A DNA stretch of 64,000 bases, taken from positions 1,482,258-1,546,257 of the forward strand of contig NW_011887293.1 in NCBI RefSeq assembly GCF_000151315.2. Direction: 5' to 3'. A model generated the notes under the pieces. The model was not told where the DNA came from and did no database searches. It saw nothing but the letters and a program-made list of their open reading frames with translations. The DNA comes from Capsaspora owczarzaki ATCC 30864. Taxonomy: Eukaryota; Opisthokonta; Filasterea. Within the stretch, counting starts at the first letter, position 1. The number at the start of each line of letters is the position of its first letter. The translations under genes and the position numbers were made by a program. This document shows positions 1-64,000 of the stretch, piece by piece.

Positions 1-63
1 GGCTTTTGATTTTTATCGCTGCCACTTTGCCCCGCCGCCACCACCTCTCGCTTGCTCGTCCAA

Positions 64-103
64 TGACGACCATTTGTAACCACTGACGACCATTTGTAAC
101 CAC
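64..103. repeat. Tandem duplication, 20 bases x 2
   Basis: Two perfect adjacent copies of TGACGACCATTTGTAACCAC, inside the putative GOLPH3 intron. No coding or regulatory role is apparent. Confidence 0.9.
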
Positions 104-172
104 AGAGACCATCCATCCAGCCACCCCCACCCCCTTTGAGCCCCTTCACTGCGAGGCGGGACTCGTTGGCAG

Positions 173-207
<35 letters not shown>
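173..207. repeat. Poly-A tract, 35 bases
   Basis: Uninterrupted run of A on the plus strand, seen as poly-T from the minus-strand GOLPH3 gene. Similar homopolymer runs recur in introns and gaps of this window. Confidence 0.9.
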
Positions 208-210
<3 letters not shown>

Positions 211-421
211 GACTCCCTTCATCTATCGACTCGACTGCCCTTCATCGCAACTGCCGCCTTCAGTGGGTCGACCGTCGACTGCAGGGTCAGAGCACGACTC
301 ACCCAGCCCCTTCTCCCTCAACACCAACGACACTCGTTCGCTTCAACCACGACAGAGCACAACAACGAGGCAGACCGTTCAGCGAACCCCCGTCATTTAT
401 CGCTCTCTCCTCATCGCTCAC

Positions 422-676
422 CTCGCGGTCCTTGAGGCCGAGCAGGAGGACTTCCTCCATGAGCGTCAGCCACCCTTCTTTGTTGTACTTTTCGCTGTCG
501 TCGGCGTCGTCGAGCTGCGCGCTTGTGTGCGCCGCGTCCTCTTCGCTCTGTCGGTCGCCGCTCGCGGACGCGCCTGCTCGGTCCCCTCCGTTGGCACCAC
601 TGCTGCTGCTGCTACTCCCAAGACTGTCGCTGGCGGCTGCCGCGGCCTTCTTCCGGTGCACGAGTGTGCCGGACAT
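422..676 (-). CDS. GOLPH3: GOLPH3/Vps74 family, first exon only (partial)
   Basis: Golgi phosphoprotein 3 is a PI4P-binding adaptor on the cytosolic face of trans-Golgi membranes; it retains glycosyltransferases and links the Golgi to myosin. This 85-codon exon starts at ATG 676 with a disordered Ala/Ser-rich leader, then an acidic stretch, and ends with LTLMEEVLLLGLKDRE, the near-invariant opening of the GOLPH3 fold in animals and fungi. After the last Glu codon comes GTGAGC, a good donor in phase 0, which is where the family continues with a Gly-rich strand. The rest of the gene is off the left edge. The signature is very specific, so only the downstream structure is unknown. Confidence 0.88.
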
Positions 677-1238
677 GATGACTACAGAGTCGAGTGAATG
701 AAAAAAAAAAGAAGAAAAAAAAAAAGAGTGGATTCGATGTCAGATTTGACTGTGAGCACGAGCTGTCTGAGAGTCTGAGAGGCTGAAAGGCTGAAAGTGT
801 CGTAGAAAACCAGATCTACAAGTCGGGGGGGGGGCAAAAAAGAGAGATCAAAATCAAGAGGACGTTTCCTAGTCAACTAGATCTACAGCACCATACAGTA
901 ACGCACACATGCATGGGCGCGAGTTCACTCCGTCGATACCTCGCCGCATTCAAGCCGTAATTGATGCCAAGTGCTGGTTATACCAGTTACTGACGTGGCG
1001 CAAGGGGGAGCTGCGACATGGTATTTGTGTGCTTTTGCATTGTTTTGTCGATGTTTTCGATTTTCGTCTTCTCATCTTTCCAGCTCTTTGGGGGACACAA
1101 TTGAACACACGAAAGATGGGCGAAATGACGGCAACAACGATGGGCCAAAAGTGCTTTGTTTGGAAAAGATAGTAACAGACTCTTGGGGGCAGGTTTGAAC
1201 GGACGGATTTCAAATGCAACAAAGTAAGGCATCTCCAC
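677..1238. other. Gap between GOLPH3 start and ankyrin gene end
   Basis: This 562-base gap must hold the GOLPH3 promoter and 5' UTR (near 677) and the 3' UTR of the minus-strand ankyrin gene (near 1238). It has short A-rich and G runs. I see no AATAAA on the minus strand and no conserved ORF. Confidence 0.5.
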
Positions 1239-4200
1239 TCAAGCCTCAATGCGCTTGGCCGGGGCAGGGGAGCGACTCTCAAGCATTGCAAGTGTTCGCA
1301 TCATGGAATACCTGGTGCGGCGGGATCGAACGAGAGGCCAAACTTTGGCAGGGTTGCACCCGAGCTCGACTAGGAGGCTTGCCGTACTGGCCGCATCTCG
1401 CCGAACAGCCAGATACAGCGCATCGGACATGAATGGATCGGACGCGGTAGGATTGGCAACGTTGGCTTGCCAGATCATGCGAATCACATTCAAATTGCCA
1501 CTATTGATGGCATGTTCGAGCAGCGAGCGGAAACCGGGCCGATAGACTTTTGCCTGGCAATCCAACAGCATAGCAATCATCGAAACATTTGAATTCGTAA
1601 TGGCCAGCCATAATGGGGACGGGGCCAGGAGGCTAGGTTGGCAATCGGGAGATGTGCCTGCCTCAATCAAGCGCTTGGCAGTGCGCAACTGGCCCTGGTT
1701 GACGGCGGTCTGCAAAGCCGTCCAGCCGCTCACATTGATGGCTGCCAAGTCGCCAGGCGTGAGATGGCGCACCAACAAATCGACCGCCCCATAGTTGCCT
1801 TGGAATGCGGCGGCCATGAGCGGCGTCCACCCTTGGTCGGTCGCGGCGTTCGCGTGAGCGCCGCGCTGCAACAGCAGCTCGACGAGCTCCAGAAATCCTT
1901 CTTCGCACGCCACCAACAAAGCCGAGCCCATGCGGCCTGGGGGGCGAGCATTCGGGGAAATGCCATTGTCGAGCAGCGCGCGAACACACTCGACACGATT
2001 CCGCTTCACAGCCTCGTGTAACAGAGTGGCGTGTTGATCGACAGACAGGGTGGAGGTCTTGAGCAAGGCATCAAGGGCTTTGTGTTGACTGGAGCCGATT
2101 GCGTCCACGAGAACGGTGAGTTGCGAGTGTGCCGCTACCCCATGCTTGTTGTTGGAGCTCGAATCAAACCCAATCTTTGCTGCAAGTGTGGCGTCTGGCG
2201 CAGCGCGATTGATCGCATCCATGATGAGTCGATCGACCTTGGCAAACGCCTCCCCTGCAGCTCGAGAGCGGGCAGCATGCATGAGAACGGTGCGATTGTG
2301 GCTGTCGCGAGCGAGTACGTCAGCACCCGCGCGTAACAACATCTCGACCAGGGGAAAAGACAAGGCTTCCGCCGCGAGCATGAGCGGGCTGATTCCTTGC
2401 GCTGCAGCGAGATTCGGATTGGCTCCGTGGGCCAAAAGTTCTGCAGTCACTTGGTCGGATTTCATCTGAATGCTTGTGATTAGCGCAGTTGTTTGACGTG
2501 TGCCTGCCGTACTCGCATAAGCATCGCGTGCTGCAGAAGAAGAAGGAGAAGAAGAAGAAGAAGCAGAGGAAGAGGAAGAAGACACAGCAGCAGAAGTTCC
2601 CTTGGGAGAAACGGGCACGAGCTCATTCACATTAGCTCCATTCTCGCAAAGCAGCTTCACCATTGCCAGATTGCCGGCACGCACGGCAACCTGCAATGGC
2701 GGCAACTTTGTGGGCGGAATTGGAAGGAGCACATCCAGGTTGCCAGCGCCGAGAAGCAGTTTGGCCTTTGCAACATTTTGGCTCTTGACGGAATGGTGGA
2801 AGAGCTGCTGGAGTATCGCAAGGGGCACGGAGATCCTTCTCTCCGAGTGCACACCAAGCAGCAGTGTAACAATCTCAGAGGACGCAGAGCCTAAAGACTG
2901 AACCGCAGCAGCAAGAGCAGCGCCTGACTCTTCCACAGGCGCACCGGCAGACACCAACCGTTTGACTTTGGCGGGACTGTCGCTCTTGGCGGCCAAAACT
3001 AGCAAATTTTCAGATGCGGCATTGGCGCCATGTTGCAGCAGTAGATCAACGACCTGCTCGGAAGTCGCCAGGCGCGACTGCAGAGCATCATCCAAGGCCG
3101 TCGCACTGCTCGAGTTGCAAGCGTTCACGTCGAAAATCTTGGCCTCAAGCAAAGCTTTGATCTCTGCGATTTTGCAATACCGTGTGGCCCAGACAAGCGG
3201 GAGCGGCGCCTCGAGGGAGCCAGTCAGCGGTTGACAGGTAGCCCCCTCGGCCAAAAGGAGCTGGATTACTTGAACATGACCACCAAAGATGGCCACATGC
3301 AATGGTACAATGAGAGGAGCACCATTCTTCGAGGCAGGCGGCACGGTCGGGTTGATGGTTGCACCCGCATAAATTAAAGTCTTGACAATCTCGTGATACC
3401 CGAGGGCGGCGGCAGAGGCGAGCGCAGAACGGCCGTTACTGTCACACAAGTCGACGTCGGCTCCAGCAACTAACAGCAACTGAACGGCGGGGAGACAGCC
3501 TGCGCCAGCCGCCGCGACCAGCGGCACGCTCATCGAGGAAGGGTCGGAGGGATCGGGTTGCGCGCCTGCTTGCAACAGCAGATCGACGACATCGGGCAGA
3601 CTCATTGCCGCGGCATATCGCAGCGCAGAGTAGCCCTGATGGGTGACAGCATCCACCGGGATGTCCGACCGTTTCAAGAGTAGCTCTATCATGGGTTTGT
3701 CGTTTCGCCAGACCGCTTCCATCAGCAGAGTCACAAAGGTGGTCTGGTGAGGGATTGCTTGCGCCCCTGCACCGAACAAGGCGCTTGCCAGTTCCACCTC
3801 ACCCCGAGAGACAGCCAGCCGCAGTGCAGATTGATTCTTGTAGTTGGTGACATTGAGGTAGCGCTGCACGACGGTCTGACGGGCGGCCTCGCCCGATTTC
3901 GGGAGCGCGTCGAGAATCGTGCGTGCTAATGGGTAGCATTTCGCGCCGATCGCATCCAGTAGCGATGTGCTTCCTGGCACGTGTTGGGAAGCATCGCACT
4001 TGCTGCGCCAGGCATCCAAGTCTGCCTCCGAGAGCAGCGCGGCGAGCCGGGCATCGTCCTGCTGCAGCATCGCGCTAACCAGTGGCGAATCAAGGGCCAT
4101 TGCAGCGTGCACAGCCTCCACTTCCTTGTCAATGGCCCGTTCGTTGCGCTTTGGGCTGGCACGCAGCTTGTCCAAGTGGTAAGCTTTGGGGTGTTGGTCT

Positions 4201-4736
4201 GAATCCGGCGGCGCGTTCCCGATGGTGGACCTGAGTGTGCTTGTTGCGCTGTCTGAGCCACTCTGATCCGCTGGATTCAGCGTGGTACTCCCTGTCAATG
4301 CATCTCGCGGTGTCGGTTTGAGTGGTATGCTTGGTACTTGAGCACTAGCACGCTTGCGAGCAGAAGCAGCAGCAGCAACAGCAGCAGCAGAAGAAGAAGT
4401 AGACGACGAAGCAGTGGGAGGCACACGAGGCTGGCTGCGCTTGACGTGTGCATCAGCCAATGTGGGCCGCAATGCTTGGCGTGATGATGGTGCTTCTAGC
4501 TCGGCCGTGAGTGTCTTGGCAGCGGCAGATCCAGCTGGGCCAGCGGCAGCGACCGGTGGGCGCGACGATGGCCGATCCGCCTGCGCCGATGACAAGAACG
4601 AACGACGACTTGGAGCACTCGGTGGACTAGGATGATGGATGAAGGAGGGGTGATGCTGGTGCTGGTGGTGGTGGCGATGGGTGAGGCGGGCTTGGACGGG
4701 CAGCGCGGTCGAGCGCAGCACGAGGCGACCGAGCAT
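1239..4736 (-). CDS. Large ankyrin-repeat protein with mitochondrial-type N-terminus
   Basis: One uninterrupted exon of 1,165 codons, unusual among the intron-rich neighbours. Residues 1-55 are rich in Arg, Ser, Leu and His, have no acidic residue and include RRSFLSS, which looks like a mitochondrial targeting presequence. Residues about 55-245 are low-complexity Ser/Ala. From about 250 to 1,130 there are some 20 or more ankyrin repeats (for example RNDKPMIELLLKRSDIPVDA and GWTPLMAAAFQGNYGAVDLL), split by a Ser-rich linker near residue 700. Ankyrin repeats bind proteins and no enzymatic domain is seen. I cannot name an orthologue. Location in mitochondria is an inference from the N-terminus only. 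The first ATG of the frame is used and no better start is visible. Confidence 0.85.
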   Translation of the reverse strand: MLGRLVLRSTALPVQARLTHRHHHQHQHHPSFIHHPSPPSAPSRRSFLSSAQADRPSSRPPVAAAGPAGSAAAKTLTAELEAPSSRQALRPTLADAHVKRSQPRVPPTASSSTSSSAAAVAAAASARKRASAQVPSIPLKPTPRDALTGSTTLNPADQSGSDSATSTLRSTIGNAPPDSDQHPKAYHLDKLRASPKRNERAIDKEVEAVHAAMALDSPLVSAMLQQDDARLAALLSEADLDAWRSKCDASQHVPGSTSLLDAIGAKCYPLARTILDALPKSGEAARQTVVQRYLNVTNYKNQSALRLAVSRGEVELASALFGAGAQAIPHQTTFVTLLMEAVWRNDKPMIELLLKRSDIPVDAVTHQGYSALRYAAAMSLPDVVDLLLQAGAQPDPSDPSSMSVPLVAAAGAGCLPAVQLLLVAGADVDLCDSNGRSALASAAALGYHEIVKTLIYAGATINPTVPPASKNGAPLIVPLHVAIFGGHVQVIQLLLAEGATCQPLTGSLEAPLPLVWATRYCKIAEIKALLEAKIFDVNACNSSSATALDDALQSRLATSEQVVDLLLQHGANAASENLLVLAAKSDSPAKVKRLVSAGAPVEESGAALAAAVQSLGSASSEIVTLLLGVHSERRISVPLAILQQLFHHSVKSQNVAKAKLLLGAGNLDVLLPIPPTKLPPLQVAVRAGNLAMVKLLCENGANVNELVPVSPKGTSAAVSSSSSSASSSSSPSSSAARDAYASTAGTRQTTALITSIQMKSDQVTAELLAHGANPNLAAAQGISPLMLAAEALSFPLVEMLLRAGADVLARDSHNRTVLMHAARSRAAGEAFAKVDRLIMDAINRAAPDATLAAKIGFDSSSNNKHGVAAHSQLTVLVDAIGSSQHKALDALLKTSTLSVDQHATLLHEAVKRNRVECVRALLDNGISPNARPPGRMGSALLVACEEGFLELVELLLQRGAHANAATDQGWTPLMAAAFQGNYGAVDLLVRHLTPGDLAAINVSGWTALQTAVNQGQLRTAKRLIEAGTSPDCQPSLLAPSPLWLAITNSNVSMIAMLLDCQAKVYRPGFRSLLEHAINSGNLNVIRMIWQANVANPTASDPFMSDALYLAVRRDAASTASLLVELGCNPAKVWPLVRSRRTRYSMMRTLAMLESRSPAPAKRIEA

Positions 4737-5366
4737 GATGCCAAGAAATCTGAGACCGCGGGAGGATGAGAACTGAGCTCAGTTGGATTGAACGTCGCCG
4801 ACAAACAAAGCAACACAGATGAACCAGACACCAACGAATTGGAAGAATAGGCTGGGAGTAAACGTAGAAATCGAAGGGTGATGGCAAAGTTACTGTAGTG
4901 AATGCTTTCATCATTGGGTTCAAACAAGACTCCAAACCAGGACATGGACAGTAGAACAGACAGACAGACAGACAGACAGACGGACAAAAACAACACACTG
5001 CGACAAACCAGTGTCGAAAAAAAACGAGCCAAACGTCAAACACACAACAACAACAACAACAACAACTACAACAACAACAACAGAAAAAAACGAACGCGCG
5101 ATCATGAAACAACAGAAACAACCAACCACGAGGAGCAAGAGAAGGACAAGGAAGGGCAAGGTGTGACGCAGGAAACTTGAGCATCGGAGGATGGCATCAA
5201 CAGTCAAACAGGGCGACTTTCGAAAACGTCCTCGAACACCTCCCGAGCTTTGCAGCTCATGCCAAGACAGTCGGAAGCACAGAAACACAAATCACAGCAC
5301 AGACATTAAAAGAAACACCCAATCGAGTATTCTTCAAAAAACAAACTGCGACCAGGTCGGTTCCGT
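4737..5366. other. Gap with CAGA and CAA microsatellites
   Basis: The gap lies between the ankyrin start (4736) and the TIPE-family stop (5367), both on the minus strand. It holds a (CAGA)n run at about 4957-4982 and a (CAA)n run at about 5045-5082. Long frames here are translations of these repeats (poly-Val, poly-Cys, poly-Asn) and are not genes. Confidence 0.7.
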
Positions 5367-6042
5367 TCAAAGCTTCTTTTGGTCAATCAGCGAATTCAGC
5401 CCGACGCAAACCTTGCCAAGCGTCTCGCGGCTCTTGCCCTTCTTGTCAAAAATGTTCTCGAGGAACTCGGGGCTGCCATAGAAGGCAAAAACGTGGCGAG
5501 CGCGGTTGCACGACTTTTCGGTCAAATGCTTGGCGAGCAGTACCAACAGTAGTCGCTGCATCTCTGCCATGTTGGCCGAGAGGATGACCTTGTCAAAGGT
5601 AAAGTCGACCTCGTACATGCTCAGCAGGCTGAGGAAGGTGTTGGTTGTCTTTTTTCGCAGCTGGTTGAGCGTTTCAATGTCCTCGGCCGAAAACTGGTTG
5701 TTCTTGGCCAGAATGCCCAGCTTGACGACCGTCTTGATCAAGTCCTTGGAGAGCTTTTGCGCCTCCTTCTTGTCGGCCTCGAGCGCGGCGAGTTCGTAGA
5801 CCTGCGCCCGAAACACCAAAATTTTAAATTAAAAAAAAAAAAAGCCGGAATGTGATCAAAAGTGCGTTTACAGTTGTGCACCGACTCCCGGGGGGTTCTC
5901 TCGTCGTGAGCGTGTTTACCTGGTCGAGCAAGTCGGCAACCTCGTCGTCAATAAAGTTCTTGACGACCTTGCCCGAGGCCATCTTGCCAATGAGCTTCTT
6001 TTGCGCGCGCAGCGAGAAGCTCTTCGGGTTGAAATCGGTCAT
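5367..6042 (-). CDS. TNFAIP8/TIPE family protein
   Basis: TIPE proteins are cytosolic six-helix bundles with a hydrophobic tunnel that carries phosphoinositides; in animals they tune NF-kB, Rac and cell-death signalling. Two exons, 5920-6042 and 5367-5801, join in phase 0 (donor GTAAAC, acceptor GGGCGCAG) to give 185 residues, close to the 188-198 of human members. Diagnostic stretches align along the whole length: the QAQKK-like start (RAQKKLIGKM), the LIDD-like FIDDEVADLLD, the KNLIKTVIKL-like KDLIKTVVKLGIL, then NNQF, a VDFTFD motif and an LTEKS motif. Start at ATG 6042 matches the family N-terminus. Members outside animals are few, so the gene supports a holozoan or related host. Confidence 0.9.
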
Positions 6043-7650
6043 CTTCTGTCGGCTCGGTTGTTTCTGTAGCAGTCACACGAGTAGTTTGGCGATTGTTGTT
6101 GTGAGGTTTTGATCAATCGTCTCAGTCGGCTTTGTTCCTCAGTGCCAAACCCCTCCCCCTTGTTTTTTTCTTCTTTTTGTTGACGCTTGATGATTGACCA
6201 CGCCCTCTTTCTCATTCTCCTCCCAAAGCCCCTCAGCCCATCGCTTTTGTCTCGAATCGCGGTGCGATGATCATCATGATGATGATGATGGAAAAGCCGC
6301 GTGTTTCTTGTTGCGTGTTTTCCAGACTGTGTTCCAGCAATGTGTTATGCTGGTTGATCAACACTTGTTGTGATTTCAATGGCTTTTTTTTTTTTCAATG
6401 GTATGTTTGTTTTTTTCCAATGCAAATTCAAACAGAATGAATTTGAGATGAAAGGAATAATAATAAACACCTTTAAAATAAATAATAAACACTTTGTTTA
6501 TGAATCGCTTTTTTTTTTTTTTTTTTTGGTTTTGTTTGATTGTTTTGCGCTTCACTCAGTGCTGTCTCGACGCTCCTCCGTCCAACCGCACACCTCGCAT
6601 TCGCCACACAGCGCGCAGAGAGGACTGCGACGTGACCTGCATTGCTTGTTCTGGAAGGAGCGCAATGCCATGCACAGTGGCTGTTTTGATAAATAGCGCT
6701 GCTGCGGTTGTTTGGTTTTTTTTTTTTTTTTTTTTTTTTTTAAGCAGTCGCACCTGACAACACCTCCTTTCGCTCTTTATTTTTGCCCCTTCTGCCTCTA
6801 TTCTCGACTGTCGGACGAGCGACGACTATTTTCAATTTTCAAACCCCACCGTCAACACGTCGCAGCAAAAGGTCTCACTCCCGCAATCTGGGAACATTGC
6901 TGCAAAAGTCAAAAGCGTCATTGAAGAAAGAAGAAAAAAAAAAACTGGAAGAAACCACACACAAACAAAGACCGCTCACACTACCAGCAGCAGCAGCACC
7001 GCCGCTCCACTCGCTCACTCGCGCGCTGTCTCATTACACACCCTCGCTTGTCTGTAAGGAAAGTGAGTCACTTGGGTGCTGCTCGGTGGAAGGCGGGGAG
7101 GGGAGTGAACGGCGAAAGGGCGAAGGTAGAAAACAATCCAACTCACATCACAAAATTGAAAAGAAAAAAAAAAAAAGACTGCAATGATCAACAACATCGA
7201 TTCCAGATTGGAGATGAGATTGAAAATCAGGAAGGAAAGAGGCGGGGGAGGGAGGCGCGGTGTGGGGCGACGCTTCTGTGATGGAACACTCACAGATTGA
7301 GGTCTTGCGGCCTGTTTTGACTTCTGCCCAACCCCCCACCCCCTTTAACACTCTCTCTCCCCTTGCTCCAGCAATAAATATCTACTTTCATAAAACATCA
7401 CGAAGCGGGGACAGTCATTTTTTGGTTTTTTCATTACCACTGCGTGAAATCTGTGTCCGGAACTGTTGATCGTTCAAAATGGAGCAAAGTCGGTTGTTGA
7501 TTGCTTGCTTTCAAACATTTTCGCCGCTCAGTTCTCTGTCTGAGTTTTCATCGTCATCCGGTTTATTTTTGTCATAGCTCAGTCTTTTTTTTTTCCCTCA
7601 AATCCTCACACGCCTTTGTCTGAGATTTTTTTTTCCCTCCATTTTTGAAA
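6043..7650. other. 1.6 kb promoter/intergenic region, homopolymer-rich
   Basis: This is a divergent gap between the TIPE-family gene (minus) and the next gene (plus). It contains a GATGAT run near 6268-6290 and T runs at 6512-6528 and 6717-6741. A lone AATAAA on the plus strand lies near 7372, with no plus-strand gene before it. An ORF at 6783-7187 is Lys/Ser-rich without homology. A 5' UTR exon of the downstream gene could lie here but cannot be placed. Confidence 0.5.
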
Positions 7651-9359
7651 ATGGCCGAAGTTGAAGTTGACGCGACTGCTGCTGCCGATCAGCAGCAACA
7701 AGACACCACTGCTGCGGCTACTGCGACTGCTGATGCCCCGACTGCTGCGGAGGAGCAACAGCCGCGTGGCGCCAAGCGCCCTGCCGAGGACGATGCCGAG
7801 CAGCAGGACGACGAGGCAACGGTGAGTTTGAGGTGCTCACCAATGGTGGATCAACGGGGTTTTCCCCGATGTATTTGGGATGGTGATGATGTGGTTGCAA
7901 TGAGAACTCGGAGGCAAAGGGTTGAAGGGGACAACAGGGGATGGGTGAAGGAGCGAGCTGTATGAGCCATCATTGGGGCTAGACCTGCTGCTGCTGCTGC
8001 ATGGAGATCAAGGGGGTCGATCAAACGACAGGGCAGTAGACGCAGCGTGTTGATCGGACTATCTGATACATGCGCAACCCCTTCAACGCGAGATCGCAGT
8101 GAACGTACAATGCGTGGCTCAATGCAACTGGCTCAAATGCAAATGGATCCACATGGATTGTTGGGTTGCTGTTTCCCCGTCCAAAGTTGCGACTCGTGGA
8201 ACAAGAGTCAAGCAAAACTGAGATCACTTGTTGCTGATGCAAGCATGCCAAAGGCAGCTCCAGTGCGGGGGGTTTGGGGAGGGGGGACAGAGACGCGGGA
8301 AGGGGAGGTTGGTGACTGAGAAAGCGCTGTCAATGTGCTCTCTGTCTCTCTCTGCCTCTCTGTCTCTTCTGCTGGGTGTGTGTGTGTGTGTGATTCTCAG
8401 ATTGAGAAGCATTCGACGATTCGTGTTGGATGAAGAAGGGAAAACAACACAGCTGAAACAGCCAGTGTCGTTGTGCTTCACTGCGCTTCCTACAAAGCTT
8501 TCTCATTCATCTCCTCTCATCTCATCTCATCTCGATCTGCGCTCGCGGAGTCAACAGATGACCTAGTTGAAAGTGTCCACCACGCTTGGACTCGTTGGTC
8601 GGGGAACTTGACTGATCTTCATTTTGTTGTGCACATACATTCAAACAACAGACCAAATCGCCCAAGAAGACCCCCGCCAAGCGTGGCCGCAAGCGACGCG
8701 CAGTCGCCAAGGGTGAAGACGAAGAGGATGACGACGCCGCGTACGACGAGCAGCCTGAAGAGAAGGAGCCCGAGCAGACACCTCCCCCATCTCTGCGCCC
8801 GCGACGCACGTCGAGCCTGCGCGCCACCGAGCGCACCGCCAAGATCATGGCCCGAGAGCACCGCCAAAAGGACGACGACGAGGTCAACTCGGACGACGAC
8901 GATATTGACAAGAGCTCCCTCCCTCGCCGCGCTGCTGCCAGCCCGCGTGGCGGCGGTCGTGGCCGTGGTGGCCGAGGAGGTCGCCGCAAGGCTGCCCCTG
9001 CAGCCGAAGAGCAAGCCGAAGAAGCTGCAGCTGACGAGGACACCGCCACCGAGTCGCAAGACGCCGCGGCTCCCATGGACACCACTGAGGACAAGCCCGA
9101 GGCTGCTGCCGCTGTTGCTGCTGCTGCTGAGCCTGAGACTGCTGCTGCTGCTGAGCCTGAGACTGCTGCTGCTGCTGCTGAGCCTGAGACTGTTGCTGCT
9201 GAGACTGTTGCTGCTGAGCCTGAGGCTGCCGAGCCCAAGGCTGAGACTGCCGAGCCCAAGGCTGCCGAGCCTGAGACTGCCGAGCCCGCCGCTGACAAGT
9301 CCACCGAGTCCACCGAGTCCACCGAAACTGCGGCTGCTCCTGCCTCAGCCTCGGAATAA
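7651..9359 (+). CDS. Charged Ala/Glu/Pro-rich nuclear-type protein
   Basis: Two exons, 7651-7821 and 8652-9359, join in phase 0 (donor GTGAGT, acceptor AAACAACAG) to give 292 residues; the intron of 830 bases is the longest one clearly resolved. Start is the first true ATG, encoding MAEVEVD. The protein is disordered: Ala/Thr/Gln-rich start, a strongly basic nuclear-localisation-like PKKTPAKRGRKRR at about residues 60-75, acidic clusters, a Gly/Arg patch (RGGGRGRGGRGG) resembling an AT-hook or RGG box, then a degenerate AEPET-type repeat of about 70 residues. This looks like a chromatin or RNA-binding accessory protein, but I recognise no family. Its stop lies only 100 bases from the end of the convergent FANCG-like gene. 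Confidence 0.75.
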
Positions 9360-9459
9360 TCAAACCTCGGTTTCATAGTTCTTCCATTTGTTCAAATTGT
9401 TTCACGCAGATTTGTTTTTGTTTTTTTTTTTTTTTTGTTTTTTGTCGTCCAATCGCATT

Positions 9460-12400
9460 CTATGACGGCGACGCCTGCAACAGCGCGAGCTGTGTATCGG
9501 TGACGCTCGGTTGAATTCGGCATGAGCGGGCGACAAGCGGGGTGCGCGCTACCGACACATCCATCGCTGTTTGCTGCACGACAATGTGTTGACGCTGCTG
9601 GCGACCAAGCTTCCAGCGTCGCAATGCATCGCGTCCTTGTGACTGCGTACCGAGCAGCAAGACCAGCAATGTTGCGTTATAAGCAACGGTTTCGTCGCCT
9701 TGAAAGGGAGAGGTGGGACATTGCGCAGAGGAGAGAAAGAGTGAGAAAGAAAAATGCCAAGATGAGATTCAATCTGTCAGGATGTGCATAGGAAATCCTT
9801 CGTGCTTACGCGAAACGAGGCTTGTTGCACGATTGGCTGCTTCTTGAGCCTCGGAAACCCGCCGTGCGAGTAATAGAAGCACAATCCTGTTGTTCAAAAG
9901 CACCGTCTGAACCAACACCGTAATCAGCCAGAGTCGCAATCACCTATTGATCAGACCGCAAGGGACTTACTCGCATGGGATTGTTTGCATCGCATGCACC
10001 GAGCCCTGAATCTACGGCAGCCAGGGCATCGGGAAACTGGCGCAAGCGGGCGAGCGCCTCTGCACGCACGCTCCAGCGCCACGGCGAATTCTGGATTGGT
10101 GCCGAGTCGAGCACTGCTAGACATTCTTCTGGTTGGTTCCCATTCAGCAACGCATGGGACATCTCTTCGACAAGCTGATTTTCTTCAATCTAAATGACCA
10201 AATACCAACAAACCAGTCCACTCGGTGAGCTACAACATCGAGCTTCGCCATCCGCACTTTTCTTTTCGGTACTCTACTCTACCTCAGCTGCAACATTGGC
10301 ATCACGTGCGCGCCGATACTCAATCACAGCCGAGCTCCAGCGTTGCTGGCGAACAAGACATCTCGCAAGCCAGAGATGCAAAATCGCGCCGGAAAGCACC
10401 TTGGGCGAGTCGGTGTGAAACTGCACCATCATCGCCCCGAAAGGAGTTTGCGAAATCCACAGCGCATGGATTGGGTGAGCATCACGCCATTGGCGGGCTT
10501 CGTGATTGGTTATAGCCTTTCGCAGAGCCTCTTCGGCACTAGATGCATCTCCTTGAGCGAGCCAAGTCATTGCCAAGTTGTACAGTGCCACACATTGCAG
10601 ATTAGCATCCCCTAGACCCAAAGCCTGTTGAAAGCTGATGGCTGCTTGCTCGTATTTGCTCTAGTTTGCAAAAAACCAAAGTCAAACACACATGGTCAAG
10701 ACCAAACTGGTTGAAACGAATACACAAATCAAGCGCAAGGGGCTTGGGTCGCCGTACCCGATTGAATTCGACGCATCCAAGCAGCATGCTCTGAATCACA
10801 GGGAGGGGGTTGAAACAACCGACTCCTTCGCGAAGAAGCGTTTCGGCCTGAGCCCAATTCTTGGCTTCGATCGCACGACACACTTCGATGGCAAGAATCA
10901 GACGTTGTTGTCAGTAACGCCGCGCGCTCAGCGAGAAAGCCAACGAAAACAATCATCAAAAAGAGAAAGACGAGGCGCGCACATACCCCTCATTGAATAA
11001 ACAGACAGAAGAGGTGAATCAAGGCGCGACATTGCACCCAGCGCCCAATCAGCTTGCCGTGCGAACCGATCACGACCCGACCACGCGAACGCAGTTTGCT
11101 GTGGCAAGAAGTTTTCTGCCTGTTGCGTGGCTGCAATTGCATAAAGAACTGAAGCGCTCGAAGCGAGCTCGTGCTCGGGTCGAAAGGCTGCAGCAAAGCC
11201 TCCACTCGCCAGAAAGTGAACGGGGAAACTTTGTCCAGAGGTCACGAGAGCGCGTTGGGTCAAACTGGTCGCAAGGGCTTCGAGCATTGAGAACGTCATC
11301 TGCTGGAATTCGGCCGTGGTGGTGCCCGCACGAGGAACACCCAGTGCCATGGATGTGGTTGACATTCGCTCATTGAATGCCGCAGGACAGGTCGGCGGAT
11401 GAACCAGACACAGCATCCCCAGTAGAGCAGTGGCTTGGTAAACAAGGTCGGCCATGTCTCGATGCTGATGCGCCAAACGCAGGACGGCCTGAACGCGGAA
11501 GGCACACAGCTCTTGAATTTGCAGCGTCACGTCGCCCCCAACCACCGCAGCCGAAAATCCGAGATTGCGCTCAAGTCGCTCCTCTTCTGGAGTTGCGTCG
11601 GGATGGAGCACGTGGGCCAGACGAAGCAGCTGTCGCCAGGCTTGAACGACCGAATGAGCTGCCGACATGACGCGCGTTTCCTGCTGCACGGCCTCGGAAC
11701 TTCCCCCCGCCAGATGCGGTCCTGCCCAAGACTGCAAGCACCAGAGCACATGCAAGATGTAGACACTGGCTGCAATTTGCAGAGACCGCGGAGCTGGCGG
11801 GATTCCTGCAACAACAAAAAACCGAGAAAGAAAGAAAAAAAAAACGAGAAACCCCAAAATGATCGCATTCGGGGTCGTGAGTAGACGCAATCACTATCAG
11901 AAAACACTGAAATACGACCATCGCTATGATATAAGCCGTGCTACTTGCCATGCAGCAGAGTGGCAAGAGCGTGAAATTCGCTGCGGTCTTGCTGAAGCGA
12001 CTTTCGGGTTGGCGTCGTTGTCGACGGTGCGTTCCAGCGAGTGGCCTATGCGTCATCCAAAATCCAGATCCATCGGCGAGGCATTCAATGAGCCATGCAA
12101 GTTTTGCAGATGACAGCAGTGATCCGACCCGGACAAATCTCAGATTTTAACTCGCATGCTTCGCAGAGGATTCTTACCAAACGATCGGCGAGCGCATTGT
12201 GCATGGCCACCAACTGGAGGTCTTGCGACGACAGCTTCAGATCGCTCCAGTCGAGGTAGTTTTGTGCGACTCGACGCTCGGTGTGCTGCGATGACGGGCT
12301 CTCGTCAGTCTCAGTAGAATCGACTTGGCCGGCGACAAACTTGGCCAGCGATCGAGCGTCTGCAGCCCAGCCCTGCACCAAACCACCACGAAATGCCCAA

Positions 12401-12664
12401 ACGCATCAGCCAAGCAACCAACGCAGAAGCCCCCCAGATGCGGCCGAGTGAGTGAGCGGTGAGAAAATTTGGCGGGAAAAACACAGCGCTCGTTGTTGCA
12501 TGAAACAACTGACTGACTTGTATGATTAACGACGACGTGCGCGCGGTGTGGCTGGCCTCGAGCCGGGCGATGGCGTCCTCGAAGGCGTCCCACTGACCGA
12601 GACGCACTGCGTTGAGAGCGCGGAGGCGAAGCGGCTGCAGGCGAGCGAGCTCGCTTGAATCCAT
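9460..12664 (-). CDS. FANCG: FANCG-like TPR protein (Fanconi anaemia core complex)
   Basis: FANCG (XRCC9) is a TPR scaffold of the nuclear Fanconi core complex that helps monoubiquitinate FANCD2-FANCI at interstrand crosslinks. Nine exons (12518-12664, 12178-12372, 11949-11991, 10987-11805, 10758-10882, 10283-10660, 9971-10189, 9810-9906, 9460-9698) give 753 residues; every junction keeps frame. Helical TPR pairs follow human FANCG from end to end: LATLLHGIPPAPRSLQ where human has a LLHSLQGLPAA segment, FRVQAVLRLAHQHRDMADL for its GLQAALWLSADRLGDL segment, the NWAQAETLLREGVGCFNPLP block for its NPDKALSSLHEA block, and a C-terminal RDALRRWKLGRQQ. Human FANCG is 622 residues. Identity is low, so a generic TPR protein is the alternative. 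Exon 3 uses a GC donor. Confidence 0.6.
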
Positions 12665-12967
12665 TGGAAACCCGAAACAACCGACAAACAAAAGTGAATC
12701 ACTGCAACTTCTCAGAGACTGAGACTGCCTTATTTTGATGGTGAGTATGTATCACATTAGAGCTTTGAACGATAGAATGCACGTAGCTGTACTTCCACTT
12801 TCATTCGCTCGATATTCTGGTCGAACGCTCCGTTTTTCACTGATTTTTCACTGCATCTGACAAATCTCAGACATTCAAAGTCAAATGGCGCGACTTCAAT
12901 TTTATCCGATTGTTGAATTCTCAGTCGCCCTTTTTTTTTTTTTTTCTCTCCTTCCTTTGAGCACAAA
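12665..12967. promoter_or_regulatory. Shared divergent promoter, FANCG-like / USP39
   Basis: A 303-base gap separates the two start codons on opposite strands, so both promoters must lie inside it. It has a T run at 12931-12945, about 20 bases before the USP39 start. No TATA box or known operator is evident. Confidence 0.5.
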
Positions 12968-15727
12968 ATGCAAGTGACGGACGACGGCGGCGATCGTTCA
13001 GCCAACGACGACCATGGCGGCAATGCAACTCCAGCCAAATCCAGCTCCAATGCAACTCCAGCGAATTCGTCGTTTTCTTCCTCTTCTTCTTCCTCTTTCT
13101 CTTCGTCCGCTGCCACCGCTGCAGCTGATCGCAAACCTGCCAAACACGATGCCGACGACGACGACGACGATGACGATGACTGCTCGATGCTGGCGGCGGC
13201 GCGGCGGCACACGCGGCAGCAGCTCAAGGCTGATCAGAACGCGCTCGGCTCGTCGTGCCCGTACCTCGACACGGTCGATCGCTCGCAGCTCGATTTCGAC
13301 TTTGAGAAGGTCTGCTCAGTGTCCCTGAGCGATTTCAACATTTACGCCTGTCTGATCTGCGGCAAGTACTTTCAAGGTAAGCTTCCAATCCAATGCGGCA
13401 CCAACAGTGATCCCGCTTTCGCTTGGCTTGCTTCGCTTCGACTGGAACCGGATCTCGAATGCTTCAGAGCTTGATGCTGACATGAGGATGGCATTGTTTG
13501 GGTTTGAAAACAAAAAACGCAGGTCGCGGAGTGCAGTCGCATGCGCATACGCACAGTTTGGAATCGGATCATCGCGTTTACATCAACCTGTCAACTCTCA
13601 AGGTGCGATTTGGACGTGTGCCATTCAGAGGCATCGGTTCTTGCAGTTGGATGATGCTCGTGCAAATGGTTGGACTTTTGGCTCCTGTCCAATCGTTCCA
13701 ATTTTGACTTTGTTTGGTTTTTGGGTTTTGGGTTTTGCTGTTAGGTGTACTGTTTGCCTGACAACTACGAAGTCATCGATCCATCACTCAACGACATTCG
13801 TGCTGTCATTCGGCCGACGTTCACTCCTGCAGCGATTCAGCAGCTCGATACAGTCTCTCGCCAGTCGGTCGGCCTTGACGGTGTGCTGTATTTGCCAGGT
13901 AAGATTCGCTGTGACTCGAGCTTTGTGACCTTGCAGTAGCAGCAAATGCTGATAAGCAAGTGCCTCGCATCTCATTCCCCTTCTGCCTCCATTGTAACAC
14001 CTTTTTAGGCGTGGTCGGTTTGAATAACATCATCCACAACGACTACATGAACGTTATCATCCAGATGCTCAACCGCATCCAGCCTCTGCGCGATTTCTTG
14101 TTAAGCTCGCAAGCCGACGAAGCCTGCAAAACGCCTTTGAGTAAGAGGCGGTGTCCAGCTTTGTTCTTGCTTTTTTCCCCACGCTGTCCTCGTTGATTTT
14201 GGCCTCACTCTTGTTCTCGTCTTGCAACTTGCAGCCTCTGCCGCTTCAGAGCTTTTCCGCAAGATCTGGAATCCGCGAAACTTCAAAGGGCATGTCAGTC
14301 CGCACGTTATGCTTCAGGTAAGCGCCATTCCAGCAGCCAACGCTGTTGCCCTTCGCCAATGCCTAACATTGTGTGTGTGTGCGCGCAGTCCATTGCTTCC
14401 GCCAGTTCCAAACGCTTCACTCTGGCGCAGCAAGCAGACCCTTCAGACCTTCTGTCGTGGCTGCTCAACACATTCCATACCGATCTCGGAGGAACTCGTC
14501 GCAGTGGTTCCAGTAAGTTGAAGAGTTGGTTTACTGTGAATTCAACACTCACTATTCACTCATTGATCGACAGGTATCATTCATAAAATCTTCCAAGGAT
14601 CTATGAAAATGATTTCTCGGAAAATGCCTGCCGTGGTTGATGAAGAAGAAGCATCAGAGGAACCAGGTATGAAACCCCCATTTCCATTTCCCGTCTGTCT
14701 GGCTCGTCTTTGCTAACAGCTGACTTTTGTCATTTGCTTTGGTTGTGGCGTCAGCCGTTCACGCCGCAAAGCGCGCTCGTTTGGAAGAAGATGTCGCTGA
14801 GGACGAATATGAAGGTAACATTTTCGGGTCTCTATGGCCTGTGTCAGCTTCGCTTTGGACTCAGCTGTATTCTTTTGCACGTCTAGACAAAGTTTCGGAA
14901 TCGCCATTCATGTTTCTGTCGCTTGACCTGCCACCGGCACCCCTGTTCAAGGACGAGACTGGCAAAAACTTCATTCCTCAGGTGCCGTTTTTGTTTTTGT
15001 CCATTCGATGGTCATCGTCTGTAGTTGAGGGTTTGCTTACTTTTTTTGTGTGTGTGGTCGTACAGGTGCCGATTACCACGCTGCTCGACAAGTTCGATGG
15101 CGTGACCGAAAAGGTAACCAACGGATTTTGGTGGTTGCGACTTGTGACGACATTAATTTGAGCACCGAGCTCACCTCCAACCCCCTTGCTTGTGTGACTC
15201 GATTCCCTAAACCGATAGGAGTACAAAACTGGCCGAGACCTTTTCATGAAGCGCTTCATTTTGACCTCCCTTCCGCAGTATCTGATCTTGGTGGTTCGTC
15301 GATTTACCAAGAACAACTTCTTCCTCGAGAAGAACGCAACCATTGTCAACTTCCCTCTGCGCGGTTTAGACATGCGTGATTGTATGTGATGCATTCAGCT
15401 TCGCAGTTGCATGTTTGTGCTTGACGTCTCTCGTCGTCTGACTAACCTTCTCATCCTGTTGTTCCTGCGGTAGATGTGGAGAATGCAGCTGCCGTTGGCA
15501 GCACGACATACGACCTCGTTGCCAACATTTACCATGATGGGTCGCTTGAAGCAGGCCAGGGGACGTATCACGCACATGTGCTCCACAAGGCGACCAAGTC
15601 ATGGTACTTGATGCAAGACTTGCACGTCAACCAGATCCTGCCTCAGCTGATCGTCTTGGCGGAGGCGTACATTCTCGTGTACGAGCGCCGCAATACTGCG
15701 ACCAGCTCTTCGAACATGCAGGCGTGA
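12968..15727 (+). CDS. USP39: U4/U6.U5 tri-snRNP-associated protein 2 (USP39/Sad1)
   Basis: USP39 is a spliceosomal protein needed for tri-snRNP addition; it has a ubiquitin-protease fold but no activity. Twelve exons: 12968-13376, 13523-13602, 13745-13898, 14009-14140, 14235-14317, 14389-14512, 14574-14666, 14755-14814, 14887-14981, 15066-15113, 15219-15381, 15474-15727. They total 564 residues (human 565). After a Ser/Asp-rich leader, the zinc-finger UBP begins CPYLDTVDRSQLDFDFEKV with the CLICGKYFQG motif. The protease-like domain begins VGLNNIIHNDYMN, in which Asp takes the place of the catalytic Cys of active USPs, as in all USP39. Later stretches WNPRNFKGHVSP, RFTKNNFF and TTYDLVANIYHDG also match. 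The internal acidic loop is shorter than in humans. The identification is secure. Confidence 0.96.
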
Positions 15728-15830
15728 TGAGATGTCTCGCAAACACGCTTGTATTCGCTTTCAACACTGATCTATCAACACACTAACTAAAGCCAGATTC
15801 AAACTCAGCAGGAGGGTGGGTGGCAGAAAT

Positions 15831-15836
15831 AATAAA
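15831..15836 (+). terminator. Poly(A) signal AATAAA after USP39
   Basis: A canonical AATAAA lies 104 bases past the USP39 stop codon on the sense strand, inside the 217-base gap to the convergent SOWAH-like gene. Confidence 0.55.
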
Positions 15837-15944
15837 CAGGAAATACAACATTTGAAAGAAGAAAAAATAGCGAATCAACCTAAGCAGCTTGGTTCCGAAA
15901 AAACGCAAATCTCAAAACGACCATCCAGAGCCAAAAATGGCCTT

Positions 15945-16525
15945 TTAGGCTGTGGTCTCGGAATCGTGAAAACTGTCTGTGTTAGCCGAGAGAGAAGGGA
16001 GATCGTTCGAGCTTCCAGAAGCTGCAACAAGATTGTTGTAGCTACTGGCGAGAGATCTCCTGGCATATGCAACACCGTCCTCGCCAACAAACTCGATAGA
16101 ACGAGCGATTCCACTGAGCGCTGAGACTCGGAGAGAATTGCGCTCACCGGGCCCATCCTCGCGGTCGTCACTCGCAACCGTCGCCGAACGACGCACTGCC
16201 CGAATGGAGATGGTGCCTTTCGCGGTACTCTGCATGGAGGAGACAATTTCGAGCGTTCGAACGACCTTTTCTTGCTCTGGTTCGTCAAAGCTGGAGCTGC
16301 CGCCCAATGCTCGTCGAAGGGTGTTGAACTTGCTCTTCGACGAACGGCGCTCGCCTCCAGAGGACAAGTCAGTCGAGCTGCTCGATAGTCGACGAGACGT
16401 GGCATCGAGATTCGAAACGCTGCCGTCACCCTCGCTCGCCACGGAAGGCGAAGGCGACGAGCGACCGTCGTTCGAAACAGACGGAGATCTGCGGAGGGTG
16501 CCAAACCAGCTTCGTCGCCCAGGAC

Positions 16526-16557
<32 letters not shown>

Positions 16558-18692
16558 GGTTCATCAGCGTTGCTCTCGTCGGTGATTGTAATGGAAGGTC
16601 GGGAGCCGATAGAAGGGCGCGCCTCTTTCATGGAGCTGATGGATCCACGCGTTTCTTTCAGGGAGCTGATGGACCCGCGCATCTCTGACGCTGACGAAAT
16701 GGAGGAGATTGAGCGCCGCGTGTCGTCGCCCGGAAGACTCGTGGTTTCGGGATCCGTGTTGCTGGCGCTGCTTCTTACCTGCGGGTTCAGCAGCAAGCCA
16801 GTTAGAGCAACGAATTGCATCCACAGACCGACAGCAGAGGCATCCACAGACCGACAGCAGAGGCAGCACAACCACAATCCCACGTTCTTCCACGCCCCCT
16901 CAAATCCTCGCTTCCACCACCACGCCGTCCACTCGCCAACGTGCCTGAAGGTGGTACAATGGCCACTTTCTCTTCCACCACGCGAACAGTCATCAGATCG
17001 TGCGAGTTGAAGCCACCGTAGGAATCCGCGTGCGGATTGGCTCCCGAGCGCACGAGCAAACGCATGACCTCATTGTGCCCGTGCATGGTCGCGAGATGAA
17101 GCGGATTGTAGCCGCCTCGCGAGAGCGCGTTCGGATCGGCGCCCGCCTTCAGCCACATTGCACACAATGCGAGTTGGCCTTTCTTTGCGGCCCAGTGCAA
17201 CGCCGTGTATCCCGTGCCGCTGTCGCGCTTTGTTGCCATGAGTTTGAAACGTGCATATGCCATTCGGAATGCCGATGCGAACGCCAACGCCACCGGGATT
17301 GCTGATGCACTATTGCCTGTCGCTGCGCTCGAGGCGGGATCGCCAACAGGGTCGGAAGGGAGCTGCGAGTCTGCTCGAAACACGTAGCAGGAATGACGCG
17401 AGCTGTCCTTCGAATCCGTCAGAGACAGCGAAAAGAGGCTGCTGTCGTCGTCACTAATGCAGGTGGTTGAGACGGAAAAGAGCGAAATGGACAGGGGTAA
17501 TTCGGCGTCGGGATCATTGGCAGTGGATGCTTCCTTGGTCGAGTAGCCACCGTAATTCGTTTCCTTGTGCGATTTGCGCGCCGGTTCGCGAGCCTCCGCC
17601 ACGACAGACTTGCTGGACACGCGAAGCGTGCAGGGTGTGCCGGGTGTGATGGTATGGGTGAAGAGATACTTTTTCATCGTGGCCTGCATGACATCCCGAT
17701 CTCGCGGATTCGACATGCGGATTCGGTGCAGGAATTGCATTGAAAAGGTCTTTACAGCCTCCTCGGCCAGGATGAGCGTTTGCAGCTTCTCGCCCGACTT
17801 GGCACTCTGGCGCGCCCGCTCCTCTCTTTGCGTCATCTCAGCATCGAGCATCTCGCGGGCTTCAGAGTCCACGGCCAGAGCGCGATGCAACACATTCCGA
17901 TCGAAACGCAAGCCGTTCGCGGTGGCTGCGGCTGCCGCCTCGGCCGACGCTTGCGCTGAAGCGGTTCGGCCACCCAGTGCCGAGAGATTGCTCTGCGATG
18001 CTGACAAGGACGACATGGACCCCATCGACCCCATGGACCCCATTGGAGAGGAGGCGCCCGACTGCAACTTGGCCGGCGGCGACATTCCGGGTGAGCTTGC
18101 TGATGTTAGTTTGGACGAGCGAGTCGCCGTCCCGCCTGCCAATGGCGACACTGCGCGCTCTTGATCCTCTTTAAGCTGTGCCAGTGTCAAGGACGGCAAA
18201 GACGCAGATCCAGCTCCACGACCGGCGAGCGGGGAGGTGGTGGCAGTTCGTAGTCCCCGCAAATTCGACGCCTCGTGCGCCCTGCTATGCCGGTCACTCG
18301 CGGTACTCGCTTGCACCGATAATGACGATGCATGCTTGGATTCACCCGCCTTTGCGGCGGCGTTGCTATTCGGTGCCAAGTGGCCGCCTTGATTGCTCGA
18401 GTCTGTGGTGTTGGTGTTGGCTGTGGCGTTCATCTGGCTGCTGCGATGATCCTGATCGTCATCACTGTCGTCCTGGTCGTTGTCCGAGTCGAGCTCTTCG
18501 ACATCCGTGTCTCGCTCGTCCTCGCTTGCTGGTTTGCTCTGCGACTTGTCCTTGGTGTCCTTGGCGGATTGTGATGACTTGGAGTCCGACCCGCCGAGCT
18601 TGAGCTTTGACGCCGACTTGGTCAGCCTGTGTCGGACTGAGCTTCGCAGAGACCTCTTTGCCTTTGTCTCGGACGTGGTCGCAGCTACAGCA

Positions 18693-18725
<33 letters not shown>

Positions 18726-19223
18726 GAAGCGGTTGTCGGGGCAGATCCGGTGGGCGGGTCGGTCGGCGGGGTAGGATTTCCTTGGGACTTGGGCGACGTT
18801 TCCTTAATTTTGGTATCGGATTTGTTTGACGCTAGCGCGGATTCCTTAATTGTTGGAGCTCCCGTTGCTGCCGTTCGCCTCTGCAGCCTCTGCTTTGGCC
18901 AGCGTCGTGCTTGGCTTGGCAGCGACGGATCCCGATGTTGACGACGACGACGATGCGGCAATGTCTGGATTGGACTTGCTCACGACCGACGCGCGCTGAG
19001 GCGCATACAAGCGACTCCTGCTGCTCGTCCCCTTGCTGCCATACACGCTGCTGCTGCCCTTTGCATTGGGAGCAGCAGTCGTAGCGTTAGTAGCAGTGCT
19101 GGCGGTGGGATTGCCGGCTGAGGTGTCCTCGCCCGTCTCGTCGCTGTTTGCATTCGGCGGCGGCATTCCAGACGCGAGCAACGCCGCCGTCCGCTGCGAC
19201 CAGAACCCGCCGAGCGTCGACAT
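15945..19223 (-). CDS. SOWAH-like ankyrin-repeat protein
   Basis: About 1,000 residues. Exon 1 is 18984-19223 (donor GTGAGC), exon 2 runs from 18889 (or 18880, a second CAG) to about 16958, and exon 3 is 15945-16778; the exon 2 donor is uncertain. The N-terminal half is Ser/Ala-rich with an acidic block and coiled-coil-like REMLDAEMTQREERARQ. At about residues 630-710 are two or three ankyrin repeats, TGYTALHWAAKKG and GGYNPLHLATMHGHNEV, preceded by KRD. That is the pattern of the animal Sosondowah (SOWAH) family, whose function is poorly known. The C-terminus carries repeated (R)(G/S)SISS motifs, a run of 11 Gln and Ser/Arg-rich phosphosite-like sequence. A 23-base tandem repeat lies at the exon 2/3 junction zone. 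The ankyrin content is certain and the family name is tentative. Confidence 0.7.
16817..16862. repeat. 23-base tandem duplication at an exon junction
   Basis: Two perfect adjacent 23-base copies (16817-16839 and 16840-16862). The length is not a multiple of three. On the minus strand the frame of exon 2 runs into a stop just after the repeat, while removing one copy would join it in frame to the C-terminal exon. A CTAAC branch-like motif and acceptor at 16779-16780 follow, so the repeat may instead lie in an intron. Confidence 0.9.
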
Positions 19224-19478
19224 CCCCCAAGCAAAAGCAAATGCAAAATAGAAAATGTAGAAATAGGGGAAAAAAAAAAGTGACCGAAACACAGAAGGAC
19301 AAGAAGGAGAAGGAAAATTTGATTAGTTTGGCTGGAGGTGAGAAACTGGAATGTATTGCATTTGCATGAAGTGTTTGGCGCCTTGGCTGCGGATGTTGAT
19401 GCTCGTAAGCAACTGAAAAAAAAAACTGCAGCAAAATCCGAGTGTCAAGAGGAGGGAGGGGGAGGCGGGAAACCAGTC

Positions 19479-22005
19479 TTAAATCAAGCCTTGGCGGAGC
19501 AAGTCTTGGTGCGTCTTGAAGTTCATCACGTTGCCCAAACTGTCCTCAAACTCTTCGTCGACCATGGAAACAAACTTTTCCTTGTTCTTTTGCATTTGCA
19601 GCTTGTTCCAGACTGTGGGCGGCAGAACGAAAAGAAAAGGTGGATGGAGGATTAACGAAAAAAAAAAACAGTTAAAAACACAAAGCTGTGACACTTCACC
19701 CGAATTCTGATTTCTGAGCAAAATACTTACGGGCTCGTGCGTCGTCAATCTTGGTAACGTGCTGGAATGCCAGCGAATTGGGAATACCGATACGTCGCAT
19801 GCCGAATGCATGTCGCCATTCCTGTCGCAACGGGAAAACAGCAACAATCATTTTTTCACATTGATGAGCTGAACGGCTCTCGGGCCAACAACTCTGCCTG
19901 CTGCAGCTCGTTGGTGAAAAACCTACCTGGAAATGCCGTTGGAAAATCTTCGGTCCTCGGTAGGTGGCATCACCGCAAATTTCGCACTTGAATTCGAGGT
20001 TGAGGCCGTGAAGCTTGTAGAGCCAGTATGGGATTGGCTTGCCGTCCCAGCCCAGGGGCAAATTCTTGGGGTTGTAAATTGGCTTGTCTTCGCCGTCGTC
20101 TTCTTCCTCCTGCGGTTACCAAGTGAGCCAACCATCTTCCGACCCTCACAATACATCCTATATAAAAACCACGAGGACCATGCGAAACGCCTTCGTCTGG
20201 GGGGGGGGGGTCCTCACCTCATCAATCTCAATGGCATCGTCTTCTTGCTCTTGGTGCAACTCTTCGGCGGTCAAGGCTTGCTTGCGTTCGACGTTGATTC
20301 GAGTGGCCTCGCGTTGCTCGCCCAGCAACTCTGTCAAGCGATAGACAATGGCCTCCAAGGCAGCAATATCCTTGGTGGTGCTGACGTCCTGGGTGCTCTC
20401 GGACGCGGCTGCCGCAGCAATGCTGGCCATGCTGCCGGCAGTGTCGCCGCCTTGCTGTTGCTTTTGCAGCAGCTTCTGTTCGGCCTTCTTGTGATTTTTG
20501 CCCGAGAGATGGCCTTGGTAGACTGTTTGCTTGGGAAACCACTTTTCGCAGGCGTCGCAGTACACGGCGGTCGACGGCTCGGCGTTGTTGCGGTCGGCGT
20601 CGACGACTTGCGTGTTCCAGCCAATGAAGATGCCTCGTCGCCACTCGCTCTCGAAGGTGACAAGGGTGTCGCGGAAATCCGACTCGAGATCGTACAATGG
20701 GCGGATGCGCTTGTGAAAGTCGACCAGGTAGCTGCTCAGGCCGCTGAGGTAGTGCTTGAAGGACGCAGACAGCTTAATGTCCTTGGGAATGTCAAAGAGC
20801 TGGTCAAACAACTCGAGATACTGCAGATAGTCCAGGCGCTCAATGCGCTTGATGTTGATAAACTCGCTGTACTGTGCGTGCAAGTCCAGAAATTTGCCAG
20901 ACGCCTCCTCATCCGAGAAGGTCACGTAGTGCTCGAGCGGTCGGTTGATCCAGAGCGACGACGCCTTCTGCTGTGCTGCCTGCTCGTCCTCTGTCGCGAA
21001 AAAGTCGCGCTGATCCATGCCAAGGCTCATTGGCACGGCTTCCTGTGAATGCTGTGTTTTGCTGTCCCAGACCGGTTGCAGGAGCGGCGGTACCTCGGCC
21101 GCGGCTGCTGGCTTGGGCGGCGCCATTTCAAAATCGAGAAGCTCGACCGACTGGATGGGCGTAGGGGAAAAAAAGCAGAGAAGATCAACAACAATCGCGA
21201 TGAGATATACACAGGACGATTGGATCTGAGAGAATGGGCTCAAGAACACAAGAGAGAGAGAGACACAGAGATGACCAGCGGTTTTTACCTGCCCAGGATT
21301 ACGACGATGGGCATCTCGAATCGACCGTAGCCGATTGTAGAACTCGTCGATACCATTGACGCCTCCCATTAGAGCCAGTTCGTCGCGTCGTGCACTGAAC
21401 ACAACCAAGCAAAGTGTTTTGAGCACAAAAGTCGGTTAACCAGCCCGTCAGTTGTCGGATTCGACGGCTTTGGCCAAGTGTGGTCAAACCCACCCGCTCT
21501 CAAACAGCGTCCAAACACTCACCCATCTTCATCCGCATAGAGCTCGCTCAGCTGGCTGCTGCGTTGCTGGTAGCGCTCGAGCAGCTCCTTGACTTGGTGC
21601 TCGGCCAACGTCACTTCGCGAGGCTAATACAAAGCAAGCAAAATCAAAACCAACAAAAAAATGAAAATTAGCACAGTTTATCCATTCTCAGAGTTTTCAT
21701 CGATTCTCAGAGTGGTGGCTTGTTTGCATTGGATTTTGTATGGAGACCACAAAGGACGAGATCTCTGCCATTGTTCATGTTCAGGACCCGAACTCCCCCG
21801 AGCTCCCCGCCACCTCACGCAGCAGGACGCGGTGTGTGGATGGTCTGACTGGCTGTCTGGCTGGCTGGCTGGCTGGAGTGGGAGGAGGAAGGCAGCAACA
21901 ACTCACCGCTTTGCCGGCGTCTTGAAGTCGACGCGCCATGCCACGCTCGAGGCGATCGCGCTCTTCGTGCAGCCGCCGCTGTTGCTCGAGCAGCGAGAAC
22001 GACAT
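19479..22005 (-). CDS. SF3A3: Splicing factor 3A subunit 3 (SF3A3/SF3a60/Prp9)
   Basis: SF3A3 is part of the U2 snRNP SF3a complex that positions U2 at the branch site. Seven exons: 21907-22005, 21523-21623, 21289-21394, 20218-21150, 19927-20109, 19731-19821, 19479-19612. They are all in phase and give 548 residues (human 501). The N-terminus [19 protein letters not shown], the [12 protein letters not shown] core and the C-terminal block from [20 protein letters not shown] through the matrin-type finger [19 protein letters not shown] and [15 protein letters not shown] leave no doubt. Between them (about residues 355-385) is a second U1-type C2H2 finger, YCDACEKWF...[13 protein letters not shown]. 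As I recall it, human SF3A3 has a SAP-like motif in that region, while yeast Prp9 has two fingers. The donor of exon 4 is followed by a C10 run. Confidence 0.96.
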
Positions 22006-22361
22006 TGCTTGACTACGGTTGCGGAAGGGGGCGGGTGGGGTTAGGGTTAGGTGAAGTCTGAAGTGGCTTGGATCGACAGTCAAGTCACTGAACTACTCGT
22101 TGCTCTGTGCTGGTAAGACTGAGCGAATGCATCTGCACGGATTTAGATTGGGATGATGAACAAGCTAGAAATTCGACATCGAGAAATTAAAGCTTGGGGA
22201 AACACGCTTGGACGACTCGACTCGAAGGGTGCTCCAGGTGACTGAGAGCCATGTTCTCGGCAGCTCGGCCTCGTTTCAAGTCGTTTCAAGCGCGCACATT
22301 CACGATACAAATCCGCAATACTGACCATTAATCAATCACAAGCACCAGCATTGCTTCTTTT
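22006..22361. promoter_or_regulatory. Divergent promoter, SF3A3 / DUF924 gene
   Basis: A 356-base gap lies between opposite start codons. It contains two TTAGGG units near 22036-22047, just upstream of the SF3A3 start. No other motif is recognised. Confidence 0.45.
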
Positions 22362-23475
22362 ATGCCATGGTACCGTACCAGTCCTCTTTGGCGCTTTATG
22401 CCTGGTGCCGCCGCTCGCTCGTGCAATCTGCTCGCTCCATCCATCGCCATCGTCGCCATTGCGCTCCTGTCTGCTCTGTTTTACTCGTCATCATCAACTC
22501 TGTCTTCATTAGCCTCGGGTTCAGCAGTGACCAGTACGAGTCCGAATCCAGTCGCAGCGATGGCAAACCCTGCGAATCTCACTCAGCGAGTGCTTACGTG
22601 CTGGTTCCGCAACTGGGACCGCACGCCGCCGGTACCTGGCCCCATCATGTCCAAGTGGTTTGCTCGGGACGACCAGTTTGACCAGGAAATCAAGTAAGGG
22701 GCCCGCCGCCTGGTTTGCGCTCTGCAGCGTTGAAAATTTGCACGGCAACGCTTTTCTCAGAATTACTCAGATACATCATTGGCTTTTGCACAGATCAAAC
22801 TTTGAGAGCGACGTGATTGCTGCTGGCAAAGGCGCATTCGATGGTATGACCTTTGGCTTTTTCGTTCAGTGTTCAAACATCCAACTTGTTTGGAGACTAA
22901 CTGTTTTGAGCTTGAGCTTGCAACAGACGTCGCTGCGAAGAGTGCGAATGATGCACTTGCAGTTGCAATTCTGCTCGACCAATTCCCGCGAAACGCCTTC
23001 CGCGGAACTGCCCAGGCCTTTGCGTTTGACCAGAAGGCGCGAGAAATTGTCTTCCGCGCGCTGGATGCCGGCTTTGATGCGCACGTGCACCCTGTCGAGC
23101 GACAATTCTTTTATCTCGTGCTCATGCACCACGAGAATCTTGAATCGCAGCAACGCTGTGTCCAGCTCGAAGAGAAGCTGTCTCGAGAGCACGGAGAAGT
23201 GGTAACGTTTGATGTGCACTCGTCATGTTCTGTCAAGTTGGCCCCCCCCCCGCCTCTCGCCTCTCATTGGGTCTTTTTTTCCTACATTGTTGCTACGTGC
23301 CTTTTTGACGTCTGTCCTTCAACAGTACCCATTCCTGAAGCACGCAGTCTCGTTTGCCAAAGACCACGCGAATGTCATTGAACGTTTTGGGCGCTTCCCG
23401 TCGCGAAACGCTGTTCTCGGCCGCGAATCCACTGCTGAAGAAAAGACCTTCCTCGAGTCGCACAAGGGATGGTGA
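22362..23475 (+). CDS. DUF924 family protein
   Basis: Four exons, 22362-22693, 22794-22843, 22927-23201 and 23326-23475, keep frame and give 268 residues. The DUF924 fold is a TPR-like helical protein found in bacteria and eukaryotes with no settled function. The hallmark motifs are all here: LTCWF near the start, WFARDDQFDQEI, AVAILLDQFPRNAFRGT, AFAFD, ERQFFYLVLMHHENLESQQRC, and the ending ERFGRFPSRNAVLGRESTAEE. Before the domain are about 65 residues including the hydrophobic SIAIVAIALLSALFYSS, which could be a signal anchor or part of an organelle-targeting leader. An alternative start at ATG 22560 would give a leaderless protein like the bacterial ones. The stop lies 208 bases before THOC1. 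Confidence 0.9.
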
Positions 23476-23683
23476 TTGGATTTCGTTCCAGTGCTCTGCT
23501 GAGGTGTTTTTGTCCACGAGAACGTAAAGTTCATGTTGAACCTGTGAACATTTTCGTCCTTCTGATCATAACAATTCCTGTTTCCCACCCCAGCGAACTC
23601 TTTCTGAGCTTCTCGGTGCTATTTGACATTGCTACTGTGCTTGTTGCCATTGTCAGTCCTTTTTCCATCTGGTTTCAGTCAGA

Positions 23684-26453
23684 ATGACCATTTCGTTCAA
23701 TAGCGAACGAGCTGCGATTCAAGTAAGATCAAAAGTCATACCATAAATAACCTGACGATGCTTTACTTGCTCAATTGTCAAGAATAGAGACAGAGATGGG
23801 AGAGAGAGCGTAAATACCAACAGTGACCATTTTGTTGCTTCGGCAGTGAACTTCTTAGTATCGCCACCTTGTTTCTTGTTCGCTTTCATTACCATCGTCG
23901 TTCACTCAAACTCGCTGCTGCTTTTTGCCTTGTCCTCATCCTCGCTTTGCCGCTTTCTCCCAGGCACTGCTCGCGCCAGTCACTTCTCCGGCGGCCTCGC
24001 CAGCAAGCCTCGTCAATGCGATCGTCGCGCACTGCAACGCTGCCCGCCGATCATCGACAGCGCTGCCATTGCTCCCTTCGTACGAGTCGCTGCGTGCTCA
24101 GCCAGCGTCAAAGACAAGCCAGGCTCAGCCCACGCCAGCCACGCCAGCCACGCCAGCAGGGTCGACCCAAGCACAGGTGGATCCGTTTCAGGCAGTGAGG
24201 CAGCTCGCAATGGACCAGGCGTTCCGAGACGCACTCGCCGCCATCCTCACCAAGCACGCAAGGACGACTGCAGATGCGTTGGCGAGCGGCGGACTGGCTG
24301 TCTCAGAGACGGCGACCGATGCGACGGTGGCGACGATCGGACTGCTGCTGGACACGGCACTCGAGTGCTCGAGGAGATCCGTCCTGACCAGCAGCATCCC
24401 GCTGGCACTGCTGACGGACGCGCTCGACTCGCTCACGCTGGATGTGTGCGACAAGCTGTTCGACCTGGTCGAGCACAGGCAGACCGACCCGTCGTGGACG
24501 AGCACCGTGTTTAGCACGTCTGCAGCCCCGCCATCCGCGACTCCGGGCGTCCCGGCGCCCACTGTCATTCGCGGCACGTTTGCAACCAATCTCCAAATCC
24601 TGCAGTTGTGCAACGAGCTCTTGAGGCGTCTCAGCAAGACGCAGGACACGGTCTTTTGCGGTCGCATCCTCACCTTCCTTTGCAGCGTCTTCCCACTCTC
24701 TGAAAAATCGGGGTTGAACATTGCAGGTGCCTTCAACGGCAGCAGCGCTTTGGATTTCCTTGACGAAGGTGAGTGGAAACCCCCTACTCTTTTCAAAAGG
24801 ATCGTTCTCGTGCGTCGAACTCATGCCGTTTTGTCTTTTTGTCTTTTTTGTCTTTTTGTCTTTTTGTGTCTATTTGTCTTTTTGTCTCTGTCTTTTTGCC
24901 TTTTTGTTTTGTGTGCGTCTGCAGAATCAGCCGACGAAGTTTCGTCGACAACAGAGGAAATCCATCGCTCGTTCTGGTCCCTGCAACCCTTCTTTTCCAA
25001 TCCCAACTCGTGCTTTACCGCGGATGCCTGGCTGAGTGTCACCAAAGCGGTCACCACTGTGTTGAGCACTTTTGCCTCACAGCCGTTAACATCTTCTTCC
25101 TCGGATGGTGAACGATCTGCAGCCTCTTCTTCCTCTTCTTCCTCATCGTCGCGCTCCAGCAAATCATCTCACCATCACCACCACCACAGCTCACACTCGA
25201 GCATTCCTGCAATCCAGTCTGCCGTGGCTCCCAGTGCGCCCGCTCACCAGAGCGATGACTTTTTCTTTCCCAAGTTTCTCACAAGCAAGCGGCTCTTCCA
25301 ACTGCAGCTCAACGACTCCACCTTCAGGAGGCACATGCTGGTGCAAATCCTCATCATTTTCCAATACCTCGCGGTTCCAAGCAAGGCTCGCAAGACGCTT
25401 GTTCTGAAGGACGACCAGCTCAAGCTGCTTTTCGAATTGCGCGACAAGACCATGGCCGCGCTTCGCGCTGTTCCCCCACACGGTGCCGTGTTTGCAGCAG
25501 CCGTCGGCCAGGTTCTCGAGTCCGAGCTCGACTGGAACACATGGAAGAACGAGTCCTGCCCACCCTTCGAGCGAGCGCCAGATAGCACTGTCATTGTTGG
25601 CCATCTCCCCATCGCCAGTGCTGCAGATGCCGTGTCGCAGCCCAACGCTGGATCGCTGGCACAATCTCGCAAGCGCGCCCATGACCAGGTGGATGAGAAC
25701 TCTGAGGATCCCACGGCTGCCCGCCACATTGCCAAAAAGCTCACGTCTGATGGCCGTGTTCCGAGCAGCAGCTCGTCCGGCTCTGGACCCGTGCGCATGG
25801 GCCAGAAAGACCTGACCGCCTTGTGGAATGCCAACGACGAGTCGCTTGCTTCGCTCCAGGGTGTCGACCGCCGCTTCATTCCGGATCCCGATGCCTTCTT
25901 TGAGGAAGCCATTGAGCAGATGGACCCGGATGCTCAAATTGATAAGGTCTACTGGAAGATTGGCGATGAGCTCTTTGCGTGGCGATCGCTGCGTTTGCTT
26001 GCCCGCACTCGCCTGCATCTGTTCCAACTGGCCGCGGCCCTGCCGAAAGCCGATGCTGACAAGAGCAAAACCGACAGCAAGCCAGACACTTCCAAGGTTG
26101 TTGCCGAATTCCTTGTTCAAAAGCTGCGTGACGAAAAGTACCCGCCGCCGCCGCCGCCTCCTCCGCCCGCGGTGTCGGCATCAGCACCAGCAGCAACAAC
26201 CACCTCAGAGAACGCGGGCTCTTCCGCCACTACGCACGCAGCTGGGTCGGAAGGATCGGCGCCGATGGAAACGGATACCGACAACACCGCTGCACCCGCT
26301 CCCACGAACGAATCAACGGCCACAACGACAGATGATACCGAAGATGAATTTGAAAAGTACATGCGGACGCAGCGAGAGCAAACGGAATCGAAGACGGAAC
26401 CGAAAGCACCAGCTCCCGCTGATGGCGAGGAGGCCGCTCCTATGCAAAGCTGA
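23684..26453 (+). CDS. THOC1: THO complex subunit 1 (THOC1/HPR1)
   Basis: THOC1 is a core subunit of the nuclear THO complex, which couples transcription elongation to mRNP assembly and export and limits R-loops. Three exons, 23684-23722, 23964-24768 and 24925-26453, in frame, give 790 residues. The tiny first exon (13 codons, MTISFNSERAAIQ, donor GTAAGA) was found by eye; without it the main frame has no early ATG. Family blocks: CNELLRRLSKTQDTVFCGRI, FPLSEKSGLN, SFWSLQPFF, FPKFLTSKRLFQLQLNDSTFRRH, WNTWKNESCP, FFEEAIEQMDPD, and WRSLRLLARTRLHLF. Insertions include a Ser run with six His. The C-terminal quarter is a poly-Pro stretch and acidic low-complexity sequence where animal THOC1 has a death domain, which I do not see here. 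Confidence 0.94.
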
Positions 26454-26701
26454 TCGCAACAGCCGGTGCTTGTAGCTGTTGTGTCTCATGACTGTTTTGT
26501 TTGACAACGAGTCCAAGAGGGACATGACCGCTTGTCTTTGAACGAATCTCCATATCTCATTCGGGTTTTTAGAAAATCTTGCAACGTTTTCCACTCTTCC
26601 TTTCCACTCGTCTTTTGTTTTTTGATTTCGAGAGGAAACAAAACTCCATCCAATTCAAACCCTTTGATTGATTCTTACCTCTTTTGTCCATTAACAACAC
26701 A

Positions 26702-28870
26702 ATGAGCACAATGTTGGAAAGTCCCCCTGTTTCTACAAGCAAACGCCGCGCGTCTTCGCCAGCTGGCTACAACTCTCTGCCGCAACATTCACACTCCCAC
26801 TTGGCAAAGCGGGTTCGTTCCCAGGTGGCGAAACCGAGCCAATTCCAAAAGCTTCCTGTTACGGTTTTGTCCGGATTCTTGGGCGGTAAGTTCTTTCCCT
26901 CTCTCTCTCTTACGGTTTTGTCCGGATTCTTGGGCGGTAAGTTCTTTCCCTCTCTCTCTCTCTCTCTCATGTCAAAAGTCTACTGTCCTTGTCGGTCGGT
27001 CGGTCGCCATTTTCTTGTCCTTTGTTTCGCACACACTAGGAAGTGATAGCGAGAGTCTGGTGTTGATGTATTCAAAGAAGCGGGAAAAAAAAATCCCATC
27101 GAAACCAAAAAGGCGATCTTTTTCGTTCTGCGTTTTGATTGGGCGCGTTCCGAAATGTGCTGTTTGGAGACGAGTCTCGAATTCTCACGTGGCGCTCCCT
27201 TGTCCAATCAAACGCAGCCGGCAAAACGACCCTCCTCAACCATGTGCTCAACAACCGCGAGGGCCTGAAGGTGGCTGTGATTGTGAACGACATGTCCGAG
27301 GTCAACATTGACATTCAGCTCGTCCAACGCGGTAAGTGAACCACTCGACCATGCAAGCAAACAGAAGCCATCTGCAATGCCCATGTAAATCACCTTGAGT
27401 CTAATGTGCTAACTGCAATTCATTGGGGCATAATGAATCAATAGGCGAGGCGTCACTCAGCAAAGTGGACGAACAGCTGGTCGAGATGACGAATGGCTGC
27501 ATTTGCTGCACCTTGCGCGAGGACTTGCTTGTGGAGATTTCAAAGCTGGCCAAGGCCGGCAAGTTTGATTACTTGCTGATTGAGTCGTCCGGTGAGGAAC
27601 CGCCTCTGGCAATCTGTATCTATTGATTCGGGGCGACATCCAGAAAAGCTGAATGTTTTTGTTTTGGTTTTTTTTGTTTTGTTTTTCGTCGTTTTGGATT
27701 TTGTCTCGTTCCTCAACAAGGCATCTCGGAGCCACTGCCGGTCGCAGAGACCTTCACCTTCAAGGACAAGCGTGGCAAGTCCCTGGGCGACGTGGCATAC
27801 CTGGACACGATGGTCACGGTGGTGGACAGCCACAACTTTCTGAAGGACTTCCACTCGGTCGACACGCTCAAAAAGCGCGAAATGCAGGCGTCGGACAAGG
27901 ACGCTCGCACAATCGTCGACCTGCTCACGGACCAGATCGAGTTTGCCAACGTCATCGTTCTGAACAAGACTTCGATGCTGACTCCCAGCGAGCAGGTCAA
28001 GCTGGCGGGCATTGTTCACCACCTGAATCCGGACGCGAAAATCATCCCGACAGACAACAGCGTGGTGGCCAGCAATGCCATTCTCAACACGGGTCTGTTC
28101 TCGATGGAGAAGGCCGAAGAGGCACCCGGCTGGTTGAAGGAGATTCGAGGCCAGCATGTGCCGGAAACTGTCGAGTACGGCATTTCTAGCTTTGTCCTGC
28201 GCTCGCGCAAGCCGTTCCACCCTCAACGACTCCATGACCTGCTGCGAGACGAATCTGCAATGCAGTCCGTCATCCGCTCCAAAGGGTTTTTCTGGCTGGC
28301 CAACGACATGAAGTTCAACTACATCTGGAACCAGGCCGGGCGCCTGGGTTCGTTCATCCGCGGAGCTCACTGGTTTGCCGTCCAGGACAAGAAGAACTGG
28401 CCCAAGGGCACCAAGGAGAAGCAGGCCATCTTGAAGTCATGGCACCCCAAGTTTGGCGATCGTCGCCAAGAGATGGTGTTTATTGGCCAGATGGACAAGG
28501 AGACGGTAAGAGGCGGAGCATGTGTGACATGTGATATTCATCATCGGATGTGATGAGGTCCAATCTAGTCGATGCAACAGGCTCATGTGGTGATGAGCTT
28601 ATTGTTTGCGTGGTTGGCGATGCTGGTTGTTAGGTTCTTGCTGCGTTGGAGGCGTGTTTGTTGACCAACGAGGAGCTGGCTCAAGGCCCTGAAGTCTGGC
28701 GCACCTACGAAAATCCGATGATGTCGCTGCTGACGCGCGAAGAAGACGAGAGTGATTGGAGCGATGAGGACGTGCTCGAAGAGGAGATTGGCGTCACCCG
28801 CGAGCAGGATCATCCCGAGACCGCGGATGACGACGACAAGTGCGATCGTATGGATGTGGACGACGCATAA
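26702..28870 (+). CDS. COG0523/CobW-family GTPase, probable metal chaperone
   Basis: COG0523 proteins are G3E GTPases that deliver zinc or other metals to client enzymes. Five exons, 26702-26885, 27218-27331, 27445-27591, 27721-28505 and 28634-28870, in frame, give 488 residues. The P-loop [13 protein letters not shown] is split by intron 1 after the first base of its Ala codon. Next come the switch region [14 protein letters not shown], the metal-binding [12 protein letters not shown] (GCxCC type), the [16 protein letters not shown] block, a C-terminal CobW domain with SRKPFHP, and an acidic tail. The base-specificity motif reads NKTS, not the usual NKxD. The end of exon 1 with its donor is tandemly duplicated (26860-26961). 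The protein is longer than bacterial YjiA. The client is unknown. Confidence 0.92.
26860..26961 (+). repeat. 51-base in-frame tandem duplication across a splice donor
   Basis: Two copies (26860-26910 and 26911-26961) of a unit that contains the last codons of CobW exon 1, the GTAAGTTC donor and the start of the intron including a CT run. The copies are near identical through the donor. Use of the first donor gives the normal P-loop. Use of the second inserts 17 residues in frame without a stop. Confidence 0.92.
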
Positions 28871-29578
28871 TCTGTATGTGTGCATGTGGTGTGCTATTGT
28901 GGTGGTCGTTTCGCTTCAAGCAAGCAAGGCGATGGCGAGAATTTTGATTGTTTTCCGTTATTTGCATGTGCTATTCTATGATGCCCTTCCTCAAGAGAGT
29001 GCAATACAGTACATGGTTGGGTTTCCATTCTGGTTGAGAATTTAGAGTCTTGGATGTTGCACGGACTGACGACGTCCAAACGACAGACGAGAAGGGTTTG
29101 AAGTTGATCATCGCGGCAATAATGGAAGGAGTCCGATCTGATTCTCAAACCATAAGCGACCCTGATCTCTTCACAATGCCGTTTTGCAACTGCACTTGCT
29201 CCATCCAACTCGAGACCTGTCAAAATCGGCGTCAGTCTTGTTTTGGGTTGCATGCCAATTTTGACAGTTCTCAAAACTCGCTCGAGATGGCTTTCGCAGG
29301 TACCTCGCTTCACACCATCGCCCAACCCCGCCCAATCTCATGCTATATCTGTCCAGTTGGTGTTGAATCTGCTTGCCAATTCTGAGGCTGTGTGTCCGAT
29401 GGCGCCCGTTGAGACTCGACCGCATGTCGTTTCACTTTTGGCGCGTCTCGCTCCTCTCGTCCTGCTTTTGCCCCCTTCGCTGTGATGTGCATTGTGTCAC
29501 TTCTCTTCGAGTCATTGACCACGCTGCTCGCCGATGCCACAGCAACGAAACAGCGAAAGCAAACGCAACGCAACCCCA

Positions 29579-29615
<37 letters not shown>

Positions 29616-29888
29616 CGCGGGAAATCCGTTTTGTTCGTTTGCAGCGTTTTGCAAAGTCGGTCCTTTCTTTGTTGCTCGCGCCTTTTCGACGCTTTTTGCA
29701 GTTGACCTATTGAACTATGGCGCTTTTCTCCAACGTTTCGACTACTTGCGGGATGTGCCTAACCCTATCGCTGACCCGACTTTGGTGCAATCGGCGACTG
29801 AGCAGCTGATGACATTGAACTGAGGGCGCCCACTTTGCTCACTCGCATCGAACCTCAACTCCCCTGCTCTTGGACAGACTTGCGCTTT
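28871..29888. other. 1 kb gap before TOPBP1
   Basis: This holds the 3' UTR of the CobW gene and the promoter of TOPBP1. A poly-A run of about 29 bases starts at 29585. TOPBP1 probably has a short first coding exon here: its first recognised exon can be read back past ATG 29889 to an acceptor at 29875-29876 with one unpaired codon base. I could not choose a convincing ATG and donor. Confidence 0.5.
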
Positions 29889-32800
29889 ATGATATGCCGC
29901 TCGTCAAGCTCGTCGGTCGAGGCTCGCAAGCGCTTGGACCGGGTTGCAAAGGTGAGCTCTGCTGCAGGCGTGTGTTTCGCTTGCTTTCACGCTCTCTCGG
30001 GGCTCTGTGTCTCGGCTGTGACTGTGATAACGGTGATGGTTGCACCGACTTCACGACTACGGAACCAACCCATGAACTGTCCAGAACCCGGTCCATGACG
30101 ATGGGCTTGGATCACTGGAATTGAAAAACTCACGCTGGCGTGTTTGGACCTCGTTCTCGTTCCAGATGCTCAACGACCTCAACTTACATGTCCTGCCAAG
30201 CGAACACGATGATAACGACGATGCGGATGAGATTTTCCAAGATTCAATTCACCACCAGCAGCGGAGACTCGCTCGGCCCTATCCAATTCCAGAAGCAGAT
30301 GGTAACGTCGAGCGTCGAGCGATTTTTGGTCGTGTTGGTTCCGCCCCTTCGCTTTGCTCACGAGAATCGCGGTTGGAACAAAAAAAAACAGTTGTTATGA
30401 TATGCGATCCCTTCTTTGGGCCAGAATTCGAGCGACTAGTGCACAATGTACGTTGCCAGGCCACGCACGGAATGGAGTCTAATCGGAACCGTCTGCTCAC
30501 CTTATCGTCATACACACAGCGCATTACAGTGTTAGGTCCGCAATATTTAATGTACATGGTGCGATCTGAGAAGCCCCTATTTCCTCGAGGAGTGTATGTG
30601 CAAGTGATTTTGCAGCAAATGTCCCACGATTTTGCAGCTTCGTTTCTCATCCGTTTGTTTCCAACTTTTCTCCCTCCTCCTCCACCACCACCACCGCTTT
30701 TCCCCCTCTTGCGTGCTCAGCCGACCAGAGCACCCGATCTATTCAGCCGCATTCACAGGTGTGGTGTGTTGTTGTACTCAATTCGAGAACGCCGCTCGAG
30801 GGCATCTCCGCACGCTGATCCAATACATGAATGGCGAGTTTAATCCGGCATTAACGAGCAAGGTAGGAGGGAGTTCAGGATGCGCCCCCACTCGGCTCTA
30901 CCGATCAACTCACGTCCTTTTTTTTTTTTTTTTTTTTTTGTTTGTTTGTTTTTTCATTTAACCCGCAGGTGACCCATGTCGTCTGCGCTCCGTCTGTCAC
31001 AAGATCAGAGAAATATCAAGTGGCGGTGCAGCTCGGCATGCCCATCATGTCGGCAGAGTGGGTGGAAGAGACGTGGCGGCGGTGCGCTCTGAAACACTTC
31101 TTGGCGACCGAACAACCCGACCTCGTTGCTCTGCGTTTGCCAACGTTCACCAACTGCGTAATTGCCCTCACTGGCTTTAGTGCGCAGTCCCGCTCGACCA
31201 TTCAGGAGCTCACGGTGGCGCACGGCGGGGTCTATTCGCCCCATGTTCAGTCCAGCACGACGCATCTGCTCGTGCCCGCCAACCACGGACTTGTCCGTTC
31301 TGCATCAGCCCTCTATCCCGCGCCACTAAACTACCCATTCCTGGAGGACGGTGACCAAGCGAACGCACTCGAGTCGGAAAAGGCCCGCCTCGCCCTCCAG
31401 CCTTCGGCGCATATGGTCAAGATTGTCAGCGTTGAGTGGTTTGCCGACAGCATTGCTGGGCACGTCTGCATGTCAGAGGCCTCGTACGTTCCAGCGCGTG
31501 TCCAACAAATGCGTGCCCAAGGTCTGGACTCTCCGCGTTTGATGGACTTGCACGCGGAGGAGACGGTGATGGAGGCGCCCGTTCAGTGCAACCCTTCGCT
31601 CTGGCTCGAATCGGATACCGAGCGCGCCGTGGCAAATAAGACGCTGCACGACTCGTTTCTCGACGGCTGCATTGTGTTCTTTTGGTTTGATGAGGCGTCT
31701 CCGCGCACCAATCTGCTTCGGCGCCTCCTTTTGGCTGCAGGCGGTCGGCGGTTCAACGACATTACAGACGCAACCACGCACATCCTCCTCGGCAAAGCGC
31801 CCAGCAACGACCTGCGGGAGTTTATCGCGCGACACGACGCTGGCCGACGTGTTCAAGTGGTGGGAGCGCTCTGGCTGGCGTCGTGCATTGCAGCAAGTTC
31901 CTGGCTGCCTGAGGATGACTTTTGCATTGATTTGCACGCCGTTGATCGCCCTGCACCAACAGCCGTCGCGCCAAAACTGCCGCAGCCCGCGATGCTCCCC
32001 TCTGTTTCTCGGCCCGGCACCGCTGGACAAGGGCTTTCGCGGGCCAGCTCGTTTGCCGATTCTGGCATGCCCTTGCAGCGCGCATCCAGCGTGTCCTTTC
32101 TCCAAACAGCAGCGCAGCAGCAAGCGGTCGCCAATGTCACAGATCTGGCCAATATGTTTATGACGGCAGGTGCGCGACGCCCCTCTGTCGTGGCCGAAGT
32201 TAGACCAGCCGCCGTTGTGGCAACAGCTGCCGTTGTGACTACCGCTCCTCCTCCTCCTCCTCCCCGTGCGCATGTTCGTGCTCATGCAGTCCCGTCCGCA
32301 GCCGATGCTTTTCTGCCGCTCAAGGATATGACCATTTGCATCTCCATGTTTGAAAACCCTCGCGACCGGAACGCACTTCGCGACCAAGTCTCCCGGCTCG
32401 GTGGCCTATTCACTGAACGGTTTTCTCGAAAGTCGGACGTTCTAGTATGCGGCAGCCCGCAAGGAAGCAAGTTCGAGACGGCGGGTGCTTGGGGTGTGGT
32501 CACGGTGAGTCGCGCCTGGTTGGACAGCTGCGAAGACTCCGGGACGCGCGTTCCGTTTGAGCACTTCCCGATCGCGCCACCGCCGGCCGTCGCCTCGGTA
32601 ACGAGCGGCAATCCAACAGCAGAGTGGGTTAACGGCGCGGCAGACGCGGCGCTCCACCAGCTGGACGACGGTCGTGGAATCGCTGCCGCTCCCACTGTGA
32701 CCGTTCTCTCGCAAGAGAGTGCTTCTCAACGATATGCGCCGTTGGTCGTATCAACAGCAACGTCCTCTCGGGCGACAGCATCCATCCAGCCTGTCGCGGC

Positions 32801-34840
32801 AGCACGCAAATCAGCGAGACGTGGGCGCAGCGCTGCAGCCAACTCAACCCAGGTTCCTGCCGCACAAGAACTGAACATCATCTCATTGACCTCAAAACCG
32901 ACGACTGCACTTCCGCCCAAGCCAGAGCCTGTCGAAGTAGACGCTCCTCTTGCTGCAGAGGCTTCAGAACACACGCCTCAGCAGCCAGTCACTCCTGGAA
33001 GCGGCTCTGGGAGTGCCGTGGATTCGCTGCTCGTTGCCAAAGCGTTTGAAAAGCTAGCCGCCGCATCCACAATGCCAAAGATGAATACTCGGCTTCGAGC
33101 GCGCCGACTCTTGAGCACTACCAGTCGAAGCACCACCGCTGTGGAAGCCGCCAACAACTCAGCAGTCGCCCCAGCAGCTGGAGCCGACGACGAAATGTCG
33201 CTTGACGATGATGGCTTGTCGAACGGACAGCACAGCAACGACGGGGCGGTTGCGAACGGCCCGTCTGGTCCCACCACGTTCCAAGCGGCATTCCAGGCCC
33301 GCCGAGCCACCTCCACCTCGCCCGGCATTGCAAACGCTGCGGTAGGGTACACGCGCACCTTTTCAAACGCGCACGATCGGAGTGTCATCTCCCCAACCAG
33401 CGCGCTTGCTGCGGGCGCGGCAGACCGCGATGGGGTTGCACCTCCCGCTCTGCGGCTGTCTCGCGCCGATAGCGCCGCTCATGCAACGTCTGTCAGTGTG
33501 ATTCACGCTTCCCGCCGAGCTGGAAGTGCAGCCGTAGGCGTTGGAGTTCCTGGAGCCGGTAACGGAGGTGGCTACGATGCGTACTCGCAAGAAGAGTCTG
33601 TGACGTACGACAATCCCGAATCCCGTGCACAACGCGAGAACATGCGAGAGCAGCTTCGGCAGAGCATCGCAGGAACTGCCGTCCCTTCGGCGGGGACAGA
33701 CCTCGCAAACCTCCCCGCAAATGCTGCGTTGAATCGAGGAGGTGGGCCAGCGAGCAAAAGCACCGCCACGGCCGTGGCTCGCGGCGGCGGACGATCCGCG
33801 ATCGCGCCCAACGATGCACATGCCGAAACCACTCGCCAGTCGCTCCACCAGCTGCAGTATCACACACCAGGAGACAGCGCGCAAGACTCTGGACAGTTTG
33901 ACTCGAGCCGCAACAAGCCACGAATGTTCTTGCTGTCAGCCATCGCCGAGGACGAAAAAGTCGCCTTGGCTGGTGTTATCGAATCGCTTGGCGGCAAGGT
34001 GTTGGTCACGGCCTACTATTCGACCGCCTGCACCCATCTGGTTGTGAGCACGCTCGGACGCAGCGAAAAGTACATGGCCGCGCTGGCTGCCGGTCGCTGG
34101 ATTTTAAAGCCGAGCTACATTTCTGCAAGTCGCGATGCTGGGCATTTTGTGCGTGAAGAGGACCACGAGTGGGTGCCTGAATCGAATGTGAGTGATTTTC
34201 TTGACGGGCGGTTCCTTTTTTTTTTTGCGGCTGCTTTTGTTGGCCTGTTTGCTCTGTTTTCGTTGGCCTCTTTGCTCTGACTTTGCGTTCCTTCGGCTTT
34301 TTGTTGTTGCTTCTTCAGACTCATCACAGCCATCAGGTGCTCCTCGAGCCGTGCCGCCGCTGGCGGTTGTTCCTGGAAAGAAAACCCGAGCTGACGGGCG
34401 CCTTTCATGGGTGGAGAGTCATGCTATGTGTTGACCAAGAGCGTCAGCACGGCTTTCAACGCTTGCTCGAGGCAGGTGGTGCGCGTGTCACCTTTGGGAG
34501 CGCTGCTCGAATTGCGCAGGCGAATTCTCAGGCACTTGCCGAACCGGCAGCGCCCCTGCTTTTCACGCACGCATTTGTCGACATTACGCAGCACCACTTT
34601 GGTGCGCATAACTTTGACGCTCTGGCAAAATCAGGGACAGAGTGCCTCAAGCCAGAGTACATTGCGGATTTTCTCGTTCAGAATCCACCACCGGCGCCCG
34701 ATCGCTTTCGCATTTTCCAAAGTGGCTCGTCGGGGGTCAGCGACGGCAGTGCGGAGGGGTCGAGACGAAAACGAACAGCTGCTGCGGCTCAACTTGGCGG
34801 GGCGGACTCCACTTCACCTCGCACGCGCGCTCGTCGCTGA
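29889..34840 (+). CDS. TOPBP1: TOPBP1/Dpb11 family multi-BRCT scaffold
   Basis: TOPBP1 is a nuclear scaffold that binds phosphoproteins through BRCT pairs, helps load CDC45 and activates ATR. Exons 29889-29951, 30166-30301, 30392-30447, 30520-30593, 30721-30862, 30969-34187 and 34319-34840 stay in frame for about 1,403 residues (human 1,522); the true N-terminus may be one short exon earlier. BRCT0 has ICDPFFGPEF as in human. BRCT1 (PEHPIYSAAF, VTHVVCAP) and BRCT2 follow, then BRCT3 (about 390-475), a BRCT5-like domain (about 609-700), and BRCT7 and 8 (about 1,141-1,360: AAGRWILKPSYISASRDAGHFVREEDHEW, GFQRLLEAGGARV). I see no BRCT4 or BRCT6. The linker before BRCT7 keeps a motif resembling the ATR-activating sequence, with Tyr at the key Trp position (codon 33606-33608). 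Confidence 0.94.
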
Positions 34841-35199
34841 ATCCTTGTTGGTTTCGCTCGCTCTCCCTCTCTCCCTTGGATAATTGTGTGATGGAGAACG
34901 ATATCAACTGGTATATTTTTCATTGTATTATTACATGTTAAGATGAATCAAGTGGAGATTTGTTTTGATCAATTTTAAAAGAGATGGAGAATCCTGGCTC
35001 AATGAAACCTCTGGTGGTGGTCGTAGTGGGGGTGTTGTTCTTGTTGTTGTTGCTGTGGTTTGAAAGACCGCTCGCCACAACACACACTTCATTGAGTGCG
35101 GCGCTTCGGATCCAGGAGCTGCAACGGCAATGGAGAAGAATCAATCAAACAACAAAAAGTGAATTACAAACGCAACGCCCCACCAACCAACACACGAAA
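34841..35199. other. Convergent gap, TOPBP1 / XPOT 3' ends
   Basis: A 359-base stretch between two stop codons facing each other. It is AT-rich near 34910-34980 and carries a GTT-rich patch near 35030-35056. No AATAAA is seen on either strand within it and there is no conserved ORF. Confidence 0.5.
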
Positions 35200-37304
35200 T
35201 CACAACCCCCCTCGCTCGAGACGCACCATCAGAGCGGCCTTGATGGCTTTCAAAGCATCGGCAGGAGCCATTGTATAGGCGGCCATTAGGGTTTGGACAA
35301 AGTGTTGCTGGAAGTCGTACGGGAGGCCAGAAGAAGGGAAGAAGACAGTCGTGAGGTACTGGATGAACTCTTGGCCAAGGCGGGTCAGGATGGCGCGGAC
35401 GACCTGCGCAATGTTCTGCACAACCTGTTGGAGCGCGCGTCCAAACGTGATGCCAATATGAGCATTAACGATCGAGAAACAACAACAGCGACCCAAAAAC
35501 GCAATCATGAGCAAGCAACACACCAGAATAGATTGGCCGTCGGCAAAGTTGAACGATGGCGAACTGCAGACTCCAAAACAGGTAGGGACGACTTGGTCAA
35601 AGACGAATTGGTTGAAGCCAGCCACGCCTCCAGTGCCGTCAGCAGCATTGCACCAACATTCAATGGCTCGCACTAGCGCTGCAAGACTGCTCTTTTGCAC
35701 CTGTCAAAGTTCACGTCGGGGAAAGCACAACATTAGTTCAACCAAATTCGTCGCAAATAAGTCGGCACAAATGCGACAGTTGAAACACTCACCTCGGGGT
35801 CCGACAAGTCGCCGCTGCCACGAATCAAAGTTGACAAGAGCTGAGTCAAGCTGTCAATGTTGGCTGAAGAAAATGAAACGGGACAAAACAAAAGAAAGGC
35901 AAGACAAAGTAAGAACAACAACCGAGAAGCTTGCACAAAACAAAACACACTGCACACAAACTTCGTTACCTGATGAGAGGAAGACATTCACCAAGTCTCC
36001 AGACATGACTTGCTTGAGCAGCGAGAAATATTTGCGGTAAAGAGTACTGCGCTCCTGTCGCACATCCGGATCGCTGGTGTCGGCCTGGACCTCCAGCAAT
36101 GCAAAAATACGCGTCACAACAGGCAGGAAGGCATCGTTCAAGACATTCTCGAGTTTTGTCTGGGAGGTAGGGACATTCAAACAACAAAAAAAAACACACA
36201 AAAAACATATCACAAGTGAGTCGAGTTAAAGCTCAAAACAAAAAAGGAAAACCCTAGGCAAGCGCATCAAAACGCCATACCGTGTACTCGCTCATGAATT
36301 GATTGAACAAATCAATAAACTCGGCCAGATCTTTGGGACGCGAGCCCTCGACAAACCCTGCAATGAGGTCGGGAACGAACGGAAGCAAACCCTCGCCCAA
36401 GCAAGCCACCATGCGATGCACGAATTGGCGCAGCGCCTGGCGCAGATAATCCTGGCAGTGCGGGAGCTTGAAAACCCGCGACACGGTGCGCAGCGTCTCG
36501 ATGAAGAGGGCATCAATGCCCGCAGCACGCACGTGGCTGGAGCTCGAAAAGCCCTTGGACAAGTGGGTGATGGCCTGCACGACTTGCCCAAAGTAGAAGG
36601 TGTACAAGGGGGCCTCGAGCGGATCCGACAGGAAGAGTTGCTGGTCAAAAGCACTGACAAACCCTGCAAGCATGGGCTCAATGATGGATTGGAGAATCTC
36701 GAGCTGCTGCTTGGGAGGGACGGTCTCGGCACTCACCATGTACCCAATAGCCTCGTAGCAATAGAGCTGGTCAGCGAGCGCAACGCCGTTAGAGGATTCG
36801 GCTGGGGGCAAATCGACAAAGAAAGCGGCTGGACGTCGAGATGCGATTGGCGACGCGGGTTGCGAGGACGCCAGCATCGAGTCTGGCTGCACTTGCATAA
36901 TGTCGCGAATGCTGTCGAGAACCAACTCGACGTAAGGGCCTGAAAGCGAGCGCAAATCCCGCACAAACTGGCTGAAAAGATAGGCAGCGCGCCCGCGATG
37001 ACCGCGCTGTGGGTGGCGAATGCCGCGCCGGTCGAGGAAAATGGTCAGTGCAGCTGGCAAGTACTGCGGCTCCAGACGGAAGAAACGTCGGAACTTGTAC
37101 ATGGTCTCGATGAAGGCAGAAACAACAATGGGGTGGTCGTATGAGGCGACATCCGTTGTCATCAGCACAGTCATCATCGAGGCAAACGCCAGGTTGTACT
37201 GCTGCAACAGCGCCGTGGCAGTAGCGGCGTCCACTGGTGCCGCTTGTGTTTGGGACTGCTGGGGGTTGCGCTTTTGACTGCGCTTGCTCTGCTGTTGTTG
37301 TAGT

Positions 37305-37345
<41 letters not shown>

Positions 37346-40317
37346 GGCGTGTCCGTTCATAAAGCCGGCGCCATCGACGTTGCCTGGCGATGTGCCGAAG
37401 AGGGCAGCTGCCTCCACGTTGGAGCCTGAGGGCGTCAAGCTGGCCGAACCAGAACCGCCGTTCGACGTGTTCGAGCCACTGGTGCTGCCGCCGCCTCCAA
37501 GAACAGAGTGGGGTTCGTTGAACATTTCCTTGGCAACAGACTCGGCCAAATACTGCATCAACAGCAATGCCACCTCCACGTCTTGGAAGGGCACGTTGCG
37601 CCAGTTGTTCACATTGTGCAAAACAACGTCGTGGACGTATGCCAGGACGATTTCGGGGCTAACGGAGCGAATCGTGTCAAACAGCTGCTTCATGTTCTTG
37701 CGAAGCTCGTACATGTTGAGCTCGTCGTCGCCACCATGCTCAAAGTTGTGGTCGGGCTCGTACTGCATCTTGACCACAACAATGCTCAACATGTCGCTGA
37801 CAACCTTGTCCGACTCTTGCAGGCGCACAAACTGCGAGGCAAACTCAGTGACGCGCGTCGAGACATCATCGTCGCTGTGGCCCAAAAATCCGAGCATGAT
37901 GGGCGCAATCTGGAAGAGCAACTCGTGCGCCAGCACGATGCCTTGCTGCAGGATTTCAACATCAAGGTTCAACAGCATGATTCCTTGCTGGCATTTGGTG
38001 AGGTTGGACACGAGTTGCGTGCCGACAGACTCGACGAGCTCGGCCAAGGCAATCAGGAGATCCACTTGCTCTTCGTCGGTCGTTTCGCCAGACTCGATAT
38101 CTCGCGCAATTTTGCTCGAAACGGCATGGATGGCAGGAATGACGCCAATCGACTGGATCAAGGTGAGCTTGACGGCGGGATCTGCAATGCCCTTGCTCAC
38201 AATGCGCTCAAATCCGGCGCAGGCCTTTTCTGCGAGCGCCGGCTGGAACAAGAAGCGGGTGAAAATGTCGACAAAGCGCGGCACCACCAGGTTGATGTCA
38301 ATCCACGGAATGTAGTTGGTCATCACCTCCAGAGTGGTGGGCAGCACGTCGGCGGTGGCTGGCTGGGCGAAAAATTCGTTATTGGTGAGCAAGTGGTAAA
38401 AGAGCTCAACGATGGCCTCGACCGACGACGCGCGCATGGCGTCCTTGATGGAGGTGTTTTGCGCAATGTCTTGATCGGTGCGGTTGAGGTCGCGGTTGAC
38501 AATTTCGAGATCGACCTGGTTGAGAATGCGAACCACCATGTCGAGATGGGCCATTTGAGTTTCGACCGTGTTGGCGAGCGTGGACGCCACAGGTGTCCCA
38601 CCAGGGGTGACTGGTGCAGCCGTGATGGCACCTGTAATGGGAAGCTGGTTGGCGACGAGCGGGGGCGTCATTTGGCCCACCGCCATGCACTGCGCCGTGA
38701 GAGGTGAAAGGCAAAGAATGTCCGAGAAGAAGGACGGCCAGCGCGAGGGAAACTCCTCACGAAAGATGACCACCAGCACCTCTGCAAACTTTGTTCGCAG
38801 AAACAATGGAACGTCTTCGAAAATAAAGCCAAACACTTGCGCCAGCCAGGCGAATGTCACGAGGCGCAGTGTGTCTTGCTCCTCTGGTGTCATGATCATA
38901 TATCTGATTCGGGAGGAAGGGGTCACGGGGCAGAACGAGTGAGTGCAAGCCGGGTGGGTGGGGAAAAAAAATGGTTGCTTTTGTCTGCGTCTTTCATCTG
39001 TCCCTCAAAACGAGTTTCAAAACATACCGCGAGCGAATGATGGCTTCCAACACGGACAGCGTATTCACCACGATAAACGCGGGGTCGACAGCAATTCCAT
39101 GCGCAGCGAAAAAGTGCGGACTGAGCAGATTCAGGCCAAAAATGAAAAGTGAGATCGATGATGCAGAAAACAAAAAAATGTCAGGATGCCATGTCCATCC
39201 ATCTTGGCGTCAGGTCGCAGTCGTGACTTGGACCAGCCCAGAGCCAAAGCTCCAGCGAAAAACCCAAATGAAAAACAAAAACCAAATAAACAAAAACAAA
39301 AACTCACTGTGGCGCAGCCTTGATGAACAATGACAATGCGATTCGCCATGCTTCTGGATTGGCAGCTTGGAATTCTTCGAGCAATAGTGGACCCTGCCAA
39401 CACAAACAAACAAGAGTTGGGGGATGGCAGCAAATCAAGTTTAGTTAGTGAGCGAGCGTAACGATCGTGCCGTGGGATTGATTCTGCCTACTGCGAGGCC
39501 ACTAAATTCGGCCCATTTCCCTCCCATGTGCTTGCCTGTCAACCTTTTTTTTTTTTGTATTTTTTTTTTTATTTCGCTGTCTCTGCTATTGACTGTGTGT
39601 TCTGACTGCGATCGGGGTCGCCGCCGCTGCAGCCGCCCCATCATGAATGAATGGGAACGAGCGCGCCTTCGAGCAACAGCCACAGCAAGCAGCACGAAGC
39701 AGCGCCACAGTTCACGGCAAAGCGCCAAAAGACGCAGCCATGCGGATTTCACTTCACGTCCATTGGCTTTTGGAAGGGGAGTTCACTCTGGGTTTGTCCA
39801 GCATGATCGAAAAAAAGCGAGACGACGCGCTTTGCACTGAAGCTCAACGTCACAAAACGGGGGGGGGGAAGGGAGAGACAAGAGACAGAGAGAGAGAGAG
39901 ACGAGCGTGTGGAGATTTGGCTTTGTGGTTCTGTTTGCATCAGAGCCACGATGATGTGGAGAGAGAGGAGAAGGAAGTAAGCGGTCGACTTGCCTGTCCG
40001 CGGACGTCTTCAGTGTTGTGCGGCGAGAGCATGTGGATGGTGTGGACGAGCGCGACCTCGTCGGGGCTGAGCGCGGCGACGGACGTGGCTGCCGACCCTG
40101 CGCCACGAGCGGCAGCACCAGCAACCCCTGCGGCACCACTGCTGACACTGCGGCGCAGCGAGGACGAGACAGCAGAGCCAGCAGACCCAGCAGACGCGGC
40201 GGGGAGTGGCTGCGCGTCAATCACGCCGCGGTACGTCCCCAGCTGGGTCAGCAGCAGCTCAATGACGCTGAGCAGGTGCTGAACGGAGGCCGCACTCGGA
40301 TCGCCGCCGTCCATCAT
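35200..40317 (-). CDS. XPOT: Exportin-T (tRNA exportin)
   Basis: XPOT is a karyopherin that carries mature tRNA out of the nucleus with RanGTP. Eight exons: 39994-40317, 39308-39393, 39028-39120, 36281-38903, 35970-36159, 35793-35863, 35524-35700, 35200-35424. They keep frame and give 1,262 residues (human 962). Matches run from NPEAWRIALSLFIKAAP through RTKFAEVLVVIFREEFPSRW, WIDINLVVPRF, SKGIADPAVKLTLIQSIG, LEPQYLPAALTIFLDRRGIRH, RAAYLFSQFVRDLR, and the C-terminal FNQFVFDQVVPTCFG. Extra length comes from an Ala/Ser-rich N-terminal exon of 108 residues and a Gly/Ser plus poly-Gln insert (about residues 625-700). Intron 1 uses a GC donor (CAG|GCAAGT), the only choice that fits the next exon's phase. 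Confidence 0.95.
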
Positions 40318-40700
40318 TGGGGGAAACAAGCAGCAATGACGGGGTGATTGATGCTTTGGGACGGAAAATTAGGGGGGAAAGGTACGACGAGGGATTGGAG
40401 AGGGGGGGGCTTGGAGTTTGAATGGGACGAAACGAAAACGAAACGAAACAACAGCCAAAAAAAAAAAAAAAAAAAAAGAATGAGATTTATTATGAGGAGA
40501 GACTGATGAGAAACGAGTAGAAAGTACGGTAAAGTACTGCATTGTTGGAATGAATGGATGTACAGCATTGTTACGGGTCGTCGAAAACAACCTTCAATAA
40601 ATAACCTTCAATTAAACAACCTGAAACAACAACCAGATCAACAACCTGAAAGAAACAACAACATCAGAAAGCACACTCACTCCACTCCACACCACACCGC
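40318..40700. other. Gap between XPOT start and PolX stop
   Basis: A 383-base stretch holding the XPOT promoter and the 3' UTR of the minus-strand polymerase gene. A 21-base A run lies at 40457-40477. The minus-strand AATAAA at 40486-40491 suits the polymerase gene. Confidence 0.5.
40486..40491 (-). terminator. Poly(A) signal AATAAA for the family X polymerase gene
   Basis: TTTATT on the plus strand, so AATAAA on the minus strand, 210 bases beyond the stop codon at 40701. Confidence 0.45.
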
Positions 40701-43639
40701 TCAGTGATTCCGCTGCCAGGGCTCGAGATACGGAACCTTCAGCTGGGCAAACACTTGACGCTCGGTGAGCACGGGAGGGACAAAGGACACTTGCTTGCCA
40801 TTGTGCGTCCGACCGAGTTGTTCCGACTTTTGCTGATGATGCTGATGCTGCTGCTGCTGCTGCTCGGAGTCGCCACTTTCGGAGTAAATCTGCAGCAGAC
40901 CATGGCTCGATAGCGTCCAGCCAAGCTCACGCTCGGCGTACAGGCGTAACGAGCGATTGAACTGCTTGGATCCAGTCCAAGCGAGCACCGTGTACGCGTA
41001 TTGCGTTCTTGGCACGCAAATGATGTCAATGCGCCGATGCAGCCCACTGACGGGGCTCTTGAAGATGGTGAAGCTTCGGTCGGTACAGTCTAGCAGCGGT
41101 CGGTGCGTAAAGTCCGAGATGATTGGATAGTGATAGTTAATGATGCGCTCTGGAGTGTTGTGCCCCACTTGGGTGTTGGCATGAACAACGAGCCCGGCCA
41201 CTTGGAGCTGGAGAAGCAGCTGAGGTAGGAGAAACTCGATCGCGTCAGAATCATTGTGCGTAAAGATAAAGTCGCAGTCCTTGCTGGCCGGCTTTCCGCG
41301 CCGGTACCCGCCGCCAATCGTCATCATCACCCCTGGAAGGATGGTGTTGGCGTACTTGTAAACGCAATCGCCCAGCTGTTTGACCTCGTCGCGAGGAACT
41401 TGGCTGCCAAGCTCCGTGTGCAACGTCAACCCCCACTCGAGTCGCTCGGCCGACAACGGAAAGTCCGCCACCCACGACCGGTCGGCGCAAATTTCGGCAA
41501 TCGTTCGATATCCGCGCTCGTACAACGCCTGGGCAATGCGCTGGCCGCAACCGTAGATAGATCGGAACTGCAGCATGGTCGTGTATTTTGGATCGTTCGC
41601 CATGCAAGTCGCAGCAGTGCTGCGTCCCTTGTCGAGAATTTCCTTGACGATGGCGCTGGTTGAAGGCCAAAGGGTCAAGATGTGGAAAAGAGGGGGGAGG
41701 AGGCATCACGAGAGAAATCAGCCGCCAAAAGGTGCAACGCGAAAAATCCGAGCATGGTCGTTGGAAGATACGAATGTACCGTACCGTGAACTTTGCCCCA
41801 TGTTGTGGAGCGATTGAATGTCTTGTATCCGAGTCAGTCGTCGGGGAAGCGCGGCAATCACGCACAAGCTCCGACGCATGGCCAGCGCTCGGGATTCGTC
41901 TCCGCTCAAAAAATAAAAGTCTTCAATGCAGGCAAGTTGGTCCTACGATAGATTACAAAAGAGCACAAGGGTGCAAAAAGGGGGGGGGGGCGGGGCACTC
42001 CAAGGGTGAGCATCGCGAGATTGGAGGGGTTCTGCGCGGATACAAAAAAAAATAAAACCGCGCCATCATCTGGATTGACACATGTCCTACCGTAATGTGC
42101 ATGTTACTGTGCTGCCGGGGAACGGGAAGAAAGCACACGTACTTGGGGTTGGAGAAGGGGGACGCGCTGGCATTCGTATCTTCCGCACTCGAGTCAGCAT
42201 CGTCGGTAGAGGAGACTTCACGGTGTCTCATAGCAGGTGGTACCTCGCTCTTGCGTGAAGGGCGAAAGGTCGTGAAAGCTGCTGGGGGATGTGCGGCAGA
42301 GGTCGAGTCGAATTCATCCGAAACCAAATCAATGCCATTCTCGCTGTCGCTCTCGAGCCACTCTAACGAGGAGGGCGCTGCTGGACTAGCTGCCTTACAA
42401 GCGGCAGCGGTTGGTAACGGAGAATGCGGGCTGGCACTTTCCGTGCTGGACTCCTGCGATGATGGATTTGGAACGCGAGACAGGGCGGATGTTGTTGGGC
42501 CTGTGCGAATGACAAAATCTTCATCCGGCAGTCTCCTTCCTCGAACGAGCGAGTTGGTCACCCAGTCGGCCGACAAAACGAGAGGAGCTGCGTGTGACGC
42601 AGGCACCTCAAGCTTGACTTTGGTGGATGGAGAGAACTGGGCAATCGCGTTCACCAATCGATCATACGAGAGGTCACTGCCAACAATAATGTGCGTGGTG
42701 GATTCTGCATGGTTGCACAAAACCAAAAGATCAGTAAGACAGGCATCCAGACACTCACGCTTCAACAGCACCATTTTTTTTTGATGATTTTTTTTTCGCG
42801 CACTCACGAGGCAGAATACAAACAGACGTCGTGCCACCAGCGTGAACAATCTTGCTCTCGAGTAGTGCTTTGCGTTGCTGTGATATTGTTCCACTGGCAA
42901 GCACAAATGCTCGCACACCTGTGAAAATTTGATGCGCAACGACGGGGACTGCAACGCTGGGTTTGACATCAACGGTCGGTTTGACATCAACAGGCTCGGA
43001 TTGCACAGGCGCGGTATGAGGGACAGTGTTGAGTGCATCTGCCTCTTGCTGCTCGTCATCGCCGGACAAAACTTGGAGTGAAGCTGAGGACTCGATCGCA
43101 GCTTCAGCAGACTCGCCGAGGGTGATGGAGCCGGCAGACGATTGTGATCCGACTGACACTGTCGCGCCCGCATCCACCACGCTAGTACGACTTGGCCGGA
43201 CGTCCTCTTGGTCGAGCACAATTTCACCGAGGCTTGACTCGTCACTCGCAATGATCAGCTCGTTCGATTGAGTTTGCGAGTCGACCTCAATGCGCGCTCG
43301 CTTGACGATCGGCTCGCCTTGAGGTGCAAGTGACTTGAGAGGTGCTCCATTTTGTCTTGGTTTGCTCTGACTTGGTCCGACGTTATTGTTGCTCCTCAGA
43401 CCTGCGCTTCTGAGCCATGCGAAGGGAGTGGCGCTCGTCCCAGCCGACCTCGCAGCAGTGGTACCATGCTCGTCAGCGTCCTCTGCTTGATCCAGGTCCA
43501 TGAACGCGTCGTCGTCATCGTCGTCGTCGTCGGCGTCGGCGTCGTCGTGGCGGCTCAGAGGTCGCAACCGTTGAGGCGAGCGCGGCAGCAACGGAGGCGG
43601 AGGCGACCTCAAGCGACGCCGCTGTGGACTACCACTCAT
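40701..43639 (-). CDS. Family X DNA polymerase with BRCT domain (Pol lambda/mu type)
   Basis: These polymerases fill gaps in base-excision repair and end joining. Exons 42808-43639, 42091-42704, 41785-41942 and 40701-41655 join in frame to 852 residues, longer than human lambda (575). A long acidic Ser-rich leader precedes a BRCT domain (about residues 243-370, with THIIVG and LSADWVTNSL). A Ser/Pro linker ends with KYVCFLPVP, like lambda. Then come the 8-kDa/fingers region (LSGDESRALAMRRSL; VPRDEVKQL) and the palm with GGYRRGKPASKDCDF, giving two catalytic Asp in DxD, and RRIDIICVP giving the third. The thumb AWTGSKQFNRSLRLYAERELGWTLSSHGL is closer to mu/TdT. The end VPYLEPWQR matches both. 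I therefore do not choose between lambda and mu. The start is the first ATG of the frame. Confidence 0.9.
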
Positions 43640-44036
43640 TGAGACCAATGTGGCATCCACGGGCCGAGCGTTTGGCGTCCGGTGGGTGGGTGGGCCGTAG
43701 AAGGACGAGTCTGGTGTGTGTACGACGAAGCGGGAGGCTTTTCCAATCTGCTGAGAAAGGAGAACTGAGACGAGGTTGGAATGTTTAGAACAAATATTTA
43801 GATCCAACTAAGGATTGTAGATCTAGACATGAGAATGACTTGACTTTTGACTGGCTGAAGCGAAAGCGCTGTCAAGACCCAATGCATTCAACGAGTCGAG
43901 TTGAAGCCCCCCCCCCCAATCTCTCTCTCTCTCTACTATCGGATTACAATTGCAACACACACTCACTCACACACTAACTCGAAATTGAAGCCAACTTTAA
44001 ACTCAGTCTTTGTGTTTCCTATTGTTCTAGTACTGT
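43640..44036. promoter_or_regulatory. Divergent promoter region, PolX / unknown gene
   Basis: 397 bases between opposite start codons. It contains a C10 run near 43908-43917 followed directly by a (CT) run to about 43935. No identified element. Confidence 0.4.
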
Positions 44037-46884
44037 ATGATGAGTGACGACGACGCTCCTTCTGCCTCTGCCTCTGCCTCTGCCTCTGCCTCTGCCTCTG
44101 CCTCTGCTCCGACTGCGACGCCGCGGCGCCTGGATCAGCTGCTGAGCGAGTCACAGCTGGCTGCGACGGACGGCCAGACAGACAAGGGCCTCGCCACCGT
44201 CTCGCTCGCCGCCATCTTCAAGTTGCTGCAGAACGGTGCGTTTTTGCCACACCACTCACTTTATCACTTTGGACGACCAACAAGTCCAAAACACAAACGA
44301 AATGGATTGCTGTGGCATGAACAGTGAAACGACCCGCGAGCGGCGAAAAAGAACAAAGAACAGCGAGAACGAGTTAGGATTTTGAACAGAGCAAGGAATT
44401 TTGGATGGAATTGTCAATCCCAGTTTAGTGAACCTCGCTAGGCGGAATTGAATCGATTAGCCCTGAAACGCACCTCCTACGGAATTGCTCACTAGACCGT
44501 GCTTGTTTTCTCAATCTCAATCTCTCTCTCTCTCTCTCTTTCTCAATCTCTCTGCCCGTCCCTCTGCCTGCGCAGCTTCCCAAGTCCCGAATCAGGCGCC
44601 GCCCAAGGCCATCAGCTTCCTGTCTGTCAAGCTCGAGGGTCAGACGACCAACGCACACCATGCAAAGTGAGTCATACAAACTCAGACCCGGAGCGAAACA
44701 GAGATGGAACAAAAAGAGAGAGACAGAGACAGAGACAGAGACAGAGAGACCTTGTCAATGAACAGACAGGACAGAAAGCGAGACGATGGCTTGAATGTGA
44801 AGGGCCGACTTGAAACTCACCAACAATCTGCATTCTCATTTGCTCACTGCTCTAGATTCAAGTGCGTGTTTGACATCCTTGTGCTGAACAACGGATGGAA
44901 CATTGCCAAGCTCTTGATGGATAAGGTGGCCGTGGTCAGCTCTTCGATTGTCCGCACGGGCCTCGACCCGCTGACGGAAGACGCGATTGTGAGTGCGTCC
45001 ATGCCGTTCGTCCAGCCCGCCGTCGCTATTATGGACCAGCACCACTCGCTTGTTTGCAACCGGGCAGGCCGCTACACTGTGGTGATGGAGGCGCTCTGCC
45101 CGTTCACGACGACGCGCGAGAGCGGTGTCAAGCTCGACTTGCCCGTGTCGTCGTTCACCGAGCTCGCCTTCACGGTCGCACAGCCTGATGTGGACATTTC
45201 GGTCGAACCCTGCCTCAAGTCCGAGCGCAATGCAGCGCCCGCGGCAGCAGGCACAACGTCCGTCCAGTGCCGCCTGCCTCCAACTCCCACCGTTTCCATC
45301 CAGTGGACGCAAAAGATTGTCGAAGACACGAATCAAGTCGCCAAAGAGCAGCTGCCGTTGCATGCCATCGTGGAGCAGCAGCACCTCATGTCTGTGGGCG
45401 AGAGCATGCTCCTTGTTGCCTCGCGCTTTGACTACACCATCCAGAACGGCTCTCTGTCTGTTCTGGAGATTCTGATCGACCACAACCTGCGCGTGTTGAA
45501 TGTGGAGACCTCAACCGGCTCGATCAAGCGTTGGGATGTGTCCACCATCAACCCGGACGAAGCGACCTACAACGAGTACAGCCTGCCTTCCGAGGATGGG
45601 GGTGATTCTGCGCTTCCTCGCCTTGCCGGCAAGCCTCGACAGGTTCTGCGCGTGTTGCTCGAGTACGGTATTGAGAACAAGTTTGATTTGCGCATCTCGA
45701 GTGAGCAGGAGCTTGGCTCGACGTCGTGCCGATTCTTCCTGCCTTCCTTCCGGCACGTGCGCGGGCCTGTGACGCGTGAAAAGGGCTTTATCGCGATTGA
45801 GGCACGCACAAATGTCGAGTTGGACCAGCTGGACACCATGGTTGGCGTTTCCTACATTGACGTCAGCGAGTTGCCCAATGAGCTCCGCTCCCGCGCTAAC
45901 AATCCGCTGCTGCTCGCGTACAAGTACCTGCTGCCAGTGTACGATGTTGAGCTCGAGGTCAAAAAGCATGCCGATGTCGACGTCCTCGTGGCTGCGATCG
46001 ACGACGCGCACTTTGTTGCAACCGTGACCGAGGAAGGCAAGATCATGTTCAATCTCGTGCTGCGAATGCGAAACACGCAAAAACAGTACCTGCGCATTGT
46101 TATTCCACCAGAGTGCGACATTTGGTCGACGGTGGTCAGTGGCACGGCCGTCAAGCCCGCCAAGGACAATGAAACGGGCGAGGTCATGATTCCACTCAAC
46201 AAGGTCAAGGACAAGTCGTCTTCTGGCTCGGAATCCTCTCCCAGCTTTTTTGTCGAGCTCCTGTATGTGCGCCAACCTACCCCCGAGAACCGCGCTCAAC
46301 TGGCAATGCAAGCACGAGGCGTCTTCCACTTGTCCTTCCCCAGCGTGGACATTCCGGTCAATCACCTCTTTGTGTCTGTGTGGATGCCCCTCGACTTCAA
46401 GTATGGTGAATTTGACGGCGATCTGCGCGAGGTTCAATACTTTGGTGCCACGCCGCCGGTTGCGACCACCCCCGAGCCGTTCGAGTCGTTCAGGAACGAG
46501 TATGGCGGCGGCCTTCCGCCACCCCAGATACAACAGCAGCAACGACTGATGCGCAAGAACTCTGAGAGTGACGAGGACGATGAACAACACTGGGACTCGT
46601 ACGATCGACGGGCCAGTATTTCGCTCAATGAGGCTCCTGCCATCTCGTCCTACCTGAAAGCTGCTCCCAAGGCAAACAAGCAGCGCGGGTTCAATGTCGG
46701 ACACCATATGAAGCACGGCGGTGTTGTGCCCGTCAAGGTCGACATGATCAAGAGCGGCCGCGAGTTCAAATTTGAGCGACTCCTTGTTGTTTCACAGCTC
46801 CTTGAACTCCAAGTCTCCTACAAGAAAATTCAGAAGGGTTACTTTGCCCAGCGCCGCATCCACAAAAAGTATTTGTGCTGCTAG
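44037..46884 (+). CDS. Conserved-looking 772-residue protein of unknown family
   Basis: Exons 44037-44235, 44576-44666 and 44856-46884 join in frame (all good GT-AG). Two ATGs are adjacent (44037 and 44040). Residues about 9-25 are a Ser-Ala repeat made by a GCCTCT hexamer run. From about residue 95 to 600 the sequence is compositionally balanced with alternating hydrophobic strands (for example FKCVFDILVLNNGWNIAKLL, HADVDVLVAAIDDAHFVATV, NHLFVSVWMPLDFKYGEFDGDLREVQYFG), which suggests stacked beta-rich domains. There is no signal peptide and no clear membrane span. An acidic disordered stretch follows (about 640-700), then a basic tail ending KKYLCC; a terminal Cys-Cys can be geranylgeranylated in Rab proteins. 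I do not recognise the family. Confidence 0.85.
44061..44106 (+). repeat. GCCTCT hexamer microsatellite in coding sequence
   Basis: About seven and a half units of a hexamer encoding alternating Ser-Ala in the N-terminus of the unknown gene. The length change of any unit preserves frame. Confidence 0.85.
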
Positions 46885-47202
46885 AGTGCGAGGCTTTGTG
46901 TTTTCGTTTGTGTGTTTGGTTGTGTTGTGAGTTGGTTTGTTGTGCTTGTTTGGTTTAGTTGTGTTGTGTTTTGGTGAAATATCAGTTCTGCGATCGCTGG
47001 TCGCGTTTCTTGCTTCTTACTTTTGGTTTTTGACCATTCTCAAGGACGGCAGGAACAAACACTTATTGCGAATAGTTTAATCGAAAACGAGGCAAAAAAT
47101 CGAAAACTCCAAAGCGACAAAAACAAAAAAACAAAATGGAACACAAAGGATTGTCTAGAAAGACCCAACAAGGGGATTCTGAGTGGACGGAGAGATGAGC
47201 GT
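46885..47202. other. Convergent gap before TMEM64
   Basis: 318 bases between two facing stop codons. The first 90 bases are GT-rich (GTGTTTGGTTG-type), typical of a 3' UTR here. No AATAAA is seen. Confidence 0.45.
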
Positions 47203-48864
47203 TCACTTCCATACAAGCCGATTGCCGATCAACACAACCTGGTCTGTGGGCTCTTCTAGGTGGTGGTGGTTGCTAATCACTTCGAGCTTGTCGTCGTCGT
47301 CGTCGTCGTCAACATCGCCTTCACCATCCTCGGCGTTGGCCAAAAGCCCCGCCCGGTCGGAATAGTTATTGGAGGCAATGGTGCCTGGCACAGCACCGAG
47401 CTCGAGATCTTGGGGAAGAGCCGAACTTGTTTCGGCGTCTCCTCCGCCAGCCGCTGCTTGTTGCTGCTGCTGCAGTTCAATTTTTCGGAGTACTCGCTGG
47501 CCAATAATCGCAAGAACGATAAACAGCACCACGAGTAATACAGCTTCGACAATGATCGAGACCAGCTCTGGCGTTTCCAAAGGGCGGTCGCCCGAGGCAA
47601 TGTCTGCAATGCTTTCCATGCGGGTGCCGAGATAAACCATGAGAACTTGCTCGGGAACCAATCCAATCACACTTGCCACCGCGTAGGTCATGAAGGGAAC
47701 TCCCGAGATGCTGCACACGACATTGACAATACCGATCGGAATTGGAGTGACGCGACCGAGCACAACAAGCTTCCAGCCGTACTCCTTGACGGCTCGCATG
47801 AATGCCTCGAGCTTTGGCTTGCCTGCCAGAGTGCGCTCCAGCTTTGCCTTCCATCCCGTACTGAAAAGCGAGTGAGGAACGCACACAGAGGAGACAGGAG
47901 AACGAAAAAATACCAAAAAACACACGAACGATTAGTAACCACAAAACGCACGCACACGCACACGCACAAGCACAGAGAAGGGGAAAGGCACTCAACTGGC
48001 AAATGTAGAAAATCATGCACACGCCAATGGAGTTGGCCACGACCACAATCAGCATTCCAAACCCGATGCCATAAACGTAGCCAGTGGTGAGGCCAAGCAA
48101 AAAGTAACCCAGCCCGAACGGGAATGCCGTGACTGTGCAATTCCATCCCACACACCGATCAGACAAGGTGAGTGACAGCAAAATGCATGCATCCAACGAT
48201 GGAGAGTGATTGTAACCCTCAGATACTGTATTGTCAGATTTTAGCTCTGTTTGTTTGTTGCTGGGCATTTTGTTTTCGTTGTTGCTGTTGTTGTTTTTGT
48301 TGTGACCTCACGTTAAGCATTCGGCACTCTGTTGTTCTTGCTGATCTTGTTGTTGCAATCTGGGGGGGGGGGCGGAGGTAGGCTGAAAGTGGCTGCTGCG
48401 AGTGACGTCGCCTCCGCTCCCAATCCCCAACCCTTTCCTCTTGACATGCTCGCCCCGCTACAAGTCCTCCGTCCTCCGTCCTCGTTGACTCGCCATCGCT
48501 CATCCGTCATCATCCTCAACTTTAATAACGCCTTCGACCTCAGAGCTGCCAAGGTTTGAAACGTTCGGATGCTAGCATCGCGCCATGTGAGAATTGGTCC
48601 GTTTCGACTGCTTCGTACAGAGAAATCCAGCGCCAATGAGGAAGGCGCCTGCGACCTTGTTCTCGGAGATCCATGTCATGGCAGACTGAATGAGGCCAAA
48701 GTAGAAGGCGAGTGCGACGGCGGCTCCGACGACAGCAACCACCGCAACGACCATCGCGAGATACTTGGTGTGGGACCGCGTCCAATGGAAGGCCTGCCAT
48801 TTGGCTCTGACCGACGCCAGCCACCCCGCGCCAGAGCCAGAGCCAGAGCTAGCGCCAGAGTCAG

Positions 48865-48868
<4 letters not shown>
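47203..48868 (-). CDS. TMEM64: TMEM64-like VTT/SNARE-associated membrane protein
   Basis: VTT (DedA-like) proteins are multi-pass membrane proteins of the ER/Golgi; relatives TMEM41B and VMP1 are lipid scramblases. Exons 48619-48868, 47997-48132 and 47203-47860 give 347 residues. After a short Ser/Gly leader there is a first span (about 35-57, AMVVAVVAVVGAAVALAFYF). The VTT core follows: FPFGLGYFLLGLTTGYVYGIGFG, then the LVVLGRVTPIPIGIVNVVCSISGVPFMTYAVASVIGLVPEQ block, where the human TMEM64 counterpart keeps RLTPIPFGLQN and SVGLLPTQ. After it are YLGTRMES, a last span (LLVVLFIVLAIIG), and a long acidic cytosolic tail. The intron 2 donor GTTGAG is weak but phase-consistent. The start codon abuts a (CA)16 repeat. 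Confidence 0.88.

Positions 48869-48899
<31 letters not shown>
48868..48899. repeat. (TG)16 dinucleotide repeat at a start codon
   Basis: On the minus strand this reads (CA)n running directly into the TMEM64 initiator ATG, so the immediate 5' UTR is a microsatellite. It sits in the 224-base divergent gap shared with TBCEL. Confidence 0.9.
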
Positions 48900-48900
<1 letters not shown>

Positions 48901-49092
48901 TGCAATCCAACAAGATTGAAAAATTGATGGAAGGAAGAAAGAAAAGGGGGGAAGAAAAAAAAAGGGAGACTGAGAGTCTGAGATTCTGAGATTTTCGACG
49001 AATCGCAAAATGCATTGGGGGCAGGGTTCTTCTGACGAATCAACCTCACAATCTCACTCGGATGATATTTCAGTCAGTCAGTCGTCTTTCCA

Positions 49093-50778
49093 ATGGAGCG
49101 CCACGCAACAGGTCTCCGTTTCATGGACGCTGTGCTGGACAAGTACTGCAGCGATCCACTGATGTACATCCCGAGTGGCGACATGATGCTCTTCCGCGTG
49201 GCTCGCACAGACACTCAGCCCAGCAATGGCAAGAACAAGAACAAGAACAAGGGCAGAGTCAGCCAGGATGACCAGGACATGGAGCAGGAGGACGCTGCTG
49301 CGTTCACTCTCGTGCAGGACAGCCGCTCAACGCAGACCCCGCACGCCACTTCAACGACCGCTGCTGCTGCAAAGGAGGAGGACCACGATGGGCACGCTCG
49401 GACAATCCAGCCCGAGACTGTCGCTGCTGGCGCTCGAGTCGCTGCTCAAGTAATCGCAAACCAAACCGTGAATGATGACGCTCAAACGCCGACAACAGCA
49501 ATCAAGGGCGATGCATTCAGGCGCGCCATGCTGGGACGCCTGGGCATTGTCAGCGTGGCCAATACTGCGCTCCAGTGCACGGGATACTCGCTCGACGCGT
49601 ACCGGGAGCTCGACGGGCTGTTTCCAAAGGTCACCGAGCTCGATCTCAGTGGCGCACAGCTGACATCATTTGGCGACGTACTCGCAATCTGCCGCTGGCT
49701 GCCAGCTCTGCAGACACTCAGCTTGGCACACAACCCAAAGCTGCAGCGCCTGCACTCGATGGAGCATTTGCACTCGCTGATGGGGCCAGACCACGAGCGT
49801 TGGTTTGGGAGCGCTCCACCTGTGCACGCGCTCAGCTCCGAGCCAACGCCGCCTCGTGGCATCCACCACACGGACAGAGCACCGGCCATTCGAGATCTCT
49901 TTCTGGGCGGCGTCAAGACGGATTGGACGACCCTTGCCGTGCTGCTCAGCTTGCCACTCTTCCGCCATGTCAAGTCGCTGAGCTTGAGCCACGATGCCAT
50001 CGCCGATTGGACGGCGTCGCTCACCGAGGTCGAGCATGATCTTCTCAGTCAGTCGGCGCTTGGGTTGTCTGTAGAGAGCCTGGACTTGAGCAATGGAACG
50101 CTGAGTGATTTGGCGTCGTTGGCACGAGCTGTTGGTTGGATGCCGCAGCTCACACGTCTCAACCTTCGGAACAACCGCCTTGCTGACGCAACCTCGCAAG
50201 AATGCAATAGCACGAGCGGCGTCAACAACACCAGCAGCAGCAGCAACAGCAGCTTGTATTCTTCGTTGGAGCAAGGTCAAGCGAATGGCGACTCAGAGCC
50301 GAAATTGTTCCCCAAAGTGCGTCAAGTTGTTTTGGCGCAAAACTCCATTGCAAGCTGGGCTGGCTTGGATGCCGTTCTATCGGTCTTTCCAGCTCTAGCG
50401 GAGCTTCGAGTGGCCGAAAACCCGATTTACCAACTTCCCGAGCTGTTTCGAATCCACTCGGAAGCCACCTTGGAAGCCACCTTGGACTGGGCTGATGGCA
50501 CCGCATCGGCCAGTCGCGTGGTACCTGCTCAAGAAGAGTCGCGAATGCTTGTTATTGCGCGATATCCAGCGCTCGTTCAGTTGAATGGCTCTGATATTTC
50601 ATCAGCCGAGCGCCACGATGCTGAGACTGCCTGGCTTTCTCATTATCGGCAAAGTCGGTCCCTTTTCACACAAGCTGGCTCTTGTGATCCGTTACACATT
50701 CACATGGCGTGTGCTGAGCGTTTACTCCAGGCACGAGGACAGTCGTTGCGGTATGACGAGTTGGCGGATTGCGATTAG
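49093..50778 (+). CDS. TBCEL: Tubulin-specific chaperone cofactor E-like (TBCEL)
   Basis: TBCEL is an LRR protein that destabilises tubulin; it resembles cofactor E but lacks its CAP-Gly domain. A single exon of 561 residues starts at ATG 49093. The start GLRFMDAVLDKYCSDPLMYIP parallels GRSFMQVLCEKYSPENFPY of human TBCEL. A disordered insert of about 110 residues follows. LRRs occupy about 175-440 (KVTELDLSGAQLTSFGDVLAI, SLDLSNGTLSDLASL, QVVLAQNSIASWAGLDAVL). The LRR cap MLVIARYPALVQLNGSDISS followed by AERHDAE corresponds to human LVIARLPSVSKLNG. The C-terminal ubiquitin-like domain of animal TBCEL is not present; the protein stops about 50 residues after the cap. TBCE lacking CAP-Gly is the alternative name. 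Confidence 0.85.
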   Translation: MERHATGLRFMDAVLDKYCSDPLMYIPSGDMMLFRVARTDTQPSNGKNKNKNKGRVSQDDQDMEQEDAAAFTLVQDSRSTQTPHATSTTAAAAKEEDHDGHARTIQPETVAAGARVAAQVIANQTVNDDAQTPTTAIKGDAFRRAMLGRLGIVSVANTALQCTGYSLDAYRELDGLFPKVTELDLSGAQLTSFGDVLAICRWLPALQTLSLAHNPKLQRLHSMEHLHSLMGPDHERWFGSAPPVHALSSEPTPPRGIHHTDRAPAIRDLFLGGVKTDWTTLAVLLSLPLFRHVKSLSLSHDAIADWTASLTEVEHDLLSQSALGLSVESLDLSNGTLSDLASLARAVGWMPQLTRLNLRNNRLADATSQECNSTSGVNNTSSSSNSSLYSSLEQGQANGDSEPKLFPKVRQVVLAQNSIASWAGLDAVLSVFPALAELRVAENPIYQLPELFRIHSEATLEATLDWADGTASASRVVPAQEESRMLVIARYPALVQLNGSDISSAERHDAETAWLSHYRQSRSLFTQAGSCDPLHIHMACAERLLQARGQSLRYDELADCD

Positions 50779-50788
50779 GTTACTTTGC

Positions 50789-50790
<2 letters not shown>

Positions 50791-50819
<29 letters not shown>
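50791..50819. repeat. Poly-A tract, 29 bases
   Basis: Starts 12 bases after the TBCEL stop, in the 159-base gap to the convergent TSEN54 stop. It is genomic sequence, so it could mark a retroposed gene or be one of the common homopolymers here. TBCEL is also intronless, which makes retroposition worth considering. Confidence 0.85.
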
Positions 50820-50821
<2 letters not shown>

Positions 50822-50937
50822 GAACTTTAACTAAATTTACATGAGCAAAAGGCATCTGAGTAAATGTGACAATAGAAGAGCGTGCGGGAGAAGCATGAAT
50901 GAATGCGAGCCGAGACTGGACACAGACAGGCTTTGGA

Positions 50938-53119
50938 TTAGAGGATGAAAGCCACCGAACTCGCCTGGCACGCCGGTGCAGAGGGAATGGTCTCGGAGGA
51001 CGAGGGGACCTGACTAGCACGCGGCTTGACTTGAACTGATGCCTCCAAAGACATTCGAGGCAAGATGGTGTTGACAAAGCCATAAAACGAGAGACTGTTC
51101 CCACTCAATACGGCATACTTGATGGGCACCGGGTAAGACAGGCAGGCAAGTTCCTGCAACCGAGAGAAAGAAGGCGGGGGATCGCTGTATCTGCAGCATG
51201 GCCAACGCAGTCAGTTCACGAGCCGCAGCAGACACCACGACCACAAAAAATAAAAAACATAGCTCGCCACACACGTACTTGCATACTACAACACGAAAGT
51301 CTGGTGCTCCAGGCGCACTCTTTCGGAAGGCTTGTTGCGGCTTGTACACATCGAACTGAATAAAGTGCAAACGGGTGTCGGCAAATCCCAGAATTTTGCG
51401 ACGCTGGTTGTCCGTCAGATTCGATGCGGTAGACGGCCGCGTTCCGACCAAGCTGAACGGGTGCCGAGACTGAACGAGCGCAGCTTGCTTGAGTGCGTCG
51501 GCCAGTGACGCACCGCTTGCAAATGTGGCGGGGGACAGGAGGGGCTGAGTTGGACCACGCTTTTCGGTGCTCGGTGCCCGCTCTGGGACACCAAAGGCAA
51601 TGGTTTTGTCAAAGACAGACTGATCACTTTTGGTCAGTTCTTCTCGTGTGCGGGGCTGGACGTTGGCTGCCGCTGGTGTTTCTGGGGTGAGGGAATCAAT
51701 CAAGGAGCTCTTAACTGGATGGGAGAAGCGACGAACGACATAGCCCAACCGCTTCAGGTGAATAAAAAGCTAGAGCACATCGTGCATGCCAGACGAGGAA
51801 AAGCCAAGGCAAACAATGAGAACCAAGAACAGAGACACACACAAAACCAAAACAACAACAACAACAACAACAACCAGAAAAAAAAATCAAAAAACCAAAA
51901 AAAAACCAAAAAAAAAAAAGGCGCTTGACTATTACCTGCAGCGTTTCCATGGCAAGCTCTCCGTGGCATAATACGGCAATTGCTTCTTGAACAGATAATC
52001 GACGGCCTTCGTGTACAATATCGATTCGCCCTCGATCTAGCAAGTAGATTGCTTCCTCGGGCATGAGAACAACATTGCTGCCATACGTGTAGCCTTGTGA
52101 AATCATGTGATTGCCGCGTTGCAGAGTCACAACGCATACCACTCGATTGTCTTCAAGCTGGGTCCGGCATAGAGATCTGTCGTTAATTGCAAATTCACCA
52201 GTGCAAAAACAAAAAAAAAAATGGATTGAGTGACAAGCAAAGGCAACCAAACCACATCAAATGTACCCTGTCATGGCACAGCACAATAACAGACGAGCGC
52301 ACAATACGCATACCTTGTGTAAAACCGATCTTTTGCGAGCTGTCGCTTGTAATCAAAGTACGAGAGTCGCAGGCTAGCAAACTGCTTCATCGATCCATCG
52401 CGAGCAGCAAACTTTTCGCCGAGCTTTCTTGAGTGTGGCCGCAGCAGGTTGAGATAAGAATTGCGCGGATTGGCGAGCTGGGTGCGAAACTGAGCGGCGT
52501 CGGCAGGCGACAGCATTTCGTCCACGAGTCGCATGCGATCCACCTCGTCCACCGCTTCGTCCGTCAGCGCACTTGGAGTACATTCTTGACGCTGCTCCTT
52601 CTCTTTCCGACGCGACGCTGGTCGTGGAGCAGTCCTTGGGTCCGAGTGGACGACCATTGGAGTAGAGGTCTGCGCTGGACCGCCTTGCTCGTCCGCTGTG
52701 TCGGCCTCGGGCACACTTGCAAGCGAGCAGTGCGCTGCTGTGTCTGCTGTGTCTGCTGTGTCTGCTGGCTCGTTGATGCGCACCCGCTTGACTCGTGCAC
52801 TGTGCGCCTCCTCCTCGTCCTGGCTCGCCAATGTCAGTCCAGCAGCGCCAGACGTTGCTCCTCGGTTGCCTGCGTCGTCTGCGCTGGGCACGAACGCGGC
52901 TGGCTGGCTCGCTCTGTTTGTTTTGTGCAATACAACATCACTCAGTTCATCACGCAATGGCACGACAGTTGGATGGATGGCTGACAATCATCCTCTTGGT
53001 GGGGCTTACGGCGAGTCGTAACCGATCGCGGCATTCGCAGCAGCAATCGCGGCAGTCGTCGCTTCCGTCGGCGGTGCAAGATTCTCGCCCATCACACTCG
53101 CACTGCGCTTGAGCGGCAT
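50938..53119 (-). CDS. TSEN54: tRNA-splicing endonuclease subunit Sen54
   Basis: TSEN54 is a structural subunit of the nuclear tetrameric endonuclease that cuts introns out of pre-tRNA. Exons 53010-53119, 52314-52913, 51936-52176, 51287-51769 and 50938-51153 give 549 residues (human 526). Key blocks: PEEAIYLLDRGRIDIVHEGR, LSVQEAIAVL and FIHLKRLGYVVRRF, equivalent to human HPEEALYLLE, LSIQEAYQLL and FSHLKRLGYVVRRF. After a variable linker comes the C-terminal nuclease-like fold: LHFIQFDVYKPQQAFRK and the ending KYAVLSGNSLSFYGFVN. The linker and the 200-residue N-terminal exon 2 are low complexity with an AlaAspThr repeat. The exon 4 donor was chosen for phase; GTAGTA six bases away is a possible alternative. 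Confidence 0.92.
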
Positions 53120-54884
53120 TGTCACAAACCCGCACAAGACAGCAACAGTGAGTGTGACGGAGGACTGACCACAAAAAAAAAAAAAAAAAAAAAAAAAGAC
53201 AGTAAAACTGAGACTGAGACTGACACTGAACTTGGATTTCACTGCTCCCTCAGGTTCGGAGCTGAAGCACACTTGTTTGAGTTGACGGCGTAGCTGAGAG
53301 GCCGAGTGACAGATTGAACTGGGTGTTGTTTTTTTTTTTGTTTTTTTTGGTTTTGTTTTTTTTTTTTGGTTTTTTTTTTTTTTGGTTTTTTGTTTTTTTG
53401 GGCAAGATTGAGCTGCGGCGTGGTATGTGTATGAGTGTGGTCGGGTTTCTGACAGACGCCAAGTATTGAAGACGATAAATCATGCGTAAATATCACGAGA
53501 AATTGCTGCTGTTGAAGCCAGGGACGCGCACAATCAAAACGATCGAATTTCACGATGGAAAATTGTTGTCCAAAGTTCTGCAGACCGAACGTTCTCACTG
53601 GGTCGGTGTTCTGCCAACTTCCGGATGCTTGGGTTTGCTTGTTTCATGGATCCGCTTCAACGGCGGTTGCGCACTTGGTGCAGATGCACCGCTGAAATCA
53701 ACCCCAATCTTCAGACATGAAAACAAAAGTGAGCTCAAATCGGTCACTTCCCTTACTTGTACCGCTGGCAGTCTTGCGGCACTCGGTCCTCGCTGCACAC
53801 CAATGCGTGTCAAAAATCATTCAAATGTAATACAAGTGAACGCTGACGTCAAGCGTGCGGTGTGCGCTGAAAAACGAGCGTTGATCGGTTGTTGCGTTGT
53901 TTGCAACGATGGGTGTCACTTCCGCGAGCTTGATCCCGGCCTGTGATAAAAATTTGAAGTATGGTGATTAGCGCATTCATTGTCGTGCAGTTATGCTCAA
54001 AAAGTGTCGCAGAAATTTCAGTCCAGTGGTAGTAGCACCGTGGAAACCTAGCGCTCAAAGAACGCCTGCGGCCGACTTCATGTTTCGCCACAGTGGAAAA
54101 TTTTTTTCCGAATTTCGGAAGAAAATACGCCGAATTTTGGTCAAACAGTTTTTTCCACTCCATCTAGTATTATTCAAAGCAACGAGCGGGGCAAAAGAGG
54201 CCAATGCAGCGACAGGACAGGCAATAACAGGAAACGAGTGAGCTTGTTCTCACCGTTTGCGTGTCTTTTCGCGGTGTTTCGTGCTTCTTTTCTCGACTTG
54301 TAGTATTCTGAGATATAATGACATATTGTCCAATCGAGATACGCGCGATTGGAGGAGGATGAGAAAGTGTAGTTTTTAAACTGCAGAAATGCAGTAGCTG
54401 GATTGTTCGTGATTTTTTTTTTTGCTTTAGTTTGGGCTGCTTGCTTATTTGTGAGACGTGCTACTGAGGGTCGGATGAGGGACGATAAGTATCAGTAGGT
54501 GATGTGTTGTTCCTTTGTACGACTTGAAGAGAGCCTTGATTGTCAGCAGCAAGGAGCAAATGGCAAACAGCAGCAGCAGCAAATCCAGCGTAAAGAACGG
54601 CTGGACGGTGGTGTCGGCCACTTGCTTGCTGACCAACAAAACAAAACAAAACAAACAAAACAAAACAAAACAAACAAACAAACAAAAAAAACCAAACAAG
54701 CAAACCAAAGCTTCGCCTTCCCAGTTTCCAATCCTTGCATTCCATCGAAATGGACAATTGCAAGCAAACACAAAGATGAGGAGGAGATAGAGAGTAGAAT
54801 GACGCTTTGAAACGAACCTGGTTTTGTTTTTCATTTCAGTGCTTTTTTGTTTCTTCTTCTCTCAGCAATATTGTCGTATCAGAG
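53120..54884. other. Gene-poor stretch with T-rich low complexity
   Basis: Beyond the TSEN54 start the sequence changes to repeats and AT-rich DNA. It holds A and T/G low-complexity runs at 53173-53197 and 53328-53400, and an AC-rich AAACAAAAC patch at 54637-54690. One ORF (53482-53946) is listed separately. No other gene is recognised. Confidence 0.5.
53482..53946 (+). CDS. Doubtful hypothetical ORF, 154 codons
   Basis: The frame from ATG 53482 encodes a mixed-composition protein with a Cys cluster near the end (CCVVCNDGC). There is no recognised domain, no intron signals that help and no homologue I know. Its composition is closer to random intergenic sequence than the neighbouring genes. 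I list it only because it is the longest open frame in the gap. Confidence 0.15.
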   Translation: MRKYHEKLLLLKPGTRTIKTIEFHDGKLLSKVLQTERSHWVGVLPTSGCLGLLVSWIRFNGGCALGADAPLKSTPIFRHENKSELKSVTSLTCTAGSLAALGPRCTPMRVKNHSNVIQVNADVKRAVCAEKRALIGCCVVCNDGCHFRELDPGL

Positions 54885-55914
54885 TAGAGAGGCGTCTCTA
54901 ATTCCGAACAGAATTTTTTGACTGGGCCACCATTACGCCCCTGATTTTAATTCCGAACAAGAGTGTTTTTGAGCCACTAGTCGATGTAGAAGCCTCTAAT
55001 CCGCTTCCCCGCTTGAAACTATAGTAAACCCAGTCTTTTTTATCGATGGAGGTAGAGACCGAGGCGGCAGAGTTGTGCTGCGAGTGTCGGTGCAGACAGT
55101 GACTGCTGGTCCTGTGGGAGGAAATGCGCAATGAGCAGCACAGCAGCCCAGGACAGCTCCTGTGCCATTTCCGGCGCCAATAATGATACAGATGGGAGTA
55201 TGTGGGACGATGCTGATCATAGAGTCGTGCACGTGCGGCGCAGTGACACACAGAGCGGCAGCGACGGGGCATTCACTCGAGCCCGATCCATCGTGGAAAA
55301 TTTTCGCATGTGCGTCCAGCCCGCGATTATGCACAATCACGAAGACGATGTATGCGATTGCATTTCACAACGAGCGGGGCTCGAAACCTCGATTCAGGCT
55401 GGGCACGCACCGTCTCGACTGATGAACTTGTCAACGCGTTGACTTTGCTCCTGCAGTGCAACCATCGCCCCCGCCTGTTCATAGAATAAACAAACATGTT
55501 GCATGTATCACTTTCCGCGCAAAAGGAGGCGGCTAGGACCGCGTCTGCTCGCGAGATGCACTTTCGGGCTTTTCAGGCCATTTGGTTGTTCAACGGGCCT
55601 GCAGCCGCCCCGGCGATGTTCCATGCCCTCTCTTTGCTACCAGTCGGAGAGTCTAGGTTGATGTCACATGCCAGTAGGGCGAGGGGCCCGCTCAGATGAG
55701 TATGGGCGCGTCCACTAGCGAAATGCTTTTAATTCCGAACACGCGTAATGCATGTCCAGCAAAACGAGCCAAACTGACGACCGGCGCCCTGCCGACCCGA
55801 GACGTGCGATCAACCCCTCCGTCTAACCATAGTATCACTAAACCATATCGTATGTATTACTATCGAAACAAGGCAGCGAAATAGGTTTTGTTCGGAATTA
55901 GAAGCACCCCCTCT
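54885..55914. mobile_element. Possible DNA transposon or MITE with TCTAATTCCGAACA ends
   Basis: The 14 bases TCTAATTCCGAACA occur at 54897-54910 and inverted at 55889-55902, about 1 kb apart, with weaker similarity extending outward through GAG/GGG-type bases. Two further direct copies of TTTTAATTCCGAACA lie inside, ending at 54959 and 55741, like subterminal repeats. No transposase is visible; internal frames (54996-55340 minus, 55131-55442 plus) have no recognised motif. I cannot define a target-site duplication, so the outer boundaries are approximate. Confidence 0.4.
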
Positions 55915-57625
55915 ATGACCCAGAGACAGCGCGAGTTGCATGACAAAGAGCTCTAGTAAGATAAGCATGCGTACTGACGAAATGGAGGCTCGAAAAGATG
56001 GATGATGCGAGCATATTCTGGTGTATTTGGATGCTTTTGGATAGTTGTCATTGCGCATTTTGTATCAATCAATCGACGTTACCTGGCCAATAGCTCTAAG
56101 CCCCATCCCGTGGGAATCGGAGTCGTCTCACATAGTGCGCAATCAACGAGGGCCACCTGACGTCGGTTGGATGTGATCGGTGATGGTGAGGTGGACTCTG
56201 GCACTCGGCCGCTGATGCTGTGGCGGTCGAAGGAAGTGCAGGTCCACGCGGTCTCGTGCTGCTTGGTCCGAGCCGTGTTCCAAGTAGCAGGCCTCGCGCG
56301 CCAGCCGCGAGATGAACAAGTGTAGTCAAGTCGCCCAAGAGCGTAGACGCGTGAAGACGTCGACGCGCCTCGAGGTCAGCCATTTCTGGGGCAAGATTGG
56401 AAGAAGCCATGTGGGTTTTCCACCAACGCGGTCGGTCATGGAAGGACAAGTCGTTCGAAGGAATTGCCATGCCTGGTTGGTCTCCATAACACTGGGACTA
56501 GAAGGTCCAACGGAAAGGTGCTGGAGAGCCAGAGCTGGGATTGAAGAAGGCTGTGAACATGTACACGTGCGTTTGGCTGTTGAGACGCAAGGTGCTCTTC
56601 GCATGAACAAGTTAGGCGGTCTCTACCTCTTGAGTCAAGGAACAAGCTTGTTGGTTCATATTACTATCCCCCGAAAAAGTTCGTGAAGAATGGTAGTTCA
56701 CTATGTTCCGGCACCCATGCCCCACCCTCTCCCCCTACAGTAGTTGTCAGACCTTGTGCACATACAAAATACACTGTCATTTGGAAGATTGAGCTCCGTC
56801 AGAGAAGGAGGGAGGCCGAAAAGAAGAAGTTTTGGCAATTTTGTTTCACGAAAAATTTGCCACTTTTCAATCAATTCATGCTTTCCACCACCAGAATCAC
56901 GTCATTCCACTCCACCCTCTACCTGCACATTGCACAAGTGCTTAGGATCACTTCCAAAACCCAACAAGGCGTGTTTGGTGCCGTTGATGGAGGGAAGGCC
57001 GGGCCCTGGGATCATGTGTGTTAACGTGAATGCTCGATGAGAGTACAGCGTCTCTCGGCCCGCCATCGCCGCCCAGATTGGTCTGAAGTACCGAAGAATG
57101 TTCAGGTACACTCGTGTGTACATGGACGGCGGCAGGTTTGCAACCAAGCCGAGCTTCGGCTGAAAACTCGAGGTTACGGCCCCTTTGTCCAGCTCAATTT
57201 CAGTCCGGAGAGTCCCCCATTGCCTCTGAGATCGCCGCTTTTACCCTCAAAATGACGACGATGATGTCATCTACAGCTTATGCTCAAAAGGAACTGGGTA
57301 GGCGGGGGTTCAAGTACCGAGTCAAGTGCGAAAAGTCGCGGTGTTAGGTATCTAACCAATTTGCCCATGTCAACTTCGACGAGTTGACATTGTACCTTTT
57401 TAGGTCAGTTGGTTTTGGGAGGGCAAACTCAATCCCTAACAAGTATTTGTGTGTGTTTTGTCAGGCTGGTGTAACGATGGGGAAGTTGTTTTTGGTTCTG
57501 TGCGGTGTAGCCGCAATACCGTATTCAGCACAGTGGAGGTCTGTCGGAGATGGAGTAGAGTGGCATGCCAGTGGGGCATGACATTGCACTGACTCTGACA
57601 GCCGGTGGTAGTTAATGAGGAAGTA
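55915..57625. other. Unassigned decayed sequence
   Basis: Short frames only. The longest are 124 codons at 56096-56470 (minus) and 56312-56686 (plus), which overlap each other and show no family motif. A translated fragment near 57070-57150 reads as a plausible beta-strand peptide with stops, suggesting old coding remnants. Nothing can be named. Confidence 0.4.
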
Positions 57626-59234
57626 GTTAATCGCTGAAGCACTCAAAGTGAACACGACGCTGATGAATATGAGTGGATGGCTTCAGCCAAGGACATTAAT
57701 TGTGGCTGGCTCACTATTGGAGGAGATGAACAGTCTGGATGAGAATCAGATTGGAGAAACTGGAGCGCGGGCGATTGCCGAGACACTCAAAGTCAAACAC
57801 GCTGACTTGGCTCAAGTAAGGTCTCTCACTATGGCTGATGCATCTGAGTGGGTGATCCAGCAGAGGGCATTCAGAGTGCTCAGTGGTGAATGGGACGGAC
57901 AGGCTGAACCGGAATTGCATTGGCGAAGATGGTGCGCGGGCGATTGCTGATGCACTCAAAGTGAACTCGACATTGCGGTGTTTTTTGTAAGGCGTATCAC
58001 TTTCCACTGATGCTTGTGCAGGTGTGATCCAGTAGATTGAATTCAGAGTGCTCACGAATGGAGAGAATGGACAGGCTTAAGCAGAATCAGATTGGTGATG
58101 CTGGAGGGCAGGCAATCGCTGAAGCACTCAAGGTCAACACAAGGCTGACTGACCTCTTGTAAAGCATCTCATTTTACTGATGCTTGTGAGTGGATGATTC
58201 AGCAGAGGGTGCACAGAGTGCGCACTGATTGTGTGGACTAGTTTGAATGAGAATGAGATTGGCAATGCGGGAGCGCGCACTCAAGGTGAACTCGACGATG
58301 TCCCGGCTCTAGTAAGACAGCTATCCCTCATAGTTCCAATTGGCGCAGAGAGCTAGCTGATGGATGGAACGCACAGTTTGGAAGACCATCTGATTGGCGA
58401 TGCTGGAGCCCAGGCGATTACCGAAGCGTTCAAGATGAACCCGAAGCTTGTGAATGTTTTGTACGGTGTCACGCGCTTTGACTATGAGCCAGGGTCATCC
58501 ACACACCCTGCTCACTCACTCGCGTTGCTCAACAGTCTAATGCGGAATAATGTCATTAGCAATACTTGCTCTCAAGCAATCAGCAAACGCACAGCCAGCC
58601 CTGCGCAAGTTAAGTTGTCCTTGCCAATCGAGGCCATTGAAGCTCCAATGAGCTGCTTCCAACCAATGGAGTGCGCTTTCCAATTGCTCATTTATGGTGC
58701 TTGTTCGTTGGCAGCGTTTACGACCAGATTAACCCTCTTGCACTCTCCTTACTTCCACGCCTCGCAACCGCTGACGACCTTCAGACCGTATTTTGCTTGC
58801 TGACCAGCGGACCGGCGCTAGAGGATCAGTCTACATTTCTACCAGCATTACCAGCCGAGATTGCCGACATCATTATGGACGAAGCGCAATACTGGCAAGG
58901 CGTGCAGCACATCAAGCGATGCCAGTTTGATGATGACTCCCTCGAGCATATTCTGAAAGTCACACTGCCTCAAGGCGTTAATGGGAATTCAATCCGTGTA
59001 AAAGCAATTCAAGCGCTTCGTGATATGGGAAACGGTTTCAACAGCAACGGCAGCAGCGGCTTTGATTTGATTGTCCGAGATGAGCAAGGTGCTGTTCGAT
59101 ACGAATGCGCTGCGGAAGCGACTATTGTCGATTCTACACTCGTATCCGCGCGCGTGGGTTGGCAAGTTCAGGTTCAACCCAGCAAGTCTGCCCGAGATGT
59201 GGTATTCGAATCGCTCGTCGTTAAATGCATGTAG
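57626..59234 (+). pseudogene. LRR-array gene, 84-base exons, probably degenerating
   Basis: Five exon-like units, each flanked by AG and GT, encode ribonuclease-inhibitor-type LRRs of the form NQIGDAGGQAIAEALKVN: 57734-57815 (82 bases), 57903-57986 (84), 58075-58158 (84), 58242-58311 (70) and 58377-58460 (84). A leading fragment lies at 57626-57669. Complete units carry 1+27 codons+2, so all introns share one phase and any unit can be skipped in frame. The last unit joins in phase to a terminal exon 58715-59234 (VYDQINPLALSLL...; LPAEIADIIMDEAQYW; stop TAG 59232). The 70-base unit lacks 14 bases and breaks frame unless skipped; unit 1 is two bases short, though a GT five bases on would restore frame. 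No start exon is found. Such LRRs occur in NLR-like and regulatory proteins. The C-terminal domain is unrecognised. Confidence 0.65.
57734..58460 (+). repeat. Tandem LRR exon-plus-intron units, period about 170 bases
   Basis: Exon and intron were duplicated together. Introns 57816-57902, 57987-58074, 58159-58241 and 58312-58376 share motifs such as a GATGCTTGTG/GATGCATCTG core followed by GAGTGGATGATTCAGCAGAGG-like sequence. That proves unit duplication and not convergent repeats. Confidence 0.8.
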
Positions 59235-59251
59235 AGTACCTGTGTCATACT

Positions 59252-59297
59252 ATCAGGACTCGCAGGGTTCTTTGCGAAGAGGACTCGGCGTTGATGT
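59252..59297 (+). repeat. Degenerate direct repeat, copy 1 (partner at 61379-61444)
   Basis: Shares a TCAGGACxCGCAGG start and a perfect GACTCGGCGTTGATGT end (59282-59297 and 61429-61444) with the second copy, which has about 20 extra bases in the middle. Copy 1 lies just after the LRR gene stop, so the pair may be the 3' ends of two related gene copies, or flanks of the sequence between them. Confidence 0.6.
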
Positions 59298-59674
59298 AGT
59301 CGTCTGGAATTGGAATGGCAGCTCAGTGCTTTCAAATTTTTTTAAACCGATGTGTATTTGTATTTACCAGTACTCACGCCGTCATAACAACAAAAGTTCG
59401 CTGGGCGCCGTTGGTATTGGCGTACGCAGCTCTAGTCAAACATGTTGATCGTCACAGAGGACGAGAATCAGCTTTTGGAGGGTCGAGTCGGGCTCGATTG
59501 CGAGTGCGTTGGGCTAGTCATGAGTTCTTTATTTTTGCGGCACGTGAAGGTGTCTTGCCTCGCGATTGAGAACAAGGCTTCGGAAGTGCGCAACGGCATG
59601 AGTCGGGTGGATGGTTGCGTGGTCGAAGCGAGCTCGGCACCGCAACGTCCAGAGTGACCATCTGGCCAGGTGGA

Positions 59675-60715
59675 TCAAGATGGTGAGACACGAGCGGGAG
59701 TGGTCGTGCTTCTTGTCCACAATGAGTAGTTCGTATCGGTGTGTGCGCCAAGGTCCGAGCATTTTGAAGTCGTCATGCCCGGGAACCAAAAGCCGTGAGC
59801 GCGCTTGAAGATCGTCTTTGCTTCGTCCCACACTGCTTCCGCGAGTGGGCATTCCACGATCATGTGAGGCCAAGTCTCCTCTTTGCCTGGTCTTCGGCAG
59901 TGTGGGCAGTCGAGTTCGCCTGAGTTGAGTTTGCTTTTTGCTGTTTCGGGGTCTTTTCGGCGGAGATACGACGCGGCGTGGCAGCCCAGCCACTCCGTGT
60001 CGTCCGCGATTCTCCATAGCAGTGCGCTTTATTTGCGCTCCACCAGCGGGGAGCAAGACAGTTTGGCAATGTAGACCCATTGCTCCGGGAGCCTTCTCCA
60101 GCTAGCGAGCTGCTTGGGCTCGGGCCTCGCTTTGGTGAGCAGCTTATGGAGCTTCTTGATCCGCAGTCCTGGCGCCGACACGAGCATGGGCGTGTGGTTG
60201 GCTCCTTTTCGGCCCTTCAGGATGATGCGTGTTGGGCTGATGTCGAGTTCGGTCAACAAGCCGATGAGCCGGTGTTGTTTGTTTCGTTTGATGACTACGG
60301 CTTCTTGGATTTCGAGTGGGTCTACGACTTTGGCCTGTTCAGGCATTTGGTCGATGGTGCCATCCTCGTGAACGTGGTGCGGTTGCCCGAAAAGCTCTTT
60401 CTTGTCGTCCTGGATGAGCTCGAGATGGAAGCTGCGTAGGACTCCGTCTGGCGTCTTTCCCCAGCGTAGTGCCGGTTCAGGGCCTTCGTGCTCCAGCAGT
60501 TGGTCGAGCTGCAACTGTGGGATGAGCTTCGCGTGGGCCCATTGGGCGGCCTTGCGAGCGTCTGGGTGGCTGATGCCGCTCTCGATTTCAGGCTTTGTCC
60601 GGTATCGCTCTTCGTCCCCATCAATGGTCCTGAGATGGTGGACGTAGCAGTATCCCGAGTTGGCGAGGATTTCGCTGCTTGTCGTTTGTTTGTACTTGCC
60701 GCCGACCGTTGGCAC
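59675..60715 (-). mobile_element. 3' fragment of a non-LTR retrotransposon ORF2, one in-frame stop
   Basis: A single minus-strand frame runs from 60715 to 59675, interrupted only by TAA at 60029-60031. Downstream of that stop it reads ALLWRIADDTEWLGCHAASYL then CPHCRRPGKEETWPHMIVECPLAEAVWDEA, the zinc-binding zf-RVT module found at the C-terminus of many LINE reverse transcriptases (CxxC, HxxxxC). The 228 codons before the stop fit the connection region of such polymerases but lack the catalytic palm, so the copy is 5'-truncated. It is inserted, or survives, between the two direct-repeat copies. It is inactive. Confidence 0.7.
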
Positions 60716-60779
60716 CTAGAGGGGCGTCGTGCTCGGGCGAGTGTGGGTTGCAGGCAACACGGATCGAGGGCGAACAGCC

Positions 60780-61123
60780 GAGCTCGAACAGATGATCAGC
60801 CGACCTGAGCCACAAGCAGGAGGTGCAAAGATACTTCGGCCTTCAACGGCTGGTAGGCGCTGGCCCTCCGCTGCCCATCACCACGTCACTATTCTGGCAC
60901 AAGGCACTGAGGTTAGGTTTCCAGTCCGGGATCCTAACAATCCGCAAGGACCGCGTTCCGCGTGGTTAGCGGTATTGTCACTCCTTACGACAGTGTGCTA
61001 TCCCAGCGCCAGCCGGCTATTTGTGAGTGAGCCGCAATGGCTAGCAACATGTCTTTCGTGGTGTCTAGGTACGGAATCCCTGATCTTTCCAGCATCGACT
61101 CGGCTGATCATCTGTTCGAGCTC
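60780..61123. repeat. Perfect 24-base inverted repeat, arms 296 bases apart
   Basis: 60780-60803 is the exact reverse complement of 61100-61123. Translated outward, both arms encode Glu-Leu-Glu-Gln-Met-Ile-Ser-Arg, so they may be pieces of one coding sequence that was copied in opposite orientation. Confidence 0.8.
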
Positions 61124-61378
61124 CTCTGTGAGTTCTTGAGCACTCCTCATGCATGTCTTTTTTGGTGTTATTGACGATTCGACGGTCTCATATCCGACGT
61201 TCTTTTTTCTTTGTTGTTCTATAATAAAGCTTGAAACGGGGAAAAGAAGTGATCTGGATTGACTCGACCAAAGTGTCAAAGTCAGCTTGCCCTCTACCCG
61301 TGTGTTAACCAAAACCGCACATTATCAGCTGTTGATCGCTGGTACTGGCAAACTGTCATGCTCGTGACAACAAATGTG

Positions 61379-61444
61379 TCAGGACCCGCAGGCTCTGCGG
61401 TCCCGGCTGGGTCGCTCTTTGCTAAGAAGACTCGGCGTTGATGT
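61379..61444 (+). repeat. Degenerate direct repeat, copy 2
   Basis: Partner of 59252-59297; see that entry. The final 16 bases are identical between copies. This copy contains an extra GC-rich insert of about 20 bases. Confidence 0.6.
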
Positions 61445-61595
61445 CTTTGTATTGTTTGCATGCATTTGGAATTCAAACACACTTTTCTACAACAACATTG
61501 CCTGGCTAACCCTACCAAGGTCTTACAAAATGGACAATAATGAACATCGATCCAATCTGCATTGGTCACCAGTTTTACCCAGCAACTCACTCGTC

Positions 61596-61668
61596 GCTCC
61601 CATAGCTCAATTGGCAGAGCGCGACACTAGTAATGTCGAGGTAGCGTGTTCGATTCACGCTGGGTGCA
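61596..61668 (+). tRNA. tRNA-Thr (anticodon AGT)
   Basis: A 73-base cloverleaf with no intron. The acceptor stem is GCTCCCA with TGGGTGC (one T-T mismatch at pair 3), the D arm GCTC/GAGC with loop AATTGGCA, and the anticodon stem CGACA/TGTCG with loop CTAGTAA, so the anticodon is AGT. The variable loop is AGGTA, the T arm GCGTG/CACGC with loop TTCGATT, and the discriminator A. The internal promoters are intact (A box TAGCTCAATTGG, B box GTTCGATTC). The anticodon A would be edited to inosine and read ACU, ACC and ACA. A T7 terminator follows within seven bases. Confidence 0.93.
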
Positions 61669-61674
61669 TATGCC

Positions 61675-61681
61675 TTTTTTT
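61675..61681 (+). terminator. RNA polymerase III terminator (T7)
   Basis: A run of seven T begins seven bases after the tRNA-Thr discriminator base, the standard Pol III stop signal. Confidence 0.85.
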
Positions 61682-62071
61682 GCTTTGGATTTTGGTCTTC
61701 TTTCACCACTGCGTCCTTCATAACGTAAATCTTCGCAAACGTGGAAATCGATCTTTGCCAACATTTGAAGTCTCCGTGAGAGCTGGGAAATTCGCTTCGG
61801 GCTGTGTTTGTATTTTGTTCAGGGTGTTATGATCAGAGATCGTTCCACGAAGATCCGGGTAATGGGTTGATGATGAGAGTAATAATCGGAAAACAAGCGA
61901 CTTCATTTATACAAAGCGACGAGTGAACACACTCCAAATACAGATACACATCAATCCATAACAGAAGGAGTCCTCTTTTTTCCCCCTTGATTTTCTCTCC
62001 TTTTGCCTTTTTCTTTTTTCTCTTCTTTCCTCCTTTCTCTCCCTCTTCCCTCTTCTCCCCCTCTCTTCCCC

Positions 62072-63868
62072 ATGCCTGGCGCCGTGGCCTCCCCGATGGA
62101 CACATCAGGCGGTCCCGCCAACGCCGCGCATCCAGCGGACCTGGACGCAACCGCTCAACCCCGCGCGCCGCAGCAAGTGTTGATCACCAATTTCATGGCG
62201 CCTTCAGCTGCTCCTGCTGCCGCCGCCCCCTCCACCGCCCTCGCTCCCCCGAGCTCGAGTGCAAACCTCTCTCAACAACAGCATCCCAGCTCCCAGCCCA
62301 CCGCGGCGAGCTCGAACGCTGCGTCGTCCTCGCACGCGGCGCCCTCAATGAGCTACGCCAGCGCAGCCTCCCGCCGAACAACGGTTGACCATGGAGGCCT
62401 CGTACCTCCCTTGGACTTTACGTCCCTGCCGGAGTTCTACAAGGATACCGTGTTCAAAATCTACAAGAGAGAACATCCCACTCTGGATCTGACCGCGCTT
62501 GCCAATGCTGCTCGCTCCCAATTCAACCCCCAGCCCATCATTATCGAGAGGGCTGCTTACTTCCTTTTCACGGTGACTCGAGCGGATCACGCTAGCACCC
62601 TCGCCTTAAGCGGCATTACGGTTGGCAAGGCCACCATCAGGCCGTCCACACCTGTTTTCACCTTTCAGGTCCATTTCCGCAACTACCCATATGCCACTCC
62701 TGCAGAGAACCTCTGCAAGATGTTCTCCAAGGCTTTGGGAATCAACTTCTCTGAGCTCAAGTTCACCCTTACCAAAGACGGGTTCAACGACGGCTCCGGG
62801 CACCTGGTGGCCTTCGGCGACGAGTCGCAGCTGAAGGAGTATGCCAAGCGAGTTCCCTATTCCATCGCCATCGGCAAAGATGACCATGTCTTCCTCTCCT
62901 GCAAAAACCAACTGCATGGCTGCTGCTACTGCAAGACCACCGAGCACACCAGAGAAAAGTGCACCCAGGCCCCGGCGTGTAGCTGGTGCCTCGGCAAGGG
63001 CCTCTCCGGCCACCACAACCCCAGGTTCTGCAGCCACAACCCCAGCAAGCTCAAGAGGAAGCGCGGCTCTCGTTCCAGCGCGCACCCCCAGCGCACTGCT
63101 CACGCTGTCTCCGCGAGCCAATCATCTCAGCCGTCGACCTCAGCGTCGGCCACGAGCACCTCAAGCCTCGCACCATCTCAATCCATTGCGCAGGCTCTTC
63201 TCTCCTCTGCGACCGCTCCTGGCGCTGCCTCTAACGTAGCAGCCCGTCAGGCCGCATCATCTCCCTCCTCTGCCGCGCCTGCTGCCGCGGCTCCGGCACC
63301 GTCGGCTGCTGGCCCTTCTGCTCCCTCGGGTGCGCCTGCCTCTGCGTCTGGCCCCTCCCGCACGGCTGCGCCCACGGCCCCAGCTGCCGCACCAGCCGAC
63401 TCGGACGCTGCGCGCATTCGTGCAAACTCGACCGGCGCTGCAGTGGCCCACCCCAGGCCCGCTAGCGCCAGCACTCCATCTGCGAGCTCTAGGACTCCGT
63501 CCGCCAGCTCCACGCCAACTGTGTCTCGCAGCCGTGCCGGGTCTATTTCCATTTTCCCCCAGTGGTCGCTGTCATCGAGCGCCTCCACTCCCTTTTCGGC
63601 GGGGGTGCACACAGCGATGCACCCGTCCACAGCGTCCCAGTCGCAGTCTGAGGGCCTCGCCACTCCCTCATCGACGCGCGTCCGCCTCCACTCGGCAGAC
63701 AGCTCTCCTGAAGGTCACGTCAACAAAAGCCGTCGGGTCGACCATTCCGAGTCCACCACGCATGTTGAGCAGTCCTCCTCGCAGGTCACCAGCCTGCCAT
63801 CCGACCAATCCTCCGCGCCTCCCGGCGCTCCGGATGAAGATGTCGGTTCCTCCCATCAAAATCTGTAG
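62072..63868 (+). CDS. LINE ORF1: RRM-like and CCHC zinc-knuckle protein
   Basis: 598 codons from ATG 62072. The N-terminal 110 residues are Ala/Ser/Pro-rich. Residues about 110-310 form a globular region with RRM-like spacing (TPVFTFQVHFRNYPYATPAEN; SGHLVAFGDESQLKEYAKRV). At about 300-345 are two Cys/His clusters, CCYCKTTEHTREKC (CX2CX4HX4C) and CSWCLGKGLSGHHNPRFC, followed by a basic KLKRKRGSR. The remaining 250 residues are low-complexity Ala/Ser/Pro. ORF1 proteins of this type bind element RNA as nucleic-acid chaperones in the ribonucleoprotein particle. The stop at 63868 lies inside the ORF2 start region. Confidence 0.85.
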   Translation: MPGAVASPMDTSGGPANAAHPADLDATAQPRAPQQVLITNFMAPSAAPAAAAPSTALAPPSSSANLSQQQHPSSQPTAASSNAASSSHAAPSMSYASAASRRTTVDHGGLVPPLDFTSLPEFYKDTVFKIYKREHPTLDLTALANAARSQFNPQPIIIERAAYFLFTVTRADHASTLALSGITVGKATIRPSTPVFTFQVHFRNYPYATPAENLCKMFSKALGINFSELKFTLTKDGFNDGSGHLVAFGDESQLKEYAKRVPYSIAIGKDDHVFLSCKNQLHGCCYCKTTEHTREKCTQAPACSWCLGKGLSGHHNPRFCSHNPSKLKRKRGSRSSAHPQRTAHAVSASQSSQPSTSASATSTSSLAPSQSIAQALLSSATAPGAASNVAARQAASSPSSAAPAAAAPAPSAAGPSAPSGAPASASGPSRTAAPTAPAAAPADSDAARIRANSTGAAVAHPRPASASTPSASSRTPSASSTPTVSRSRAGSISIFPQWSLSSSASTPFSAGVHTAMHPSTASQSQSEGLATPSSTRVRLHSADSSPEGHVNKSRRVDHSESTTHVEQSSSQVTSLPSDQSSAPPGAPDEDVGSSHQNL

Positions 63869-64000
63869 TTGGAATGCCAAGACCGTGAGGCCTTCCCTGT
63901 TTCCGGAATCCCCCATGGCCCTGGCTTTCCAACCGTCCTTGGCCGAAACGCTCGGCAAGGACGCCACGATCATCATGCTCCAAGAAACTCATTTCCGTTC
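63840..64000 (+). CDS. LINE ORF2, endonuclease N-terminus (partial)
   Basis: The frame from ATG 63840 opens with IKICSWNAKTV and contains IIMLQETHF, the first two conserved blocks of the apurinic/apyrimidinic-type endonuclease that nicks target DNA for target-primed reverse transcription (the Asn of WNA and the Glu of QET are catalytic in the family). It overlaps ORF1 by 29 bases in another frame, so it is probably translated by reinitiation or a coupled mechanism. It is cut by the window edge after 53 codons. Confidence 0.82.
   Translation, partial: MSVPPIKICSWNAKTVRPSLFPESPMALAFQPSLAETLGKDATIIMLQETHFR

Follow-up and report, generated by a model that had tools for sequence, protein, structure and literature searches.

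A nine-exon TPR gene in Capsaspora owczarzaki

The window analyzed here is a stretch of 64,000 nucleotides from contig NW_011887293.1 of Capsaspora owczarzaki ATCC 30864, in which a nine-exon gene runs on the minus strand from its start codon at 12664 to the end of its stop codon at 9460. The gene model was read from genomic DNA. Joining the exons reproduces the start, the stop and the nine in-frame exons given in a preliminary description of this DNA and revises the length given there, 753 residues; the spliced open reading frame comprises 771 codons plus a stop, and the frame is kept at every junction. The introns are 64-145 bp long and seven of the eight are GT-AG. The third (window 11806-11948) is GC-AG and keeps the frame; its donor, GCAAGT, was set prior to any comparison with human introns, and an adjacent GT donor was rejected because exon 4 would then enter a stop-containing frame. 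The exons, and the introns discussed below, are arranged as follows.

12518..12664, minus strand: exon 1, residues 1-49; extends beyond the N-terminus of human FANCG
12178..12372, minus strand: exon 2, residues 50-114
11949..12045, minus strand: exon 3, residues 115-147; 97 bp, entered in phase 0 and left in phase 1; putative equivalent of human FANCG exon 2
11806..11948, minus strand: intron 3, GC-AG; interrupts Gly147 in phase 1; matched to intron 2 of human FANCG
10987..11805, minus strand: exon 4, residues 147-420; N-terminal region; contains FRVQAVLRLAHQHRDMADL
10883..10986, minus strand: intron 4, interrupts Val420 in phase 1; matched to intron 5 of human FANCG
10758..10882, minus strand: exon 5, residues 420-461; 125 bp; putative equivalent of human FANCG exon 6
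10661..10757, minus strand: intron 5, follows residue 461 in phase 0; matched to intron 6 of human FANCG
10283..10660, minus strand: exon 6, residues 462-587; TPRs
9971..10189, minus strand: exon 7, residues 588-660
9810..9906, minus strand: exon 8, residues 661-693
9699..9809, minus strand: intron 8, phase 1 in Arg693; weak pairing with human FANCG intron 12
9460..9698, minus strand: exon 9, residues 693-771, then the stop codon; contains RDALRRWKLGRQQ

A codon-usage score derived from the longest frames in four mutually overlapping stretches of the FANCD2 locus in the same genome gives the called frame the best score of the six frames in seven of the nine exons, the exceptions being exons 5 and 8. 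Pfam reports TPR_2 and TPR_1 above cut-off at approximately residues 454-582 of the product, which bears out its earlier designation as a TPR protein. The structure predicted for exon 4 alone is helical but of low confidence, with a mean pLDDT of 43.4 in this single-exon model.

Approximately 300 bp upstream of the gene (window 12665-12967) a reading frame begins on the opposite strand, an arrangement in which a promoter may be shared. This frame precedes a ubiquitin-hydrolase (UCH) domain at 13915-14194, and the neighbor that carries this domain presumably resembles USP39. A low-complexity Ala/Glu/Pro-rich frame ends approximately 100 bp downstream of the stop codon, and imperfect tandem repeats with units of 3-27 bp lie inside it at 9102-9286. 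The window's sole Rfam match at gathering threshold, and its sole ARAGORN match, is a tRNA-Thr (anticodon agt) at 61596-61668.

Sequence comparison with FANCG

Human FANCG, in the same way as the Capsaspora protein, matches only generic TPR in Pfam, and Pfam is therefore unable to decide a FANCG identity. A phmmer search of the protein against the PDB listed 18 sequences up to E 10, with no FANCG, APC subunit, PEX5 or SEL1 among them; nearly all carry names of designed or consensus TPR proteins and match at approximately residues 454-512, the best being the designed consensus TPR protein 8bu0 (E 6.4e-05, residues 454-512), while one is Rap105 (E 0.65). The N-terminal 419 and C-terminal 264 residues, searched separately against the PDB, returned nothing up to E 10. 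Pairwise comparisons with human FANCG by phmmer, hhalign and BLASTP were null (best BLASTP E 1.0), and human FANCG searched against the Capsaspora genome gave no match; as a test of homology these comparisons are weak, being made with a single FANCG sequence and no FANCG profile.

The two proteins were aligned under four matrix and gap settings, locally and globally, with shuffles, reversal and rotation as controls. Measured against shuffles, the alignment z ranges from -0.5 to 2.9 and varies with the settings and with preservation of the hydrophobic pattern; against class-preserving shuffles, which keep that pattern, it falls to 2.1 or less. The best value (2.9) lies inside the range of bacterial TPR decoys, since in three settings where the z with FANCG is approximately 2.1, 2.1 and 0.2 a set of 34 bacterial TPR frames aligned with the Capsaspora protein reaches 3.75, 3.91 and 6.68. 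Rotated FANCG attained the true alignment score in 0 of 100 cases in five of the eight settings and in 2, 25 and 29 of 100 in the other three; the alignment controls are mixed overall, with PAM250 counting against FANCG. A FANCG identity is unsupported on sequence alone.

The preliminary description had drawn the name from sequence blocks, which it saw in the same order as in human FANCG over the full length. The blocks themselves are present, with FRVQAVLRLAHQHRDMADL at residues 249-267, NPLP at residues 444-447 and RDALRRWKLGRQQ at residues 715-727. The proposed order is borne out only in part: placed accordingly, the FRVQ block ranks 6,890 of 454,812 placements (top 1.5%) and RDALRRWKLGRQQ 10,619 of 462,990 (2.3%), each has a higher-scoring site elsewhere in FANCG, and neighboring registers gave mostly lower scores. 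The pair NPLPVIQSM/CPRPVLVQV fares better, with 956 equally good placements (fraction 0.002), and an additional block picked in the present analysis does best of all, with 173 (fraction 0.0004).

Concordance of intron positions and phases

Of the 13 exon ends of human FANCG used here, those at c.175, 777, 924, 1143, 1636 and 1760 are presumed positions. We take human intron 2 to lie in phase 1 in Gly59, at the end (c.175) of a 91-bp exon 2 that runs from phase 0 to phase 1; intron 6 presumably lies at c.777/778, with an exon 6 of 131 bp, and intron 12 at c.1636/1637. All 13 ends are compatible with an exon-final G (chance approximately 2e-05). The ends at c.84/85, 307, 511, 1077, 1433 and 1480 appear in published splice variants (PMC5511800, PMC3388349, PMC8877758), and c.646/647, the site of the phase 1 intron 5, is consistent, on our own reading of the frame, with the exon 5 skipping outcome p.S171Vfs5* in the last of these (PMC8877758). 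No printed positions of human introns 2, 6 and 12 were found in the literature searched.

Several blocks were aligned by eye first, and the intron positions were then seen to coincide. To make the comparison objective, the local similarity at each of the 40 same-phase intron pairs was ranked against that at every other pair of positions; the sizes of the scoring windows and the matrices were chosen by the analyst, and the best intron p-values need caution for this reason. Query intron 3 with human intron 2 falls in the top 0.004-0.12% of position pairs in all nine settings; the pairing of query intron 5 and human intron 6 ranks within the top 0.016-4.5%. The best in-order chain pairs query introns 3, 4 and 5 with human introns 2, 5 and 6 at half-widths of 15, 20 and 25 (W15, W20 and W25), and gains query intron 8 with human intron 12 at half-widths of 20 and 25. 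Three sets of 4000 controls were compared with this chain, in which the human introns were moved, the query introns were moved, or the query introns were moved in a codon-aware manner; its score was reached by 23, 0 and 0 of these, respectively, at W20, by 38, 8 and 11 at W25, and by 65, 26 and 22 at W15. At W10 query intron 5 pairs with a different human intron and the chain is weaker (198, 82 and 79 per 4000). Bacterial TPR segments put in the place of FANCG (70 segments, 19 frames) never reached the chain score in any of three settings, and class-preserving shuffles of FANCG did so in 0, 2 and 10 of 154 cases for W20, W25 and W15.

An anchored gapped comparison of the junctions gives the pairing of intron 3 with human intron 2 a score of 46, which exceeds all 22,586 random junctions (maximum 44), and leaves the pairings of introns 4 and 8 outside the top ten. 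Exon 3 and human exon 2, of 97 and 91 bp, align, with gaps, at 12 identical positions across 31 human residues, a similarity equaled by 0 of 1000 shuffles and 17 of 1000 class-preserving shuffles; for exon 5 and human exon 6 (125 and 131 bp) the corresponding counts are 10 and 59. The remaining four of the six intron-bounded blocks do not rise above shuffles (621, 55, 267 and 296 per 1000), and the sum over all blocks is equaled by 1 of 1000 shuffles and 34 of 1000 class-preserving shuffles. A free alignment given a bonus for introns does not attain significance: in the five settings with an intron match, 23-54 of 400 controls do as well. It finds only the intron 3 match, the sixth setting matching none; we read this as unwillingness of such an alignment to pay for the long gaps of the chain, which requires a further 116 residues between the paired introns 3 and 4. 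Off-chain pairs also score in single settings (query intron 1 with human intron 7 at 0.9%, query intron 2 with human intron 9 at 0.7%), and the out-of-order pair of query intron 6 and human intron 1 stands at 2.7% in the anchored gapped test. Query introns 1, 6 and 7 are without a human partner, and between intron 2 and human intron 1 there is an offset of two residues.

The pairing of query intron 3 and human intron 2, together with the preceding exon, is the strongest item in this comparison, followed by query intron 5 with human intron 6; the pairings of introns 4 and 8 are weak. Gene structure, in the sense of intron positions and phases, is common to the Capsaspora gene and human FANCG, with the presumed ends c.175 and c.777 carrying most of the signal. 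The intron positions constitute independent support for FANCG, and the match rests on them more than on sequence. The FANCG name is probably right in light of this concordance, whereas the sequence blocks from which it was originally derived are not significant.

Pathway context and a proposed scaffold role

The Capsaspora genome, searched as 27.46 Mb in 29 contigs, contains both FANCL and FANCD2. The FANCL_C domain scores 103.3 bits, above cut-off, at C3:2318044-2318238, and the FANCD2 gene extends over C3:1121158-1126580, where FancD2 scores 319.4 bits, above cut-off, in the best of eight segments; both genes lie on contig C3. Further FANCL_C matches on C1 (22 bits) and C5 (19.7 bits) are below cut-off and were taken as other RING proteins. 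FANCE is probably present, as judged from a candidate on contig C8 (1136090-1136347, minus strand) that scores 23.0 bits as a single exon against a Pfam cut-off of 22.2, and falls below cut-off both in the genome search (19.1 bits) and as three joined exons (18.1 bits). Reading frames on the same strand adjoin the candidate exon.

The preliminary description had pointed to FANCA in the same genome as a check; three Pfam models and a provisional human FANCA sequence gave nothing credible in an exon-by-exon genome search made without a eukaryotic positive control. A FANCA match at C10:703585 (15.1 bits, below cut-off, 36 model positions) was set aside, no FANCA context being recognized in the translated locus. 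FANCC, FANCF and FAAP100 were likewise not detected exon by exon, and given the nature of the search and its lack of a eukaryotic positive control these four non-detections do not show absence; apart from these four proteins the search covered FANCL, FANCD2 and FANCE. This pathway context, with FANCD2, FANCL and probably FANCE, fits a FANCG in the same genome.

The main rival explanation is that the gene encodes an unrelated or distant TPR scaffold with a generic TPR likeness to FANCG, the intron matches being coincidences recognized after the fact. Direct sequence tests that are all null or in the decoy range, PDB matches that are at best designed TPRs over residues 454-512, and the non-significant intron-bonus alignment speak for this explanation, and it gains from the variation of windows and matrices by the analyst and from the provisional status of two key human ends. 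Against it, the intron chain, the junction tests and the two intron-bounded exons beat most or all controls in most settings, and we consider it unlikely, though a serious competitor. Less probable still, to the point of being doubtful, is the reading that the protein belongs, in diverged form, to some other named TPR family for which Pfam has no dedicated model, such as the TRAPPC12 or APC7 type, the two other families compared directly. On visual inspection the C-terminal TPRs look similar to those of several TPR families, and in single-sequence phmmer comparisons with the Capsaspora protein a provisional APC7 sequence stands above FANCG (2.5 versus -1.6 bits); both scores are insignificant, however, a similarly provisional fragment of TRAPPC12 gave no reported match, Pfam shows no specific family, and neither an APC subunit nor PEX5 nor SEL1 appears in the PDB search. 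A profile search had been proposed at the outset for separating FANCG from the other TPR families, and the searches pointed in neither direction: no FANCG hit emerged, and no other named TPR family won. A mis-assembled gene model, in which a shorter real gene has wrongly joined exons, would be compatible with any of these explanations and could account for the codon usage of exons 5 and 8 in a model read from genomic DNA alone, but is very improbable given that all nine exons join in frame, with AG acceptors throughout and with seven GT donors and one GC donor.

The gene model, its TPRs, the intron concordance and the presence of FANCL and FANCD2 in the genome are shown by the analysis, and from them we infer orthology, a scaffold role and every protein contact. 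The gene is a candidate for a highly diverged FANCG ortholog, whose product would serve the Fanconi core ligase as a TPR scaffold, and we regard this identification as likely. In vertebrates FANCG stands between FANCA-FAAP20 and the modules FANCC-FANCE-FANCF and FANCB-FANCL-FAAP100, an arrangement documented in part in a published account (PMC10085685). We propose that the Capsaspora protein would be an alpha-helical, TPR-rich scaffold of the core ubiquitin ligase, whose helical N-terminal half and C-terminal TPR superhelix may hold other core subunits and so let FANCL with its E2 monoubiquitinate FANCD2-FANCI at DNA interstrand crosslinks.

Earlier publications place most core proteins at the origin of animals or vertebrates and report fungi without FANCG (PMC2730050, PMC11061109); one of them describes the Fanconi pathway as fragmentary in basal opisthokonts, including Capsaspora, and as relatively complete in sponges (PMC11061109). 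Among the literature searched, as far as its text was available, FANCG is mentioned together with Capsaspora only in PMC11061109, and together with a choanoflagellate only in PMC11061109 and PMC2730050; the former's figure of the distribution in selected eukaryotes lay outside the literature search, and priority for a FANCG here is thus not established. On balance we favor the view that FANCG, the chromatin-targeting scaffold of the core ligase, predates animals and survives in a single-celled eukaryote beside FANCL, FANCD2, a FANCE candidate and possibly a FANCA too diverged for detection. Its absence elsewhere would then reflect loss or failed detection. If the identification is true, the origin of the FANCG scaffold would move earlier and is likely older than animals, Capsaspora would offer a minimal system for studying the core ligase, and the case would demonstrate that orthologs with sequences decayed beyond detection can be revealed by conserved introns.

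Set beside known systems, the Capsaspora protein finds its best PDB match in designed consensus TPR proteins (8bu0 and others), a generic TPR likeness that is uninformative on family. It differs from human FANCG (XRCC9; PDB 7kzp chain G) in its length of 771 rather than 622 residues, with approximately 85 more at the N-terminus and 116 more between paired introns 3 and 4, and in the lack of both a significant sequence match and a detected counterpart of the vertebrate partner FANCA. The two proteins are alike in being TPR-rich and in being seen by Pfam as generic TPR only; their genes have three to four in-order, same-phase introns in common, along with two intron-bounded exons of similar length, and the pathway partners of human FANCG, FANCL and FANCD2, are both encoded in the Capsaspora genome.
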